This document shows, in pieces, positions 1-64,000 of a DNA stretch of 64,000 bases. Location of the stretch: NCBI RefSeq assembly GCF_027531545.1, contig NZ_JAPZSC010000001.1:434001-498000 (forward strand), in the 5' to 3' direction. This DNA comes from Silanimonas sp. Its GTDB lineage: Bacteria > Pseudomonadota > Gammaproteobacteria > Xanthomonadales > Xanthomonadaceae. Made by a program: the position numbers and the translations under genes. Within the stretch, counting starts at the first letter, position 1. Each line of letters starts with the position of its first letter. The notes below the pieces were generated by a model. That model did no database searches. It was not told the DNA's origin and saw nothing but the letters and a program-made list of their open reading frames with translations.

Positions 1-728
1 CCGAGGTAGAACTGCCCCATGAACTTGCCGTAGACGGCCAGCACGTCGAGTCCGCTCTTCGAGATCGTCGCCGCCACGGCGGCGAAAACGGCGAACGGGG
101 CGAACCACATCACCAGCATCGTGACCTTGAGCATCACGTAGCTCAGGCCTTCGAGCGCATCGACCATCACCTTGGCCTTGTCACCCACGCCGGCGCAGGC
201 CACGCCGAAGAAGACCGAGAAAACGACGATCTGCAGGATCTCGTTGCGCGCCATCGCGTCCGCGATGCTGGTGGGCACGAGGTGGGTGACGAAGTCCTTC
301 AGGGTGAGGCCGCTGACGGCGATGCCGCTTTGCGCGCCGGCGTCCGGGAGCACCAGGCCGGTGTCGACGCCCGGCTGGAACAGGTTCACGAGCACAAGGC
401 CCAGGGTGAGCGACACGAGCGACGCGCCGAGGAACCACGTCATCGCCTTCAGGCCGATGCGACCCACCGTCCCGAGGTCGCCCATCTTGGCGATGCCAAC
501 GGCCAGCGTGGCGAACACCAGCGGCCCGATGATCATCTTGATCAGTCGGAGGAAGACGGTGGTGACGATGGTGAGGCCGTCGACCACCGCCGTCGTGTCG
601 GCGACGGTGGCGTTGAAGATGGCGCCGACAATGATCCCGAGCACCAGGGCACCGAGGATCCACCAGGTCAGCGTGCTGCCTTTCCTTGCCGGCGCGGCCG
701 AGCCGCTGTTCGTGGTGTCGATCGCCAT
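1..728 (-). CDS. Dicarboxylate/amino acid:cation symporter (DAACS family), 3' end cut by window edge
   Basis: N-terminal 242 residues of a sodium- or proton-coupled carboxylate or acidic amino acid importer of the inner membrane. The reverse strand reads MAIDTTNSG..., then a first helix (LTWWILGALVLGIIVGAIF), then hydrophobic segments with the family's typical motifs, such as LRLIKMIIGPLVFATL and GRIGLKAMTWFL. The remainder, including the helical hairpins and the NMDGT-type substrate site, lies beyond position 1. The ATG at 728 is chosen because an AAGGAC-like ribosome site lies about 8 nt upstream. Family membership is clear from the visible motifs. The substrate (glutamate/aspartate versus C4-dicarboxylate) cannot be decided from this part. 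Confidence 0.85.
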   Translation of the reverse strand, partial: MAIDTTNSGSAAPARKGSTLTWWILGALVLGIIVGAIFNATVADTTAVVDGLTIVTTVFLRLIKMIIGPLVFATLAVGIAKMGDLGTVGRIGLKAMTWFLGASLVSLTLGLVLVNLFQPGVDTGLVLPDAGAQSGIAVSGLTLKDFVTHLVPTSIADAMARNEILQIVVFSVFFGVACAGVGDKAKVMVDALEGLSYVMLKVTMLVMWFAPFAVFAAVAATISKSGLDVLAVYGKFMGQFYL

Positions 729-850
729 GTGCGGGTCCTTGTCCTTCGAGCGCGCCGAGGCGCGGGTGGGCCCCACGCGGGAAGCCGCGAGGATGCATGA
801 AGGCCGCGTCAATTCACAGCGCCAGCCACCCCCAATGAGCCCGGAAACGA

Positions 851-877
851 CGACGCCCCGCACGAGGCGGGGCGTCG
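851..877 (-). terminator. Rho-independent-type hairpin downstream of rpoD
   Basis: Perfect 11-bp arms (CGACGCCCCGC / GCGGGGCGTCG) around a 5-nt loop lie just past the rpoD stop codon. On the minus strand the stem is followed by TCGTTTCC, so the U-tract is weak. The site also separates rpoD from the symporter gene. Confidence 0.6.
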
Positions 878-899
878 GGGCCTTGCGGGCGCGGGCGAC

Positions 900-2744
<1,845 letters not shown>

Positions 2745-2780
2745 GGAGGGGGTACCGAGAGGAGAGAGCGGGAACCGGCT

Positions 2781-2811
2781 ATTATACCGGCGCCCTCGGC
2801 CTTCACGCCAA
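2781..2811 (-). promoter_or_regulatory. Probable rpoD promoter
   Basis: On the minus strand a consensus TATAAT occupies 2781-2786. A TTGGCG hexamer at 2806-2811 is the best -35 candidate, with a longer than ideal 19-bp spacer. The predicted start lies about 30 nt before the rpoD ATG. The -10 match is exact; the -35 assignment is tentative. Confidence 0.55.
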
Positions 2812-2856
2812 ATCGTTGATCGAAAAGGGGTTTTCGTTCAGGGGCGGCGCCAGGGC

Positions 2857-3294
2857 TCAGGTCTCGAGCCAGAAGGTGACCGGCCCGTCGTTGACCAGCG
2901 ACACCTGCATGTGGGCGCCGAAACGGCCGGTTTCGACCACCGGCAGGCGCTCGCGGCAGGCGGCGACGAGGGCCTCGAAGCCCACCCGCGCCTCGTCCGG
3001 CGGCGCCGAGGTGGAAAAGCTCGGCCGCAGTCCGGAGGCGGTGTCGGCGCCCAAAGTGAACTGGCTGACCAGCAGCAGTCCGCCCCCGTGGTCTTTCAGC
3101 CCGACGTTCATGCGGCCCGCTGCATCGGCGAACACGCGATAGGCGGCGAGGCGGTCCGCCATCTTCGCGATGCGCGCTGGCGTGTCACCGGGCTGGACGC
3201 AGGCCAGGGCGAGCAGGCCCGGGCCGATGGCGCCGACGGTCTCGCCGTCGACGTCGACGCTGGCGTGGAGGACGCGCTGGATGAGGGCGATCAT
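2857..3294 (-). CDS. dtd: D-aminoacyl-tRNA deacylase
   Basis: Hydrolyses D-aminoacyl-tRNA (and mischarged glycyl-tRNA(Ala)), recycling tRNA in the cytoplasm. The protein is 145 aa, the usual Dtd length. It begins [13 protein letters not shown], carries the catalytic loop [20 protein letters not shown], and ends with the second signature [12 protein letters not shown], which contains the Gly-cis-Pro motif used for D-chirality selection. The ATG at 3294 is preferred because it matches the family N-terminus; an in-frame extension of 12 residues upstream is not conserved-looking. It is divergent from the acyltransferase gene at 3354, with 59 bp between the start codons. Confidence 0.95.
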
Positions 3295-3341
3295 CGGTGA
3301 ATGCTCGCGACCCCCCCTGCAGGGCGTCAAGCCGGCTCCGC

Positions 3342-3347
3342 TAGACT
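3342..3347 (+). promoter_or_regulatory. -10 element TAGACT exactly 6 nt before the acyltransferase ATG (leaderless-type)
   Basis: TAGACT ends 6 nt before the ATG at 3354, so a start site at the usual 6-7 nt downstream would fall on the start codon. No Shine-Dalgarno and no clear -35 is visible. The same geometry recurs at 10365 and 35354. Confidence 0.4.
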
Positions 3348-3353
3348 CCGCCG

Positions 3354-4244
3354 ATGCGAATTCCCTTGGCGGCCCATGCGTTGCGTGCCCTCGCCTGGCT
3401 GGCCGGACTCCCCGGCCCGGGGCTGCGCCGGGCCATCACCGAACGGGTCGCAGCGCGCGAATACCGGCGGCGCGCCAAGATGGCGCGGGTGGTCGACTGC
3501 AACCTGCGCCTCACCGGTCTCGATGCGACGATGGCGCTACCGACCCTGGTGCAAACGCAGCTGACGCTGCTCGAGAGCCTGCGTTTCTGGACGCGTCCGC
3601 GCGCCGAAAACCTGCGTGAGATCGTCGAGGCGGTGGGCCTTGAGCACCTTGCGGCGGGCGAGCGGGCGGGTCCCGTGGTGATCGTCGCGCCGCACTACGG
3701 CAACTGGGAGCTGCTGGTGCAGTGGCTCGCCGCGCGGCGGCCCCTCACCCTGATCTACACGCGCGCCAAGTTCGCCGCCGTCGACGCCTTCCTTCGGCTC
3801 GCGCGCGAACGCGGTGGCGTCAGCGCCGTGCCCGCCGATGTGCATGGGATGAAACCCCTGCTGCGGGCTTTGCAGCGGGGGGAGACCCTCGGCATCACGC
3901 CCGACCAGACGCCGGACGCCACCGGCGGCCAGTGGTCGCCGTTCTTCGGCGTACCGGCGCTGACCATGACCCTCCTGCACCGCCTGGGCACACGCCACCC
4001 GGAGGCGCGCTTCCTGCTGGCGGCCGCGGAGCGGCTGCCCGGCGGGCGGTTCCGCATCGTGATCGAGCCGCTGCCGGCCACCGTGACCTCCGGGCCTGTG
4101 CAGGTGGGGCTCGACGCGTTGAACTCAGCGGTGGAGGCGTTCGTCCGCCGCGATCTCGCGCAGTACCAGTGGACCTACAAGCGCTTCAAGGGCCAGCGTG
4201 CCAACGAAGCCCCCGTGAACCCGTATTGGCCGGAATGCTATTGA
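3354..4244 (+). CDS. LpxL/HtrB-family acyltransferase (lipid A late acylation or related)
   Basis: Membrane-associated acyltransferase of the LpxL/LpxM (LPLAT) superfamily, which transfers a fatty acyl chain to lipid A precursors or, in some members, to other lipids. The protein is 296 aa. The catalytic H-x4-E motif is present as HYGNWE (about residues 113-118). [18 protein letters not shown] matches the second conserved block with its substrate-binding residues. The C-terminal block [10 protein letters not shown] corresponds to the conserved W..(R/K)RFK. It starts an operon: its stop codon overlaps the ATG of the downstream PH-domain gene (TGATG). The acyl donor and acceptor cannot be told from sequence, and an ornithine-lipid or pigment acyltransferase is a possible alternative. 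Confidence 0.85.
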
Positions 4245-4765
4245 TGACCGACTCGCTGATGGACTGGCCGGGGGACGCGCCCTGGCAGCCGCTGCCCGAC
4301 GCCGCCCGGCGCTGCTTCCGACTGTCCTCGGCGATCGCCGGCGCAGTGTTCGGCCTGGCCTTCGGCACGATCCCGGCGGTCGTCCTCGCTTTCGCCGACG
4401 GGCCGGCGTGGTGGCATCTCGGCATGGCGCTCGGTGCGCTGGCGCTCTGCCTCGCGCTGGCGCAGTGGCGCGCCACCCTCGCCTTCCGCTACACCCGCTG
4501 GCGCCTCGATGGCGACGGCCTGCGCGTGCGCCGCGGCCGCTTCTGGCGTTCGGAAGTGCTGGTGCCGCGCGCGCGCGTTCAGCACCTCGATATCGAGCGC
4601 GGGCCGATCGAACGCCGTTATGGTCTCGCCACGCTCGTGGTGCACACCGCCGGAACGCGCTTGAGCGCGGTTCGACAGCCCGGCTTCGACGAGGACAGCG
4701 CCAACCAGCTGCGCGATGCCCTGGTGCCGCGCCAGCGCGAGCACGACGACGCCGCGCATGGCTGA
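4244..4765 (+). CDS. PH domain-containing membrane protein, YdbS-like (bPH2)
   Basis: A 173-aa protein with two N-terminal hydrophobic helices (about residues 30-70) followed by a bacterial PH domain: FRYTRWRLDGDGLRVRRGRF, then VPRARVQHLDIERGPIERRYGL and LVVHTAGT, which are typical of the YdbS family. The start overlaps the upstream stop by 1 nt. An alternative in-frame ATG 9 nt upstream (4235) cannot be excluded. It pairs with the larger multi-PH protein that follows, as YdbS/YdbT do in Firmicutes. The molecular role of the pair is not established; YdbST has been linked to bacteriocin resistance in Bacillus, which need not apply here. Confidence 0.8.
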   Translation: MTDSLMDWPGDAPWQPLPDAARRCFRLSSAIAGAVFGLAFGTIPAVVLAFADGPAWWHLGMALGALALCLALAQWRATLAFRYTRWRLDGDGLRVRRGRFWRSEVLVPRARVQHLDIERGPIERRYGLATLVVHTAGTRLSAVRQPGFDEDSANQLRDALVPRQREHDDAAHG

Positions 4766-6353
4766 GGCCACCGACGCGCCGGAGCTCGACGACCGCGAGG
4801 CCCTGCAGGCCGCCGCCACGCAGCGGCTGCATCCGCTGTCCTGGCTGTTCACCTTGATCGCGCAACTGCGCATGTTCGCCCTGCCAATCCTCGTGCTGCT
4901 GCTCGGCGGGAGCCGGGAGGACGGCGACGACATCGGCGACCTGATCGGCCTCGCCGGCGCCGCGATGCTGGCCGTCGTGGCGGTGTGGCGGTACTTCACC
5001 TACCGCTACGGCTTCCTTGAGAGCGCCCTGGTGATCCGCAGCGGGCTGCTGCAACGCAATGTCCGGTTGATTCCCTTCGACCGCGTGCAGAACGTCACCC
5101 TGCACCAGAACCTGCTGCATCGCCTCGTGGGTGTGGCGGAAGTGCGCCTGGAGTCCGCGGGCGGCATGGGCAACGCCGAGGCGCAGATGCAGGTGCTGAA
5201 ACTCGAGCAGGCGAACGCCCTCGAGGCCCTGGTGCGGGAGGGTGCGAACCGGGCGCGTGCGGCACAGGCGACGGACGGCGGCGGCGACGCGGCCCGCGAT
5301 GACGCCCCGGTGCTGTGGCTCGCCCTGCCGACGCGCGAACTGGTGCGCCTCGGGCTGATCTCGAACCGCGGCATGCTGGTGGTCGCCGCGGGCTTCGCCT
5401 ACCTGACGCAGGCCGGTGACGTCTTCACCAAGCGGCTGAGCCACGGCATCGAATCGATGGGCCGCGAGGGCATCGCCATGGCGGAAGCCTGGCACCTCGG
5501 CCCCGTGGCCTACGCGGGACTGGCCTTCGCCCTGCTGGTGGCCATGGTCGTTGCCGTGCGCCTGCTGTCGGTGGCGCTGGCCATCCTGCAGTTCCATGAC
5601 TTCCGCCTGCACGCGGGCGAGCGCGAACTGCGCGTCGAACGCGGGCTCATCAGCCGCGTGCGCAGCCACCTGCCGAAACGCCGCATCCAGGCCTACTCCT
5701 TGCGCGAGACGCTGCTGCATCGCTGGTTCGGCCGGCAGAGCCTGCGCGTCGACCGTGCCTCGGTGGAGGTCGTGAACGAGAGCCAGTCGGTGCGCGACCT
5801 CGTGCCGCTGGCCGCGCCCGCGGGCATGGACGGCATGCTCGCCGCCCTGCTGCCCGAGGGCAGCTGGCCGCTGCAGGACTGGCAACGGCTGCATCCGCGC
5901 GCCTGGTGGCGCGTATTCGCTCCGCTCGCGATGGCCGTGCTCGCCGGCACCGCGCTGCTCGTCTACTTCGAGGGCCCGGTGGGCCTGTGGGCCTTGGCAC
6001 TGCTGGGTCCCGTCTACCTGCGCGCGCGGGTCTGGGCCCGCTATTCGGCATGGACCCTCGCCGGCGGCGTGGTCGCGTTCCGCCAGGGCTGGCTCGATCG
6101 CCACTGGCGCTTCGCCGAAGCACGCAAGCTGCACGCGCTGCAGATCACCCAGTCGCCCTTCGACCGCCGCCACGGCATGGCCACGCTGCACCTCGACACG
6201 GCGGGCGCTTCGCCGATGGAACCGGCGCTGCGCATCCCCTACCTCGCCGTCGCCGAGGCCGAGGCGCTGGCCGCCCGCCTGCGCGCACTGATGCCGCGCG
6301 ACGCGGGAATCAATCCCGCCAGAACTGGGGCGTCAGCAGCACCAGCAGCGTGA
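4758..6353 (+). CDS. Multi-PH-domain membrane protein, YdbT-like
   Basis: A 531-aa inner-membrane protein with three bPH2 units separated by paired transmembrane helices. The first unit is YRYGFLESALVIRSGLLQRN / IPFDRVQNVTLHQNLLHRL. The second is LRVERGLISRVRSHLPKRR / IQAYSLRETLLHRWFGRQSL. The third is VVAFRQGWLDRHWRFAEARK / LQITQSPFDRRHGMATLHLD. The ATG at 4758 overlaps the previous stop codon by 8 nt, indicating coupled translation. The 3' end overlaps the convergent trkH by 44 nt. The assignment rests on repeated PH signatures and the adjacent YdbS-like gene. Co-location with an LpxL-type acyltransferase suggests an envelope role (inference). Confidence 0.8.
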   Translation: MAEATDAPELDDREALQAAATQRLHPLSWLFTLIAQLRMFALPILVLLLGGSREDGDDIGDLIGLAGAAMLAVVAVWRYFTYRYGFLESALVIRSGLLQRNVRLIPFDRVQNVTLHQNLLHRLVGVAEVRLESAGGMGNAEAQMQVLKLEQANALEALVREGANRARAAQATDGGGDAARDDAPVLWLALPTRELVRLGLISNRGMLVVAAGFAYLTQAGDVFTKRLSHGIESMGREGIAMAEAWHLGPVAYAGLAFALLVAMVVAVRLLSVALAILQFHDFRLHAGERELRVERGLISRVRSHLPKRRIQAYSLRETLLHRWFGRQSLRVDRASVEVVNESQSVRDLVPLAAPAGMDGMLAALLPEGSWPLQDWQRLHPRAWWRVFAPLAMAVLAGTALLVYFEGPVGLWALALLGPVYLRARVWARYSAWTLAGGVVAFRQGWLDRHWRFAEARKLHALQITQSPFDRRHGMATLHLDTAGASPMEPALRIPYLAVAEAEALAARLRALMPRDAGINPARTGASAAPAA

Positions 6354-7788
6354 ACACCTCGAGCCGGCCGAGCACCATCGCGAAGCTGCACACCCACACG
6401 GCGAAATCGCTCATGTCGCGGAAGTGGGAGGCCACGGCACCGAGCCCGGGACCCATGTTGTTCATGCAGGCGGCGATCGCCGAGAACGCGGTGACGATGT
6501 CGACGCCATCCGCCGTCAGCGCCAGCGTCATCACCAGGAAGCTGAGGATGTAGAGCGTGCAGAAGCCCGCCACCGAGATGACCACGCTCTCGGAGACGCG
6601 CTTCCCGCCCACCTTCACCAGGAACTGGCCTTTCGGGTGCACGAGCTGTTTCAGCTCGCGGTAGCCCTGGCGCACCACCATCTGCACGCGCGCCACCTTC
6701 ATGCCGCCGGAGGTGGAACCGGCGCAGCCGCCGATGAAGCCGACCATGATCAAGGCCAGCGGCGCGAGGCCCGGCCAATCGACGAAGCCGGTCGTGACGA
6801 ATCCGGTGGTGGTGATGTTCGACACCACTTGGAAGGTGGCATGGCGCAGGGCTTCCATCGGGCTCTCGAAGCGGCCGCCGATCCAGATGGCCAGCGCAAC
6901 CACGACGCTCACCGCGACGCAGATCCAGAAGAAGCTGACGAACTCGGCGTCGGCCTTGTAGTGGCCCAGCGTGGCACGCCGCCACGCGTACCAGTGCAGG
7001 CCGAAATTCAGGCCGCCGAGGAACATGAAGAGGATGGCGATGCTGTCCAGCAAGGGGCTGTTCCAGTAGCCGAAGCTGGCGTCGTAGTTGCCGAAGCCGC
7101 CGGTGGCCACCGCGCTCATCCCGTGGCAGATGGCATCGAAGAAGGTCATGCCGCCGACCCAGAACGACAGCGTGCACAGCAGCACGAGGCCGGTGTAGAC
7201 CAACCACAGCGCCTTGGCGGTGTCGGCGATGCGCGGCGTGAGCTTGCTGTCCTTCTGCGGGCCGGTGGTCTCGGCCCGGAACAGCTGCATGCCACCGATG
7301 CGCAGCATCGGCAGGATCGCCACCGCGAGGATCACGATGCCCATGCCGCCGAAGTAGCAGAGCGACGCCCGGTAGAACAGCACGCTCTTGGGCAGGTTCT
7401 CGATGCCGACGATGACGGTGGCGCCCGTGGTCGTCAGGCCGGACGCGGCCTCGAACACCGCGTCGGTGTAGCTGAGGTTCGGCTCCGTGAGCATGAACGG
7501 CAGGGCCGTCACGAGAATCGCGATGATCCACACCCCGGAGACGATCAGGAAGCCGTCGCGCAGCCGCATCTCGTAGTGGGCGTTGCGCACCGGGAACCAC
7601 AGGATGAAACCGGCGATGCCCGCGACCAGGAAGCTCTCGAGGAAAGCCGTGGCGCTGGGCTCGTCCCACCACCAGGCGAGGAAAAGCGGCGGCAGCGAGA
7701 TCGTCGCCGAGAGGGCGATGATCGCGCCGAAGATGCGCAACAGGGTGCGCGAGCGCTCAGACAACAGCGAGTAAGGACTCAGAGCCAC
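6310..7788 (-). CDS. trkH: Trk potassium uptake system membrane subunit TrkH
   Basis: K+-translocating subunit of the Trk system. The protein is 492 aa with about ten hydrophobic segments and four pore-loop selectivity motifs containing the key Gly residues: ASGLTTTGATV, MSAVATGGFGNYD, NITTTGFVTTGF and AACMNNMGPGLG. The start is GTG at 7788 and overlaps the 3' end of trkA by 10 nt, so trkA-trkH form a translationally coupled operon. The length agrees with TrkH/KtrB relatives. It needs the cytoplasmic TrkA ring encoded immediately upstream. The 3' end overlaps the convergent PH-domain gene by 44 nt. Confidence 0.96.
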   Translation of the reverse strand: MALSPYSLLSERSRTLLRIFGAIIALSATISLPPLFLAWWWDEPSATAFLESFLVAGIAGFILWFPVRNAHYEMRLRDGFLIVSGVWIIAILVTALPFMLTEPNLSYTDAVFEAASGLTTTGATVIVGIENLPKSVLFYRASLCYFGGMGIVILAVAILPMLRIGGMQLFRAETTGPQKDSKLTPRIADTAKALWLVYTGLVLLCTLSFWVGGMTFFDAICHGMSAVATGGFGNYDASFGYWNSPLLDSIAILFMFLGGLNFGLHWYAWRRATLGHYKADAEFVSFFWICVAVSVVVALAIWIGGRFESPMEALRHATFQVVSNITTTGFVTTGFVDWPGLAPLALIMVGFIGGCAGSTSGGMKVARVQMVVRQGYRELKQLVHPKGQFLVKVGGKRVSESVVISVAGFCTLYILSFLVMTLALTADGVDIVTAFSAIAACMNNMGPGLGAVASHFRDMSDFAVWVCSFAMVLGRLEVFTLLVLLTPQFWRD

Positions 7789-9158
7789 GTCGCGCCGGCC
7801 TGGAACAGCGCCGTCACCTGCGGCATTTCGCGCTTGTCCATCACGAAGACGATCAAGTGGTCTTCCGGCTCGACCACCACGTCATGGTGGGCGATCAGCA
7901 GCTGGTCGCCGCGGACGATGCCGCCGATGGTCGCGGACGGCGGAAGCGCAAGCTCCTCCAGCCCGCGGCCGATGACCTGGGAACTGCGCCGATCGCCGCG
8001 AGCGATGACCTCGACAGCCTCGGCCACGCCACGGCGCAACGAGTAGACCTGTGCCGGCGCGCCCTCGCGGATGTGCGCGAGCAAGGCGCCGAGCGTCACC
8101 TGCTGGGGGCTCACCGCGATGTCGATGCTGCCGCCCTCCACCAGCTCGGCGTAGGCCGGGCGGTTGATCAGCGCGAGCACGCGCGGGCAGCCGAGTCGCT
8201 TGGCGAGCATCGCCGAGAGGATGTTGGCTTCGTCGTCGTTGGTGAGCGCGCAATAGATGTCGGTCTGGTCGATGTTCTCTTCGCGCAGCAGTTCTTCGTC
8301 CGCGCAGTCGCCGACCAGCACGATGGAGTTCAGCAGGTCCTCGGCGATCGAGCGGGCTCGGTCGCGGGAGCGCTCCATCACCTTCACGGAGTAGCGGTTC
8401 TCCAGCGCCCGCGCGAGGTTGCGACCGATGTTGCCGCCGCCAGCGATCAGCACGCGGCGCGTCGGCCTCTTCTCGACGCGACGCAGTTCGGCCATCACCG
8501 CCGGGATGTGCCGGCGATCGGCGAGGAAGAACACCTCGTCGTCGATCTCGATGACCGTCGAGGCCTCCGGCTTCACCGGCTTGCCGCGGCGGAAGATGGC
8601 CGCGACGCGGGCGTCGGCACCGGCCGGCAAATGGTTGCGCAACTCCCGGAGCTGGTGGCCCACCAGCGCGCCGCCTTCCACCGCCCGCACCGCCACGAGC
8701 TGGGCGCGGCCCTGGGCGAAGTCCAGAACCTGCAGCGCACCGGGGTAGCCGATCAGGCGTTCGATGTGGCGGACGACCAGGTTCTCCGGGCTGATGGCCG
8801 CGCTCACCGGCGAGGTGCGCGGGTCCTTCAGCATGCCGAGGTCGAGGTACTCCGATTCACGCAACCGCGCCACCCGGGTGGGAGTGCGGAAGCGCGACTG
8901 TGCGATCTGGCAGGCCAGCAGGTTGACCTCGTCGCTGGATGTCACCGCGACCAGCAGCTCGGCCTCCTCGGCGCCCGCATGCGACAGCACGGAGGGCAAC
9001 GAGCCGTGGCCGACGACGGTCCGGATGTCGAGCCGCTCGGCGAGGTCGCGCAGGCGCTGGTGGTCGGTGTCGACGACGGTGATGTCGTTGTTTTCGGAGG
9101 CCAAGGCGGCCGCCACGGAGGTGCCCACTTGGCCCGCACCCAGGATCAGGATGTTCAC
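7779..9158 (-). CDS. trkA: Trk system potassium transporter regulatory subunit TrkA
   Basis: Peripheral NAD(H)/ATP-binding ring that gates TrkH. The protein is 459 aa with two RCK_N/RCK_C repeats. The first Rossmann fold is MNILILGAGQVGTSVAAALA with acidic ITVVDTD, followed by a TrkA-C domain. The second Rossmann fold is RVLIAGGGNIGRNLARALE with a later VGDCADEELL, followed by a second TrkA-C (about residues 370-459). The start codon is GTG at 9158 with GGGGAA upstream. It is the first gene of a trkA-trkH operon. Length and dual-domain structure match gammaproteobacterial TrkA (458 aa in E. coli). Confidence 0.97.
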   Translation of the reverse strand: MNILILGAGQVGTSVAAALASENNDITVVDTDHQRLRDLAERLDIRTVVGHGSLPSVLSHAGAEEAELLVAVTSSDEVNLLACQIAQSRFRTPTRVARLRESEYLDLGMLKDPRTSPVSAAISPENLVVRHIERLIGYPGALQVLDFAQGRAQLVAVRAVEGGALVGHQLRELRNHLPAGADARVAAIFRRGKPVKPEASTVIEIDDEVFFLADRRHIPAVMAELRRVEKRPTRRVLIAGGGNIGRNLARALENRYSVKVMERSRDRARSIAEDLLNSIVLVGDCADEELLREENIDQTDIYCALTNDDEANILSAMLAKRLGCPRVLALINRPAYAELVEGGSIDIAVSPQQVTLGALLAHIREGAPAQVYSLRRGVAEAVEVIARGDRRSSQVIGRGLEELALPPSATIGGIVRGDQLLIAHHDVVVEPEDHLIVFVMDKREMPQVTALFQAGATWL

Positions 9159-9189
9159 GCGTTCCCCGCACCTCGTCGTTGCGGGCGGA

Positions 9190-10323
9190 TCATACGCCGA
9201 CGAGAGCGCGACAGAGCGCCGCGTAATCGCGGTTCATGCGTTCCCGGCTGAACTCGGCGACGGCACGGGCCCGGCCGGCCGCAGCCAGCCGCTCCGCCTC
9301 TCCCGGATCGCGCAACAGCGCCTCCAGCGCATCGGCGAGGGCGACGGCGTCGCCCTCGGGCACCAGCCGGCCGTCCTTGCCGTCGCGCAGCACCTCCCGC
9401 ACACCCGGCACCGCGCTGGCCACGGCGGCGCAACCGGCGGCCATGCCTTCGATGAGGGCGAGCGGCATGCCCTCGTAGTGCGTCGACAGGCAAGCGATGC
9501 GATGCGCCATCAATCGCGCCGGCACGTCGCGCACCACGCCGAGGAAGGCCACCTGCGAGGCGATGCCCAGGTCCTTGGCCAGCCGCTCGAGCGGCGCGCG
9601 ATGCAGGGACTTGCCGCCGCCAGCGAACTGCACCGGTGGCGTCAGGCCGCGTTCGCGAAGGAGTGCCACGGCGCGCAGCAGGGTGGCGTGGTCCTTCTGC
9701 TTGGCAAAGCGCGCCACCATGACGATGCCGGGCACGCGCGAGGCGAAGTCCACGGAATCGGCGGCAGCGAAGGGCTCGAGGCGGATGCCGTTGGGGATCG
9801 CGACGGTGCGCTCGGCGGGCATGCCCTGCGCCAACAGCACGTCCCGCACACCCTCCGAGCAGCCGACGATGCGCGCCGTGCGCTTCGCCAACCAGCGTGA
9901 TTGCGCCAGCCGCCAACGCGTGTAGCGCTCACGCGTGTTGTGCTCGACGTGCACGAGGTGCGGCACCTTGGCGAGCAGGCCGGCGTATCGCCCCCAAAGG
10001 TGTTCCGAGAAGCCGTGGCAGAACAGCACGTCGGGCTGGAACTCGCGGCACAGCCGCACCAGCGCCCAGATCGTGGCCGCGTGCGACCAACCCGGCACCA
10101 CGCGGAACGGCGTGCCCGCGGCGTCCAGTTCGGCAAGGCGCTCCGGCGGCGTGCGGCGCTTCTTCCGCAGCACCAGGAGGGGCTCGAAGCCGGGCTCGGT
10201 GCGCGCCGCGTTCACCAGCGCGATCGCCACCTGGGTGGCGCCGCCGGAGAACCCACCGGTGACGAAGTGCATGACGCGCAAGGGGCGCGCTGCCGGGCTC
10301 GGGATCGCGTCGGAAGAGGGCAT
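9190..10323 (-). CDS. Glycosyltransferase family 4 protein
   Basis: GT-B retaining glycosyltransferase that uses a nucleotide-sugar donor, probably for surface polysaccharide or LPS core. The protein is 377 aa. The N-terminal domain starts LRVMHFVTGGFSGGATQVAIA, with HVEHNTRERY in the acceptor region. The C-terminal donor domain has PGIVMVARFAKQKDHATLL and the EX7E-type block STHYEGMPLALIEGMAAGCA, followed by EVLRDGKDGRLVPEGD. The ATG at 10323 is used; an in-frame GTG at 10338 would add five residues. It is divergent from the GT2 gene at 10377. Donor sugar and product are unknown, and the two transferases are not inside a recognisable polysaccharide cluster in this window. Confidence 0.85.
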   Translation of the reverse strand: MPSSDAIPSPAARPLRVMHFVTGGFSGGATQVAIALVNAARTEPGFEPLLVLRKKRRTPPERLAELDAAGTPFRVVPGWSHAATIWALVRLCREFQPDVLFCHGFSEHLWGRYAGLLAKVPHLVHVEHNTRERYTRWRLAQSRWLAKRTARIVGCSEGVRDVLLAQGMPAERTVAIPNGIRLEPFAAADSVDFASRVPGIVMVARFAKQKDHATLLRAVALLRERGLTPPVQFAGGGKSLHRAPLERLAKDLGIASQVAFLGVVRDVPARLMAHRIACLSTHYEGMPLALIEGMAAGCAAVASAVPGVREVLRDGKDGRLVPEGDAVALADALEALLRDPGEAERLAAAGRARAVAEFSRERMNRDYAALCRALVGV

Positions 10324-10364
10324 CGGGGAGCGCGACACGCGTCGGCGGTAACGGAATCGGCGCC

Positions 10365-10370
10365 TACAAT
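10365..10370 (+). promoter_or_regulatory. -10 element TACAAT 6 nt before the GT2 ATG (leaderless-type)
   Basis: TACAAT is separated from the ATG at 10377 by 6 nt, with no ribosome-binding site between. A start site on or next to the A of the ATG is predicted. The -35 region is not recognisable. Confidence 0.45.
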
Positions 10371-10376
10371 ACCGGC

Positions 10377-11153
10377 ATGGCTGATCCCCTGCCCCTGTCC
10401 GGCGTCGTCATTACCTTCAACGAGGCCGACCGCATCGAGCGCTGCCTGCGCTCGATGCTGGCCGTCTGCCGTGACGTGACGGTGGTGGATTCGCAGTCCA
10501 CCGACGGCACGCCCGAGCTGGCCCGCCGCCTCGGGGCCCGAGTGGTCGACCAGCCGTGGCTCGGCTTCGGCCGCCAGAAGAACCTCGCGATCGAGCAGGC
10601 CACCCAGCCTTGGGTGCTGCTGCTGGACGCCGACGAATGGCTGGAGCCCGACGCGCAGGCGGCGCTGCGCGCGCTGTTCGCATCGGGCGCGCCGGACACG
10701 GCCGATGTGTTCACGCTGCCCAGGCGCACGCACTTCCTCGGGACGGTGATGCGCTTCGGCAGCTTCGCGCGCGAGCCGGTGCACCGGTTGTTCCGGGCGC
10801 ACTGCCGCCACGAGGAAAGCCCGGTCCACGAACGTTTCATCACCGACGGCCTGCGCCTCCGGGTGTCGGACGTTCGCATGGAGCACGACACCGCGCGTTC
10901 GGAAGCCGAGTATTGGGCGAAGCTGCAGCGCTACGCAGGGCTCTGGGCCGAGGAACGCGCCGCGCGCGGCAAGCGCGCTGGCCGAGGCCGGGGCATGGCC
11001 GCAGCGGCCGCGTATCTGCTCAAGAACCTGCTGCTGCGCGGCGGACTGCTCGATGGCCCCGGTGCGTGGCGCTTCCACGCCTTGCACGCACGCTACGCGG
11101 CCCTGAAATACGAAAGGCTGCGAGCCCTCTCGAGCCCACAGCCTTCCGCCTGA
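10377..11153 (+). CDS. Glycosyltransferase family 2 protein, WaaE/KdtX-like
   Basis: A 258-aa GT-A-fold inverting transferase. The N-terminus LSGVVITFNEADRIERCLRS and VVDSQSTDGTPELARRLGAR bind the nucleotide sugar. LLLDADEWLEPDAQAALR contains the DxD-type metal site. PRRTHFLGTVMRFG and HEESPVHERFI match the LPS core heptosyl/glucosyl WaaE-like subgroup. The C-terminal about 70 residues are basic and hydrophobic, as in that subgroup. It has its own probable leaderless promoter and is divergent from a GT4 gene. A role in lipopolysaccharide core assembly is likely by family resemblance but unproven. Confidence 0.85.
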   Translation: MADPLPLSGVVITFNEADRIERCLRSMLAVCRDVTVVDSQSTDGTPELARRLGARVVDQPWLGFGRQKNLAIEQATQPWVLLLDADEWLEPDAQAALRALFASGAPDTADVFTLPRRTHFLGTVMRFGSFAREPVHRLFRAHCRHEESPVHERFITDGLRLRVSDVRMEHDTARSEAEYWAKLQRYAGLWAEERAARGKRAGRGRGMAAAAAYLLKNLLLRGGLLDGPGAWRFHALHARYAALKYERLRALSSPQPSA

Positions 11154-11190
11154 GGCCGCCCGGCAAGCCAGACGGCGCCGTGCGGGACGA

Positions 11191-11637
11191 TCAGTCGTTC
11201 CAACGCTCGGCGTCGACGGCCCCGGTGATCGGGTGCACGCGCACGTCGCGCTCGAACCCCATCGACGTGCGGACCTCGGCGACCCAGAAGCCGTCGTCGC
11301 GCTCCAGTTCCTTGACCTCGGTGTAGCCGGCCGCGGCGAGGCGCTTCATCACCTCGTCGATGCTGAGCTGGCGCTGGCCCGGCTGGGCCGGCGACAGGAT
11401 CTCGCCGCTCGCGGCGTCGATATGGACGGTGACGCGGGCGCCATCGGCGCCGCTCGCGAGCACTTCCCACACGCCTTCGTCGAGCTCAGCGCCACGCACG
11501 GCGCCGTAGCCGGCCTGCTGGGCGATGCGGGTCGCCTGCTCGAGGCCGATCGGCGCGGCGGCCGCCTGGGCCTGCACGACCGGAACAGCGACAGCGAGGG
11601 ACAGGGCGAGAGTGGCAGCGAGGGTGAGGGTCTTCAT
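11191..11637 (-). CDS. Secreted PepSY domain protein
   Basis: A 148-aa exported protein. A signal peptide (MKTLTLAATLALSLAVAVPVVQA, cleaved near Ala-Gln-Ala) is followed by two PepSY-like halves: IGLEQATRIAQQAGYGAVRG...VTVHIDAASGEIL, and LSIDEVMKRLAAAGYTEVKE...DVRVHPITGAVD. PepSY units are thought to inhibit or chaperone proteases or to serve as periplasmic sensing modules. The ATG at 11637 is preferred: GGAG lies 9 nt upstream and it places the signal peptide at the N-terminus. It is divergent from a second PepSY gene that heads a two-component operon, suggesting that the operon senses or controls the same stress (inference). Confidence 0.8.
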   Translation of the reverse strand: MKTLTLAATLALSLAVAVPVVQAQAAAAPIGLEQATRIAQQAGYGAVRGAELDEGVWEVLASGADGARVTVHIDAASGEILSPAQPGQRQLSIDEVMKRLAAAGYTEVKELERDDGFWVAEVRTSMGFERDVRVHPITGAVDAERWND

Positions 11638-11754
11638 GGGGGTTCTCCGTTGGGGTGTTGGGATGGAACGGGGCCAGATTGACGCCCGCCTCTGCAATCG
11701 CCTCTGATGTGGTTTTTCACCAACGGTTTAATCGCACCGGGCACCATGGGCGCC

Positions 11755-12063
11755 ATGCCTCGCGCCGCTCCTCTCCTTCCTGCCCTCGCGCTGATCGCGC
11801 TGCTCGTGCTGCCCGCTCCCGTCCTTGGCGACGACGATGCGGACCACGAACGTGCCCGCGCGGCCGTGCTGCGCGGCGAAGCGCTGCCGCTCGACGAGCT
11901 CCTCGCGCGCCTGCCGCTGCGCGAGGGTGAGCGCCTGATCGAAGTCGAGTTCGACCGCGAGGATGGCCGCTGGGTCTATGAACTGGAATTCATCGACACC
12001 GACGGCCGCGTGCGCGAGCTCGAGGTCGACGCGCTGAGCGCTGCGATCCTCGAGGACGACTGA
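11755..12063 (+). CDS. Small exported PepSY domain protein
   Basis: About 102 aa. A signal peptide (MPRAAPLLPALALIALLVLP, ending near VLG|DDD) is followed by one PepSY unit: ADHERARAAVLRGEALPLDE, then LIEVEFDREDGRWVYELEFI, TDGRVRELEVDALSAAIL. It closely resembles the PepSY proteins placed just before PhoPQ-like systems in Proteobacteria. Its stop overlaps the ATG of the response regulator (TGATG), so it is translationally coupled to it. Alternative in-frame starts are at 11746 and 11707; the downstream one is preferred because it gives a clean signal peptide, but no strong ribosome site distinguishes them. Confidence 0.75.
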   Translation: MPRAAPLLPALALIALLVLPAPVLGDDDADHERARAAVLRGEALPLDELLARLPLREGERLIEVEFDREDGRWVYELEFIDTDGRVRELEVDALSAAILEDD

Positions 12064-12725
12064 TGCGCCTGCTGCTTGTCGAAGATGATGCGCCGCTGCG
12101 CGAGGCCGTTCGCGACGCCCTCGCCGCCGAGGGCTGGGTGGTGGATGCCTGCGCCGATGGCGACGAGGCGCTGTGGCTTGGCACCGAGGAGCCCTTCGAC
12201 GCGGCCGTCCTCGACCTCGGCCTGCCAAGGCGCGACGGCATCTCGGTGCTGCAGGCTTGGCGAGAGGCTGGACGCAACTTCCCCGTGCTCGTGCTCACTG
12301 CACGCAACCGCTGGAACGACAAACTCGCCGGCTTCGGCGCCGGCGCCGACGACTACCTGACGAAGCCGTTCGAGATCGACGAGGTGGTGCTGCGCCTGAA
12401 GGCGCTGATCCGCCGCGCCAGCGGCCACGCGTCGTCCGTGATCAGGGTCGGCCCACTGGAACTCGACACCCTGGCCAACCGGTTCCGCGTGGACGGGCGC
12501 GGCCTCGTGCTCACCGCCGGCGAGTACCGCCTGCTCGCCTTCCTCGCCCACCATGCCGGCCGCACCGTGCCGCGCAACGAACTCGCCGAGCACCTGTACG
12601 ATCGCGACTTCGACCTCGACTCGAACGTGATCGACGTGCAGATCGGTCGGATCCGCAAGAAGATCGCACCGCACAAGCTGCTGCACACCGAGCGCGGGCT
12701 CGGCTTCCGGCTTGCCGAGGCATGA
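12063..12725 (+). CDS. OmpR/PhoP-family response regulator
   Basis: A 220-aa transcription factor. The receiver domain is MRLLLVEDDAPLREAVRDAL with phospho-acceptor Asp51 (VLDLGLPRRDG), the Thr of VLTAR and the Lys of DDYLTKPF. The C-terminal winged helix is RFRVDGRGLVLTAGEYRLL, followed by NVIDVQIGRIRKKI and LHTERGLGFRL. It sits between a PepSY gene and its sensor kinase, with overlapping start and stop codons on both sides, so the three genes form one unit. The sequence is closest in style to PhoP/QseB regulators (family inference). The targets are unknown, but the adjacent divergent PepSY gene is an obvious candidate. Confidence 0.93.
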   Translation: MRLLLVEDDAPLREAVRDALAAEGWVVDACADGDEALWLGTEEPFDAAVLDLGLPRRDGISVLQAWREAGRNFPVLVLTARNRWNDKLAGFGAGADDYLTKPFEIDEVVLRLKALIRRASGHASSVIRVGPLELDTLANRFRVDGRGLVLTAGEYRLLAFLAHHAGRTVPRNELAEHLYDRDFDLDSNVIDVQIGRIRKKIAPHKLLHTERGLGFRLAEA

Positions 12726-14041
12726 GCGCCAGCCTGCAGCGTCGGCTTTGGCTGGCGTCCGCGGTGCCGCTGCTGGCCATCGTGGTGGTCGGCCTGCTGC
12801 TGCTGCAATGGGCCTTCAGGGACACGGTCGAGCGCGCCTTCGACGCCCGCTTGGGCCGCACGCTGGACGCACTGGTCGGCGGCCTCGAAGCCATGCCCGA
12901 CGGCCGCGTCGTCGTGCGCCGCCCCACCGGCCAGGCGGCCTTCGACAGCGTCGGCTCGGGCTGGCACTGGCAGGTCGTCGACGAGGCCGGCGTCCGCTTG
13001 CGCTCGCGCTCGCTGTGGGATCGCGAACTCCCGATGACGCAGCCTCGGACGGATGGGCGCACAAGCCATGTCGACCTCATGCTCGGCGACGAAGCGCCAC
13101 TGCGCGCCGTGGTTCGTCGCATCGAACTGCCCGGGCGATCCTCGCCGATCACCGTGCTGCTGACAGGCCCGCGGGCCGAAATCGACGCAGAAGTGGGCGA
13201 TTTCGTGCGTTTGTCATGGCTTGCCGCCATCGGCCTCGCCCTGCTCGCCTTGGCCACCATCGGCCTGCAGCTCCGTCTGGGCCTCGCTCCCCTGCGCCGA
13301 TTCAGCGAACAGGTCGCCGAACTGGCCGCCGGTCGACGCGAAGCGCTGGATCGCTTGCCGGTGAGCGAACTCGACGCGGTGGTGGCTGAACTCAACCCGG
13401 TCATCGAACAGAACCGGCGCTTGGCCGAGAGCGGCCGCAAACGCGCCGGCGACCTCGCACACGCTCTCAAGACGCCGCTGGCCCTACTGCGCACCCTTGT
13501 CCCTGCGGGGGACACCGCCCAAAGCGAGGCACTGGCGCGCATCGACGGCATCGTCGATCGCCACCTCGCCCGCGCCTCGGCCGACGCGCGGCGGCGCAAG
13601 GCGCACTGCGACGCGGGTGCGGAGCTGGATCGGCTGGTCGCACTTCTCGAGCGCCTGCATCCCTCGAAAACGATCCACGCGCCGCCGGCGACCGATGTCT
13701 TCGAGGTGGCCTGCGAGGCAAGCGACCTGCAGGAGATGCTCGGCAACCTGCTGGACAACGCGCTTCGCGCCGCGCGGCGCGAGGTTCGCGTCACGCGGCG
13801 CATGGAGGCCGGTGCGGTGCGATTGATCCTCGACGACGATGGTGCGGGCCTCGACGACGCCGCGCTCGCCCGCTTGGGCGAACGGGGCCTGCGGTTCGAC
13901 GAGAGCACACCCGGCACCGGCCTGGGCGTGTCGATCAGCAGGGATATCGCAGAAAGCTACGGTGGCGAACTGGACTTCCACCGCAGTGCTCTCGGTGGTT
14001 TGCAGGCCAACCTGCGGCTGCCGGTGTGGCGTGGTGGCTGA
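12722..14041 (+). CDS. PhoQ-like sensor histidine kinase
   Basis: A 439-aa inner-membrane kinase. TM1 is about residues 8-30, followed by a roughly 130-residue periplasmic sensor region and TM2 at about residues 160-180, then a HAMP-like linker. The H-box DLAHALKTPLALLRT carries phospho-His247. The ATP-binding domain has the N-box GNLLDNALRAARR, G1 DDDGAGLDDA and G2 GTGLGVSIS. The ATG at 12722 overlaps the regulator stop (ATGA). The AHALKTPLA form of the H-box is shared with PhoQ-type kinases. The periplasmic domain is not the strongly acidic Mg2+ patch of enteric PhoQ, so the ligand should not be assumed. It converges with rsmB, with a 4-bp gap. Confidence 0.9.
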   Translation: MSASLQRRLWLASAVPLLAIVVVGLLLLQWAFRDTVERAFDARLGRTLDALVGGLEAMPDGRVVVRRPTGQAAFDSVGSGWHWQVVDEAGVRLRSRSLWDRELPMTQPRTDGRTSHVDLMLGDEAPLRAVVRRIELPGRSSPITVLLTGPRAEIDAEVGDFVRLSWLAAIGLALLALATIGLQLRLGLAPLRRFSEQVAELAAGRREALDRLPVSELDAVVAELNPVIEQNRRLAESGRKRAGDLAHALKTPLALLRTLVPAGDTAQSEALARIDGIVDRHLARASADARRRKAHCDAGAELDRLVALLERLHPSKTIHAPPATDVFEVACEASDLQEMLGNLLDNALRAARREVRVTRRMEAGAVRLILDDDGAGLDDAALARLGERGLRFDESTPGTGLGVSISRDIAESYGGELDFHRSALGGLQANLRLPVWRGG

Positions 14042-14045
14042 GGCC

Positions 14046-15371
14046 TCAGCTGGCCGGCCCGAGAAGGGCGTAGAAGAAGCCATCGCCACCGTCCTCGCCC
14101 GGGAAGCGCTGCGTGCCGTGACCGGTGTCGTGGCCGAAGCGCGCATCGAGCGGTAGAAGCTGCGCATCGGCATGCCGCGCGAGGAAAGCCTCGACCTGCC
14201 GGTCGTTCTCTTCGCGCAGCACCGAACAGGTGGCATAGAGCAGTCGACCGCCCGGTGCCAGCAGCGGCCAAAGCGCATCGAGCAGGCGCGCCTGCGTCGC
14301 GGCCAGCACGGCGACGTCGTCCTCGCGGCGATGCGCCTTGATGTCGGGCTGCCGCCGCAGGATGCCGGTCGCGGAGCACGGCGCGTCGAGCAGGATCGCA
14401 TCGAACATTCGGCCGTCGTGCCACGACTCGACGTTGGCCGCATCGGCGGCGCGGGCCTCGAAGCGCGCGTTGGATGGGCCCACGGCCTGCACCAGCGAGC
14501 GCACACGCTCCAGACGCTTCGCATCGACGTCGAGCGCCAGCACCTCGCCCCCGTCGCCGACGGCCGATAGCAGCCCCAGCGTCTTGCCACCGGGCGCCGC
14601 GCAGGCATCCAGAACGCGTTGGCCCTGCAACGGGCCAAGGGCCTCGACGGCCAGTTGCGCGGCAAGGTCCTGCACATGGAAGGCGCCGTCATCGAATCCC
14701 GGCAGTTGCGTCGGGTTCGCGCGTTCGAAGACACGCAGGCTGTCGCGGGCCGGGCCGGGCTCGCTGGCGATCCCGGCCTCGGACCAACGTGCGGCCAGCG
14801 CCTCCCGGCCGACGTTTGGCGCATTAGCGCGCAACCACAGGGGGGCCTCGGTGTTGTTCGCTTCCAGCAAAGCATCGACGCGCTCCGGCCAATCGGCCTC
14901 GAAGCGCCGCACCATCCAATCGGGGTGACTCATCCAAACTGCGCGCGAATCCGGGACCGACCACGTCTCGCGCGTGGCTTTGCGCAGCACGGCGTTGAAC
15001 AGGCCCGCCAGGCCTTCGCGGCCGAGCTGCTTGACCGCGTCGACCGTCGCGCCGACGGCCGCATGGGGCGCCATGCCGAGCGCATCGAGTTGCGCGAGCC
15101 CGACCAGCAGCAGGCGCGCCACGGCACGATCCTTCGCCGTGCCCACCGGCAACGGCCGTGTGAGCCAGCGCGAAAGCACGAAGGTGTAGCGCCGCTCGTG
15201 GCGAAGGGCCGCGAAGACGATGGCCTCGAGCAGTCCACGGTCGCGCGGGTCGGCGATCTTCGGCAGGGCCGCCGAAAGCACCGCCTTCAGCGAGCGGCCG
15301 TCGTCCAGCACGGCGACGAGCACACGCGCCGCCTCGGCGCGCAGCGCGGCGCCGGGGCCCAGGGTGCTCAT
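14046..15371 (-). CDS. rsmB: 16S rRNA (cytosine-967-C5)-methyltransferase
   Basis: Methylates C967 of 16S rRNA using SAM. The protein is 441 aa. An N-terminal NusB-like domain (about 1-140; [20 protein letters not shown]) is followed by the Rossmann methyltransferase: [20 protein letters not shown] (SAM motif I), then [20 protein letters not shown] with one conserved Cys, and [14 protein letters not shown] with the second Cys, as in RsmB/RsmF. The ATG at 15371 overlaps the fmt stop (ATGA). It is the last gene of def-fmt-rsmB, an order conserved across Gammaproteobacteria, and its length fits (E. coli 429). Confidence 0.96.
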
Positions 15372-16315
15372 GCGGTCTTCAACTGCGGCCGCGCGTTGAG
15401 GAAATCCGCCACCGGCTGCGGCTTGCCGCCTTCGCGCTGCACGTGGGTGAGGCGCAGCGCGCCTTCGCCGCAGGCGACGGTGAGGCCTTCGCGGGTGCCC
15501 GCCATGAGCGTGCCGGGCGCATGCCGCCCGGCGCCCAGCGCCCGTGCGGCGGCGTCGGAGAGCGGCACCGCGCCATGCACGCGCAGGCGCTCGCCGGCGA
15601 GTTCGCATTCGGCGATCGGCCACGGGTGGAAGGCCCGGACCTTGCGCGCCAGCGCATCGGCCGACAGCGACCAGTCGAGCTTCGCCTCGGCCTTGTCGAG
15701 CTTGTGGGCGTAGGTGGCCCCCTCGGCAGGCTGCGGCGTGGCCACCGGCACCATGCCGGCGCGCAGCAGCTTCAGGCCATCACCGAGCACTTCCGCACCG
15801 AGCGCCGAAAGGCGGTCATGCAGCGTGCCGCCGGTGTCGGTGTCGGTGATCGGCGTGGTGAGCCGGAGCATCAGTGGCCCGGTGTCGAGGCCCTTTTCCA
15901 TCCGCATCAAGTCGACGCCGGTTTCGGCATCCCCCGCCTCGATCGCGCGCTGGATCGGCGCGGCGCCGCGCCAGCGCGGCAGCAACGAGGCATGCACGTT
16001 CCAGCAGCCGTGGGTCGGGATGTCGAGCACCGCCTGCGGCAGGATCAGCCCGTAGGCCACCACCACCAAAAGATCGGGCTTCAATTCGCGCAACTGCGCT
16101 TGGGCGTCGGCATCACGCAGCGTGGCCGGCTGGTAGACGTCGATGCCCAGCTGCTTCGCCCGCTGCTTCACCGGCGACTCGGCCAACGCGCGGCCGCGGC
16201 CGGCGGGGCGATCAGGCTGGGTGTACACCGCGACGACTTCGCCGCGGGCGGCGGCGGCGTCGAGGCAGGGCACGCTGAACTCCGGCGTGCCCGCGAACAC
16301 GATCCGCAGGGCCAT
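15368..16315 (-). CDS. fmt: Methionyl-tRNA formyltransferase
   Basis: Formylates initiator Met-tRNA with 10-formyl-THF. The protein is 315 aa, the standard length. The N-terminus is [20 protein letters not shown]. The catalytic core is [20 protein letters not shown], then [20 protein letters not shown] with the Asn/His pair, and [17 protein letters not shown] with the catalytic Asp. The C-terminal tRNA-binding OB domain follows from about residue 205. It overlaps the stop of def by 1 nt at its start and rsmB by 4 nt at its end. It is the middle gene of the def-fmt-rsmB operon. Confidence 0.98.
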
Positions 16316-16818
16316 CAGCCCTCGGCCTTGGCCAGCTTGGCGAGCTTCTTCATCGCCATCTCGCGCTTGAGCGGCGTCAGGTAGTCGACGAACACCTTGC
16401 CGTCGAGGTGGTCCATCTCATGCTGCACGCAGACGGCCTCGAGGCCGCTGCAGGTGAACTCGTAGGGCTGGCCATCGCGGTCCAGCGCACGCACGGTCAC
16501 CGTCTCGGCGCGCTTCACCTCGGCGAACACGGTCGGCACCGACAGGCAGCCTTCCTTGCAGTTCTGCACGCCGCTGGAGGCGACGATCTCCGGGTTGATC
16601 AGCACCTTCTTGTTCGACTTGTCGTCCGAGACGTCCATGACGATCAGGCGGATGTGCTGGTCGATCTGGGTGGCGGCGAGGCCGATGCCCGGCTCGTCGT
16701 ACATGGTCTGGAACATGTCGTCGATGAGCGCCCGCAGGGCGTCGTCGACGTGCTCGACCGGCTTGGCGACGGTGCGGAGGCGGGGATCGGGGAAGCGGAG
16801 GATCGGCAGCAGGGCCAT
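16315..16818 (-). CDS. def: Peptide deformylase
   Basis: Metalloenzyme that removes formyl from nascent N-terminal Met. The protein is 167 aa. All three signature motifs are present: motif 1 GIGLAATQ, motif 2 EGCLS (metal-binding Cys) and motif 3 HEMDH (two metal-binding His plus the catalytic Glu). The ATG at 16818 starts [20 protein letters not shown], the canonical N-terminus; longer upstream starts would add non-conserved residues. It is the first gene of def-fmt-rsmB and divergent from the LysM protein gene (153 bp between start codons), which is the usual arrangement in Gammaproteobacteria. Confidence 0.98.
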
Positions 16819-16899
16819 GGCGAGGGGTTCGGCAAGGGGCGCGGGCCGGGCCCGCTGGCCGCACAGTTTAGCGGCCGCACCCCAACCGGCGCTGGCCGA

Positions 16900-16930
16900 T
16901 TGCAATGCCGCGGATGATCTGGTCTATAGT
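16900..16930 (+). promoter_or_regulatory. Probable promoter of the LysM-dprA direction
   Basis: TTGCAA at 16900-16905 is followed by TCTATAGT at 16923-16930. A 17-bp spacer results with TCTATA as the -10, or 19 bp with TATAGT. The predicted start lies about 35-40 nt before the ATG at 16972, which has a clear AGGGGGA ribosome site. Confidence 0.5.
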
Positions 16931-16971
16931 GACAAGTGTTAACCTTGCGGAAAATCAGGGGGATAGCGGCC

Positions 16972-18093
16972 ATGTTTAAACGGCTTTGTGCAGTCACCGC
17001 AGCCGCGCTGCTGACGGTGGCGTCCTACGCCGCTGCCATCGAGATGCGCGAAGGGCATCCGACCACGTATACGGTGCAACGCGGCGACACGCTGTGGGAC
17101 ATCGCCGGCCGCTTCCTGTCGAAGCCTTGGCTGTGGCCGGAAATCTGGCAGGCGAATCCGCAGATCGAGAACCCGCACCGGATCTACCCGGGCGACGTCA
17201 TCAGCCTCGCCTACCTCGACGGCCGTGCCGTCGTGCAGACGACGCAGGCCGGGCCGCGCTCGGAGCCGGCCATCACCACCGTCCCGCTGACCGAAATCGA
17301 GGCCTTCCTGCGCCAGGCATCGGTCGTGGCCGAGTTCGAGGACCTGCCGCACGTCGTCAGCATCGAAGAGGGCCACCTGCGCGGCGGGGACGGTCAGATC
17401 GCCTACGTGCGCGGCCTCGAGGGCGCCTCGGTGGGCGACACGATCATGCTGGTGCGCCCGACGCACCACTTCCGCCTGCCGGCCTCGCGTCGAATCACCA
17501 ACACGATCCCGACCGAGCTGGATTTCCGCGGAGACGAGACCTATCGCGACGTGCGCAGCGCGTGGGGTCGCGACCTGGCCCGCGGCGAGAGCCTCGGCTA
17601 CGAACTGACCCGCCAGAGCCTCGCGCGCATCACCCAGGTCCAGGGCGAGGTGGCGCTGGCACTGCTGGTCGACGGCACCGGTGACGTCCGCCCGGGCGAC
17701 CGCGCTGTGCCGGCCGAAGCCCAGCCCTACGACGACGGCTTCCTGCCGCAGGCGCCGACCTCCATCCCGGACCATGCCGCGGTGATTGGCATCGCCGACG
17801 CCGGCCTGTCGGGCGGCCCGAAGTCGGTGATCGCGCTCTCCGTCGGCATTGCCGACGGCGTCAAGAACGGCACCGTGTTCTCGACCTGGCGCCCCGGACA
17901 GGCCGTGCCGGACGACGTGATGAACGCGAACCGCATCTCCGCCTCGGTGGACAAGGTGCAACTGCCCGACGAGTTCAACGGCCGCGTGATGGTGTTCCGC
18001 ACCTTCGACCGCGTGAGCTACGCCATGGTGATGGAGGGAATTCGTCACACCCAGGTTGGCGACAAGCTGAAGGCGCCCGACGCGGCGCAGTAA
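16972..18093 (+). CDS. LysM peptidoglycan-binding domain exported protein
   Basis: A 373-aa exported protein. The signal peptide MFKRLCAVTAAALLTVASYA is followed directly by one LysM domain, TYTVQRGDTLWDIAGRFLSK...LWPEIWQANPQIENPHRIYP (about residues 30-80). The remainder is a long C-terminal region of unknown fold conserved in the gene that precedes dprA in Gammaproteobacteria. The ATG at 16972 has AGGGGGA upstream; a longer GTG start at 16936 lacks a ribosome site. LysM anchors it to peptidoglycan in the periplasm. Its exact role is not known. Confidence 0.88.
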   Translation: MFKRLCAVTAAALLTVASYAAAIEMREGHPTTYTVQRGDTLWDIAGRFLSKPWLWPEIWQANPQIENPHRIYPGDVISLAYLDGRAVVQTTQAGPRSEPAITTVPLTEIEAFLRQASVVAEFEDLPHVVSIEEGHLRGGDGQIAYVRGLEGASVGDTIMLVRPTHHFRLPASRRITNTIPTELDFRGDETYRDVRSAWGRDLARGESLGYELTRQSLARITQVQGEVALALLVDGTGDVRPGDRAVPAEAQPYDDGFLPQAPTSIPDHAAVIGIADAGLSGGPKSVIALSVGIADGVKNGTVFSTWRPGQAVPDDVMNANRISASVDKVQLPDEFNGRVMVFRTFDRVSYAMVMEGIRHTQVGDKLKAPDAAQ

Positions 18094-18120
18094 GACCCGG
18101 CATCGCAGGGTTTTCCGACT

Positions 18121-18142
18121 GAAGGCGCCTCCGGGCGCCTTC
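18121..18142 (+). terminator. Hairpin between the LysM gene and dprA
   Basis: Stem GAAGGCGCC / GGCGCCTTC (9 bp) with loop TCCG. No long T-tract follows (ATCGTTCC), so it may attenuate rather than stop transcription into dprA, whose ATG is only 12 nt downstream. Confidence 0.5.
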
Positions 18143-18154
18143 ATCGTTCCGGGC

Positions 18155-19351
18155 ATGGACACCGTCGATGCCTTCCTTCGCCTCCACTACGCCGCCGGCA
18201 ATGCCGGTTGGCTGCGCGAGGCGCTGCGCCCCAGCGAACCCCGCGCGCCCGAAGGGGCGGACGACGCCGGGCGGACCCCGGGACGCCTGCTGGCCGCCCC
18301 CGTGGCCGACTGGCTGGCGGCGGGTGCGCCGATCGGGGCCCGCGAAGCCGCCTTCGGCCCGGAGGCCGATGCCTACGTGCTCGGTGTGCGGGCCTGGCTC
18401 GAGGCCGACCCGGCGCACACGATGCTGGGCTGGTTCGACGCGGACTACCCGAGCCTGTTGCGCGAGATGGCTAACCCGCCGACCGCGCTGTTCGTGCACG
18501 GTGCGGCCGAGCGCCTGTGGTGGCCGCAGGTCGCCGTGGTGGGCAGCCGCGCGCCGACACCCGCTGGCCGGGAGCGCGCGGCCCGCTGGGCGCGCGCCTT
18601 CGCCGACGCCGGTTATGTCGTCACCAGCGGGCTGGCCGCCGGCGTGGATGCCGCGGCGCATGCCTCGACGATGGACGAACCCGGAACGATTGCCGTCATC
18701 GCCACCGGCCCGGACCGCTGCTTCCCCGCCGCGCACCGCCGGTTGCAATCCGACGTGGCCCGGCAAGGCGCCGTCGTCACCGAGCACCCGCCGGGGGCCG
18801 AGGCGCGGCCCGAGCATTTCCCCAGCCGCAACCGGATCATCGCCGGGCTGTCGCTCGCCACCGTGGTGGTCGAAGCCGCGCAGCGCTCCGGGGCGCTGAT
18901 CACCGCCCGGCTCGCGGCGGAGACCGGCCGCGAGGTGTTCGCCTTGCCCGGCGCGCCCGAAAACCTCAAGGCGCGTGGTTGCCACCGGCTGATCCGCGAC
19001 GGTGCCACCCTCGCCGACGATCCGGCCCAGGTGATCGAGGCGCTGGCCACTGGCACCGGGGCAGCCATCGGCCGCCTGCGCTCGGCACTGCGCGGGCCAC
19101 GCCCTTCACCATCGGCGACAACAGCGTCCCTGCCCTTCGCCAGCGTCGACGACGAACGGGTGTGGCAGGCGCTCGGCCCGGACGGCGCGGGCTTCGATGA
19201 ACTGCTCCAACGCGCGGGATTGACGACGGCCACCCTCGCCCCCATCCTGCTGGCCATGGAGTTGGATGGTCGTCTCACGCAGCAGCACGGGGTGTACATC
19301 CCCCGCGGCTCCGCCCCTCACACACGCGCTGGTTTGCAGCGCAGGCGCTAG
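18155..19351 (+). CDS. dprA: DNA-processing protein DprA/Smf
   Basis: Loads RecA on incoming single-stranded DNA during natural transformation. The protein is 398 aa. An N-terminal about 100-residue SAM-like region precedes the Rossmann core: VAVVGSRAPTPAGRERAARW, then VVTSGLAAGVDAAAHASTM, the FPSRNRIIAGLS motif and SGALITARLAAETGREVFAL. A C-terminal winged-helix region (about 330-385, ending LDGRLTQQHGVYIPRG) matches the DprA C-terminal DNA-binding domain. It sits between the LysM gene and smg, the standard order. The possession of dprA is compatible with natural competence but does not prove it. Confidence 0.95.
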   Translation: MDTVDAFLRLHYAAGNAGWLREALRPSEPRAPEGADDAGRTPGRLLAAPVADWLAAGAPIGAREAAFGPEADAYVLGVRAWLEADPAHTMLGWFDADYPSLLREMANPPTALFVHGAAERLWWPQVAVVGSRAPTPAGRERAARWARAFADAGYVVTSGLAAGVDAAAHASTMDEPGTIAVIATGPDRCFPAAHRRLQSDVARQGAVVTEHPPGAEARPEHFPSRNRIIAGLSLATVVVEAAQRSGALITARLAAETGREVFALPGAPENLKARGCHRLIRDGATLADDPAQVIEALATGTGAAIGRLRSALRGPRPSPSATTASLPFASVDDERVWQALGPDGAGFDELLQRAGLTTATLAPILLAMELDGRLTQQHGVYIPRGSAPHTRAGLQRRR

Positions 19352-19357
19352 GGTGTG

Positions 19358-19831
19358 ATGAAAGAATCGATCCTCGACGTACTGCTCTATCTCTTCGAAC
19401 ACTATTTCAGCGACGACGCCGACCTCGTCCGAGACCGCGACTCGCTCCAGAACGGCCTGCTCGAAGCCGGGTTCAGCCCGGCCGAGATCCACAAGGCCTT
19501 CGAATGGCTGGATGCGCTGGCCGAACAGCGTCCCGCCGTCGCCAGCGCCCGCTTCGACGGGCCGGTGCGCCTGTACACCGCCCCCGAGTACGCAAAACTC
19601 GATGTCGAAGGCGTCGGTTTCCTGATGTTCCTCGAGCAGTCGGGCGTGCTGAATGCCGAGCAGCGCGAGCTGGCGGTGGACCGCGCGATGGCGCTCGACC
19701 AGGACGACATCGACCTCGACGACCTGAAGTGGGTCGTGCTGATGGTGCTCTTCAACCAGCCGGGCGCCGAGGCCGCCTACGCCTGGATGGAGAACCTGAT
19801 GTTCGGCGACGAACCCGCGCCGACACACTGA
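19358..19831 (+). CDS. smg: Smg protein (DUF494)
   Basis: A 157-aa cytoplasmic protein of the DUF494 family, found next to dprA and topA in many Beta- and Gammaproteobacteria. It begins [17 protein letters not shown] and contains [20 protein letters not shown] and [17 protein letters not shown], which are family hallmarks. The protein is acidic overall. The ATG at 19358 is used; a GTG one codon upstream is also possible. It lies 6 nt after dprA. The function is not established in the family. Confidence 0.93.
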
Positions 19832-19953
19832 CGGGCGGCGCCATTGCCCGCGCCGGCGGTGCGGGCTCGGCTTCCATTGACCTGCCGTTCACGGGCATCC
19901 TTCCCCGGACGCCGCCGCGTGCGGCCATCCCCCTCAAATCTTGGAGTCCGGGC

Positions 19954-21003
19954 ATGGAAACGGCCCCGTGGTACTACGTGAACGCCGATCGGCAGCGCCA
20001 GGGGCCGGTCCCCGCGGCGACGATCCGCGAACTGGCCGCCGCCGGTGCGGTGAACGCGCGGACCCTCGTCTGGCGCCAGGGCATGCCGCAGTGGCAGGCG
20101 CTCGAAGCAATGGCCGGGGAGCTCGGCATCACGCTCCCCGCCGCTGCGCCAGCACCGGCAACGCCCTCCCCGCCGCCCGCGCCGCCCGCCGCGCCCCGCA
20201 TGGACAGCCCGGCCCCGGCACCGACCGCGGACACCGAGGCGACCCGCCTGCTGCGCTCCGAACCGCGCCTCGCCGATGTCGGCGCCGCCTCGCCGCTGTC
20301 GGAACCGAAGCGAGTCGCGCCCGCCAGCGCCTATCCCGATGCGGCCGTGCAGCACGCCTACGCCGCGCAGGTCGGTGCGGATCCGCAGGCGCGGGCCGGC
20401 TTCGCCGCTGACGGCCACGTGCTCTATGCCAGCTTCTTGAAGCGGGTTGCGGCCAGCATCATCGACAGCTTCATCGTCGGCATCATCACCGTGGTCGTGC
20501 AGATGCCGATCGCGCTCGTCGCCGGCATCAGCCTCGGCGCACTCGGCGATAGCACGGGCGCGGGGTCCGCGTTGCTGCAGTTGGCGAGCCAACTCATCGG
20601 CGTCGCCATCGGCATCGCCTACTTCGGCTACTTCTACACCTCGGACCAGCAGGCCTCGCCCGGCAAGCAGCTCGTGGGGATCAAGATCGCGCGCCCGGAT
20701 GGCGAGCGCATCAGCTTCGCCCGCAGCGTCGGCCGCTATTTCGCCAACTGGCTGAACATCTTCACCCTCGGCCTGTCATACCTGTTGCCGCTGTTCACCG
20801 AGAAGCGTCAGGCGCTGCACGACCTCATCTGCGACACGGTGGTGGTTGATCGGTGGGCCTTCACCGATTCCCCCGAACGCCAGACCGAAGAACTCGGCGG
20901 CTGCGCCATCGTCGTGCTGGTGCTCTGGGGTCTCCTGATCCTCGGCATCGTCGGTGCGACGCTGTTCTTCCTGGCCGCCCTCGGCTCGGGAGGATGGAAC
21001 TGA
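19954..21003 (+). CDS. GYF_2 (DUF4339)-RDD family membrane protein
   Basis: A 349-aa protein. The N-terminal GYF_2 module (about residues 1-60: WYYVNADRQRQGPVPAATIR, then LVWRQGMPQWQALEAMAGEL) is a small domain thought to bind proline-rich peptides. A Pro/Ala-rich linker (about 68-110) follows. The RDD transmembrane domain starts at ASFLKRVAASIIDSFIVGII and has SDQQASPGKQLVGIKIARPD and LHDLICDTVVVD. A final hydrophobic helix (GGCAIVVLVLWGLLILGIVG) closes the protein. TTGGAG lies upstream of the ATG at 19954. Its stop overlaps the ATG of a paralogue that has the same layout plus a pilin-like end. The function is unknown. Confidence 0.82.
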   Translation: METAPWYYVNADRQRQGPVPAATIRELAAAGAVNARTLVWRQGMPQWQALEAMAGELGITLPAAAPAPATPSPPPAPPAAPRMDSPAPAPTADTEATRLLRSEPRLADVGAASPLSEPKRVAPASAYPDAAVQHAYAAQVGADPQARAGFAADGHVLYASFLKRVAASIIDSFIVGIITVVVQMPIALVAGISLGALGDSTGAGSALLQLASQLIGVAIGIAYFGYFYTSDQQASPGKQLVGIKIARPDGERISFARSVGRYFANWLNIFTLGLSYLLPLFTEKRQALHDLICDTVVVDRWAFTDSPERQTEELGGCAIVVLVLWGLLILGIVGATLFFLAALGSGGWN

Positions 21004-22295
21004 TGTCCTCGCCCACCTGGTACTGCGTCAACGCAGCGCGTGAGCGCCTGGGCCCGATGGCGGCCGACGAGATCCGCCGTCGCTTCGAGGCCGGAGAACT
21101 GCAGCGCCGCAGCCTGGTCTGGCAGAACGGCATGCCGCAGTGGCAGCCGCTCGAGTCGGTGGCTGGAGAACTCGGCATCGTGCTCGCCACCGAGGTGCAA
21201 ACCCCGACGCCGACGCCCGCGATGCCGGAACCGCCGGCGGCGCCCGCTGCAAGCGTGGTCACCGCCGAAACGCCGCGCGCTCCGGCCGCCGATGCCGCCA
21301 TGGCGCAGGCCTACGCGGCCAGCTCGCGCGATGCCTCGGCCATCGGAACCATCGATGACGAGGACATCGTCGACGCCGGGTTCTTGCGTCGATTCGCCGC
21401 GTTCATCGTCGACAGCTTCGTTCTCGGCATCGCGATGTACGCGATCATCTTCCTGATGTTGATCGTGCTGGGCTTCGGCATCGGTGGCATCGCCACGATG
21501 TTCCAGTCGAGCGCGAGCGGCGGCCTCCCCGAAGGCCCGCTGCTGTGGGTCTTCGTAATCGGGTTCTACGTGCTGCCGATCCTGATGCAGGGCGCGTACC
21601 ACATCGTGTTCACGGGCTCGGCCTGGCAGGCCACTCCGGGCAAGCGCGTGCTGGGCATCAAGGTGGTCGACCAGGACGGCCACCGCATCACGCTGGCGCG
21701 CTCCACCGGGCGCTGGTTCGCCGCGGCACTGTCCTACCTGACGTTCTACATCGGCTTCCTGATGGCGGCCTTCACCGACCGCAAGCTCGCCCTGCATGAC
21801 ATGGTGGCCAGCACCCGCGTGGTCGACCAATGGGCCTACACGGCGAACCCGGAGCGGCAGCAGCGCGGCCTTGGCGGCTGCGGAATCGCCATCCTGGTCG
21901 GCGGTCTGTTGCTGGGCCTGGTGGTCTTCGTGGGCATTCTCGCGGCGATCTCGCTGCCGGCCTACCAGGACTACACGCAGCGGGCGAAGATCGCCCAAGT
22001 CGTGTCCGAGGGGCGCAACATGACGCTCGCCGTCGACGAGTTCGTGCTGGCGACCGACCGCTGCCCGGCCACCCTCGAGGAAGCCGGGCTCGTCGAGCCT
22101 TCCAGCCCTCTCGTACAGGCCACCGAGCTCGGCGAGATCGACGCGGGCCAATGCAGCGTCCGCTTCACCCTGGGCGGCGCCCAGGCGGGCCCTTTCGATG
22201 GCGAATACCTGTGGTTCTCCCACGACGGCGAGGGCGGCTGGGACTGCGGCGGCAGCATGGAGGACCGGCTCCTGCCGGCCGGCTGCCGAGGCTGA
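21003..22295 (+). CDS. GYF_2-RDD-pilin-like fusion membrane protein
   Basis: A 430-aa paralogue of the upstream gene with an extra C-terminal domain. Order: GYF_2 (1-60; WYCVNAARERLGPMAADEIR, SLVWQNGMPQWQPLESVAGE); Pro/Ala linker; RDD with transmembrane helices (about 120-285; FLRRFAAFIVDSFVLGI, ATPGKRVLGIKVVDQDG); then, from about residue 291, LGGCGIAILVGGLLLGLVVF leading into VGILAAISLPAYQDYTQRAK, the hallmark of a type IV pilin N-terminal helix, and a pilin-like globular end with paired Cys (WDCGG...LPAGC). The normal prepilin cleavage site and Glu5 (G/FTLIE) are absent. The start overlaps the upstream stop, with GGAGG 9 nt before it. An alternative ATG lies 9 nt upstream. Confidence 0.8.
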   Translation: MSSPTWYCVNAARERLGPMAADEIRRRFEAGELQRRSLVWQNGMPQWQPLESVAGELGIVLATEVQTPTPTPAMPEPPAAPAASVVTAETPRAPAADAAMAQAYAASSRDASAIGTIDDEDIVDAGFLRRFAAFIVDSFVLGIAMYAIIFLMLIVLGFGIGGIATMFQSSASGGLPEGPLLWVFVIGFYVLPILMQGAYHIVFTGSAWQATPGKRVLGIKVVDQDGHRITLARSTGRWFAAALSYLTFYIGFLMAAFTDRKLALHDMVASTRVVDQWAYTANPERQQRGLGGCGIAILVGGLLLGLVVFVGILAAISLPAYQDYTQRAKIAQVVSEGRNMTLAVDEFVLATDRCPATLEEAGLVEPSSPLVQATELGEIDAGQCSVRFTLGGAQAGPFDGEYLWFSHDGEGGWDCGGSMEDRLLPAGCRG

Positions 22296-22338
22296 AACTT
22301 GACACCGCCGCCGCCACGGTGGCCCTAATGAAAAAAGG

Positions 22339-22362
22339 AAAGCCCGCCGCATGGCGGGCTTT
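22339..22362. terminator. Bidirectional-looking Rho-independent terminator before topA
   Basis: Perfect 10-bp arms AAAGCCCGCC / GGCGGGCTTT with a 4-nt loop, with an A-run (22331-22336) on the left so that the minus strand also ends in Ts. It closes the smg/GYF-RDD transcription unit. Confidence 0.75.
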
Positions 22363-22410
22363 CGCCCCTTCGCGCGGCCTTCCGCGCGCGGCCCTCACGG
22401 TAAACCGGAC

Positions 22411-24957
22411 ATGGCCAAGAACCTCCTCATCGTCGAATCGCCCGCCAAGGCGAAAACCATCAACAAGTACCTGGGCAAGGACTTCCAGGTGCTGGCCAGC
22501 TACGGCCACGTCCGCGACCTCGTGCCCAAGGAGGGCGCGGTCGATCCCGAGCGCGGCTTCGCCATGCGCTACGAACTGATCGACAAGAACGAGAAGCACG
22601 TCGACGCGATCACCAAGGCCGCCAAGGACGCCACGGCCATCTACCTCGCGACCGACCCGGACCGCGAAGGGGAGGCCATCAGCTGGCACATCGCGGAGAT
22701 CCTGAAGGAGCGCAAGCTGCTGAAGGACAAGATCCTGCACCGCGTGGTGTTCACCGAAATCACGCCGAAAGCGATCAAGGAAGCGGTGGAGCACCCGCGC
22801 AAGGTCAGCGACGAGCTGGTGAACGCCCAGCAGGCGCGCCGTGCCCTCGACTACCTCGTCGGCTTCAACCTCTCGCCCCTGCTCTGGCGCAAAGTGCAGC
22901 GCGGCCTGTCCGCCGGCCGGGTGCAGTCGCCCGCGCTGCGGATGATCGTCGAGCGCGAGGAAGAGATCGAAGCCTTCAAGGCGCGCGAGTACTGGTCGAT
23001 CGCCGCCGACGCCACGCATCCCAAGCAGCCCTTCATCGCCAAGCTCACCAAGCTCGACGGCGGCAAGGTCGAGCAGTTCACGATCACCGACGGCAAGACA
23101 GCGGAAGCCGCACGCGCGCGGATCGCCAAGGACGCGCAAGGGCTGCTGGTCGTCACCGACGTCGAGAGCAAGCAGCGCAAGCGCCGCCCGGCGCCGCCCT
23201 TCATCACCTCGACGCTGCAGCAGGAGGCCGCACGCAAGCTCGGCTTCTCCACCAGCCGCACCATGCGCGTGGCGCAGAAGCTCTACGAGGGCGTGGCCCT
23301 CGGCGACGAGGGCACGGTCGGCCTGATCACCTACATGCGTACCGACGGCGTGAGCCTGTCGGTGGACGCCGTGGCCGAGATCCGCGACGTGATCGCCCGC
23401 GACTTCGGCACCCAGGCCCTGCCCGACAAGCCGGTGCTCTACCAGTCGAAGTCGAAGAACGCGCAGGAAGCCCACGAGGCCGTGCGCCCGACCTCGGCGC
23501 TGCGCACGCCGGCCTCGGTGGCACGCTTCCTCGCCGACGACGAGCGCCGCCTGTACGAGCTGGTGTGGAAGCGCACGCTGGCCTCGCAGATGGTGCCGGC
23601 CACGCTGAACACCGTCTCGGTCGATCTCGCCGCCGGCAGCCAGCACGGCTTCCGCGTGAGCGGCACGACCGTCGTCGACCCGGGCTTCCTCGCCGTCTAC
23701 GAGGAGGGCAAGGACGCCAAGGGCGAGGAGGACGACGAGGAGGGTCGCAAGCTGCCCGACATGAAGCCGGGCGACCGCATCCCGCTGGCCGACGTCACCA
23801 CCACCCAGCACTTCACCGAGCCGCCGCCGCGTTTCTCGGAAGCCTCGCTGGTGAAGGCGCTCGAGGAGCACGGCATCGGCCGCCCCTCGACCTACGCCAG
23901 CATCATCCAGACCCTGCTGAACCGCGAATACGTCTACCTCGACGCGCGCCGCTTCCGGCCGACCGACGTGGGCCGCGCGGTGGCCAAATTCCTCTCGGCG
24001 CACTTCACGCAGTACGTCGACTACGACTTCACCGCCAAGCTCGAGGACGAGCTCGACGAGGTCTCGCGCGGTGAGGCCGAGTGGGTGCCGTTGCTGGAGA
24101 AGTTCTGGAAGCCATTCTCGAAGACGGTGGAAGAGAAGGGCGAGAGCGTCGAGCGCAGTGAAGCCTCGGGTTCGCGCGTGCTCGGCGTCGACCCCACGAG
24201 CGGCAAGCCGGTCTCGGTGCGCCTCGGGCGCTACGGGCCGTTCGCGCAGATCGGCAGCGCCGAGGACGAAGACAAGCCGAAGTTCGCCTCGCTGCGCGGC
24301 GGGCAGAGCATGCACACGATCACGCTTGATGAGGCGATCAAGCTCTTCGACCTGCCGCGCACGCTGGGCGTGTCGAACGGCGAGACGGTGACGGTGGCCG
24401 TCGGCCGCTTCGGCCCCTTCGCCAAGCGCGGCGCCACCTACGCCTCGCTGGGCAAGGAAGACGACCCGTACACGATCAGCTTCGAGCGCGCGGTGGAACT
24501 CATCGACGCCAAGGAGCTGGCTGTCGCCAACCGCATCATCAAGAAGTGGGACGACGCCGGCATCGAAGTGCTCAACGGCCGCTACGGCCCGTACATCACC
24601 GACGGCAGCAAGAACGGCAAGATCCCGAAGGATCGCGAGCCCGCGTCGCTGACGCTCGAGGAGTGCAAGGCCATCATCGAGGCCGCGCCGGAGGCCAAGG
24701 GTCGCTTCGCCAAGAAGGCGGCCGCGAAGAAGGCCGCGGCAAAGAAGGCCGCGGCGAAAAAAGCGCCCGCGAAGAAGGCCACCAAAGCCGCCGCGCCCGA
24801 AGGGGACGCCGTGAAGGTGGCTCCGGCGGCGAAGAAGGCGACGGCGAAGAAAGCCGCCGTGAAGAAGACCCCGGCGAAGAAGGCGGCGACCAAAGCGGCG
24901 GCCAAGAAGGCGCCCGTAAAGAAGACGGCCGCGAAGAAGGCGGCGGCGAAGGCCTGA
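22411..24957 (+). CDS. topA: DNA topoisomerase I (type IA)
   Basis: Relaxes negative supercoils by transient single-strand cleavage. The protein is 848 aa. The Toprim domain is KNLLIVESPAKAKTINKYLG with acidic TDPDREGEAISWHI. The active-site Tyr308 lies in GLITYMRTDGVSLS. HGIGRPSTYASIIQTLLNR follows. The C-terminus lacks visible CxxC zinc ribbons and instead carries repeats of the VRLGRYGPFAQIG / VAVGRFGPFAKRG / LNGRYGPYITDG type. It ends in an about 85-residue Ala/Lys-rich tail (AAAKKAAAKKA-type repeats) that probably binds DNA non-specifically. The ATG at 22411 gives the canonical MAKNLLIVESPAKA start. Confidence 0.97.
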   Translation: MAKNLLIVESPAKAKTINKYLGKDFQVLASYGHVRDLVPKEGAVDPERGFAMRYELIDKNEKHVDAITKAAKDATAIYLATDPDREGEAISWHIAEILKERKLLKDKILHRVVFTEITPKAIKEAVEHPRKVSDELVNAQQARRALDYLVGFNLSPLLWRKVQRGLSAGRVQSPALRMIVEREEEIEAFKAREYWSIAADATHPKQPFIAKLTKLDGGKVEQFTITDGKTAEAARARIAKDAQGLLVVTDVESKQRKRRPAPPFITSTLQQEAARKLGFSTSRTMRVAQKLYEGVALGDEGTVGLITYMRTDGVSLSVDAVAEIRDVIARDFGTQALPDKPVLYQSKSKNAQEAHEAVRPTSALRTPASVARFLADDERRLYELVWKRTLASQMVPATLNTVSVDLAAGSQHGFRVSGTTVVDPGFLAVYEEGKDAKGEEDDEEGRKLPDMKPGDRIPLADVTTTQHFTEPPPRFSEASLVKALEEHGIGRPSTYASIIQTLLNREYVYLDARRFRPTDVGRAVAKFLSAHFTQYVDYDFTAKLEDELDEVSRGEAEWVPLLEKFWKPFSKTVEEKGESVERSEASGSRVLGVDPTSGKPVSVRLGRYGPFAQIGSAEDEDKPKFASLRGGQSMHTITLDEAIKLFDLPRTLGVSNGETVTVAVGRFGPFAKRGATYASLGKEDDPYTISFERAVELIDAKELAVANRIIKKWDDAGIEVLNGRYGPYITDGSKNGKIPKDREPASLTLEECKAIIEAAPEAKGRFAKKAAAKKAAAKKAAAKKAPAKKATKAAAPEGDAVKVAPAAKKATAKKAAVKKTPAKKAATKAAAKKAPVKKTAAKKAAAKA

Positions 24958-25088
24958 GCCCAAGGGCCCGTTCAGACGGATCCACGGCGGCTGAACGTGG
25001 CGACCGGCGGCGTGCAGCGCACGCCGCCCCGGGGGTAGCATCAGGCTCCCCCTCGGCCACCGGACGGCCGTTCATCAGGAGTTTTCCG

Positions 25089-26831
25089 ATGTCGCTTCGT
25101 CCCCAGATCCTCGCCGCAGCCGTCCTTGCCAGCCTCGCTGTCCTGGCTGCGCCGGCCACTTCCGCCCAGAGCGTCCGCGGCGAGCCGCTGAAGCTGGAAA
25201 ACGCCAAGCGCGACATCGCGCATACCTTCAAGGCCGCCACCCTGGCGCCTCAGGCCACGTTGCGCTTCCAGTCGCTCGACGCCGAGCGCGTGGCCGCCAT
25301 GCAGCGGTACAACGTCGCCAACGGCGCCAAGCGCCTGCAGATCGGCATTGAGCGGGACGTCGCTGACGAGGCCTCGACCCTGCTGCCCACAGCCCTGGAA
25401 TGGACGCCGGTGAGCGGCGGCCGGGTGCTGCGCTTCGACGTGACTTCGCCGGAAGCCGCAGCGCTGCGCGTCGGCCTCGATCTGCGCGGCCTGCCGGACG
25501 GCGCCGAGCTGCGGGTCGCCAGCGCGTCGGGCGGGATCGTCGAGTTCGTCGACGTCGCCGCCTTGCGTGCGGGCGTTGACGGCGCGGGCCTTTACTGGTC
25601 GCCGGTGACCGACGGCGACACCCAGCGACTTGAGCTGTTTGTGCCAGCGGGCGCTACGACATTCGCGCCGGAGGCCCGCCGCGTGTCGCACCTCGTCACC
25701 TCGCCACTGCGACCGCTCAACCTCGCCAAGGCGCTGGGTGGTTCGGGCGCCTGCAACATCGACGTCGTCTGTCGCACCGGCAGCCTCGGCCAACCGTTCA
25801 TCAACGCGAAGAACGCCGTCGCTCGCATGGCGTTCCAGGATGGCGGAACGTTCACCTGCACGGGCACCTTGGTCAACGACAGCGTGCCCGCCACGCAGGT
25901 GCCCTACTTCTACTCCGCGGCTCACTGCATATCGACGCAAGCCGTAGCCAGCACACTCACCACGTTCTGGAACTACGAGACACCCACCTGCGGCGTTTCC
26001 AACGCGGGCCCGAACACGCAGCTCACGGGCGGCGCGGACCTGCTGTTCGCAACGCTGTCGACGGATGCGCTGCTGCTGCGCCTGCGCCTTGCGCCGCCGG
26101 CGGGCGCCTTCTTCGCCGGCTGGAACGCCGCGACGCTGACGGCGCCGACCGCCACCATCGCCATCCACCATCCGGCCGGTGACAACAAGAAGTACAGCCG
26201 CGGCACGCACAATGGCTTCACCTCCAACGTCAACATCGAGGGACAGATCGTCACCAGCACGGCCCGTTCGAGCTGGGCTGAAGGCACGACGGAAGGCGGC
26301 AGCTCCGGCTCTGGCCTGTTCACGCTCAGCGGCTCGGACTACCAGCTGCGCGGCGGCCTCGCCGGCGGCGGCGCGTCCTGCGCAAACACCGGGCAATCCG
26401 AAGCCGCGAGCAACGTCGACTACTACTCACGCTTCGACCAGGTCTACCCGTCGCTGCAGCGATGGCTGGGCGCAACGACGAACAGCGGGCCAAGTCGGGA
26501 CTACACCGGCGCCTGGTTCGTGCCGGCGGAGTCCGGTTGGGGCCTGACGGTCTTCAACTTCACCGGCCAGATGTTCGCGCTGTTCTTCATCTACGACAGC
26601 CAAGGCCGGCCGACGTGGTACCGCTTCCAGGCCCCGTGGACCGACACCGACGTCGTCTTTGCGAACCTCGACCGGGCCACGGGCCCCAATTGGGGGCCGA
26701 CGTTCAACCCGAACTCCGTGACCTACACGCGGGTGGGCTCCGGCACGATCACCTTCACGTCCGCGACCTCCGCCACCCTGACCTTCAACGACGGCACCGT
26801 GACCCGCACGGTGACGCTGTCGAAGCTCTGA
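25089..26831 (+). CDS. Secreted lysyl endopeptidase-like serine protease (S1 fold) with C-terminal repeat module
   Basis: A 580-aa preproprotein. A signal peptide (LAAAVLASLAVLAAPATSA) and a long propeptide come first. The mature start probably lies near residue 220 (GGSGACNIDVVC, as in Achromobacter protease I). The triad is His279 (YSAAHC), Asp317 (GGADLLFATL) and Ser406 (EGGSSGSGLF). Conserved Cys residues suggest disulphides. From about residue 474 there is a separate C-terminal module, GAWFVPAESGWGLTVFNF...LFFIYDSQGRPTWYRF, which also occurs in the two secreted proteins at 58.8-62.8 kb. Lys-X specificity is a family inference. The propeptide and extra module suggest secretion followed by maturation. 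Confidence 0.88.
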   Translation: MSLRPQILAAAVLASLAVLAAPATSAQSVRGEPLKLENAKRDIAHTFKAATLAPQATLRFQSLDAERVAAMQRYNVANGAKRLQIGIERDVADEASTLLPTALEWTPVSGGRVLRFDVTSPEAAALRVGLDLRGLPDGAELRVASASGGIVEFVDVAALRAGVDGAGLYWSPVTDGDTQRLELFVPAGATTFAPEARRVSHLVTSPLRPLNLAKALGGSGACNIDVVCRTGSLGQPFINAKNAVARMAFQDGGTFTCTGTLVNDSVPATQVPYFYSAAHCISTQAVASTLTTFWNYETPTCGVSNAGPNTQLTGGADLLFATLSTDALLLRLRLAPPAGAFFAGWNAATLTAPTATIAIHHPAGDNKKYSRGTHNGFTSNVNIEGQIVTSTARSSWAEGTTEGGSSGSGLFTLSGSDYQLRGGLAGGGASCANTGQSEAASNVDYYSRFDQVYPSLQRWLGATTNSGPSRDYTGAWFVPAESGWGLTVFNFTGQMFALFFIYDSQGRPTWYRFQAPWTDTDVVFANLDRATGPNWGPTFNPNSVTYTRVGSGTITFTSATSATLTFNDGTVTRTVTLSKL

Positions 26832-26832
26832 C

Positions 26833-27522
26833 GTGGGCCCGGCGCGTCGGCGCGGGCATCGCGGCGGCGCGCAACTCCGCGCCGTCATGGCGGCCGCGCT
26901 GGCGCTGCCCGCCTTCGGCCTGAACGCCTCGCCGGGGACGACGCCCCCGGCGACGGCTTCCGTATCGACGGCCGGCGTGATTTACCGCTGCACGGCCGCG
27001 GACGGTGCCGTCGCGCTTCAGGACGAACCCTGCCCGCGCGGCCAGACGCAGGAGTTGCGCGAGATCGCACCGTTCGCGCCGCCACCGAGCGCGGTGGCGA
27101 CCGTGCCGAGTGCATCAGAAACCGGCGACCTCTCAGCGAACACGGACGTGCCCCAGCCGGGAATCACACCGGGCGAAGCCCCGCCGCCGCCGCGGAGCGT
27201 GCTGCCACCGCCGCTCTGGCGCTGCACCGACCTGAACGGCCACTCGCGCCTCTCTGACACCTACGACCCTCAGCCGCGCTGCGTGCCGCTCTCCGTGCTC
27301 GGTGTCGACCTGTCGCGCGCGCCACCCTCGGCGGCGACGATGTGCCGGACCGTCGAGGATGCCTGCGTGGAACTGGGCGGCGAAGCCGCCTGCGCGGCGT
27401 GGGAAGAGCGACTGGCGGACGCGGAGTCAGCCCTGCGCCGCGCTTTCAGCGACACGCAGGACCAACGCCGTCGCGAGCGCGATCGCGCCAAGGCCGTCGT
27501 CGAGAACGACTGCCGCGACTAG
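26833..27522 (+). CDS. Exported DUF4124-like protein
   Basis: A 229-aa protein, or about 211 aa from ATG 26887. A signal-like segment (AVMAAALALPAFGLNA) precedes a DUF4124-type unit, VIYRCTAADGAVALQDEPCP, with its two Cys. A Pro-rich linker and a second, weaker unit follow (LWRCTDLNGHSRLSDTYDPQ), then a Cys-containing charged C-terminal helix rich in Arg and Glu. The GTG at 26833 lies directly after the protease stop and gives a basic n-region; the ATG at 26887 is an alternative, and neither has a good ribosome site. Proximity suggests co-expression with the protease. DUF4124 has no established function. Confidence 0.7.
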   Translation: MGPARRRGHRGGAQLRAVMAAALALPAFGLNASPGTTPPATASVSTAGVIYRCTAADGAVALQDEPCPRGQTQELREIAPFAPPPSAVATVPSASETGDLSANTDVPQPGITPGEAPPPPRSVLPPPLWRCTDLNGHSRLSDTYDPQPRCVPLSVLGVDLSRAPPSAATMCRTVEDACVELGGEAACAAWEERLADAESALRRAFSDTQDQRRRERDRAKAVVENDCRD

Positions 27523-27531
27523 CGGCGCGCT

Positions 27532-28311
27532 TCAGAACCCGTAGTTGAGGAACCCGCCATCCACCGCGAGGCATTGCGCGGTGATGTAGCCCGACGCCGG
27601 CAGGCACAGGAAGGCGATGGCCGCGGCCACTTCCTCCGGCTCGCCAATGCGCGACATCGGCGTGCGGTCGAGCACCTCCTCGAGGTAGTCGGCATCGGCC
27701 AGCACCGTGGAGGTGCGCCGCGTGCGGATGTACCAGGGCAGCACCGCGTTGACGCGCACGCCCTCGGGCGCCCACTCCACCGCGAGGTTGCGGGTGAGCT
27801 GGTGCATCGCCGCCTTGCTCATGCCGTAGGGCGAGCCGGTGCGCACGTGCGTGGCGCCGGACACCGAGCCGACGTTCACGATGGCCGAGTTCGCGTGTTC
27901 GCGCAGCAGCGGATAGGCACTGCGGCAGAGTTCGAATGTGGCGAACAGGTTGGTCTCGAAGATGGCGCGCCATTCGGCCTCGTCGTAGTCCATCGTCGCG
28001 CGGCGCTGGTTGGTGCCGACGTTGTTGACGAGGATCGAGAGCCCGAGGCCCAGGCCGTCGATCCAGTCGAACAGGCGCTCGCGCCCCGCCGCCTCGGCGA
28101 CATCGCAGGCCAGTAAGTGCACTTCGCCCTCGGGGTGGTCCTCGCGCCACTCGGCGGCGGCGGCCTCGAGGGTGTCGATGTCGCGCGCGCAGGCCAGCAC
28201 GGTGGCGCCCAAGCCCAGCAGTTCGGCGACGGTGGCGCGGCCGATGCCGGCACTCGCGCCGGTGACGAGGGCGACCTGGCCGTCGAGGCGCCAGCGGAGG
28301 GCATTCGGCAT
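27532..28311 (-). CDS. SDR family oxidoreductase (tropinone reductase-like)
   Basis: A 259-aa NAD(P)-dependent short-chain dehydrogenase. The cofactor motif is GASAGIGR (TGxxxGIG) after LDGQVALVTG. ILVNNVGTNQRRATMDYDEA is the NNxG region. The catalytic Ser lies in NVGSVSGATHVRTGSPYGMS and the Tyr and Lys in YGMSK. The C-terminus has PWYIRTRRTSTVL and ITAQCLAVDGGFLNYGF. The TNQR and TPMSRIGEPEE signatures are shared with plant tropinone-reductase-like SDRs, whose bacterial substrates are unknown. The ATG at 28311 is chosen over one 12 nt upstream because GGAG lies 6 nt before it. Confidence 0.9.
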   Translation of the reverse strand: MPNALRWRLDGQVALVTGASAGIGRATVAELLGLGATVLACARDIDTLEAAAAEWREDHPEGEVHLLACDVAEAAGRERLFDWIDGLGLGLSILVNNVGTNQRRATMDYDEAEWRAIFETNLFATFELCRSAYPLLREHANSAIVNVGSVSGATHVRTGSPYGMSKAAMHQLTRNLAVEWAPEGVRVNAVLPWYIRTRRTSTVLADADYLEEVLDRTPMSRIGEPEEVAAAIAFLCLPASGYITAQCLAVDGGFLNYGF

Positions 28312-28371
28312 CGCGGACTCCATCAGGAACAGGTCGGCTTAGGATAGCGGCTGGCCCAACGGAGATCCGCG

Positions 28372-28704
28372 ATGACCACGACGACGTCTGCCGATGCAAA
28401 CCGCGACCGCGCCCATCGCCTCGTCGCGACGCCACTCCGCCATGCCGCGATGATCACGCTTGCGGGGCTGTTGCTCGCCGCCTGCAGCCCCGAGCCCACG
28501 CCCGCGGAACCCACGCCGGTGCCGGAGGAGGAGCCCACGCCGCAGGTCGTGGCCGGCGACGCCACCGAACTGCGTGATGCGATCCAGGCGCCGCAGGACA
28601 AGGCGCGTGCGGTCGAGGACACGCTGATGCAGGCGGCCGACGCGCAGCGCGAGGCTATCGACGCCGCGGAAGGCGGCGAGGCCGTGCCGCCCGAGGGCGG
28701 TTGA
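28372..28704 (+). CDS. Small lipoprotein
   Basis: A 110-aa protein. A 26-residue basic N-terminus precedes a hydrophobic stretch ending in the lipobox LLAAC (ITLAGLLLAACSPEPTPAE), then a Pro/Glu-rich linker and an acidic helical region (AIQAPQDKARAVEDTLMQAA). GGAG precedes the ATG, and a TAGGAT -10-like box lies about 30 nt upstream. The unusually long n-region could mean that a later start is used (the ATG at 28450, MITLAGLLL). No homologous function is recognised. It is divergent from the SDR gene. Confidence 0.65.
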   Translation: MTTTTSADANRDRAHRLVATPLRHAAMITLAGLLLAACSPEPTPAEPTPVPEEEPTPQVVAGDATELRDAIQAPQDKARAVEDTLMQAADAQREAIDAAEGGEAVPPEGG

Positions 28705-28740
28705 TCGTCGCGACCATATACGGCTCGCGACGGCGCAATG

Positions 28741-28769
28741 AAAAACCCCGGCCTCAGGCCGGGGTTTTT
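28741..28769. terminator. Bidirectional terminator between the lipoprotein gene and sppA
   Basis: Perfect 13-bp arms AAAAACCCCGGCC / GGCCGGGGTTTTT with loop TCA. A-run and T-run flanks make it functional on both strands, as expected between these convergent genes. Confidence 0.9.
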
Positions 28770-28806
28770 CGTTCCACCCAGCCCCGCTGCCGGGGCCGTG
28801 TTGGCG

Positions 28807-30669
28807 TTACAGATCGCAGAAGCAGTGCGCGACGGCCCGGAAGGGCTTGCCCTGCGAATCCAACACGAAGGCGAGGTCGTCGGCCACGCGGCCGGCATGC
28901 TCGTCGCCGAGGAAGGCCAGCGCCGGCGCGACGCGGCCCAGCAAGGCATTGGCCTGGGCACTGCGGTTGACGTCGGCGAGGAACTGCTCGAACGGCGTCA
29001 TCGGCGCGGTGAGGTAGGTGTGCGGCGCATCGGCCTCGAGCTTCGCGAGCTCAGCCGCCTTCGCCAGCGCATCGCGCAAGCCGCCGAGTTCGTCGACGAG
29101 GCCGCGCTCCTTCGCCTGCGCACCGCTCCACACGCGGCCGCGGGCCACGGCGTCGATCGCCGCGACGTCGGTCTCGCGCGCCGTGGCGACCTTGCCGATG
29201 AACTGCTGGTAGCCGTGGTCGATGAAGGTCTGGATCAACTCGCCCACTTCCGGCACGAGGGCGCGGGTGGGATCGAAAGCGCCGGCCAACGGCGTGGTGC
29301 CGACGCCGTCGGTGCGCACGCCGATCTTCTCCAGCGCGCGCGGGCCGTTCATGAACAGGCCGAAGATGCCGATCGAACCGGTGATGGTCGACGGATCGGC
29401 GTAGATCGTGTCGGCGTTCATCGAGATCCAGTAGCCGCCCGAGGCCGCGACGTTGCCCATCGAGACGACGACCGGCTTGCCCGCGCCCTTCAGCAGCTCC
29501 ACTTCGCGGCGGATCTGCTCGGAGGGATAGACGCCACCACCGGGCGAATCGACGCGCAGCACGACGGCCTTGATGGCGTCGTCCTCGCGCGCCTGCCGCA
29601 GCAGGGCCGAGGTGCTGACGCCGCCGACGGCGCCGACCGGCTGCTCGCCGTCGACGATGCCGCCCTGCGCGACGACCACGCCAATGCCCGGCGCCGACTC
29701 GGTCGGCAGCGTGGGCGCGCCGAGGTGTGACAGGAAGCGGTCGAGGTCGACCTGGCGGTAGCCCGTCTCCTCGTCTTCCGCGCCGCGCTCGGCGAGCAGG
29801 GTTTCGAGCTCTTCGGCGGTCTTGGTGCCGTCGATCATCTTAGTCTCGACCGCGAGCGCGGCGAAGTCACCGCCGGCAGCCTTCAGGCGCGCGGGGAACT
29901 CGGCCACCAGCGCCTCGAACGAGGCGCCTTCGAACTTGCGCGCCGCCGACACGTCGGCGAGGTAGCGCTGCCAGAGGTCGCCCATCCAGAACAGGTCGGC
30001 TTCCTTCGCTTCCGGCGAGCCGCCGTCGAGGATGTAGGGCTCGGCGGCGCTCTTGTATTCGCCGACACGGAACAGGTGCACGTCGACGCCCAGCTTGTCG
30101 GCCAGCAGCTCGCGGTAGTACGGGCGGTAGCGGCCCAGGCCCTCGATGAGGATCAGGCCTTCCGAATCCATGTAGATCTCGTCGGCCTGCGCCGCGAGGT
30201 AGTAGCCGACCTGGTCGAAGCCGGTGCCCCAGGCGACGACCTGCTTGCCGCTGGCCTTGAAGTCGGCGATGGCGTCACCGAGCTCACGCAGGGCCGCGAA
30301 GCCGCTGGCCGAGAAGCCGTCGGTCTTCAGCACGAGGCGGTCGATCTTCGGATCGTCCTTGGCGCCGTCGATGGCGCGCAGCAGGTCGCGCAGCTGGAAC
30401 TCCGGGATGGCTTCGCCGCCGGTGATCTGCTCCTCGAACTTCTGCGCCGGCGAGCGCGCTTCTTCGACGAGGCGGCCACCGAGCTCGAGCACGAGGGCGC
30501 TCTTGTCCTGCATCGGCTTCACCGACGGGCCCGAAAGGATCGCGACCAGCAGGAACAGGAGCACCGTGAGGAACAGCAGGTTGAAAACGAGGCGGCGGGT
30601 GAAATTCAGCGCGTCCCACAGACCGCCGAACAGGCGACGCAGGGGACCGGGACGATCGACAGTGGCCAT
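28807..30669 (-). CDS. sppA: Signal peptide peptidase SppA, 67K type
   Basis: Inner-membrane protease that degrades cleaved signal peptides. The protein is 620 aa (E. coli 618) with two homologous halves. The N-terminal anchor is VFNLLFLTVLLFLLVAIL (about residues 28-46). The general-base Lys206 lies in RVGEYKSAAEPYI in the N-terminal half, and the nucleophile Ser410 in GNVAASGGYW in the C-terminal half, matching the Lys209/Ser409 arrangement of the E. coli enzyme. LRVDSPGGGVYPSEQIRREV is the conserved PGG block. GGAG lies upstream of the ATG. It shares a terminator with the convergent lipoprotein gene. Confidence 0.96.
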   Translation of the reverse strand: MATVDRPGPLRRLFGGLWDALNFTRRLVFNLLFLTVLLFLLVAILSGPSVKPMQDKSALVLELGGRLVEEARSPAQKFEEQITGGEAIPEFQLRDLLRAIDGAKDDPKIDRLVLKTDGFSASGFAALRELGDAIADFKASGKQVVAWGTGFDQVGYYLAAQADEIYMDSEGLILIEGLGRYRPYYRELLADKLGVDVHLFRVGEYKSAAEPYILDGGSPEAKEADLFWMGDLWQRYLADVSAARKFEGASFEALVAEFPARLKAAGGDFAALAVETKMIDGTKTAEELETLLAERGAEDEETGYRQVDLDRFLSHLGAPTLPTESAPGIGVVVAQGGIVDGEQPVGAVGGVSTSALLRQAREDDAIKAVVLRVDSPGGGVYPSEQIRREVELLKGAGKPVVVSMGNVAASGGYWISMNADTIYADPSTITGSIGIFGLFMNGPRALEKIGVRTDGVGTTPLAGAFDPTRALVPEVGELIQTFIDHGYQQFIGKVATARETDVAAIDAVARGRVWSGAQAKERGLVDELGGLRDALAKAAELAKLEADAPHTYLTAPMTPFEQFLADVNRSAQANALLGRVAPALAFLGDEHAGRVADDLAFVLDSQGKPFRAVAHCFCDL

Positions 30670-30705
30670 GGGGGACTCCGTAAACGACGCCCCGACCTTA
30701 GCCGC

Positions 30706-32109
30706 TCAATCGGCGCCGGTCACGCCCCGAAGGTCACGTGAGGAATGCGCGAGGAAGCGCCAGGTCAGCAGCACCGCGGCCACGCTCAGGCCCACGATCA
30801 GGCCGGCCCAGTAGCCCGGCGGGCCCCAGCCGAGGCCGAGGACGATGCGGGTGCCGCCATCGGCGCCGATGCCGCCGAGCCCAATCGCCACCGGCAGGCC
30901 GAGGCCCCAGTAGCTGAGCACGCAGATCCACGCCGGCACGCGGGTGTCCTTCAGGCCGCGCAGTGCGCCGGCCGAGATGGCCTGCAGGCCGTCGGTGTAC
31001 TGGAAGACCGCCGCGAACAGCATCAGCGTGGCAGCCATCGCGATGACCGCCGGGTCGTCGGTGATCAGCGAGGCGATCCACGCCCCGCCCAGCGCCAACA
31101 CGATCGCCGAGGCCGTCTGGGTGGCGAAGCCGATGATCCAGCCCGCCTTGGCCGCCCAGCGCACGCCCTCGGCATCACCCGCGCCGGCCGCCTGACCCAC
31201 GCGCACCGTGGTGCCCATGGCCACGCCCAGCGGCACCATGAAGGCCGCGGAGGCCGCGAGGATCGCGACCTGGTGGGCGGCGATCGGCACGGTGCCCAGG
31301 GTGGCGATCAGAAGGGCCGTGGCGACGAACAGGCTGCCCTCCATGAAGATCGCCAGCCCCATCGGCAGGCCGAGTTTCAGCAACTGGCCGATGGCCGCCG
31401 CATCGGGGGCGTCGAAGCGGGCGAAGAGGCCGAGGTCCGCACAGCGCCGCGAGCGTGCGAGCGTGGCCGTCATGACTGCGACCTGCAGCCAGAGCACCAG
31501 CGCCGTGGCGAGGCCGAGCCCGCCCGCGCCGAGCTCCGGCAGCGGACCCACGCCGTCCATCAGGGCCCATCCGAGGGGCAACAGCAGCACGAGGCCACCG
31601 GCGCCGATCACCATGGTCGGCACCGTCCAGGCCACGCCTTCGGCGAGGTAGCGCAGGCTGAAGTAAAGGGCCAACGCCGGCGCGCCCCAGCTGATGCCAT
31701 GGAGGAAGCCGGTGACGCCGGGCATCACCTCGGGCGCGATGAAGTTCGACAACGCGACCGGCGCGAGCCGGATCAGCGCGAACAGGCCGAGGCCGAGGGC
31801 CAGCGCCAGCCACAGCGCCTGCCGGAACAGGGCGCCGATCTCACCGCGGCGACCGGCGCCGTCGAGCTGCGCCACCGACGGCGGCACGGCCATCAGCACG
31901 CCGATGCACAACAGGATCACTACCGACCACGCCGGCGCGCCCACGCCGATGGCCGCCAAGGTCTGCGTGCCATGGCGGCCGGCCAGCACGGTGTCGATGA
32001 CGTTCATGCCCATCGAGGACAGCTGCCCGATCACCAAAGGGGCGGACAGCAGGGCGGTGGCCCGCAGCTCGCGCTTCAGGCGCGCGCGGCGGGCGTCGTC
32101 ATGACGCAT
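30706..32109 (-). CDS. MATE family efflux transporter, NorM-like
   Basis: A 467-aa inner-membrane cation-coupled multidrug exporter with about 12 transmembrane helices in two MatE halves. The N-terminal block is LSAPLVIGQLSSMGMNVIDT...AAIGVGAPAWSVV. The second half has LKLGLPMGLAIFMEGSLF and QVAILAASAAFMVPLGVAMG, then DGLQAISAGALRGLKDTRVP, a strong NorM signature. The ATG at 32109 gives the usual short cytoplasmic N-terminus (RRARLKRELRATALLSAPLV). It is divergent from the DUF3667 gene with only 43 bp between start codons, and a TATAGT box for this gene lies in that gap. The substrates are unknown. Confidence 0.93.
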   Translation of the reverse strand: MRHDDARRARLKRELRATALLSAPLVIGQLSSMGMNVIDTVLAGRHGTQTLAAIGVGAPAWSVVILLCIGVLMAVPPSVAQLDGAGRRGEIGALFRQALWLALALGLGLFALIRLAPVALSNFIAPEVMPGVTGFLHGISWGAPALALYFSLRYLAEGVAWTVPTMVIGAGGLVLLLPLGWALMDGVGPLPELGAGGLGLATALVLWLQVAVMTATLARSRRCADLGLFARFDAPDAAAIGQLLKLGLPMGLAIFMEGSLFVATALLIATLGTVPIAAHQVAILAASAAFMVPLGVAMGTTVRVGQAAGAGDAEGVRWAAKAGWIIGFATQTASAIVLALGGAWIASLITDDPAVIAMAATLMLFAAVFQYTDGLQAISAGALRGLKDTRVPAWICVLSYWGLGLPVAIGLGGIGADGGTRIVLGLGWGPPGYWAGLIVGLSVAAVLLTWRFLAHSSRDLRGVTGAD

Positions 32110-32139
32110 GGCAGGGGAACCATCGGAACTGCGGGGGCC

Positions 32140-32146
32140 TACTATA
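32140..32146. promoter_or_regulatory. Overlapping divergent -10 boxes between the MATE and DUF3667 genes
   Basis: On the plus strand TACTAT (32140-32145) ends 7 nt before the DUF3667 ATG (leaderless-type). On the minus strand TATAGT (32141-32146) serves the MATE gene with a leader of about 25 nt. The two boxes overlap, so only one polymerase could open at a time (inference). Confidence 0.4.
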
Positions 32147-32152
32147 TCGGCG

Positions 32153-33349
32153 ATGACGACGCCCACCGACGCCCATTGCCGCAACTGCGGTTCGCCCCTG
32201 TACGGCGAGCACTGCTACGCCTGCGGCCAGCCGACGAAGGGCCTGGTCCGGCACTTCAGCTCCATCCTCGGCGATGTCGCCGACACGATCTTCAACATCG
32301 ACGGCCGCCTGCTGCGCACGCTGCCGGCGCTACTGCTGAAGCCGGGCTTCCTCACCCGCGAGTACATCGAAGGGCACCGCGTGCGCTACGTCTCGCCGGT
32401 GCGGCTGTTCGTGTTCCTGTGCATCGGCACCTTCTTCGCGGCGAAGCTCGCCACGCCGTCCTTCGAGATCGGGCGCGACGATGCGGTGCGGGTCGCCGGC
32501 ACCGATGCCGTGGTCATCAACCCCGATGGCAACGAGGGCTTCGAGGAGATCGACACGGTCGAAGGCGTGGAGGCCCGGCTGGAGGAAGTGCGCACCGAGA
32601 TGGCGACGCGCCGCGAGGAATCGAAGAACGTGCCCGGCGTCGTGGCGGTCCTCGAGTCCGCCGAGAAGCAAATCGAGGCCGACGCCCGGCAGCGGATCGA
32701 GGAATTGCGCGCGACGCCCGCAATGGCCGGCGATCCTGGCGTTGATTCGTCCTCGCCCGGGCTTTCGGTCGACGAGAACTCCGACACGCCCAACATCAAC
32801 TTCAACGGCAAGCCTTGGCACGCAGAAACGAACCCGCTGGTGGTGGACTCGTTGCCGGAGAGCGCCAACGATTGGCTGAACGTGCAGATCGGGCACATCC
32901 CGCAGAACTGGAAGCGGGTCCGCGAAGATCCCGACCTGCTGCGCAACGCGTTCTATTCGGCGCTGCCGACGGCGCTCTTCGTGCTGGTGCCGGTGTTCGC
33001 ACTGCTGCTGAAGGTCCTCTACGTCTACCAGCGCCGGCTGTACATGGAGCATCTCGTCAGCGCGCTGCATGGCCACGCCTTCGTCTGCGCGATGCTGCTG
33101 GTGCTGATGGCGATGACGTCGTTCGAATCGCTGCTCGGGTCGCCGGCGTGGCTGGCGGCACCGATGGGCTGGCTGGAGTGGCTGGCCTTGGCGTGGATCC
33201 CCGCCTACCTGTGGCTGCACCTGAAGCGGGTGCACGGCCAGCGCTGGTTCGCGACCAGCCTGAACTTCGCGATCCTCGGCTTCGCCGAAATCCTGCTGCT
33301 TTCGGTGGTGGCGGTGTTCGCGCTGCTGGCGGCACTGGTCTGGCTGTAG
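32153..33349 (+). CDS. DUF3667 membrane protein with N-terminal zinc ribbon
   Basis: A 398-aa protein. The N-terminal CxxC...CxxC zinc ribbon HCRNCGSPLYGEHCYACGQ (residues 8-26) is followed by a conserved juxtamembrane block (FNIDGRLLRTLPALLLKPGF / REYIEGHRVRYVSPVRLFVF), the DUF3667 hallmark. A first TM lies at about residues 88-105. A long charged loop of about 170 residues separates it from a C-terminal cluster of about four TM helices. The ATG at 32153 is 7 nt after a TACTAT box and has no ribosome site. The family's function is not established. Confidence 0.85.
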   Translation: MTTPTDAHCRNCGSPLYGEHCYACGQPTKGLVRHFSSILGDVADTIFNIDGRLLRTLPALLLKPGFLTREYIEGHRVRYVSPVRLFVFLCIGTFFAAKLATPSFEIGRDDAVRVAGTDAVVINPDGNEGFEEIDTVEGVEARLEEVRTEMATRREESKNVPGVVAVLESAEKQIEADARQRIEELRATPAMAGDPGVDSSSPGLSVDENSDTPNINFNGKPWHAETNPLVVDSLPESANDWLNVQIGHIPQNWKRVREDPDLLRNAFYSALPTALFVLVPVFALLLKVLYVYQRRLYMEHLVSALHGHAFVCAMLLVLMAMTSFESLLGSPAWLAAPMGWLEWLALAWIPAYLWLHLKRVHGQRWFATSLNFAILGFAEILLLSVVAVFALLAALVWL

Positions 33350-33387
33350 CGTCGCCCAGACGCCGCGCCTGACGCGGCCGGCGGACC

Positions 33388-34848
33388 TCAGGGCCCCGCC
33401 GCCTCGGCCAGCAGGCCGGGGCGGGCGTCCGCCGGAGCCGCCAGGACCTTGCCGCGAAGCGCGGCTCGCTGCGCCGTCCCCATCGTGGCCACGCGCGCCG
33501 CCAGCGCGGCGCGGGTCGGCTCGCCCAGGGCCTCGAGCGCGGCGATCAGGGCCGCCTGCTCGCTGGCCGGCACGAAGGCCAGCAGGGGTCGCAGTCCCGG
33601 CAACTGGGTGCCCAGCCGGGGGCCGACGGCCCAATCGCGTTGGGATTGCGCATCCAAGACGGCGAAGGCCGCCTGCTGCGCTTGCTGCGCCTCGACCGGC
33701 AGGGCCGCCAGCGCAGCGGCCGTGGCCGTCAGCGCTTCGCGCTCTCCGGCATCCAGCGCCTTCCACTCGGCGTGGGCGGCGCGCAATGCGGAGCGCTCCA
33801 GCGCCGGCCGCTGCACCCAGGCGGCATAGGCCGTGCGCAGGGCCTCGCGGCGTGCGGTCTCGTAGCCGGCCCACGCCTCGGCATTGGCCAGCAGGTCCGC
33901 CTGCGCGGCCGCGTCCAGCGCCGGCCACGCCGCCTGGACCGGAGCCAGCAGGGCCTGTCGGTCCGCCGGCAGGCTGCCCCAGGGCCGGGCCGCGGCCGGG
34001 GAGGGGTCGGCCGGCGTCGGCAGGGCCACGCCACGCTGCACGGTCGCCCAGCTCAGGAAAGCGACGCCCTCGCGCCAGGGCGCAGCCGGGTCCGCGTCGA
34101 GCAGGGCGAAATCGGGATCCACGACCAGCTCCGCCGCCATGTCGCGGGGCGACGATCCGGGCGAAGCATCGAGGGTCGTCGGGGCGGCATCGGCCGAGCC
34201 GGCGGCCGTGGCCGGCACGATCGGTGCCGGGGGCCAGATGAAGGTCGCGGCCAAAACGGCCAGCAGGACCAGCGCCACCGCCCCGAGCCCCCATTGCAGG
34301 GGCGTCGGGCGCCAGCGCGGCCCGCGAGGCCGCCCCATCGGCGCAGAATGGCGCGCCGGCGTTCGCGGCGGCGCATCGGCGGACGCGGCTTCGCCCCGCG
34401 CCTCGCGCTGGAAGGCCTCGTGCCAGCGCATCAACACGGCCGGCCCCACGCCCTGTTCGGCCAGTTTGTCTTCCGCATCGGCCCAGAGCGCGCGGTAGGC
34501 GGTTTCCGACAAGCCCATGACGCGAGCGGCACCGGCCGGCTCCAGGCCGACCACCAGACGCAGCAGCAGCGCGAGCCGACGCGTGTGGGTCAGGCTGTAG
34601 AGCGGATGCGCCGGGGTCTGGCCGGAAGGGCGGCCGAGCTCGTCGCGAGCCAGCAGCAGGCCCCAGTAGCGCAACGGCCATTCGGCCAATGGGAGGCGCG
34701 CCGCGCGGGCGCTGAATTCCTCCCGCACTTCTGACAGCAGACGCTCGTCGTCGAGGGCCGGACCGGCCTGGGCGCGGGAGAGCACGCGGGCGCGCGGCTC
34801 GATGCCGCGGAGGAAGGCCGGAAGGGCGGAAGAAGGGGTCGAGCTCAC
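33388..34848 (-). CDS. Sigma-region-4-like HTH / membrane / DUF3106 fusion protein
   Basis: A 486-aa protein in three parts. Residues about 1-150 are helical and include LLLRLVVGLEPAGAARVMGL...TAYRALWADAEDKL, which resembles sigma-70 region 4 helix-turn-helix. A single transmembrane helix is at about residues 188-208 (LQWGLGAVALVLLAVLAATF). The C-terminal, probably periplasmic part consists of repeated W-x2-L/ER-type units (RPWGSLPADRQALLAPVQAA, HAEWKALDAGEREALTATAA) as in DUF3106. In related genomes these parts tend to be a separate sigma factor and DUF3106 protein (recollection, not checked). A transmembrane regulator is plausible, but no function is asserted. Confidence 0.65.
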   Translation of the reverse strand: MSSTPSSALPAFLRGIEPRARVLSRAQAGPALDDERLLSEVREEFSARAARLPLAEWPLRYWGLLLARDELGRPSGQTPAHPLYSLTHTRRLALLLRLVVGLEPAGAARVMGLSETAYRALWADAEDKLAEQGVGPAVLMRWHEAFQREARGEAASADAPPRTPARHSAPMGRPRGPRWRPTPLQWGLGAVALVLLAVLAATFIWPPAPIVPATAAGSADAAPTTLDASPGSSPRDMAAELVVDPDFALLDADPAAPWREGVAFLSWATVQRGVALPTPADPSPAAARPWGSLPADRQALLAPVQAAWPALDAAAQADLLANAEAWAGYETARREALRTAYAAWVQRPALERSALRAAHAEWKALDAGEREALTATAAALAALPVEAQQAQQAAFAVLDAQSQRDWAVGPRLGTQLPGLRPLLAFVPASEQAALIAALEALGEPTRAALAARVATMGTAQRAALRGKVLAAPADARPGLLAEAAGP

Positions 34849-35152
34849 CCCGCGAGTCTAGGCAGGGGCGTCGACAAGGTCACGTTTCGCTTGCTCCTGC
34901 AGGCTTGTGCCGTAGTCCGCACTTTTTTTCGCCAACCGGTTGACAGGGGGCCGAACAGCGGCTCCGCCGCGATTTTGTTGGGGTTCCGCGGGGCGCAGTT
35001 GTGCACACCCCGGCCTGAGACCGGTTCCCGATCCGTTCAGGCGGCCAGCCACCCCGCATCGCGCGCCCTTTCACAACTCAAGTGATTGATCAAAAAGGGA
35101 TATTTCAGTTTGACTAAAAAATCATCAAGACACAAAGAAGCCGCGAAACAGC

Positions 35153-35168
35153 GGGGCTGCGCAGCCCC
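35153..35168. repeat. 16-bp perfect palindrome
   Basis: GGGGCTGC followed directly by its reverse complement GCAGCCCC, with no loop. It sits between the AT-rich tract and the DnaA boxes. It could be a dimeric protein site, since a zero-loop palindrome is a poor RNA hairpin. Confidence 0.55.
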
Positions 35169-35189
35169 CACCCCATGCCATTCCACAGA

Positions 35190-35214
35190 CTTATCCACAG
35201 CGCATGTGGATAAG
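35190..35214. promoter_or_regulatory. Inverted pair of consensus DnaA boxes upstream of priA
   Basis: TTATCCACA at 35191-35199 on the plus strand and TGTGGATAA at 35205-35213 (the same box on the minus strand) are separated by 5 bp. Including flanks, the arms are 10 bp (CTTATCCACA / TGTGGATAAG). Both match the strict DnaA box consensus. They lie about 150 bp before the priA start and 50 bp from an AT-rich tract. Binding is inferred, not shown. Confidence 0.65.
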
Positions 35215-35353
35215 GCCACGACCCCATTCAAATCAGCAGCTTGTCGTACACACCTCATCGAATGGGCAGCACTGTGCGGCAAGTGACCTACAGGTCGCAG
35301 CGCGTGAGGAGAGGACGTCCGGCGGGCCTCTGCGGGGCGTCGGACGCCGCCGC

Positions 35354-35359
35354 TACACT
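35354..35359 (+). promoter_or_regulatory. -10 element TACACT 6 nt before the priA ATG (leaderless-type)
   Basis: TACACT is followed by CGCAGC and then the ATG at 35366. No Shine-Dalgarno can fit, and no -35 is evident. Confidence 0.45.
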
Positions 35360-35365
35360 CGCAGC

Positions 35366-37567
35366 ATGCCGCTCACGACCCTGCAGGTGGCCCTGCCCCG
35401 GCCCCTGCCCGCCCCGTTCGACTACCTCCCCGACGAAGGCCGGGAGGCGGACGCGGGCTGGATCGGCTGCCGCGTGCGCGTGCCCTTCGGCCGCGGCAGC
35501 GCCGTGGGCGTGGTGGTCGGCGTGGGTCCGAGCGGGGCGGCCGACGCCGTCCTGAAGCCGGTCCTGGAGCGCCTCGACGCCCATCCCCTTATCGACGCCG
35601 AGCTCTGGGGCACGCTGGGTTTCGCCAGCCGCTACTACCACGCACCGTTCGGCGAGGTGTGGGCCACCGCCCTGCCCGGCCCCCTGCGCGATGGCGAGCC
35701 CGTGGTGGACCACCGCGCCTTCGGCTGGCGCCTGACGCCTGCGGGCCGGGCCGGCCTCGAGACCCTACGCGCCGGCCGCCCCAGGGCGCTGGCCGAGGCC
35801 TGGGCGGCCACCGGCGACGCCCCGTGGCCCGAAGCGCGGCTTGACCTCGAACACCCGGGATGGCGCGATGCGGCCCGCCGCTTGGCCGAACGCGGCGTCG
35901 GAGAGCGCGTGCCGATGCCGGCCGCGGTGCGAGCCATCGGCGCCGGCGTCTCGCTCAACGACGCGCAGGCCGGGGCCGTGGCGGCGATCACCGGCGCCCG
36001 AGGCTTCGCGCCCTTCCTGCTCGACGGCGTCACCGGCTCCGGCAAGACCGAGGTCTACCTCGAGGCCATCCGCCACGCTCTGGCGCAAGGGAAGCAGGCG
36101 CTGCTGCTGGTGCCGGAAATCGGCCTCACGGCGCAGACCATCGCGCGGCTGCAGCGCGGCCTGCCGGTCGAGGTGCATGCGATGCACTCCGGCCTCGCGG
36201 ACGGCGCCCGCGCCCGGGCCTGGGCGGCGATGCGCAGCGGCGAAGGCCGCGTGCTCGTCGGCACCCGCTCGGCGGTGTTCTGCCCGCTGCCGGAGGCCGG
36301 GCTGATCCTCGTCGACGAGGAGCACGACGCCAGCTACAAGCAGCAGGACGGCATCCGCTACCACGCCCGCGACCTCGCGCTCTGGCGCGGCCAGGCCTGC
36401 GGCGTGCCGGTGGTGCTGGGCAGCGCCACGCCCGCCCTCGAGACGCAGCGGCAAGCGTTGTCCCGACGGCTCACGCGGCTGGTGCTTCCCGCGCGGGCGC
36501 GGGCCGGGGCGCGGGCGCCGTCGGTGCGCGTGCTCGATGTGCGCAAGCGCAAGCTCGAAGCGGGCCTCGCACCGGAGCTTCTGGACGCAATTGAGAAGAC
36601 GTTGGAACGCGGCGAGCAGGCGCTGGTGTTCCGCAACCGCCGCGGCTATGCCCCGGTGCTGCTGTGCCACGACTGCGGCTGGAGCGCGCCCTGCAAGCGC
36701 TGCGACGCGCCGCTCACCGTGCACGGCGTGGGTCGAAGGCTCATCTGCCACCACTGCGGTTTCCGCGCCCCGAAGCCCGACGCCTGCCCCGACTGCGGCA
36801 GCCTCGCCCTGCAGCCGCAGGGGCAAGGCACCGAGCGCGTGGAAGAGGCGCTGGCCGCACGCTTCCCCGACGCCCGCATCGTCCGCGTCGATCGCGACAC
36901 CACGGCGGTGAAGGACGGCCTCGCGAAGCGGCTGGCCGAGCTCGGCGACGGCCCCGGCATCTTCGTCGGCACGCAGATGCTGGCGAAGGGCCACGACCTA
37001 CCCCTGCTCACGCTGTCCGCCGTCGTGTCGATGGACGAGGGCCTGTTCTCCGCCGACTTCCGCGCCGGCGAACGGCTCGGCCAGCTGCTGGTGCAGGTGG
37101 CGGGACGCGCCGGGCGCAGTGAGCGACCCGGCGAGGTGATGCTGCAGACCCACCACCCCGAGCACCCGTGGCTGGCCCTGCTGCTCTCCGGCGGCTACGC
37201 GGCGCTCTCGGCCGCCCTGCTGGCCGAACGCGAGGCCGCCGCGCTGCCGCCGTTCGCGCACTGGGCCCTGCTGCGCGCCGAGGCGAACGAGGGCACGGAC
37301 GCGGAGGCCTTCCTCACCGCGGCTCGGCAGCATCTGCTCGGCGCGGCCGGCGATGGCCAACGCGTGCCGGGCCTGGACTGGGCCGGGCCGGTGCCGGCCC
37401 CGATGCCGCGACGTGCCGGGCGCGCCCGCTTCCAGCTGCTGCTGCGTGCCGACGAGCGTCGCGTGCTGCAGGCGGCGCTTGGCGCGGCGGCTTCCGGTTG
37501 GTACGCGCTGCCGGAGGCGCGCCGCGTGCGCTGGTCGATCGACGTCGATCCGATCGACCTCTACTGA
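35366..37567 (+). CDS. priA: Primosomal protein N' (replication restart helicase PriA)
   Basis: 3'-5' helicase that restarts stalled forks by reloading the replisome. The protein is 733 aa (E. coli 732). The N-terminal 3'-DNA-binding domain is VALPRPLPAPFDYLPDEG...RVRVPFGRG. Walker A is GVTGSGKTEVYLEAI, and DEEHDASYKQQDGIRYHARD carries the DEEH box. The zinc-binding Cys clusters, LLCHDCGWSAPCKRCDAPLT and CHHCGFRAPKPDACPDCG, supply eight cysteines. Motif V is ILVGTQMLAKGHDLP-like (FVGTQMLAKGHDLPLLTL), followed by QVAGRAGRSERPG. The start at 35366 gives the canonical N-terminus and is preceded by a TACACT box at leaderless spacing. Confidence 0.97.
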   Translation: MPLTTLQVALPRPLPAPFDYLPDEGREADAGWIGCRVRVPFGRGSAVGVVVGVGPSGAADAVLKPVLERLDAHPLIDAELWGTLGFASRYYHAPFGEVWATALPGPLRDGEPVVDHRAFGWRLTPAGRAGLETLRAGRPRALAEAWAATGDAPWPEARLDLEHPGWRDAARRLAERGVGERVPMPAAVRAIGAGVSLNDAQAGAVAAITGARGFAPFLLDGVTGSGKTEVYLEAIRHALAQGKQALLLVPEIGLTAQTIARLQRGLPVEVHAMHSGLADGARARAWAAMRSGEGRVLVGTRSAVFCPLPEAGLILVDEEHDASYKQQDGIRYHARDLALWRGQACGVPVVLGSATPALETQRQALSRRLTRLVLPARARAGARAPSVRVLDVRKRKLEAGLAPELLDAIEKTLERGEQALVFRNRRGYAPVLLCHDCGWSAPCKRCDAPLTVHGVGRRLICHHCGFRAPKPDACPDCGSLALQPQGQGTERVEEALAARFPDARIVRVDRDTTAVKDGLAKRLAELGDGPGIFVGTQMLAKGHDLPLLTLSAVVSMDEGLFSADFRAGERLGQLLVQVAGRAGRSERPGEVMLQTHHPEHPWLALLLSGGYAALSAALLAEREAAALPPFAHWALLRAEANEGTDAEAFLTAARQHLLGAAGDGQRVPGLDWAGPVPAPMPRRAGRARFQLLLRADERRVLQAALGAAASGWYALPEARRVRWSIDVDPIDLY

Positions 37568-37598
37568 CGTCCGCGAACGACCCCGAGGCCCCGAAACG

Positions 37599-37625
37599 CG
37601 ACGACCGGCGCGAGGCCGGTCGTCG
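37599..37625. terminator. Hairpin between the convergent priA and Coa1-like genes
   Basis: Arms CGACGACCGGC / GCCGGTCGTCG (11 bp) with a 5-nt loop, no strong T-run. It lies between two convergent stop codons. Confidence 0.6.
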
Positions 37626-37652
37626 GGGCTTACGACGGGGTAACGCCAGCCG

Positions 37653-38081
37653 TCAGGGCTGCAGGCTCTGCAGTTGCTTCAGCGTGGCAGCGTCCACCTC
37701 GACCGTCTCGCCGCTCGGGAGGGTCAGCGTGGCCGACTTGAACGCCTGCGTGGCCTGGTCCGTCTCGATGACGAGGCGGCCTTCGCCCTTCTCGCCGGTG
37801 ATGTTGAAAATCACGACGCTCTTGCCGGTCTGGCCGGCTTCCATCATGGCGCCGAAGTCCATGCCGGCATCGGTCACGGCACCGAAATGCTCCTGCACGG
37901 CGGGCACCTGCGCGACGATTTCCTTGCCGCCCGCGGAAACCGCCTTCATGCCGAAGTAGCCCAAGCCGACGACGGCGCCGACGCCGAGCAGGATCAGGAC
38001 GAGGCAGCCGCCCAAGAACCACGGCCAAAGCTTGCGCTTCGGCTTGTCGTTGGCGGGCGGCGGCGGAAAGGGCGTGCTCAT
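37653..38081 (-). CDS. Single-pass membrane protein, possibly Coa1-like
   Basis: A 142-aa protein. A Pro-rich basic cytoplasmic N-terminus (MSTPFPPPPANDKPKRK) precedes one TM helix (WFLGGCLVLILLGVGAVVGL, about residues 20-42) and an extracytoplasmic domain. The end of that domain (FNITGEKGEGRLVIETDQ ... ATLTLPSGETVEVD) resembles the cytochrome c oxidase assembly factor Coa1 (DUF1783) fold in its G-x-G-x(1,3)-V pattern. This resemblance is by eye and modest. No oxidase genes are nearby. It is convergent with priA and downstream of rpoH, which has its own terminator between. Confidence 0.55.
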   Translation of the reverse strand: MSTPFPPPPANDKPKRKLWPWFLGGCLVLILLGVGAVVGLGYFGMKAVSAGGKEIVAQVPAVQEHFGAVTDAGMDFGAMMEAGQTGKSVVIFNITGEKGEGRLVIETDQATQAFKSATLTLPSGETVEVDAATLKQLQSLQP

Positions 38082-38139
38082 CGGTTCGTTCCTTTGGGGG
38101 TTGGGAAAGGCCGCTGGATGCTAGCAGCCCGAAACGAAA

Positions 38140-38159
38140 ACGGCGCCCGAAGGCGCCGT
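38140..38159 (-). terminator. Rho-independent terminator of rpoH
   Basis: On the minus strand the stem ACGGCGCC / GGCGCCGT with a TTCG tetraloop is followed by TTTCGTTTC. This is a classic stem plus U-rich tail 30 nt past the rpoH stop. Confidence 0.8.
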
Positions 38160-38189
38160 CGTCGCATTACCCGGCTCAACGCCGTGGGC

Positions 38190-39050
<861 letters not shown>

Positions 39051-39083
39051 TCCTGCGTCCCTCGGGGGGTCATGGGGATCAAT

Positions 39084-39110
39084 TTAGCACTCGCCTGCTA
39101 CGAGTGCTAA
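39084..39110. promoter_or_regulatory. CIRCE operator (HrcA-binding inverted repeat) upstream of rpoH
   Basis: TTAGCACTC at 39084-39092, a 9-nt spacer, and GAGTGCTAA at 39102-39110: a perfect match to the CIRCE consensus (TTAGCACTC-N9-GAGTGCTAA). It starts 33 bp upstream of the rpoH ATG. On the minus strand TTAGCA inside the element and TAAATT at its promoter-distal edge could be -35 and -10 boxes with about 18 bp between, so HrcA would cover the promoter. Confidence 0.93.
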
Positions 39111-39253
39111 GCGTGCTGGAAGTTCCACAGCGTTCCATCGGCGGCAGCAATCCCGTGTCTCATCCGGCTTTGCGACCCGTCCTCGCCCGCCAGCGCAGGG
39201 TCCGCGCATACTGGGGCGACCGCCCGGGCAGGCGGCCATCCGGACGAGGACGC

Positions 39254-40282
39254 ATGCCGAAGAAAGCCGCCACGAAGGCCAAAGGGCCCTTGCAGATGAG
39301 CGACCTCGCGAAGATCGCGGGGGTCTCGGAGTCCACGGTCTCCCGCGCGCTGGCTGACCACCCGACGGTGGCTCAGGCCACGCGGGTGCGCATCAAGGCC
39401 TTGGCCAGCGAGCTCGGCTACCGCATCAACCCCATCGCGCGCAGCCTGCGCGCGGGGCGTTCCGGCGTCATCGCCGTCGTGGTGCCTCTGCAGCACGACC
39501 GCAGCGGGCACCTCACCGACCCGTTCATGATGTCGATGCTGGCCTATCTCGCCGACGAGCTGACCAGCCGCGGCTACAGCATGCTGCTGTCGAAGGCGGT
39601 GCAGGAATCGGGCACCTGGCTCGACGCCACGCTGGCGCAGTCGATCGCCGAGGGGCTGGTGATCATCGGCCAGAGCCATGAGCACGAGGCGATCAATGCC
39701 GCGGCCGAGCGCGGTGCGCCGCTGGTGGCCTGGGGCGCGCAGATGCCCGGCCAGGCCTACCCCTGCGTCGGCTCGGACAACCACGCCGGGGGCCTCATCG
39801 CCACCCGCCACCTGATCCGTCAGGGCCGCCGCCGCATCGCCTTCCTCGGCGACGAGCGGCTGCCGGAAGTGGCGCACCGCTACGCCGGCTACGTCGAAGC
39901 GCTGGCGACGGCGGGTGTCGACGACGATCCGCGGCGGCACCTGCGCGCGCCGTTCGACGCGGACGAGGCCTACCGCGCCTTCCGCGGCCTGCTCGCGCAG
40001 GACGTGCCGCTGGACGGCGTCGTCGCGGCTTCGGATGTGATCGCGATCAGCGCCATCCGCGCCCTCAACGACCGCGGCATCCGCGTGCCCCAGGACGTCT
40101 CGGTGGTGGGCTACGACGACGTGCCGCTGGCGCAGTACACGCACCCGGCGCTGACGACCGTACGCCAGGACCTGAAGCGCGGCGCCGAACTGCTGACGCT
40201 CTCGCTGATCGAACGCCTCAACGGCGGCGACCCGCGCCCGGCGCCGATCGCCCCGTCGCTGGTCATCCGCGAGTCGGCTTGA
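39254..40282 (+). CDS. LacI family transcriptional regulator
   Basis: A 342-aa repressor. The N-terminal HTH and hinge are MSDLAKIAGVSESTVSRALADHPTVAQATRVRIKA-type (residues about 16-65, with a basic leader PKKAATKAKG). The periplasmic-binding-like sensor domain includes GVIAVVVPLQHDRSGHLTDP, VGSDNHAGGLIATRHLI, IAFLGD, ASDVIAISAIRALNDRGIRV and VVGYDDVPLAQYTHPALTTV. The ATG at 39254 has GAGGA upstream; a GTG farther upstream lies inside the CIRCE element and is rejected. No sugar transport or catabolic genes adjoin it, so its targets are unknown. It is divergent from rpoH. Confidence 0.92.
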   Translation: MPKKAATKAKGPLQMSDLAKIAGVSESTVSRALADHPTVAQATRVRIKALASELGYRINPIARSLRAGRSGVIAVVVPLQHDRSGHLTDPFMMSMLAYLADELTSRGYSMLLSKAVQESGTWLDATLAQSIAEGLVIIGQSHEHEAINAAAERGAPLVAWGAQMPGQAYPCVGSDNHAGGLIATRHLIRQGRRRIAFLGDERLPEVAHRYAGYVEALATAGVDDDPRRHLRAPFDADEAYRAFRGLLAQDVPLDGVVAASDVIAISAIRALNDRGIRVPQDVSVVGYDDVPLAQYTHPALTTVRQDLKRGAELLTLSLIERLNGGDPRPAPIAPSLVIRESA

Positions 40283-40497
40283 GCGACGCCGCACAGCCTG
40301 CGCGCGGCTTGGCGTCGGAGACCAGCAACCCGAGCGCCCACGCGGGCCCGTCGGCAGCGACCAACAGCGGCGCCATCAACAGCCGAACAGCTCCGCCGTG
40401 ACGACATTGGCGTAGAACGGCGCAGGCCCCGATAGAACAGGAGACGGGAGCCCATCGATGCCGCGGACTCACGCGACTGAAGCACCGGGGGTACGGT

Positions 40498-41178
40498 TCA
40501 AGCCGCCGGCAGCGACCAGTCGATCGGGGTGGAGCCCAATCCCTGCAGCCAGCGATTGGCCTTGCCGAAATGCCCGCAGCCGAGGAAGCCGCGATGCGCG
40601 GACAAGGGCGACGGATGCGGCGCCTTCAGCACGCAGTGGCGCTGGCGGTCGATCAGCTCGCCCTTCTTCTGCGCATAGCTGCCCCAGAGCAGGAAGACGA
40701 GGCCTTCGCGCTCGCGGGACAGCGCGCCGATGATCGCGTCGGTGAAGCCTTCCCAACCTTTGCCCGCATGGCTGCCGGCGCGGCCTTCCTCGACGCTGAG
40801 CACCGCGTTCAACAGCAGTACGCCCTGCGCCGCCCAAGACTCCAGGCAGCCGTGGCGCGGCATCGGCAGCCCGAGGTCGCGCTCGATCTCCTTGAACATG
40901 TTGAGCAGCGAGGGCGGGATGGCGATGCCCGGTGGCACCGAGAAGCTCAGCCCGTGCGCCTGCCCCGGCCCGTGGTAAGGGTCCTGGCCGAGGATGACCA
41001 CGCGTACCGCGTCAAAGGGCACGGCGTCGAGCGCGGCGAACATCAACCGGCCCGGCGGGTGCACGCGCTTGCCCGCGGCCTTCTCCGCACGCAGGAAAGC
41101 GGCAAGGGCCTGCATGTCGGCGCGCTCGAGGTAGGCCCCGACGCGCGCCACCCAGCTCGGGTGCAGGGCCACGGCCAT
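40498..41178 (-). CDS. ung: Uracil-DNA glycosylase
   Basis: Removes uracil from DNA in base-excision repair. The protein is 226 aa (E. coli 229). It has the water-activating motif [20 protein letters not shown] with the catalytic Asp, [30 protein letters not shown], and the Leu/His loop [19 protein letters not shown]. The ATG at 41178 starts [17 protein letters not shown], the family N-terminus. It lies 10 bp after the septum-formation-type lipoprotein on the same strand and is the last gene of this minus-strand run. Confidence 0.97.
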
Positions 41179-41188
41179 GGCGACGGGA

Positions 41189-41629
41189 TCAGCGCTTCGC
41201 GTTGCGCAGGCTGCCGGTGATCTTGCTGCCGTCCTGCGTGGCGAGCATGCAGACCACCTCCTGGTCGCCATTGGTCCAGCTTTCCGGCGTGGGCTCGAGC
41301 GTGGTGAACACGTACTCGGAGCTGTCGTAGTCGAGGCCGACGTAAGGCTCGAAGGCGCCGAGGCAGCCGGTCTCGACGGCCTTGTCCATCGCGCCGCGCT
41401 CGGGGAACGCACCGCCCGGCAGGTCGAACAGATGGTAGACCTCGGAAAGATGCGGTTTGTCGCAGGCGATCTTCACCGTCTCCGACACTTCGCCCGAGGT
41501 GTCGTCGATCAGGCAATCACCGACCGCGAGGTCGAACACGCCGACCTCCTCGGAGCCATCGGCATTGGGTGCGCTGCACGCGGCAAGAACGAGGGCGAGC
41601 GCGAGGGGGGATAGAACGCGGAGGGACAT
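41189..41629 (-). CDS. Septum formation (PF13845-like) domain lipoprotein
   Basis: A 146-aa lipoprotein. The signal sequence ends in the lipobox [13 protein letters not shown] (Cys at about residue 18). The mature part has [38 protein letters not shown] and [20 protein letters not shown] ... CMLA, the VGDC / C..PH..EVY pattern of the Septum_form family, best known from actinobacteria. Four mature Cys could form disulphides. It lies 10 bp upstream of ung, but a functional link to ung is unlikely. A role in division is only suggested by the family name and by ftsEX two genes away. Confidence 0.72.
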
Positions 41630-41697
41630 GCCAGGGGGCCTTGGTGGGAAGAAAAGGGGGATGAAACGCGCAGCCGGACGACAGCCGCCTGCGGCAC

Positions 41698-42540
41698 TCA
41701 GTGGCCGTGGCGCTCGCGCAGCAGGCGGCCGACGCGCAGCTGGAACAGCAGCTTGGTGATCAGCAGGCGCTCCTCGATCGGCTTGAGCACGAGGTCGTTG
41801 GCGCCGCTGCGCAGCAGCTCGGTCTGATTGGCCGGGTTGGCATCGCCGGTCATCACCAGCACCGGCAACTGGCCCTTCGGATAGCCGAAGTCGTTGCGGA
41901 TCGACTTCACCAGGTCTTTGCCGGTGAGTTCGCCCTTCAGGTAGACGTCGGTCAGCACCACGTCGCAGCCGGGCACGCGGCCCTGCGTCAGCGCCGATTC
42001 CAGCCAGGCGATGGCGTCCTCGACGCCGCTGCAATGCATCACCTTGAGGCCGTGCTTCTCGAGCATGCGCCGCGTGGCGACGGCGACGACCTTGCTGTCC
42101 TCGACGTACAGCACTTCGCCGCCGGGCGCGCCTTCCGGCGCGACGTAGCCCTTGATGAATGCGGCCAGCGCGGTGAAGCCCAGCGACTTGTCGAAGTAGT
42201 CGGTGACGTCGTCGGTGATGGAGCGCGTCTCGAGGCGGTCCTGCACGTCGCCGGAGACCACGATGATCGGGATGTAGGCCTGCGGCGTGTGCTCGCGCAG
42301 GTAGCGCGCCAGCTCGAGGCCATCCATGTCGGGCAGCCGCAGCGCGGTGGTGACGAGGTTGATGGCGCCCTGCTGCAGGGCCACCTTCGCCTCGTCGCCG
42401 TTCTCGCAGAGGATGATCTCGGCCTGCGGCAACTGCTGGCGCAGCACGCCCTCGATCATCTTGCGCACCACCTTCGAGCCATCGACCACGAGGATGCGTG
42501 GCGAGGTGTTGTCGAAGGTGCGGAACGCGGGTGTGCTCAT
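41698..42540 (-). CDS. Tandem-receiver response regulator (first receiver degenerate)
   Basis: A 280-aa protein of two CheY-like domains and no output domain. Receiver 1 (about 14-130) begins RILVVDGSKVVRKMIEGVLR, but where the phospho-acceptor Asp belongs the sequence is NLVTTALRLPDMDG, with Ala at that position, so it cannot be phosphorylated normally. Receiver 2 (about 143-270) is intact: VLYVEDSKVVAVATRR, CDVVLTDVYLKGELTG with Asp, the Thr of LVMTGD and the Lys of VLKPIEE. The start overlaps the ftsX stop (ATGA). No kinase is adjacent. It probably serves as a signalling partner or phosphate sink. Confidence 0.85.
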   Translation of the reverse strand: MSTPAFRTFDNTSPRILVVDGSKVVRKMIEGVLRQQLPQAEIILCENGDEAKVALQQGAINLVTTALRLPDMDGLELARYLREHTPQAYIPIIVVSGDVQDRLETRSITDDVTDYFDKSLGFTALAAFIKGYVAPEGAPGGEVLYVEDSKVVAVATRRMLEKHGLKVMHCSGVEDAIAWLESALTQGRVPGCDVVLTDVYLKGELTGKDLVKSIRNDFGYPKGQLPVLVMTGDANPANQTELLRSGANDLVLKPIEERLLITKLLFQLRVGRLLRERHGH

Positions 42541-43502
42541 GAGCCGGCCGGGAGCGAAGTCCGCAGATAATGGCCCGCCGCCACCCGCGCGCCAAGCCAG
42601 CCCAGCACCGCGGCGCTGGCCAGGACGGCGGCCGCCTCGGCCACGCCGGGGCCGGCCAGCGCGAATCCGCCGGCATAGGTCGCCACCAGCTCGGCCATCG
42701 GCGCGCGCAGCAGGGCCCCGATCGCGAACACGCCAGCCAGCGCCAGCGCGCCGGCCAGCGCGCCCAGCAACACGCCGAAATGCAGCAGCGGGCGGCGGAT
42801 GTCGGCATCGTCGGCGCCGAGCTGCTGCAAGAGCGCGATCTCGTCGCGGCGCGTCGCGAGGTCGAGGCGCACGGTATTGCCCACCACCAGCACTGCGCCG
42901 GCGGCCAGCAGCAGGGCCAGCAGGCCCACCGCACGACGGCCCAGCGCCAGCCAGGCGTCGAGGCGCGCGCGCCAGGCGGCGTCGTACTGCACGCTGTCCA
43001 CGCCGGGCTCGGCCTGCAGGGCCGCGGCCAAGGCCGAAGGGTCGGCAGCCACGTCCTCCCGCGGCGAGACCACCAGCACCCAGGGGAGCGGATTGCCGTC
43101 GAGCAGATCGAGCGCGCCCGCGAGGTCGCTCATCTGCCGGAACTCGGCGAGCCCCTCGTCCGGCGTGCGCAGCACCACGGCGGCGACATCGGGCCGGGCG
43201 CGCCAGGCCTCGGCGAGGCGGCGGGCGTCGCCCGGCTTGGCTTCGGCCTCGAGGAAAACGCTGATCTCGCGGGCGGCGTCGAGCGTGCCGGCGAAGCGCA
43301 GGGCGTTGGCGAGGAACAGGCCCAGCAGCAGGGGAAGCAACAAGGCCAGCGCGAACACCGAAAGTGTCGCCGCGGTGGCGAGCTTCGCTGCGCGAAGGCG
43401 CGCGACGGCATCGGCGAAGGCACGGCGATGGCTGCGGCCCCACGCACCCACGCCGGGGCCGCCGTACACCTCGCGGCGCGCCGCGCTGCGGTTCGCGCTC
43501 AT
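42537..43502 (-). CDS. ftsX: Cell division protein FtsX
   Basis: Membrane subunit of the FtsEX ABC-type complex, which activates periplasmic amidases through EnvC-like partners at the septum. The protein is 321 aa. TM1 is at about residues 43-65 (ATLSVFALALLLPLLLGLFL). A periplasmic domain contains ISVFLEAEAKPGDARRLAEA and VLVVSPREDVAADPSALAAA. Three C-terminal TM helices follow, with RLDLATRRDEIALLQQLGAD, the FtsX signature. It overlaps ftsE upstream and the tandem-receiver gene downstream, both by ATGA. Confidence 0.95.
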   Translation of the reverse strand: MSANRSAARREVYGGPGVGAWGRSHRRAFADAVARLRAAKLATAATLSVFALALLLPLLLGLFLANALRFAGTLDAAREISVFLEAEAKPGDARRLAEAWRARPDVAAVVLRTPDEGLAEFRQMSDLAGALDLLDGNPLPWVLVVSPREDVAADPSALAAALQAEPGVDSVQYDAAWRARLDAWLALGRRAVGLLALLLAAGAVLVVGNTVRLDLATRRDEIALLQQLGADDADIRRPLLHFGVLLGALAGALALAGVFAIGALLRAPMAELVATYAGGFALAGPGVAEAAAVLASAAVLGWLGARVAAGHYLRTSLPAGS

Positions 43503-44185
43503 GCGGCGAGGTCCTGCGCGGCGATGTCGTCCACCAGCCGGCCCTCGTGCAGCACCAGGGTGCGCTGGCGCGTCCGCTTGATCAACGCGAGGTCGTGGCT
43601 GGCGATCAGCACGGTGGTGCCGCGCTCGGGGAGTTCGAGGAACAGACCCATGATCTCGGCGGCCAGCTGCGGGTCGAGGTTGCCAGTGGGTTCATCGGCC
43701 ACCAGCAGCACCGGCGAGCCGACGATGGCGCGGGCGATGCCGACGCGCTGCTGCTCACCGGTGGATAGCTGGGGCGGCAGGGCGGAAAGGCGATCGCCGA
43801 GGCCCACCCGGCCCAGCACCTCGCGCACCCGCTGCAGCACCTCGGCCTCCGGTGCGCCGGCGATGCGCAGCGGCAGGGCCACGTTGTCGGCGACGGTCCA
43901 ATGCGGCAGCAGCCGGTGGTCCTGGAACACCACGCCGACGCGGCGCCGGTAACGGGCGATGTCGCGGCCGCGCACGGCGGCCAGGTTGCGGTCTTCCAGC
44001 AGCACCGCGCCGCGGTCGGGCCGCTCGGCGAGGTGCAGCAGCTTCAGCAAGGTGCTCTTGCCGGCCCCGCTGTGGCCGGTGACGAACAGCACCTCGCCGG
44101 CCTCGACGCCGAAGCTCACGTCCTGCAGGGCGGCACGGCCGCCCGGGTACTGCTTGTGGACCGCGTCGAAGCGCAGCAGGGGCAT
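43499..44185 (-). CDS. ftsE: Cell division ATP-binding protein FtsE
   Basis: ABC ATPase of FtsEX, 228 aa. The N-terminus is MPLLRFDAVHKQYPGGRAAL. Walker A is GHSGAGKSTLLKLL. The Q-loop is VFQDHRLLPHWTVADNVALP. The ABC signature is LSTGEQQRVGIARAI. Walker B is LLVADEPTGNLD, and the switch His lies in VLIASHD. It begins 2 bp after the rhlB stop, so transcription from rhlB through ftsE-ftsX is likely. In many Gammaproteobacteria ftsEX is directly followed by rpoH; here rpoH is about 3.5 kb further on. Confidence 0.97.
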   Translation of the reverse strand: MPLLRFDAVHKQYPGGRAALQDVSFGVEAGEVLFVTGHSGAGKSTLLKLLHLAERPDRGAVLLEDRNLAAVRGRDIARYRRRVGVVFQDHRLLPHWTVADNVALPLRIAGAPEAEVLQRVREVLGRVGLGDRLSALPPQLSTGEQQRVGIARAIVGSPVLLVADEPTGNLDPQLAAEIMGLFLELPERGTTVLIASHDLALIKRTRQRTLVLHEGRLVDDIAAQDLAA

Positions 44186-44187
44186 CG

Positions 44188-45873
44188 TCAGCCGCCGAAC
44201 CAGCCCTTCACGCGGGCGGCCATGCGGGCGAAGAAGCTGTCTTTCGACACACCCACCGGTCCCACGGCAGCGGCTTCGGGCGAAGCGCCCTCGGCGCCGC
44301 GCTCGCCGCGCGGCTTGCGACGGCGACGACGACGGCGGCGCTCGGCGTCGGCCGGGCTCTCGGCGGCGTTCGGGACGTCCGTCGCCTGCATCGGAACCGC
44401 CTCGCCCTCGGGCTTCGGCGCGCGCTCGGGGCGCGGGCCACGCTCGCCTTCCGGACGCGGGGGGCGCGGACCGCGCTCACCCTCGGCACGCGGCGGACGC
44501 GGACCACGGTCGCCACGGCCGTCATCGCGACCTTCGCGACGCGGACCGCCGCTGCGGCCTCCGCCAGCGCTGCCACGACCACCGCGGCCGTGCTTGGCGT
44601 CCTTCTCGGCCATCTCGGCGCGGGCTTCGCGGAAGATGTCGCTGACGCGTTCAACCGGCTCCGCGCCTTCCGGCAGGGCCTCGCGCTCCGGGCGCGGCAG
44701 GGCCGTCAGCAGGTCGGTGGTGACGGCTTCGACCGGGATCTTCTGCTCGATGTACGTCTCGACCGCCGGCAGGTGCTGCGCGTACAGCTCGCAGGCGAAG
44801 GTGATGGCATCGCCCTCGGCGCCAAGGCGCGCGGTGCGGCCGATGCGGTGCACGTAGTCCTCGGCCTCGAACGGCAGGTCGAAGTTGTAGACGTGGCTGA
44901 CGCCGTCAATGTGCAGGCCTCGGGCGGCCACGTCGGTGGCGACGAGGATCTCGAGTTCGCGGCGCTGGAACTTCGCCAGCAGGCTCTGGCGCTTCTTCTG
45001 CGGCACGTCGCCGCTGAGCACGCCGACGAGGTAGCCGCCGCGCTCCAGCGCACGGCCGACGCGCTCGACCATCGCCTTGGTGTTCACGAACACCATGGTG
45101 CGGTTGCCCGGGCTGCGCGAGAGCAGGCCGAGCAGCAGCGGGATCTTCTCGTCGTTGGCCGGGAAGTAGATCTTCTGTCGCACGCGGGCGGCGGTGATCG
45201 TCTCGGTCTCGACGACCAGCTTCTCCGGCTCGTTCATGTGCTCGTAGGCGAGCTCGAGGACGCGGTGGCTGAGCGTGGCCGAGAACAGCAGGGTCTGGCG
45301 CTCCTCGCGGGCCGGCAGGCGGCGCATCAGGAAGCGCAGGTCCTTGATGAAGCCGAGGTCGAACATGCGGTCGGCCTCGTCGAGGATGCAGACCTCGCAG
45401 GCGTGCAGGCTGACGACATGCTGCTTCACGTAGTCGATCAGGCGGCCGGGCGTGGCGATGATCACGTCGGTGCCGGCCTGCAGCAGCTCGCGCTGCTTGT
45501 CGTAGTCGACGCCGCCGTAGACCAGCGTGTAGCGCAGGCCGAGCTGGCTGCCGAACTTCAGCGCGTCCTTGTGGATCTGGATCGCGAGCTCGCGGGTCGG
45601 GGCGAGGATCAGGGCGCGCGGGTCGCTGTCCTTGCGGTTGGCCAGCGCCGGGCGGGTCAGCAGGCGGTTCACCATGCTCACGAGGAAGGCGAGCGTCTTG
45701 CCGGTACCGGTCTGGGCCTGGCCGGCGACGTCGCCGCCGCGCAGCGTGACCGGGAAGGTCATGGCCTGGATGGGGGTGCAGCGGGAGAACCCGGCTTCCT
45801 CGAGGCCGGCCATCAGGGCCGGGTGAAGGTCGAAACTGGACAGGGTGACGTCGGTCAGCGGTTTGTCGCTCAT
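44188..45873 (-). CDS. rhlB: ATP-dependent RNA helicase RhlB (DEAD-box)
   Basis: Degradosome-type RNA helicase, 561 aa. The Q-motif is [20 protein letters not shown]. Motif I is AQTGTGKT, Ia [14 protein letters not shown] ([14 protein letters not shown]), [22 protein letters not shown] and [12 protein letters not shown]. The core ends near residue 400. The C-terminal about 160 residues are low-complexity, rich in Arg, Gly and Pro with repeats of [11 protein letters not shown] type, ending in a conserved amphipathic end ([17 protein letters not shown]). This tail is longer than that of E. coli RhlB (421 aa) and probably binds RNA. AAGGA lies just before the ATG. It is divergent from trxA. Confidence 0.94.
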
Positions 45874-46080
45874 GGGATCCTTGGGTGTGCTCGTCAGCTT
45901 GAAGCGGCGGCGCATCGCGCCTGCGGGTGAACCGGTTCGGTTCGGTCTTGCGCCCGCTTCACGCGCGGTCGCACACTGCGGCCGCGGGGGCCGGCACCTC
46001 GGGGTTGCGAACCGCTCCGAGGGCCCCCAAGTGTACCAGTCATGGCCGCGGCACCCGCGGCAGCCCATCGAGGACCTCCC

Positions 46081-46407
46081 ATGAGCGACAAGATCTCCCA
46101 CGTCGGCGATGCCGATTTCTCCACCGCGGTGCTCGGCAGCGACGTCCCCGTGCTGGTCGATTTCTGGGCCGAGTGGTGCGGCCCGTGCAAGGCCATCGCC
46201 CCTTTGCTGGACGACGTGGCCAAGGCCTACGACGGCAAGGTCAAGGTGGTGAAGATCAACATCGACGACAACCCGCAGACCCCGCGCCAGTACGCGGTGC
46301 GCGGCATCCCCACCCTGATGATGTTCAAGGGCGGCAAGGTCGCCGGCACCCACGTCGGCCTGGCCGGCAAGCCGCAGCTGACCGCCTTCATCGACAAGAG
46401 CCTCTGA
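46081..46407 (+). CDS. trxA: Thioredoxin 1
   Basis: A 108-aa cytoplasmic dithiol reductant. It has the active site [19 protein letters not shown] (WCGPC), the cis-Pro region [19 protein letters not shown] and a full-length thioredoxin fold. GAGG lies upstream of the ATG at 46081. It is placed between divergent rhlB and downstream rho, the same neighbourhood as in E. coli (rhlB / trxA-rho). Confidence 0.98.
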
Positions 46408-46425
46408 GGCTCCCCTGCTGAACCG

Positions 46426-46455
46426 GAGGCCGCCCGAGACTTGCCGGGCGGCCTC
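46426..46455 (+). terminator. Hairpin between trxA and rho
   Basis: Arms GAGGCCGCCCG / CGGGCGGCCTC (11 bp) with an 8-nt loop and no T-tract. It may act as an RNA-processing or attenuation structure in the rho leader rather than as a strong terminator. Confidence 0.45.
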
Positions 46456-46574
46456 TGCCGGGTGTAGTGTCCCGGCGACTTCTGCGGTCGCGACGCCCTT
46501 TCCGCGACGCCACCCGCACACCCCTTCCAGCTCATCCCCTGAGCTTTCTCCACTCGCCATCGCGAGAATTCCCC

Positions 46575-48410
46575 GTGTCCGAAAACGAGATCGAAGGCGC
46601 CGACGCGCCTGCCGAAGCCGCGGAAAAAAAGCCGCGCCGCACCCGCAGCAAAGCCGCTGCCGAAACCCCGGCCGAAAGCCCTGACACCGCGCCTGAAGCG
46701 GTCGCCGCACCGCCCGCGCCCGAGCCGAGCCCGGTCACCACCGCCACCAGCGCCGCCGTTCGCGACGTCATCGCCGATGCGATGAACGAGGACGACGACG
46801 GCCCGGATGGCGATGATGCCGACGGCGATGGTGACGGCGACGACGGCCAGGACGGCGGCCCCGGCGGCCAGAACGCCGGCGGCGCCACCGGCCCCAACGG
46901 CGAGCCGCGCATGTCGCGCCGCGAGCGCTTCAAGCAGCGCATGAAGGAACGTCGCGAACGGCAGAAGGAGCAGCGTCGCAACGGCGGCGGCGGTTTCCAG
47001 AACGATGCCGAAGGCGATGAGGCCGGCGGCCCGCCGCAGGGCGGCCAGAGCCAAGGCCAGGGTCAGGCCGGTGGCGGCCAGGGCCAGGGCCAGGGCGGCA
47101 ACGACTGGCAGCCGCGCCCGTCCTTCCAGTTCCCGGAAGGCTTCGTGGTGCCCTCGCTGACCGAAATGAAGCGGATGCCGGCGTTCAAGCTTCTCGACCT
47201 CGCCGAGCGCCTGAACCAGCATGAGGGCGTCGCCCGCATGCGCAAGCAGGACGTCATCTTCCAGCTGCTGAAGGTGCTCTCGCGCCACCCGAACGGCGTC
47301 GCCGCCGACGGCGTGCTCGAGATCCTGCCGGACGGCTACGGATTCCTCCGCGGCGCCGAGGCGAGCTACCTCGCCGGCCCGGACGATGTGTACATCTCGC
47401 CCTCGCAGATCCGCCGCTTCAACCTGCGCACCGGCGACTACATCGCCGGCCGCATCCGCAACCCCAAGGACGGCGAGCGCTACGTCGCGCTCAACCAGCT
47501 CGACACCATCAACGGCGAGCCGCTTGAAGCCAGCAAGGGCAAGGTGCTGTTCGAGAACCTGACGCCGCTGTTCCCGCGCGAGCGCTTCAAGCTCGAGCGC
47601 GGCAACGGCAGCTCGGAGGACATCACCGGCCGCGTGCTCGACCTGATGGCGCCGATCGGCAAGGGCCAGCGCGCCCTGATCGTCTCGCCGCCGAAGGCCG
47701 GCAAGACCATGCTGATGCAGCAGGTCGCCACCGCCATCACCACCAACCACCCGGACGTCCACCTGATCGTGCTGCTCGTCGACGAGCGCCCGGAAGAAGT
47801 GACGGAAATGCAGCGCACCGTGCGCGGCGAAGTCGTCTCCTCGACCTTCGACGAACCGGCCGCGCGCCACGTGCAGGTCGCCGAGATGGTGATCGAGCGC
47901 GCCAAGCGCCTGGTCGAGCACAAGAAGGACGTGGTGATCCTGCTCGACTCGATCACCCGCCTCGCCCGCGCCTACAACACCGTGGTGCCGAGCTCCGGCA
48001 AGGTGCTCACCGGCGGCGTCGACGCCAACGCCCTGCACCGCCCGAAGCGTTTTTTCGGCGCGGCGCGCAAGGTGGAGGAAGGCGGCTCGCTGACGATCAT
48101 CGCCACCGCGCTCGTTGAAACGGGCTCGAAGATGGACGAGGTGATCTACGAGGAGTTCAAGGGCACCGGCAACTGCGAAGTGCACCTCGACCGCCGCATC
48201 GCCGAGAAGCGCGTCTACCCGGCCATCAACATCAACCGCTCGGGCACGCGTCGCGAAGAGCTGCTGATCGAGCCGGACATGCTGCAGAAGATCTGGATCC
48301 TCCGGAAGCTGCTGCATCCGATGGACGAACTCGCCGCGATGGAGTTCCTGCTCGACAAGATGAAGAACACCAAGTCGAACGACGAGTTCTTCAACTTCAT
48401 GAAGCGCTGA
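46575..48410 (+). CDS. rho: Transcription termination factor Rho with long disordered N-terminal extension
   Basis: Hexameric RNA-dependent ATPase that ends transcription. The protein is 611 aa against 419 in E. coli. The extra length is an N-terminal region of about 195 residues: acidic/Ala-rich, then Asp/Gly-rich ([18 protein letters not shown]), a basic helix ([20 protein letters not shown]) and a Gly/Gln-rich stretch ([20 protein letters not shown]). The canonical domains follow: [35 protein letters not shown], primary RNA-binding [16 protein letters not shown], Walker [28 protein letters not shown] and the Q/R-loop region [13 protein letters not shown]. The GTG start at 46575 is inferred from conservation; an alternative upstream start exists. 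Confidence 0.95.
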
Positions 48411-48446
48411 GGTGCCGCGGCGAAAGCCGCGACGCTGATGAAGCAG

Positions 48447-48485
48447 AAACGACGAAGGCCCCGCGATGCGGGGCCTTCGTCGTTT
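48447..48485. terminator. Strong bidirectional terminator after rho
   Basis: Perfect 18-bp arms (AAACGACGAAGGCCCCGC and its complement) around a GAT loop, flanked by A and T runs. It lies between the convergent rho and ankyrin genes and ends 1 bp before the ankyrin stop codon. Confidence 0.9.
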
Positions 48486-51400
48486 TCAGGGATCCCGCGG
48501 CTTCAGCAGTCGCGCGAGCGAAGGCAGGACGCCAGACGAGGCGGGCGCGGACGCCGGCGCGGAAGGCGACGACGACGCGGCCGCAGCGTCCCCGGTGCCG
48601 GCGTCCGCCGCGGGTTTCGCTTCAGCGTTGCGCACCGACTGGAACAGCGCGGCGATGTCGACGAAGCCGCGGATCAGGGCGAGGTCGTGCGGGGTGCGGC
48701 CGAGGCGGTCGCGGGCGGCGGGATTGGCGCCCTCGCGCAGCAGCCGTTCGACGATGCGGCCGAGGCCGTGCAGCGCGGCGAGGTGCAGAACGGTGAGGCC
48801 GCGATGCTCGATCTGCCCCAGCGACACCCCTTCACTGAGCAGGCGGTCGAGCGCGGCCAGCAGCACGTCCTCGTCGACGCTGGCTCCCGCCTCCGCGCGC
48901 GCGCCGAGCAGCAGCAGGGTCGGTGTCTGCTCGGAGGCACTCGTCGCTTCGGCGTCGGCATCGGCGAGCAGCAGCGCATCGAACAGCGCGAGCACGCGGG
49001 CGCGTTCGCGCGAATTGAAGGCGAACAGCGCGGCGCAGTGCAGCGGCGTGAGCCCCTGCGCATCGCGCGCGGCGACATCGGCACCGGCGCGCAGCAGGCG
49101 CGACACGAGGTCCGGAAGGCCCAGCGCGGAAGCCAGCATCAGCGGCGTGACGCCGCCGGGCATGGCCTGCTCGGGGTCGGCGCCCGCCGCCAGCAGGCGA
49201 TCGACGACGTTGGCGTGGCGCATGCTGATCGCCGCCGACAGCGGTGTGGCGCCGGTGCGCGCCGCGACGGCGGTGTGGGCATGCAGGCCCAACAGGTGAT
49301 CGACGATGGCGAGGTGCCCGCCACCGGCGGCGCGCAGCAGGGCCGTACAGCCCTGCGCGTCGACACCGTCGACCGCGAGGCCGAGCGCCACGAGGCGCAC
49401 GACAGCGCCAAGATCGCCAGCCATCGCCGCGGCCGGGAGATCCCCCGGCTGCAGCGCGCGTCCCGGCAGTTTCCAGGGGCCCCAGTCCAGCCATTCGGCG
49501 AGGTCGCGGCGGCCGCGGGCCAGGGCCGCGCCGTGCGGCGTCTGGCCGTCGGCGGCACGCGCATCCGCCGGTGCGCCGTGGCGGACGAGGCGCTTGATCA
49601 CGGCCTCATGGCCACGAGCGACGGCCAGGTGGAGCGGCGTGTGGCCGCGTGCGTCGCGCTGCGCCGGGTCGACGCCGCGCTGCAGCAGTGCGTCGAGCAC
49701 GGGCAGGCAGGGCAACTGCGCGGCGAGGCCGAGGGTGCTGTCGCCGTTCGGTGCGGGACCGAACGGGTCGGCGCCGCGCTCGAGCAAGTGCAGCGCGATC
49801 GCGGCCGCGCGCGACGGTTCGCGCGGGTTCGCGGCCAGCCAGCGCGCCACCGCACCCACGCCCTGCGGGGTCTGGCCCTGTGCCAGCAGCGCGCGCAAAC
49901 CGAGTTCGGCATCGAGGCCGCGATCGAGCAGCAGCAGGCCGACGCTGTCCATGCCGGACACCCGATCGTCGGAATGCGCGCCGTGCTCGAGCAGCCATTC
50001 GAAGACATCGATGCCGGCGGCATCGGCGAACTCCAGCAGCAGCATCGATATCGCCACGCGGCCCGGCGCGTCCTCGGCACCGAGCACGTCCTGCGCGGCG
50101 CGGAAATCGCGGGCCCGCAGCGCGTCGCGGAGGCGCTCGCGGGCCGGCTTCAGCGCAGCGCCCGGCGCCACCTCGTCGAGGTCGCCCGGCAGCGGGTAGT
50201 CGGGATCGAGCACGGCCACCAGCGCCCAGCGCCCACCGCCCACCGCGTGATCGACCGGGCGTCGCCCCGCCGCGTCGCGCGCTTCGCGATCGATGCCGAG
50301 GGCCAGCAGCGCCCGCAGGCGCTCCGGCTCGACACCGGCCTCGCAGGCCAAGGCCAGCGCGTTGCGCCCGCCGACATCGCGAGCGGCCGGGTCGGGATGG
50401 CGGGCGAGTACCAGCGGCAACAGCGCCGGGTTCGGCGAACGCGCGGCTTCCAGCAGGGCCGTGCGCCCCTCGTCGTCGGCGGCGTCCACCGAGGCGCCGG
50501 CGTCGATCAGCACCTGCGCGATCGCGGCATGGCCGGCAGCCAGCGCTTCGAGCAGCGCGGTGCGGCCGCGGGCGTCGCGCGAATCGACCTTCGCCTTGTG
50601 CTTGAGGAGCAGTTGCACGCCGGCGGGATCGTCGTCGTCGCCACCGGCGGCGGCGAGCAGGCTCGGCTGCGCACCGGGCGATTCCGGCTTGGCACCACGC
50701 TCCAGCAGGAAGCGCGCGACACGCCAGTTGCCCGAGGCCAGCGCGAGCGCCAGCGGCGGCTGCGCTTCGCCGTTCAGGGCATGCAGGTCGGCAGCGGCAT
50801 CGAGCAGCTGTGCCGCGATCGCCGGGTCGGTGCTGCGTGCGGCGTGGTGCAGGGGCGTATTGCCATCGCGGTCGGCGCGTCGCGGGTCGGCGCCGTTGGC
50901 CAGCAGCATGGTCACGGCGTCGATGCGGCCATGCCAGGAATCGCGCGTCGCCGCGAGCAACGGCGTGAGGCCAGCGTGCTCCTGGTTGAGGTCGGCGCCG
51001 CGGATGATCAGTTCGCGGAGCAGGCGCAGGTCGGGCAGCAGGGCCGCCAGCATGGGCAGGCTGCGCTGGTCGGGCGCACCGGGCTCCGGCAGGGCGTCCG
51101 GGTCGGCGCCCGCATCGAGCGCCTCGATCACGGCATCGATGCGGCCGGCGCGGGCATGGGCGTAGACGTCGCCGACGGCCGGCGAAGCGGGTTCGTCGTC
51201 GTCCTCGGCTTCGAGCACCCGGGGCGCGACAGGCTCCGGCGGCAGCGGCGGGGCTTCGGGCGCATGGCCGGAACGCTGGAGGGCGGCGTGCACCGCCAGC
51301 AGGCCGGCCGCATAGGGCGCCGCCAGCCACCAGATGGACAGCAGGCGCGGCGGCGGCCACACCAGCAGCCACGCCCCGACCGTGGCCGCGAGCACCGCGA

Positions 51401-51866
51401 CGGCCAGTGCCAGCCCCCGATGCAGCGACCAGGTCCCGGGCACCGCGGCGGCGAGCGCAGCCAAGCCGCCACCTTGGCGGGCGGCCATGGCGAACAAGGT
51501 CCATTGCCGCCACAGCACCGTCCAGGCGAGGCCGACCACCGCGCCAAGCCCCAGCGCGGCGGCAAGGCTGCCGGTTTCGAGCAGGCTGCTCCAGGGCCAA
51601 GCGAAGCCGAGGCCCAGCAGGGCGAGCGTGGCGCCCCAGAGCACGGCCAGGGTGATCGCGTCGCGCCACCACACGCGCAGTGCCGGCGCCTCCGGGGCGG
51701 GCGACAGCAGGGCCATGCCGAGGGCCAATGCCGGCTGGGCCAGCCACGGCCCCAGCACGGCCATCGCACCGACCGGCCAGAGCGCCGGCAACACGGCCAG
51801 CCCCAAGCCGATGAGCAGCAGCGGAAGGGCGAGGCTGCGCTGCAGCGTCGACCGCGGATCAGTCAT
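48486..51866 (-). CDS. Large membrane-anchored ankyrin repeat protein
   Basis: A 1126-aa protein. The N-terminal about 200 residues hold five or six hydrophobic helices (LALPLLLIGLGLAVLPALWP, WWLAAPYAAGLLAVHAALQ). An acidic linker (EAEDDDEPASP) follows. From about residue 220 to 1085 there are some twenty ankyrin-type units, many with the G-x-TPLH consensus (DGNTPLHHAARSTDPAIAAQ, DARGHTPLHLAVARGHEAVI, DAQGLTPLHCAALFAFNSRE), interrupted by non-repeat segments. The C-terminus is Ala/Ser/Pro low-complexity. The ATG at 51866 overlaps the upstream YcgL gene by 8 nt. It probably exposes a protein-binding solenoid in the cytoplasm; partners are unknown. Confidence 0.88.
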   Translation of the reverse strand: MTDPRSTLQRSLALPLLLIGLGLAVLPALWPVGAMAVLGPWLAQPALALGMALLSPAPEAPALRVWWRDAITLAVLWGATLALLGLGFAWPWSSLLETGSLAAALGLGAVVGLAWTVLWRQWTLFAMAARQGGGLAALAAAVPGTWSLHRGLALAVAVLAATVGAWLLVWPPPRLLSIWWLAAPYAAGLLAVHAALQRSGHAPEAPPLPPEPVAPRVLEAEDDDEPASPAVGDVYAHARAGRIDAVIEALDAGADPDALPEPGAPDQRSLPMLAALLPDLRLLRELIIRGADLNQEHAGLTPLLAATRDSWHGRIDAVTMLLANGADPRRADRDGNTPLHHAARSTDPAIAAQLLDAAADLHALNGEAQPPLALALASGNWRVARFLLERGAKPESPGAQPSLLAAAGGDDDDPAGVQLLLKHKAKVDSRDARGRTALLEALAAGHAAIAQVLIDAGASVDAADDEGRTALLEAARSPNPALLPLVLARHPDPAARDVGGRNALALACEAGVEPERLRALLALGIDREARDAAGRRPVDHAVGGGRWALVAVLDPDYPLPGDLDEVAPGAALKPARERLRDALRARDFRAAQDVLGAEDAPGRVAISMLLLEFADAAGIDVFEWLLEHGAHSDDRVSGMDSVGLLLLDRGLDAELGLRALLAQGQTPQGVGAVARWLAANPREPSRAAAIALHLLERGADPFGPAPNGDSTLGLAAQLPCLPVLDALLQRGVDPAQRDARGHTPLHLAVARGHEAVIKRLVRHGAPADARAADGQTPHGAALARGRRDLAEWLDWGPWKLPGRALQPGDLPAAAMAGDLGAVVRLVALGLAVDGVDAQGCTALLRAAGGGHLAIVDHLLGLHAHTAVAARTGATPLSAAISMRHANVVDRLLAAGADPEQAMPGGVTPLMLASALGLPDLVSRLLRAGADVAARDAQGLTPLHCAALFAFNSRERARVLALFDALLLADADAEATSASEQTPTLLLLGARAEAGASVDEDVLLAALDRLLSEGVSLGQIEHRGLTVLHLAALHGLGRIVERLLREGANPAARDRLGRTPHDLALIRGFVDIAALFQSVRNAEAKPAADAGTGDAAAASSSPSAPASAPASSGVLPSLARLLKPRDP

Positions 51867-52113
51867 CCGCGCTCCGGTCGGTGGGCGGCGGCGGGAATTG
51901 GATGTGGAAGCCCTGCCCGGCGAGGTTCGCGCGCACCACGGCGGCATCCTCGCGGGCCAGCTGGCGCTCCGGCGTCAGCGCCACGTCGAGCACGAAGCGC
52001 AGTTCGCCGAGCTGGGTGCGCAGCACCTCGGGCAGCAGGCCGAAGGCGTCGCGCTCGCGCAGGTAGACGAAGGTCTCGGCCTTGCGGAGGGATTTGTAGA
52101 CGTAGGCCTGCAT
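51859..52113 (-). CDS. YcgL domain protein
   Basis: An 84-aa small protein. It begins MQAYVYKSLRKAETFVYLRE and continues LLPEVLRTQLGELRFVLDVA, LTPERQLAREDAAVVRANLA and GQGFHIQFPPPP, matching the YcgL family closely along its whole length. The ATG at 52113 gives the family N-terminus. The gene overlaps the start of the ankyrin gene. YcgL proteins are widespread in Gammaproteobacteria and have no settled function. Confidence 0.88.
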   Translation of the reverse strand: MQAYVYKSLRKAETFVYLRERDAFGLLPEVLRTQLGELRFVLDVALTPERQLAREDAAVVRANLAGQGFHIQFPPPPTDRSADD

Positions 52114-52285
52114 TGAGCGGCGGCGCAATGCGCCAAATCGTGGGAATACGGCGATTGTGGCCGCTGGCGGCCACAGTGACCAGCGCGACGTGGCCGCTGG
52201 AGCCCACCGGGGGAAGCGCGCCGTCGCGCGGCCTGCGCGCTCCGCCCTGCTAGGCTCGCGCCCCTGTTTCCCGCTGGAGAGCCTC

Positions 52286-54673
52286 GTGCCGAAGCCCCTG
52301 TCCCGCCCGATGCGCGGCCTTGCCCTGCTTGCGTCGACGCTGGCCGTCGCCGCGCCCGCCCTCGCCGAGACGCCGCCGCCGCTCACGCTGGACCTGGCGA
52401 TGTCGCATCCGGACTGGATCGGCCCGCCGGTGGAGCAGCTGTGGTGGAGCGCCGATTCGCATCACGTGGCCTATTCGCTCAAGCGCGCGGGCTCGCCGGT
52501 GCGCGACGTGTTCCGCCAGCCTGCGGCCGGCGGCGACGCGGTGAAGCTGGCACCGGCCGATGCCGCGGAAGCCGACGCCGCGAACCCGGTGTTCGACGCC
52601 CGCCGCACGCGCATGGCAACGCTGCGCAATGGCGATGTCTTCGTGGTGACGCTCGCCACCGGCCAGCGCCAGCAGCTCACGCAGAGCGCCGCCGACGAAG
52701 CCGACCTCCGTTTCGCCGCCGACGGCAATGCGGTGTTCTACCGCGTCGGCGACGAATGGCGCGCCTACGACTTCGCCGCGCAGCGCGAGCGCACCGTCGC
52801 CGTGCTGAAGGCCGAGAAGGACCCGCAGGCGGCGCCGAAGCCCGACGTGCTGCGCGATGCCGAACTGCGACTGATCGACACGCTGGCCCGCCAGCGCGCC
52901 GACCGCGACGCCCTCGCCGCCGAGGCGAAGGCGCAGCGCGACGGCGACCGCACGCGCGTGGCCGCGCCGATCTTTTTCGGCGACGACGTGACCATCGCTG
53001 CGAGCAGCCTCTCCACCGACGGCCGCCACGTGCTCGTGGCGCTGGAACCGAAGGGCGCCGACGCTGGGCGCGGCGGCAAGATGCCGCGCTACGTGAACGA
53101 GGATGGCTTCGAGGACGCGGAGGACGTGCGTACGCGCGTGGGCCGGAACGCCCCGATCGCGCAGACCTTCAAGCTCGTCGATCTCGCCAACGCCACGGTG
53201 ACCGACCTCGACCTCAAGGCCCTGCCCGGCATCGACGTCGATCCGCTCGCCGCGCTGAAGAAGGAACACGAACAGCCCGCGCTCGATGGCCTGCGCGCCG
53301 TTCGCCTGATGGACGTGCGTTTCGCGCCGGACGGCACGCCGCTGGCCATGCTGCGCAGCGTCGACAACAAGGACCGCTGGATCGTCCGCGTCGATCGCGA
53401 CACGGCGGCGCTCGCCACCGTGCATCGCCTCACCGACGCCGCGTGGATCAACTGGAACTTCAACGACTTCGGCGTGCTGCCCGACGGCCGCGCGTGGTGG
53501 TTGTCGGAAGAATCCGGCTACTCGCACCTCTACGTGCAGGACGGCCGCCGCGCCAAAGCCCTCACGAACGGCCGCTGGGAAGCCTCGTCGCCCGTCCTCA
53601 CGGCCGACGCCGCGAGCTTCGTCTTCGTCTGCAACCGCGAATGGCCGGGTGACTACGAGCTGTGCCGCGTGCCGGTGGCCGGCGGCGACGTGCGCGAGGT
53701 GACGGCGCTCGACGGCGTCGAGGACTTCGCCCTGTCGCCCGACGGCTCGAAGATCGCGCTGCGCTGGTCGGCCTCGTTCACGCCGCCGCAGGCCGCGACC
53801 GTCGGCATCGAGGGCGGCGCGGTGACGAAACTGACCGACACGCGCACGGCGGCCTTCAAGGCCATGCCCTGGCGCGCGCCGCGCTTCGTGCAGGTGCCGA
53901 GCAGCGATGGCGCCGGCACCATCTGGGGCAAGCTCTACACGCCCACCACGATGGAGCCCGGCAAGCAGTATCCGGTGGTGATGTTCGTGCACGGCGCCGG
54001 CTACCTGCAGAACGTGTTCGCGCGCTATCCCGTGTACTTCCGCGAGCAGATGTTCCACCAGCTGCTCACCGACCGCGGCTACATCGTCCTCGACCTCGAC
54101 TTCCGCGCCTCGGAAGGCTACGGCCGCGACTGGCGCACGGCGATCTACCGCCGCATGGGCACGCCGGAGCTGCAGGACTACAAGGACGGCATCGACTACC
54201 TCGTCGCCAACCACCAGGCCGATCGCGCGCGCGTCGGCATCTACGGCGGCAGCTACGGCGGCTTCATGAGCCTGATGGCGATGTTCAAGGCGCCCGGCGT
54301 GTTCCAGGCCGGCGCTGCGCTGCGCCCGGTCACCGACTGGCGCCACTACAACCACGAGTACACCAGCAACATCCTCGACACGCCCGAGCTGGGCCCGCAG
54401 GTCTACATCGACAGCTCGCCGATCGAGCACGCGGAGCATTTGCAGGGCCGCCTGCTGATCGCGCACGGGATGATCGACGACAACGTGTTCTTCCAGGATT
54501 CGGTGCGCCTCGCGCAGCGCCTGATCGAATTGAAGAAGCCGGGCTGGGAGCTGGCGTCGTACCCGCTCGAACGCCATGGCTACGTGCAGCCCGAGAGCTG
54601 GTACGACCAGTACCGGCGGATCCTCGAGCTGATGGACGCCACCCTCCAGCCGGAAGCGCCGAACGCCCGGTGA
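52286..54673 (+). CDS. Secreted S9 (prolyl oligopeptidase/DPP-IV-like) peptidase
   Basis: A 795-aa periplasmic or secreted serine peptidase. A signal peptide (MRGLALLASTLAVAAPALA) is followed by a beta-propeller region with TolB-like blades (VEQLWWSADSHHVAYSLKRA, PDGSKIALRW) and a C-terminal alpha/beta hydrolase. The triad is Ser656 (GIYGGSYGGFMSLM), Asp731 or Asp732 (HGMIDDNVFFQDS) and His764 (LERHGYV). YIVLDLDFRASEGYGRDWRT is a conserved S9 block. The GTG start at 52286 has GGAGA upstream; an ATG at 52310 is the alternative. The probable role is cleavage of peptides for nutrition. It is divergent from YcgL. Confidence 0.92.
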   Translation: MPKPLSRPMRGLALLASTLAVAAPALAETPPPLTLDLAMSHPDWIGPPVEQLWWSADSHHVAYSLKRAGSPVRDVFRQPAAGGDAVKLAPADAAEADAANPVFDARRTRMATLRNGDVFVVTLATGQRQQLTQSAADEADLRFAADGNAVFYRVGDEWRAYDFAAQRERTVAVLKAEKDPQAAPKPDVLRDAELRLIDTLARQRADRDALAAEAKAQRDGDRTRVAAPIFFGDDVTIAASSLSTDGRHVLVALEPKGADAGRGGKMPRYVNEDGFEDAEDVRTRVGRNAPIAQTFKLVDLANATVTDLDLKALPGIDVDPLAALKKEHEQPALDGLRAVRLMDVRFAPDGTPLAMLRSVDNKDRWIVRVDRDTAALATVHRLTDAAWINWNFNDFGVLPDGRAWWLSEESGYSHLYVQDGRRAKALTNGRWEASSPVLTADAASFVFVCNREWPGDYELCRVPVAGGDVREVTALDGVEDFALSPDGSKIALRWSASFTPPQAATVGIEGGAVTKLTDTRTAAFKAMPWRAPRFVQVPSSDGAGTIWGKLYTPTTMEPGKQYPVVMFVHGAGYLQNVFARYPVYFREQMFHQLLTDRGYIVLDLDFRASEGYGRDWRTAIYRRMGTPELQDYKDGIDYLVANHQADRARVGIYGGSYGGFMSLMAMFKAPGVFQAGAALRPVTDWRHYNHEYTSNILDTPELGPQVYIDSSPIEHAEHLQGRLLIAHGMIDDNVFFQDSVRLAQRLIELKKPGWELASYPLERHGYVQPESWYDQYRRILELMDATLQPEAPNAR

Positions 54674-54746
54674 TGCCGGCGTCACGGCACGGGAAAGGGG
54701 GCGCGGGTACACTTCGCGCCCTTTTCGTTACCGACCTCCAGAGTCC

Positions 54747-55808
54747 ATGCTGACCGCCCTCACCCTCATCGCCGGCCTCGCCCTGCTGATCATCGGCGCC
54801 GAAATGCTGGTCAAAGGCGCATCGCGCGTGGCCGCCGGATTCGGCATCTCTCCGCTGGTCATCGGCCTCACCGTCGTTGCCTTCGGCACCAGTTCGCCGG
54901 AGATGGCGATCTCGGTCTCGTCCGCCTGGAAGGGCGAAGCCGACATCGCCGTCGGCAACGTGGTCGGCAGCAACATCTTCAACGTGCTGTTCATCCTCGG
55001 CCTGTCGGCGCTGATCACGCCGCTGCTGGTCAGCAAGCAGCTGGTCAAGGTGGACGTGCCATTGATGATCGCGGCCTCGCTGCTGGCCTTCCTCTTCGCG
55101 ATGGATGGGCGCATCGCCTTCTGGGAAGGCGGCGTGCTGTTCGCCGGCGTCATCGGTTACTGCATCTTCGCCGTCCGCCTCGGCAAGGCGACCGGCGAGA
55201 CCGGCGAAGACATCGAGGGCGGCGGCCATTGGGCCAAGGACATCGGCCTCATCCTCGTCGGCCTGGTGCTGCTGGTGATGGGCTCGCAGTGGCTGGTGAG
55301 CGCGGCAGTCACCATCGCGACGGCCATGGGCGTCAGCGAGCTGGTGATCGGCCTGACCATCGTGGCCGCCGGCACCTCGATGCCGGAGGTGGCCACATCG
55401 GTCACCGCCGCCATCCGCGGCCAGCGCGACATCGCGGTGGGCAACGTGGTCGGAAGCAACCTCTTCAACATCCTTGCCGTGCTCGGCCTGACCGCGCTGG
55501 TCGCACCGGCCGGCTTGCCGGTGTCCGACGCCGCGATCCGCTTCGACTTCCCCGTGATGATGGCGGTGGCGGTGGCCTGCCTGCCGATCTTCTTCGTCGG
55601 CTACACGATCCAGCGCTGGGAAGGCGCGCTGTTCCTCGGCTACTACGTCGCCTACACCGTGTACCTCGTCTTCGCCGCCACCGAGCACGATGCGCTGCCC
55701 GTGTTCAGCCAGGCGATGATGTGGTTCGTGGTGCCGCTGACGGTGATCACGCTGGGCGTGGTGCTGGCCCGCGAGCTGAAGGCACGCCGGTCACGCCAGG
55801 GGACTTGA
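54747..55808 (+). CDS. Calcium/sodium antiporter, CaCA family (YrbG-like)
   Basis: A 353-aa inner-membrane exchanger with about 10 TM helices and the two inverted alpha-repeats that define the family. Repeat 1 is VIGLTVVAFGTSSPEMAISV with VGNVVGSNIFNVLFILG. Repeat 2 is VIGLTIVAAGTSMPEVATSV with VGNVVGSNLFNILAVLGL. The conserved Glu of each repeat (SPE, MPE) coordinates the cation. The ATG at 54747 gives a short N-terminus before TM1. Direction and ion (Na+/Ca2+ versus K+-dependent) are by family inference only. Confidence 0.93.
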   Translation: MLTALTLIAGLALLIIGAEMLVKGASRVAAGFGISPLVIGLTVVAFGTSSPEMAISVSSAWKGEADIAVGNVVGSNIFNVLFILGLSALITPLLVSKQLVKVDVPLMIAASLLAFLFAMDGRIAFWEGGVLFAGVIGYCIFAVRLGKATGETGEDIEGGGHWAKDIGLILVGLVLLVMGSQWLVSAAVTIATAMGVSELVIGLTIVAAGTSMPEVATSVTAAIRGQRDIAVGNVVGSNLFNILAVLGLTALVAPAGLPVSDAAIRFDFPVMMAVAVACLPIFFVGYTIQRWEGALFLGYYVAYTVYLVFAATEHDALPVFSQAMMWFVVPLTVITLGVVLARELKARRSRQGT

Positions 55809-55822
55809 GACAACGGGGCGCT

Positions 55823-56386
55823 TTACGGCCTGTAGACGCCCCGCAAGACCCTCAACAAGCCAAGCCATCGCCGGCCACCGCTCAGGTCGCCGGCCAGTCG
55901 CATCAGTGCATCGTGGAAGCCAAGGTCGGGCAATGCGGCCTCCACCGCACGGACCTGTTCCGCGCCCAGACCCTTGCGCAGTCGCCCTTGGGTGGCATCC
56001 ACCCAGTCCGCCTTGCGCAAGGCATTGACCACCCTCGCGTTCGGCCCACGGTAGGGCGTCAGCTTGTGGTGCCAGTGGATCAACGCGACCATCAGATCCA
56101 CATCCACCGCCAGCTGCCGCTGGCGGACCGTCTGCGTCGCCAAATGCTCGGAGGGCGCCAGATAGGCGAGGTCTTTGGCAACCCACAGTCCGATGTCATG
56201 GAAGGCCAAAGCGGCTTCGATGGTGGTGCGGTGGGCCTCGTCCCCACCGAGGAAGTGGTTGGTGTAGGTCAGCACCCGAAGGATGTGGTTCCGGTACCCG
56301 GGCAGGTCGCTGCCGATCAGGGCAGCGTGCGGTTCGAGCAGCGTATCGACCAGCGGCGAACCGGTGATGATGGCGATGGGGGTCAC
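55823..56386 (-). CDS. HD domain hydrolase
   Basis: A 187-aa protein. Metal-binding residues of the HD superfamily are seen: a His within ILRVLTYTNHFLG, the HD dyad in ALAFHDIGLW, and downstream His residues in MVALIHWHHKLTPYRGPNAR with an Asp in KADWVDATQG. It resembles small phosphohydrolases of unknown substrate. GTG at 56386 is taken as the start; an ATG at 56434 would add 16 residues. It is divergent from an HxlR regulator with about 80 bp between, a typical arrangement for a regulator and its target. Confidence 0.75.
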   Translation of the reverse strand: MTPIAIITGSPLVDTLLEPHAALIGSDLPGYRNHILRVLTYTNHFLGGDEAHRTTIEAALAFHDIGLWVAKDLAYLAPSEHLATQTVRQRQLAVDVDLMVALIHWHHKLTPYRGPNARVVNALRKADWVDATQGRLRKGLGAEQVRAVEAALPDLGFHDALMRLAGDLSGGRRWLGLLRVLRGVYRP

Positions 56387-56463
56387 GAGCGTCTTGTCCG
56401 GTCTGCGGGCAGGCGGCGATCCTAGGCATTGCATGCCCCCGGGGCGACGACAGAATGTTCTGA

Positions 56464-58779
<2,316 letters not shown>

Positions 58780-58807
58780 GATTATCCAGCCCCCCAAGGA
58801 GTCCCGA

Positions 58808-60739
58808 ATGACGGCAAGGATGCTTCCGCGCAGCGCCCTGATTGCGCTTGTTCTACTGCTCAACCCGAGTCACGTCGCCGCGCAGCTGACGACCGACAAC
58901 GATGCGTTCCAGATTCGAACCAGCTCGGACCGCGGCGCGGCCCAGGTGCTGCTCGAAAACCTACCGCCTTCCGGTGACCTCCGAGCGATCAGCATTGCGC
59001 GCGGCACTTGGCTGCGTTCAGAACGGATCATCGGCCCGGTAGTCGGGAGCGGATTCCAGTCCCAGCCCTACCACGTTGAGCGGTTCGCGTACGCGAACGA
59101 TACGCGCGAGGTCATCGCACACTTCCGTGCGCGCGCCGCCGATTCCAGCCCCGTCGCCTTGCGGGTCGTCGATCGGGACGGCCGGGTGCACTGCTTGGCC
59201 AACGGGACGGGAGGCGCGGGAGCGACTTGCACGGCGCGCGTGGCGCACCGGGAGTTCTTCGGGCGTACCGTGGGCGCTCAGTTCGAACTGCTCGTGGAGG
59301 CCGAACAGCGCGGCGTGCGCAGTACTTCCGTCACGGTCGAAGGTTTCTTCCACTCGGGCTTTCCGGAAACGAGCGACCTCGAACTGACGGTAGATCCGAT
59401 CGTGCGGAGCGACGGCACCGCCTCGATGACCTTGCCAATCAACGTTAGGACCTACGCGCCGGGCAACGTCCTCGCCCAACTCATTGAGCTCCGAGACCGT
59501 AATGTCCCGTTGCGCCGCCTCGTCGCCCGCACCGAGTGGGACGGCAGCTCCCCTGCAGCGAGCCTCGCCTTGCTCTCCGACGGCACGCCAACAAGAGCCG
59601 GCACGGCGCACGCAGGCATTTCAACGCACCGACGGCTGCCCTTTTTGGTCCCGGCGAATGTCGATTCTGTCGACATTTCCGTCTATTCCTACGAAGCCCC
59701 TGAAGGTGCGGTGCATCCGCGCGGCACGCCGAACGACCTGGTGCTGGAGCTCCACTTCCTCGATGGCGATCCCGCTCTGGCGAGGGTGGACGCCGTCCCG
59801 CCGGGCCGGACCCCGGACATCGTCATCGATGCCGAGGCCGCGCGCGCTTTCCCGGACACGGCCAGTGAACGCTTCACCCTGCGCGGGGCACAACTCCGGC
59901 CGGGACGCTGGTTCGCGGTTCCCGTTTCCAAGACCGGGATTCCGCTCAATGTCGCCATCATCCTGCAGTTCCCCACGGGGCGTGCGCTCGAACCCGCGGA
60001 TGGGCACTACTTCAACCCGTCCCGCCCCGGGCACGGCTTCTATCTGGCCGAGGCAGGGGGTGACTGGGTGCTCATCTGGTACACCTACGACAGCACCGGG
60101 TCGCCCGTCTGGTACTACGCGCAAGGACCACGGCCGAGCGTCAACAGCGGTGGGGCGCAGTGGAATGCAGGGCTGTATCGCAACATCTGGAACGGTTCTC
60201 GAACGCGTTTCCAGTTCGTCGGCTTCGTGCAGCTCGCCATGACCGGCGAGGGCCGCCTGACGTTCGCCCACCTTGTGAACGGCACGCTGGGCATCGAGAC
60301 GATGCAGCGTCTCGGTGGCCCCGGCTGCACCCAGCAATGGTCGAACCAGCCACTTGACGTTGGTGGGCTGTGGTACGCGCCAGACAAATCCGGCTACGGG
60401 TTCAGTGCCGAAATGATCGGCGGCTCGGAGTTCTTCCTGGCCTACGCCTACGACGCGCTCGGGCGTCCTCGGTGGGCGACGGCGCAGCAGGCCTTCAATG
60501 CCGCCGTGGAGGCCCCACTGCTCCAGGCCAAGGGGTTCTGCCCCACGTGCACCGCGACCACCATCACCCGGGATGTGATCGGGCGCTTGGAGCGCTCGAT
60601 TTCCAACGCGGCATCGCCCGACGGACGTCCCGGCTTTGGCCTCATCGGCCTTGAAGCACAGTGGGCTCAGGGCATCCCCGGCGGGTGGAGCGAGCGCAGG
60701 CCTGTCTCGCTGCTGAGCGCACGAGCTTCCTGCCAGTAA
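58808..60739 (+). CDS. Secreted protein with two C-terminal aromatic-x-Pro/SGxG-type modules (tandem paralogue A)
   Basis: A 643-aa exported protein. AAGGAG precedes the ATG, and a signal peptide (SALIALVLLLNPSHVAA) follows. Residues about 27-390 form a beta-rich region of unknown family. Two copies of a short module follow: at about 399 (GHYFNPSRPGHGFYLAEAGG...VLIWYTYDSTGSPVWYYAQG) and at about 519 (GGLWYAPDKSGYGFSAEMIG...FFLAYAYDALGRPRWATAQQ), the second followed by a CPTC pair. The same module ends the protease at 25.1 kb. The gene is 28 bp after hemF and is followed by a paralogue with the same architecture. The function is not recognised; it is likely extracellular or periplasmic. Confidence 0.8.
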   Translation: MTARMLPRSALIALVLLLNPSHVAAQLTTDNDAFQIRTSSDRGAAQVLLENLPPSGDLRAISIARGTWLRSERIIGPVVGSGFQSQPYHVERFAYANDTREVIAHFRARAADSSPVALRVVDRDGRVHCLANGTGGAGATCTARVAHREFFGRTVGAQFELLVEAEQRGVRSTSVTVEGFFHSGFPETSDLELTVDPIVRSDGTASMTLPINVRTYAPGNVLAQLIELRDRNVPLRRLVARTEWDGSSPAASLALLSDGTPTRAGTAHAGISTHRRLPFLVPANVDSVDISVYSYEAPEGAVHPRGTPNDLVLELHFLDGDPALARVDAVPPGRTPDIVIDAEAARAFPDTASERFTLRGAQLRPGRWFAVPVSKTGIPLNVAIILQFPTGRALEPADGHYFNPSRPGHGFYLAEAGGDWVLIWYTYDSTGSPVWYYAQGPRPSVNSGGAQWNAGLYRNIWNGSRTRFQFVGFVQLAMTGEGRLTFAHLVNGTLGIETMQRLGGPGCTQQWSNQPLDVGGLWYAPDKSGYGFSAEMIGGSEFFLAYAYDALGRPRWATAQQAFNAAVEAPLLQAKGFCPTCTATTITRDVIGRLERSISNAASPDGRPGFGLIGLEAQWAQGIPGGWSERRPVSLLSARASCQ

Positions 60740-60747
60740 AGCGCTTG

Positions 60748-60816
60748 ATGCTGCGTTTCTCCGAAGCGCGCCCTGAAGACCGGGAGGCGTACCCGGTACC
60801 GAGGGCGTGGCTGTAA
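60748..60816 (+). pseudogene. hemF relic (two fused fragments of the 3' half)
   Basis: A 22-codon open stretch reads MLRFSEARPEDREA then YPVPRAWL. The first part matches Hem[14 protein letters not shown] (58194-58232) and the second matches HemF YLVPREW (58741-58761) in the right order, with everything between deleted. The spacer that follows (TGTA...CAGCCC...AG-rich ribosome site) also resembles the real hemF-paralogue A spacer. It is read as the scar of a tandem duplication that included the end of hemF. It is too short to be a functional enzyme. Confidence 0.55.
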
Positions 60817-60849
60817 AATGGCGCAGCCCTAGAGAGGGAACTCCCCCCC

Positions 60850-62787
60850 GTGCTTGCCCCCCCCGTTCGCCGCGCCTGCCGCGCGGCCCTGTTCCTGATG
60901 CTCGCCGCCGATATCGCTTCGCCAAAGGCCTGGGCGGCAACGCCTGTTGTCCTGGATGGCCCACTTGGAACCTACGACGGTGATGACCAAGGGTACGCGG
61001 ACTATGTTCTCAGGGACCTCCCACCGACGAATGACCTGCGAGCCCAGGTCGTGGCAACGGGGCATGTTTCCGCAAACGCGGGCGAGGCAGAACTGCGCGC
61101 CGACGGAAGCACGGAGGCGCTGTGGGGCCTCGTGAGGCTGCCCTCGGGAATGAGGCCCGAAGAGATCCTGCGCCTGTCGGTTGTCGCCACGGCGGATGAC
61201 GGTCTCCCGCTGTCCCTCCACTTGAGGAATGCGGCGGGGCGCATCGAATGCCCAACGAACTGGAGCACGACGACCTCAACAGGCGGATGCAACCACGCGT
61301 TCCGAGTCAGCGAACTGACTGGCTCGACCACCCGTGAAAGCACCTCAAGCGACACGATCGACCTGATCGTCGCGCCGTCAACCAGGAGGCGAACCCGCGT
61401 CTACATCGATGCCGTCCTCGGCATCACCGACATCACCACGCGGACGCTTCAGGTGACGCCCAAGGTCTCGCCCTCCGGGACGTCGCGGTTGAGGTTCGCA
61501 TGGGATGACCGGATGTGGGGGCCGGATTCGCGGATAGCGCACGTCGTCGAAGTGCGTGACGGCACCCGCCCCATACGCAGCTTCATGCTCAAGACATTCG
61601 GGCACGCCGGCCGTTCCTTTGCCCCGCTCTCGCCAAGGATGACCGCAACCGACACGCAGTTCTCGTTGGCCGGCAGGTACGGCGCCAGGCGGTTCTTGAA
61701 CGGGGTGCCGATCATCATTCCGGACAACGGCGCAGCGGTCACGATCGATGTGGCGGGCACGCTGTTCAGCGCGGCCTCACCGCGGCCTCCCGCAGACTTG
61801 CGAGTCGAGCTTTACCGAGCGCGCCGCAACCCCGCCGATGCCGTCATCGACGGACTTCGCCCTGATGCGAGCCCTGACTTGGTGATCGACGACGAATCCG
61901 CCTCGACCAGCGGACGGAGCCGCGAACGACGTACGATTCCCGCCGGAACACTGGCGCCAGGCGTCTGGTACGTGCGTCCTGTTTCGGCGGTAGCGATGCA
62001 CCTGGACGTGAACGTGTCCTTTGGCAGCGCGGCGCGCGGCAACACGCCCCGCTTCGGCCATTACTTCAACCCCCACCGCCCAGGGCACGGGTTCTCGCTG
62101 TCTCCCGCCGGTGGAGACTGGGTTCTGATCTGGTACGCGTACGATGACGATGAACTGCCCACCTGGTATTACGCGCAGGCGAAGAAGCCGCTGGCATCAA
62201 CGCGGGACACGCTCTGGAGCGCGCCATTGTGGCGTGTCGCCTGGAATGGCGAGCGCTCGCACTTTGCCGACGCGGGCCATGTCCAGCTTTCGTCCACGGG
62301 CGGTGAAACGCTGGAAATGACTTGGACGCTGGATGGCATTGGTGGCTCCGAACCCATGGTGCCACTCGGCCCGACGGGATGCGCTCAGTCTTTGAATGGC
62401 ATCGCGTTGGATGTGAACGGCCAGTGGTACTCACCGCTTCGCTCGGGATTCGGCTACAGCGTCCAGATGATCAGGGATCAGGAATTCCACTTGGCCTACC
62501 TCTACGACGGGGAGGGCCTTCCTCGCTGGATTACTGCGCAAGACAGATTCACCTCTGTGGCGCGAAACATCGTTGCCTTGCAGGTCGCCGGCTTCTGCCC
62601 CAGTTGCGATGCGACGCCAACCACCAGTCGAGCGGTCGGCTGGCTCTCGCGTGAGTTCAGCACGGTCGGCGGGTCTCCGAGACTGACGACCATCGGGGCG
62701 GCAGTGGACTTCACCGGCCCCGTCGTCGGCGGTTGGCGACAGGCACTCCCCACTGATCGTCTCGGTGCGCCTTTCGGCTGCCGCTAG
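60850..62787 (+). CDS. Secreted protein with two C-terminal aromatic-x-Pro/SGxG-type modules (tandem paralogue B)
   Basis: A 645-aa exported protein, diverged paralogue of the gene at 58808. It has a signal peptide (AALFLMLAADIASPKAWAA). The N-terminal region has matching landmarks (YVLRDLPPTNDLRAQVVATG versus VLLENLPPSGDLRAISIARG). Modules are at about 403 (GHYFNPHRPGHGFSLSPAGG...VLIWYAYDDDELPTWYYAQA) and 524 (GQWYSPLRSGFGYSVQMIRD...FHLAYLYDGEGLPRWITAQD), followed by CPSC. The start is GTG at 60850 with AGAGGGA 11 nt upstream. Its 3' end overlaps the convergent FAD protein by 4 bp. The function is unknown. Confidence 0.78.
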   Translation: MLAPPVRRACRAALFLMLAADIASPKAWAATPVVLDGPLGTYDGDDQGYADYVLRDLPPTNDLRAQVVATGHVSANAGEAELRADGSTEALWGLVRLPSGMRPEEILRLSVVATADDGLPLSLHLRNAAGRIECPTNWSTTTSTGGCNHAFRVSELTGSTTRESTSSDTIDLIVAPSTRRRTRVYIDAVLGITDITTRTLQVTPKVSPSGTSRLRFAWDDRMWGPDSRIAHVVEVRDGTRPIRSFMLKTFGHAGRSFAPLSPRMTATDTQFSLAGRYGARRFLNGVPIIIPDNGAAVTIDVAGTLFSAASPRPPADLRVELYRARRNPADAVIDGLRPDASPDLVIDDESASTSGRSRERRTIPAGTLAPGVWYVRPVSAVAMHLDVNVSFGSAARGNTPRFGHYFNPHRPGHGFSLSPAGGDWVLIWYAYDDDELPTWYYAQAKKPLASTRDTLWSAPLWRVAWNGERSHFADAGHVQLSSTGGETLEMTWTLDGIGGSEPMVPLGPTGCAQSLNGIALDVNGQWYSPLRSGFGYSVQMIRDQEFHLAYLYDGEGLPRWITAQDRFTSVARNIVALQVAGFCPSCDATPTTSRAVGWLSREFSTVGGSPRLTTIGAAVDFTGPVVGGWRQALPTDRLGAPFGCR

Positions 62788-64000
62788 GCCGGAATCACCC
62801 CGCATATCGCTCTCGTCACTGACCCGAAAAACCTCAAGGCCTCCACCGCCTGCTGCCGCAATTCGGGCACGGCGCTGGTCTCGAAGCGCTCGCCGAAGCG
62901 CGCGGCACCGACCACCGCGAGGCTTGGATCGGCGGGCGAGCGCACGCCGGTGCCGAGCGGATGCGCTTCGAGCACGCCATCGCGCACGAGTCGGGCCAAC
63001 AGCGAATCACCAGCCAGCGCGGCGCGGAAGCCGGGGCCGCGGCAGTCCAACGCGAGGGCGACATCCAGGACGGTTTCGCCGAAGCGATCGCGCTTGACGA
63101 TTCGCCCGTCAGCATCGACACGGATGCGGCCCGGCTCCAGCGAGAGCGCGGCATCGGCCTCGAGGGCCGCGCGCACGTCCGGCGCCATGCGGTGGCGGTG
63201 GCGGTTCCAGGCACCGAACGCATGGCGCAGCACGCGCCGCTGCTCGTCCGGCGCAAGGGCCGCCCAGCGCGCATTGGTGTCGGCACGCAGGGCGTCGATC
63301 ACGGCGCGCCACGGGTGCCGGCTCGCGAAGTGACGGAGTACGCCCAGCAGGTCGCGCGCGGTGCTCGCTTCGTCGAGCGCCTCGTCGAGGGCTTCGCGTA
63401 CGTCGGGCGTCAACGGCGCGGCGGGCGCATGCGCCTGCGACCAGCGGCCGCCCGGTGACACGGCTCGGATCGGGCCGCGGAAGCCGCGCTCCCGCAGCCC
63501 GAGCACCATGTCCACAGCGGTGAGGCCGCTGCCAACGACGAGCACCGTGTGGTTATCGCGGAGCGGCACGCCCTGCGCCGGCAGCGCGCGCCACCAAGCC
63601 CACGAATCGGACACCCAATGACGGGGGGCGTTCGGCATCGGCAAGCCGGCCGGCATGCCGAGGCACAGCGCGACGCGGCGGGCCCTCGGCGCAGAGGCGC
63701 CATGGCCGTCGAATCCGTCTTGGCCGAGATCGATCCGCCAGAGGTCGCCGTCTTTCCGAAGCGCGTCGACCGCGCCGAAGCGCGACGACGCGTCGACGCC
63801 CGCCAGACGGGCCTCGAGGTACTCGCCGAACCAGCGTCGCGACACGAATTGGCCGGGCACGACCTCGCGCCCGGGGTGCTCGCGGCGCAGCCAATCGAAG
63901 AAATCCACCGGCGCCTCGGCGTCGAGGCCCATGCGCTCGACCGGCACGTTGAGGCGGTGGACGAGACTGCTTCCGCCATAGGCCGGCAGGAAGGCTCGTC
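62784..64000 (-). CDS. FAD/NAD(P)-binding protein (NAD_binding_9 type), 5' end outside window
   Basis: At least 405 residues, open to the right edge of the window. The frame continues upstream past the internal Met codons and reads PAYGGSSLVHRLNVPVERMG before them, matching the conserved H.LN.P...M block that follows the FAD-binding start in this family, so the true start lies outside. Also seen: DNHTVLVVGSGLTAVDMVLG (dinucleotide-binding GSG), LDCRGPGFRAAL and PADPSLAVVGAARFGERFET. The FAD GxGxxG motif must lie beyond 64000. The substrate is unknown; family members include hydroxyacylglutathione/lysine-hydroxylase-like and uncharacterised oxidoreductases. Confidence 0.82.
   Translation of the reverse strand, partial: RAFLPAYGGSSLVHRLNVPVERMGLDAEAPVDFFDWLRREHPGREVVPGQFVSRRWFGEYLEARLAGVDASSRFGAVDALRKDGDLWRIDLGQDGFDGHGASAPRARRVALCLGMPAGLPMPNAPRHWVSDSWAWWRALPAQGVPLRDNHTVLVVGSGLTAVDMVLGLRERGFRGPIRAVSPGGRWSQAHAPAAPLTPDVREALDEALDEASTARDLLGVLRHFASRHPWRAVIDALRADTNARWAALAPDEQRRVLRHAFGAWNRHRHRMAPDVRAALEADAALSLEPGRIRVDADGRIVKRDRFGETVLDVALALDCRGPGFRAALAGDSLLARLVRDGVLEAHPLGTGVRSPADPSLAVVGAARFGERFETSAVPELRQQAVEALRFFGSVTRAICGVIPA

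Follow-up and report, generated by a model that had tools for sequence, protein, structure and literature searches.

The rpoH upstream region

The window, a 64-kb stretch of DNA from Silanimonas sp., carries rpoH on the minus strand at positions 38190 to 39050. Its translation scores 407.3 bits against the curated equivalog model TIGR02392 (rpoH_proteo; cut-off 323.1), which identifies the product as the heat-shock sigma factor RpoH (sigma-32). A GAGGG sequence (39059 to 39063, minus strand), located 8 nt before the ATG, is the probable ribosome-binding site, and by eye a purine-rich stretch occupies this place in all seven relatives within the genus as well, being weakest in L009. On the 3' side of the gene is a terminator-like hairpin (38139 to 38160, minus strand), which is predicted from a consensus match only. 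We rejected as a feature a short upstream ORF of 8 codons (ATG at 39073) that overlaps the rpoH ATG, because the ribosome-binding stretch suits the ATG at 39050 and because the upstream ATG is not kept in the genus: by eye L005, L006, L007 and L009 lack it, L004 and L008 have it in frame, and L010 has it out of frame.

Upstream of rpoH lies a perfect CIRCE element, a putative operator for the repressor HrcA, at positions 39084 to 39110 (no strand assigned). This 9-9-9 inverted repeat, TTAGCACTC-GCCTGCTAC-GAGTGCTAA, matches the consensus at 18 of 18 arm positions, with 0 such matches expected, and is exactly 33 bp from the rpoH start codon (39050, minus strand). The initial annotation had described a perfect CIRCE just upstream of rpoH, spaced 33 bp from the sigma-32 start codon within positions 39050 to 39110, and in each of these particulars it was correct. 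No second match with three or fewer mismatches occurs in the 64-kb window, and none of 100 dinucleotide shuffles produced a match.

In the window, a LacI-family regulator gene (39254 to 40282, plus strand) is located between ung and rpoH. This gene also occurs beside rpoH in L010 and was not found in L004 to L009; it was probably inserted in a single branch of the genus. As CIRCE sits between the LacI-type gene and rpoH, which are divergently oriented, the operator could belong to the former and not to rpoH. We consider this extremely improbable, since L010 is the only one of the seven genus relatives with a LacI-type gene, and since L004, L005, L006, L007, L009 and loci of other genera retain the element with ung upstream and co-directional with rpoH. 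(In L006, ung and rpoH are about 1 kb apart, and neither ung nor a LacI-type gene was found in the L008 locus.)

Association of the element with hrcA

The initial annotation named the lack of HrcA from the genome as grounds for giving up its proposal that HrcA controls rpoH. In fact HrcA is encoded once (PF01628, 208.1 bits; TIGR00331, 304.1 bits, cut-off 197.2), and grpE is the next gene after hrcA. At up to three mismatches, the whole genome contains two CIRCE-like sites, the one preceding rpoH and another preceding groES. The groES site, TTGGCACTC-N9-GAGTGCTAG, has 2 mismatches, starts 96 bp and ends 69 bp before groES, and is itself preceded by a sigma-32-like motif (CTTGAAA...CCCC). By this CIRCE site, groESL is a predicted co-target of HrcA. 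No CIRCE was found near hrcA at up to four mismatches (L003 locus, 3,654 bases). Because there are only these two sites and none near hrcA, the visible HrcA regulon of this genome consists of groESL and rpoH.

HrcA and CIRCE control the groESL and hrcA-dnaK operons in Bacillus subtilis and other bacteria. The Silanimonas system has the same operator, the same repressor family and a groESL site, but differs in that the presumed target is a heat-shock sigma factor, and in that the operator appears to lie on the core of the promoter instead of in the leader.

A closer precedent is Geobacter sulfurreducens, for which a CIRCE before rpoH was predicted in 2004 (Table 8 and text of PMC545781); this is a perfect TTAGCACTC-N9-GAGTGCTAA at position -51 relative to the start codon. 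As in our genome, groESL of that species also has a CIRCE, but the hrcA-grpE-dnaK-dnaJ operon has one too, unlike the hrcA region described above; in the accessible part of that report we did not find CIRCE described as overlapping a promoter (PMC545781). The initial annotation had doubted that the link to rpoH is firmly established for this order, and in view of the Geobacter prediction the novelty is smaller than this doubt implied (PMC545781). CIRCE before rpoH is thus a kind of arrangement that is already known, and it is the promoter-operator architecture that is informative.

Among the titles and abstract openings listed for open PMC papers, no experiment on HrcA at rpoH was found; if the arrangement has been described before in this group, the most likely source is the survey of beta- and gammaproteobacterial regulons by Permina and Gelfand in 2003. 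Joint loss of the element with hrcA and overlap of promoter and operator were likewise not found in these titles and abstract openings, nor in the accessible parts of PMC545781, PMC6085468, PMC11764788, PMC3989490, PMC1978210 and PMC3224663. In those parts of PMC6085468, HrcA itself was not found.

Within the genus, CIRCE precedes rpoH in all eight genomes, in six as a perfect element and in two with one mismatch, and the eight elements have six different spacers. GGAACTT is present ahead of CIRCE in seven of the eight, the exception being L006. RpoH was detected in 286 of 299 sampled genomes of the order. From these we assembled 110 rpoH upstream regions, 30 as loci and 80 fetched separately, that cover every one of the 79 genomes sampled from the window's family plus 31 from families f2, f3, f10, f11 and f12, with none from f7 to f9. 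We counted as a site any match with up to three arm mismatches to the classic form or to a symmetric variant of it.

As the initial annotation had proposed, orthologous rpoH upstream regions of the order were scanned for CIRCE, and the outcome was positive: sites occur in 99 of 104 genomes with HrcA and in 0 of 6 without (Fisher p 2e-7), where G069 is taken as HrcA-less because it is missing from the HrcA positives. The five HrcA-bearing genomes lacking a site at this threshold are G128, G281, G285, G245 and G032. An element with a shortened spacer, TTAGCGCTC-N6-GGGTGCTAA, is found before rpoH in G128 (locus L128), and is possibly a broken operator.

The same association holds in a set of named gamma- and betaproteobacteria, with sites in 38 of 42 genomes that have HrcA and in 3 of 36 that do not (p 4e-14); 80 genomes with rpoH were fetched, of which 78 were used and 2 dropped because their upstream regions were short. 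Positives include Dyella, Nitrosomonas, Trinickia, Pandoraea, Polynucleobacter, Methylocaldum and Pseudoalteromonas luteoviolacea, and negatives include Vibrio, Pseudomonas, Shewanella and enterics. The four HrcA-bearing genomes without a site are L050, L076, L080 and L089. All three HrcA-less genomes with a site are metagenome-assembled and are therefore possibly incomplete. HrcA matches are weak in L084 (E 1.2e-11) and in L121 (E 1.1e-4, at a contig start). When CIRCE elements anywhere in the genome are considered at up to two mismatches, they are present in 152 of 174 genomes with HrcA and in 4 of 125 without (299 genomes; counted by eye, then tested), the latter being four HrcA-less genomes of the order that have some CIRCE match. 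As the genomes are related, the p-values overstate their independence and serve as a guide only.

Promoter elements and half-sites

The initial annotation also placed plausible -35 and -10 boxes over CIRCE. A simple sigma-70 scan of positions 38000 to 39400 found no promoter, and promoters were therefore inferred by comparison with relatives, with elements named after known sigma consensus sequences. An overlap with CIRCE did emerge from this comparison, in the form of two elements. The first is of sigmaE type, with a GGAACTT -35 (39120 to 39126, minus strand), whose GAACY spacing is conserved in the order, and a TCGTA -10 (39099 to 39103, minus strand), whose conserved TC also closes the left arm of CIRCE. 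Together these conform to the sigmaE-type pattern GGAACTT-N16-TCnnA, and the genome encodes sigmaE, with one protein above the curated cut-off (TIGR02939, 282.7 bits versus 236.15). The second is an extended -10, TGCTAAATT (TGC-TAAATT; 39081 to 39089, minus strand), in which TGCTAA is the end of the right arm and the final T is conserved beyond it.

Conservation of these elements was assessed in an alignment, anchored on the right arm, of 71 of the 76 rpoH upstream regions from HrcA-bearing genomes of the family, the other 5 having been left out because they have two or more mismatches in that arm. GGAACTT occurs about 34 nt ahead of the right arm (column shares 0.63 to 0.92), the terminal TC of the left arm has shares of 0.97 and 0.99, the A at -7 has a share of 0.90, and the T three bases past the right arm is present in 71 of 71 sequences. 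Across the order, GAACY-N16-18-TC, with TC as the end of the left arm, is found at 91 of 99 rpoH sites, versus 0.8% after shuffling of the 24 bases that precede the site. A similar sigmaE-type element is present at only 17 of 41 sites in the named genomes, so this part of the architecture is not general in that set. The final T is kept at 98 of 99 rpoH sites in the order and 40 of 41 in the named genomes, and at 15 of 28 groES sites. The comparison thus puts CIRCE at the position of the inferred promoters, and suggests that the operator overlaps two promoters, one of sigmaE type and one with an extended -10.

The rpoH P3 promoter of Escherichia coli is sigmaE-dependent and similarly has a GGAACTT-type -35 and a TC-containing -10 ahead of rpoH. 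However, E. coli has no HrcA (7 of 14 control genomes gave a match, and E. coli is not one of them), and it is not known to have a CIRCE there.

This overlap raises the question of whether conservation of the inverted repeat chiefly reflects its role as promoter sequence, with its match to the HrcA operator as a by-product. Genomes that lack hrcA bear on this point. G020, G158 and G172 lack HrcA, and the other 15 sites examined in their genus all belong to HrcA-bearing genomes. These three keep GGAACTT and GACTGCTAAGAT but no longer have the left arm or the 9-nt spacing. The two of them in which groES was searched, G020 and G158, have no CIRCE there (best matches with 9 and 10 mismatches). The two HrcA-less genomes of f11g32 likewise keep GGAACTT and TGCTAAAAT with no dyad.

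Counting half-sites over 250 nt upstream, a range in which the distant sites of HrcA-bearing L065 and L091 count as absent, we found the right half with its T in 8 of 39 HrcA-less upstream regions that have no dyad (0.9% with single-base shuffles) and the left half in none. The eight are three Pseudomonas loci, Gilvimarinus, G020, G158, G172 and L078, whose match is far upstream (-174) and perhaps unrelated. This retention of the right half suggests that it has a role in the promoter, and speaks for the by-product explanation. That explanation is nevertheless very unlikely to account for the whole element, because neither the left arm nor the 9-nt spacing is found where hrcA is missing, and because an 18-base dyad is more than a promoter requires. 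In the HrcA-less Pseudomonas and Gilvimarinus loci (L060, L081, L082 and L116), the half-CIRCE AGTGCTAnnnT stands at a position like that of an extended -10.

Changes in the left arm are not confined to genomes that have lost hrcA. A weakened left arm, CCAGCAGTC or CCGGCAGTC, is present in 16 HrcA-bearing genomes, comprising all 15 examined of g6 and g9 together with G238, and repression may be weak in these branches.

Operator variants and proposed regulation

Arm positions 7 and 21 vary among rpoH sites. The 99 sites of the order have G/C in 54 cases, C/G in 21, C/C in 16, G/T in 7 and C/A in 1, and G/G in none. Within the window's family the pair is G/C instead of C/G at 53 of 73 rpoH sites. 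In 13 of the 21 site-bearing genera of the family (L136 to L156 and L157 to L205) this G/C pair is part of TTAGCAGTC-N9-GACTGCTAA or of a form with a weakened left end. Of 30 genomes searched for a groES site, 28 have one, and there the pair is C/G in 14, G/G in 6, C/C in 5, G/C in 2 and C/T in 1. No clean operator switch was seen, in that groES sites of genomes with the CAGTC form at rpoH are mixed (C/G, C/C, G/G, G/C and C/T). As each HrcA-bearing genome has one HrcA match, a single repressor seems to accept both operator forms. The hybrid arms suggest that the change starts in the right arm, which is the promoter side.

These hybrids are also relevant to the idea that CIRCE works at the RNA level, as a hairpin or thermometer within the leader of rpoH. 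A transcript begun upstream of CIRCE would fold strongly (z -2.34). However, leaders starting near the inferred promoters include no more than one arm and do not surpass shuffled sequences in folding (z 0.56 and -0.36), the C/C hybrid arms break a stem pair at 16 of 99 sites, and occurrence of the element tracks hrcA. Because the likely leaders have ordinary folding energies we rejected an RNA thermometer, and a role for the element as RNA is very unlikely.

We consider it highly likely that the element is a true HrcA operator superposed on the rpoH promoter, through which HrcA would repress rpoH until GroEL is titrated. HrcA repression of rpoH, as the initial annotation suggested, is the best reading of the sequence comparisons, given hrcA in the genome, conservation of the element before rpoH and its presence following that of hrcA. 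HrcA activity depends on GroEL. An HrcA dimer bound to CIRCE would cover both the sigmaE-type -10 and the housekeeping extended -10, and at normal temperature would block transcription of rpoH. Once GroEL is occupied by unfolded protein, HrcA would become inactive. Repression would then be lifted from rpoH and groESL at the same time, and sigma-32 would go on to transcribe the remainder of the heat-shock regulon. Sequence comparison shows the element itself, hrcA in the genome, the overlap of promoter and operator, and the joint presence or absence of element and hrcA, whereas binding of HrcA, repression, signalling through GroEL and induction by heat are predictions of the scheme. As the site nearly always accompanies HrcA and is nearly always missing when HrcA is, the two heat-shock circuits probably act in series in this organism.

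Expression changes have been reported for Xylella fastidiosa under nitrogen starvation, where hrcA is four-fold up at 2 h with groESL down, and rpoH is two-fold up at 8 and 12 h (PMC3224663). This pattern, as it appears in the accessible part of that report, does not fit simple repression (PMC3224663).

Taking the observations jointly, we lean slightly toward a broader reading, in which HrcA control of rpoH is old and general among HrcA-bearing beta- and gammaproteobacteria, with one arm of CIRCE serving as the -10. When hrcA is lost, the left arm would decay while the right arm could survive as promoter sequence, so that fossil half-operators would now serve as rpoH promoters in Pseudomonas and some further lineages without HrcA. 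Across much of the family to which the window belongs, symmetric drift to CAGTC/GACTG would have affected rpoH, and groESL less so, such that one HrcA reads two operator dialects. If this is true, two classic heat-shock circuits that are usually taught as alternatives stand in series in many beta- and gammaproteobacteria. Moreover, a single promoter that determines how much sigma-32 is made would receive a cytoplasmic chaperonin signal (through HrcA) and, in this order, an envelope signal (through sigmaE). The dependence of sigma-32 on other controls in Pseudomonas-like and enteric lineages would then be explained in part by their loss of HrcA.

In several other genera of the family (L138 to L139, L149 to L152 and L177 to L188), the first ATG is by eye about 8 to 12 nt after the inferred extended -10. 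No ribosome-binding stretch is evident by eye at these same loci. The spacing suggests that rpoH mRNA is leaderless in these genera, though not in the window.
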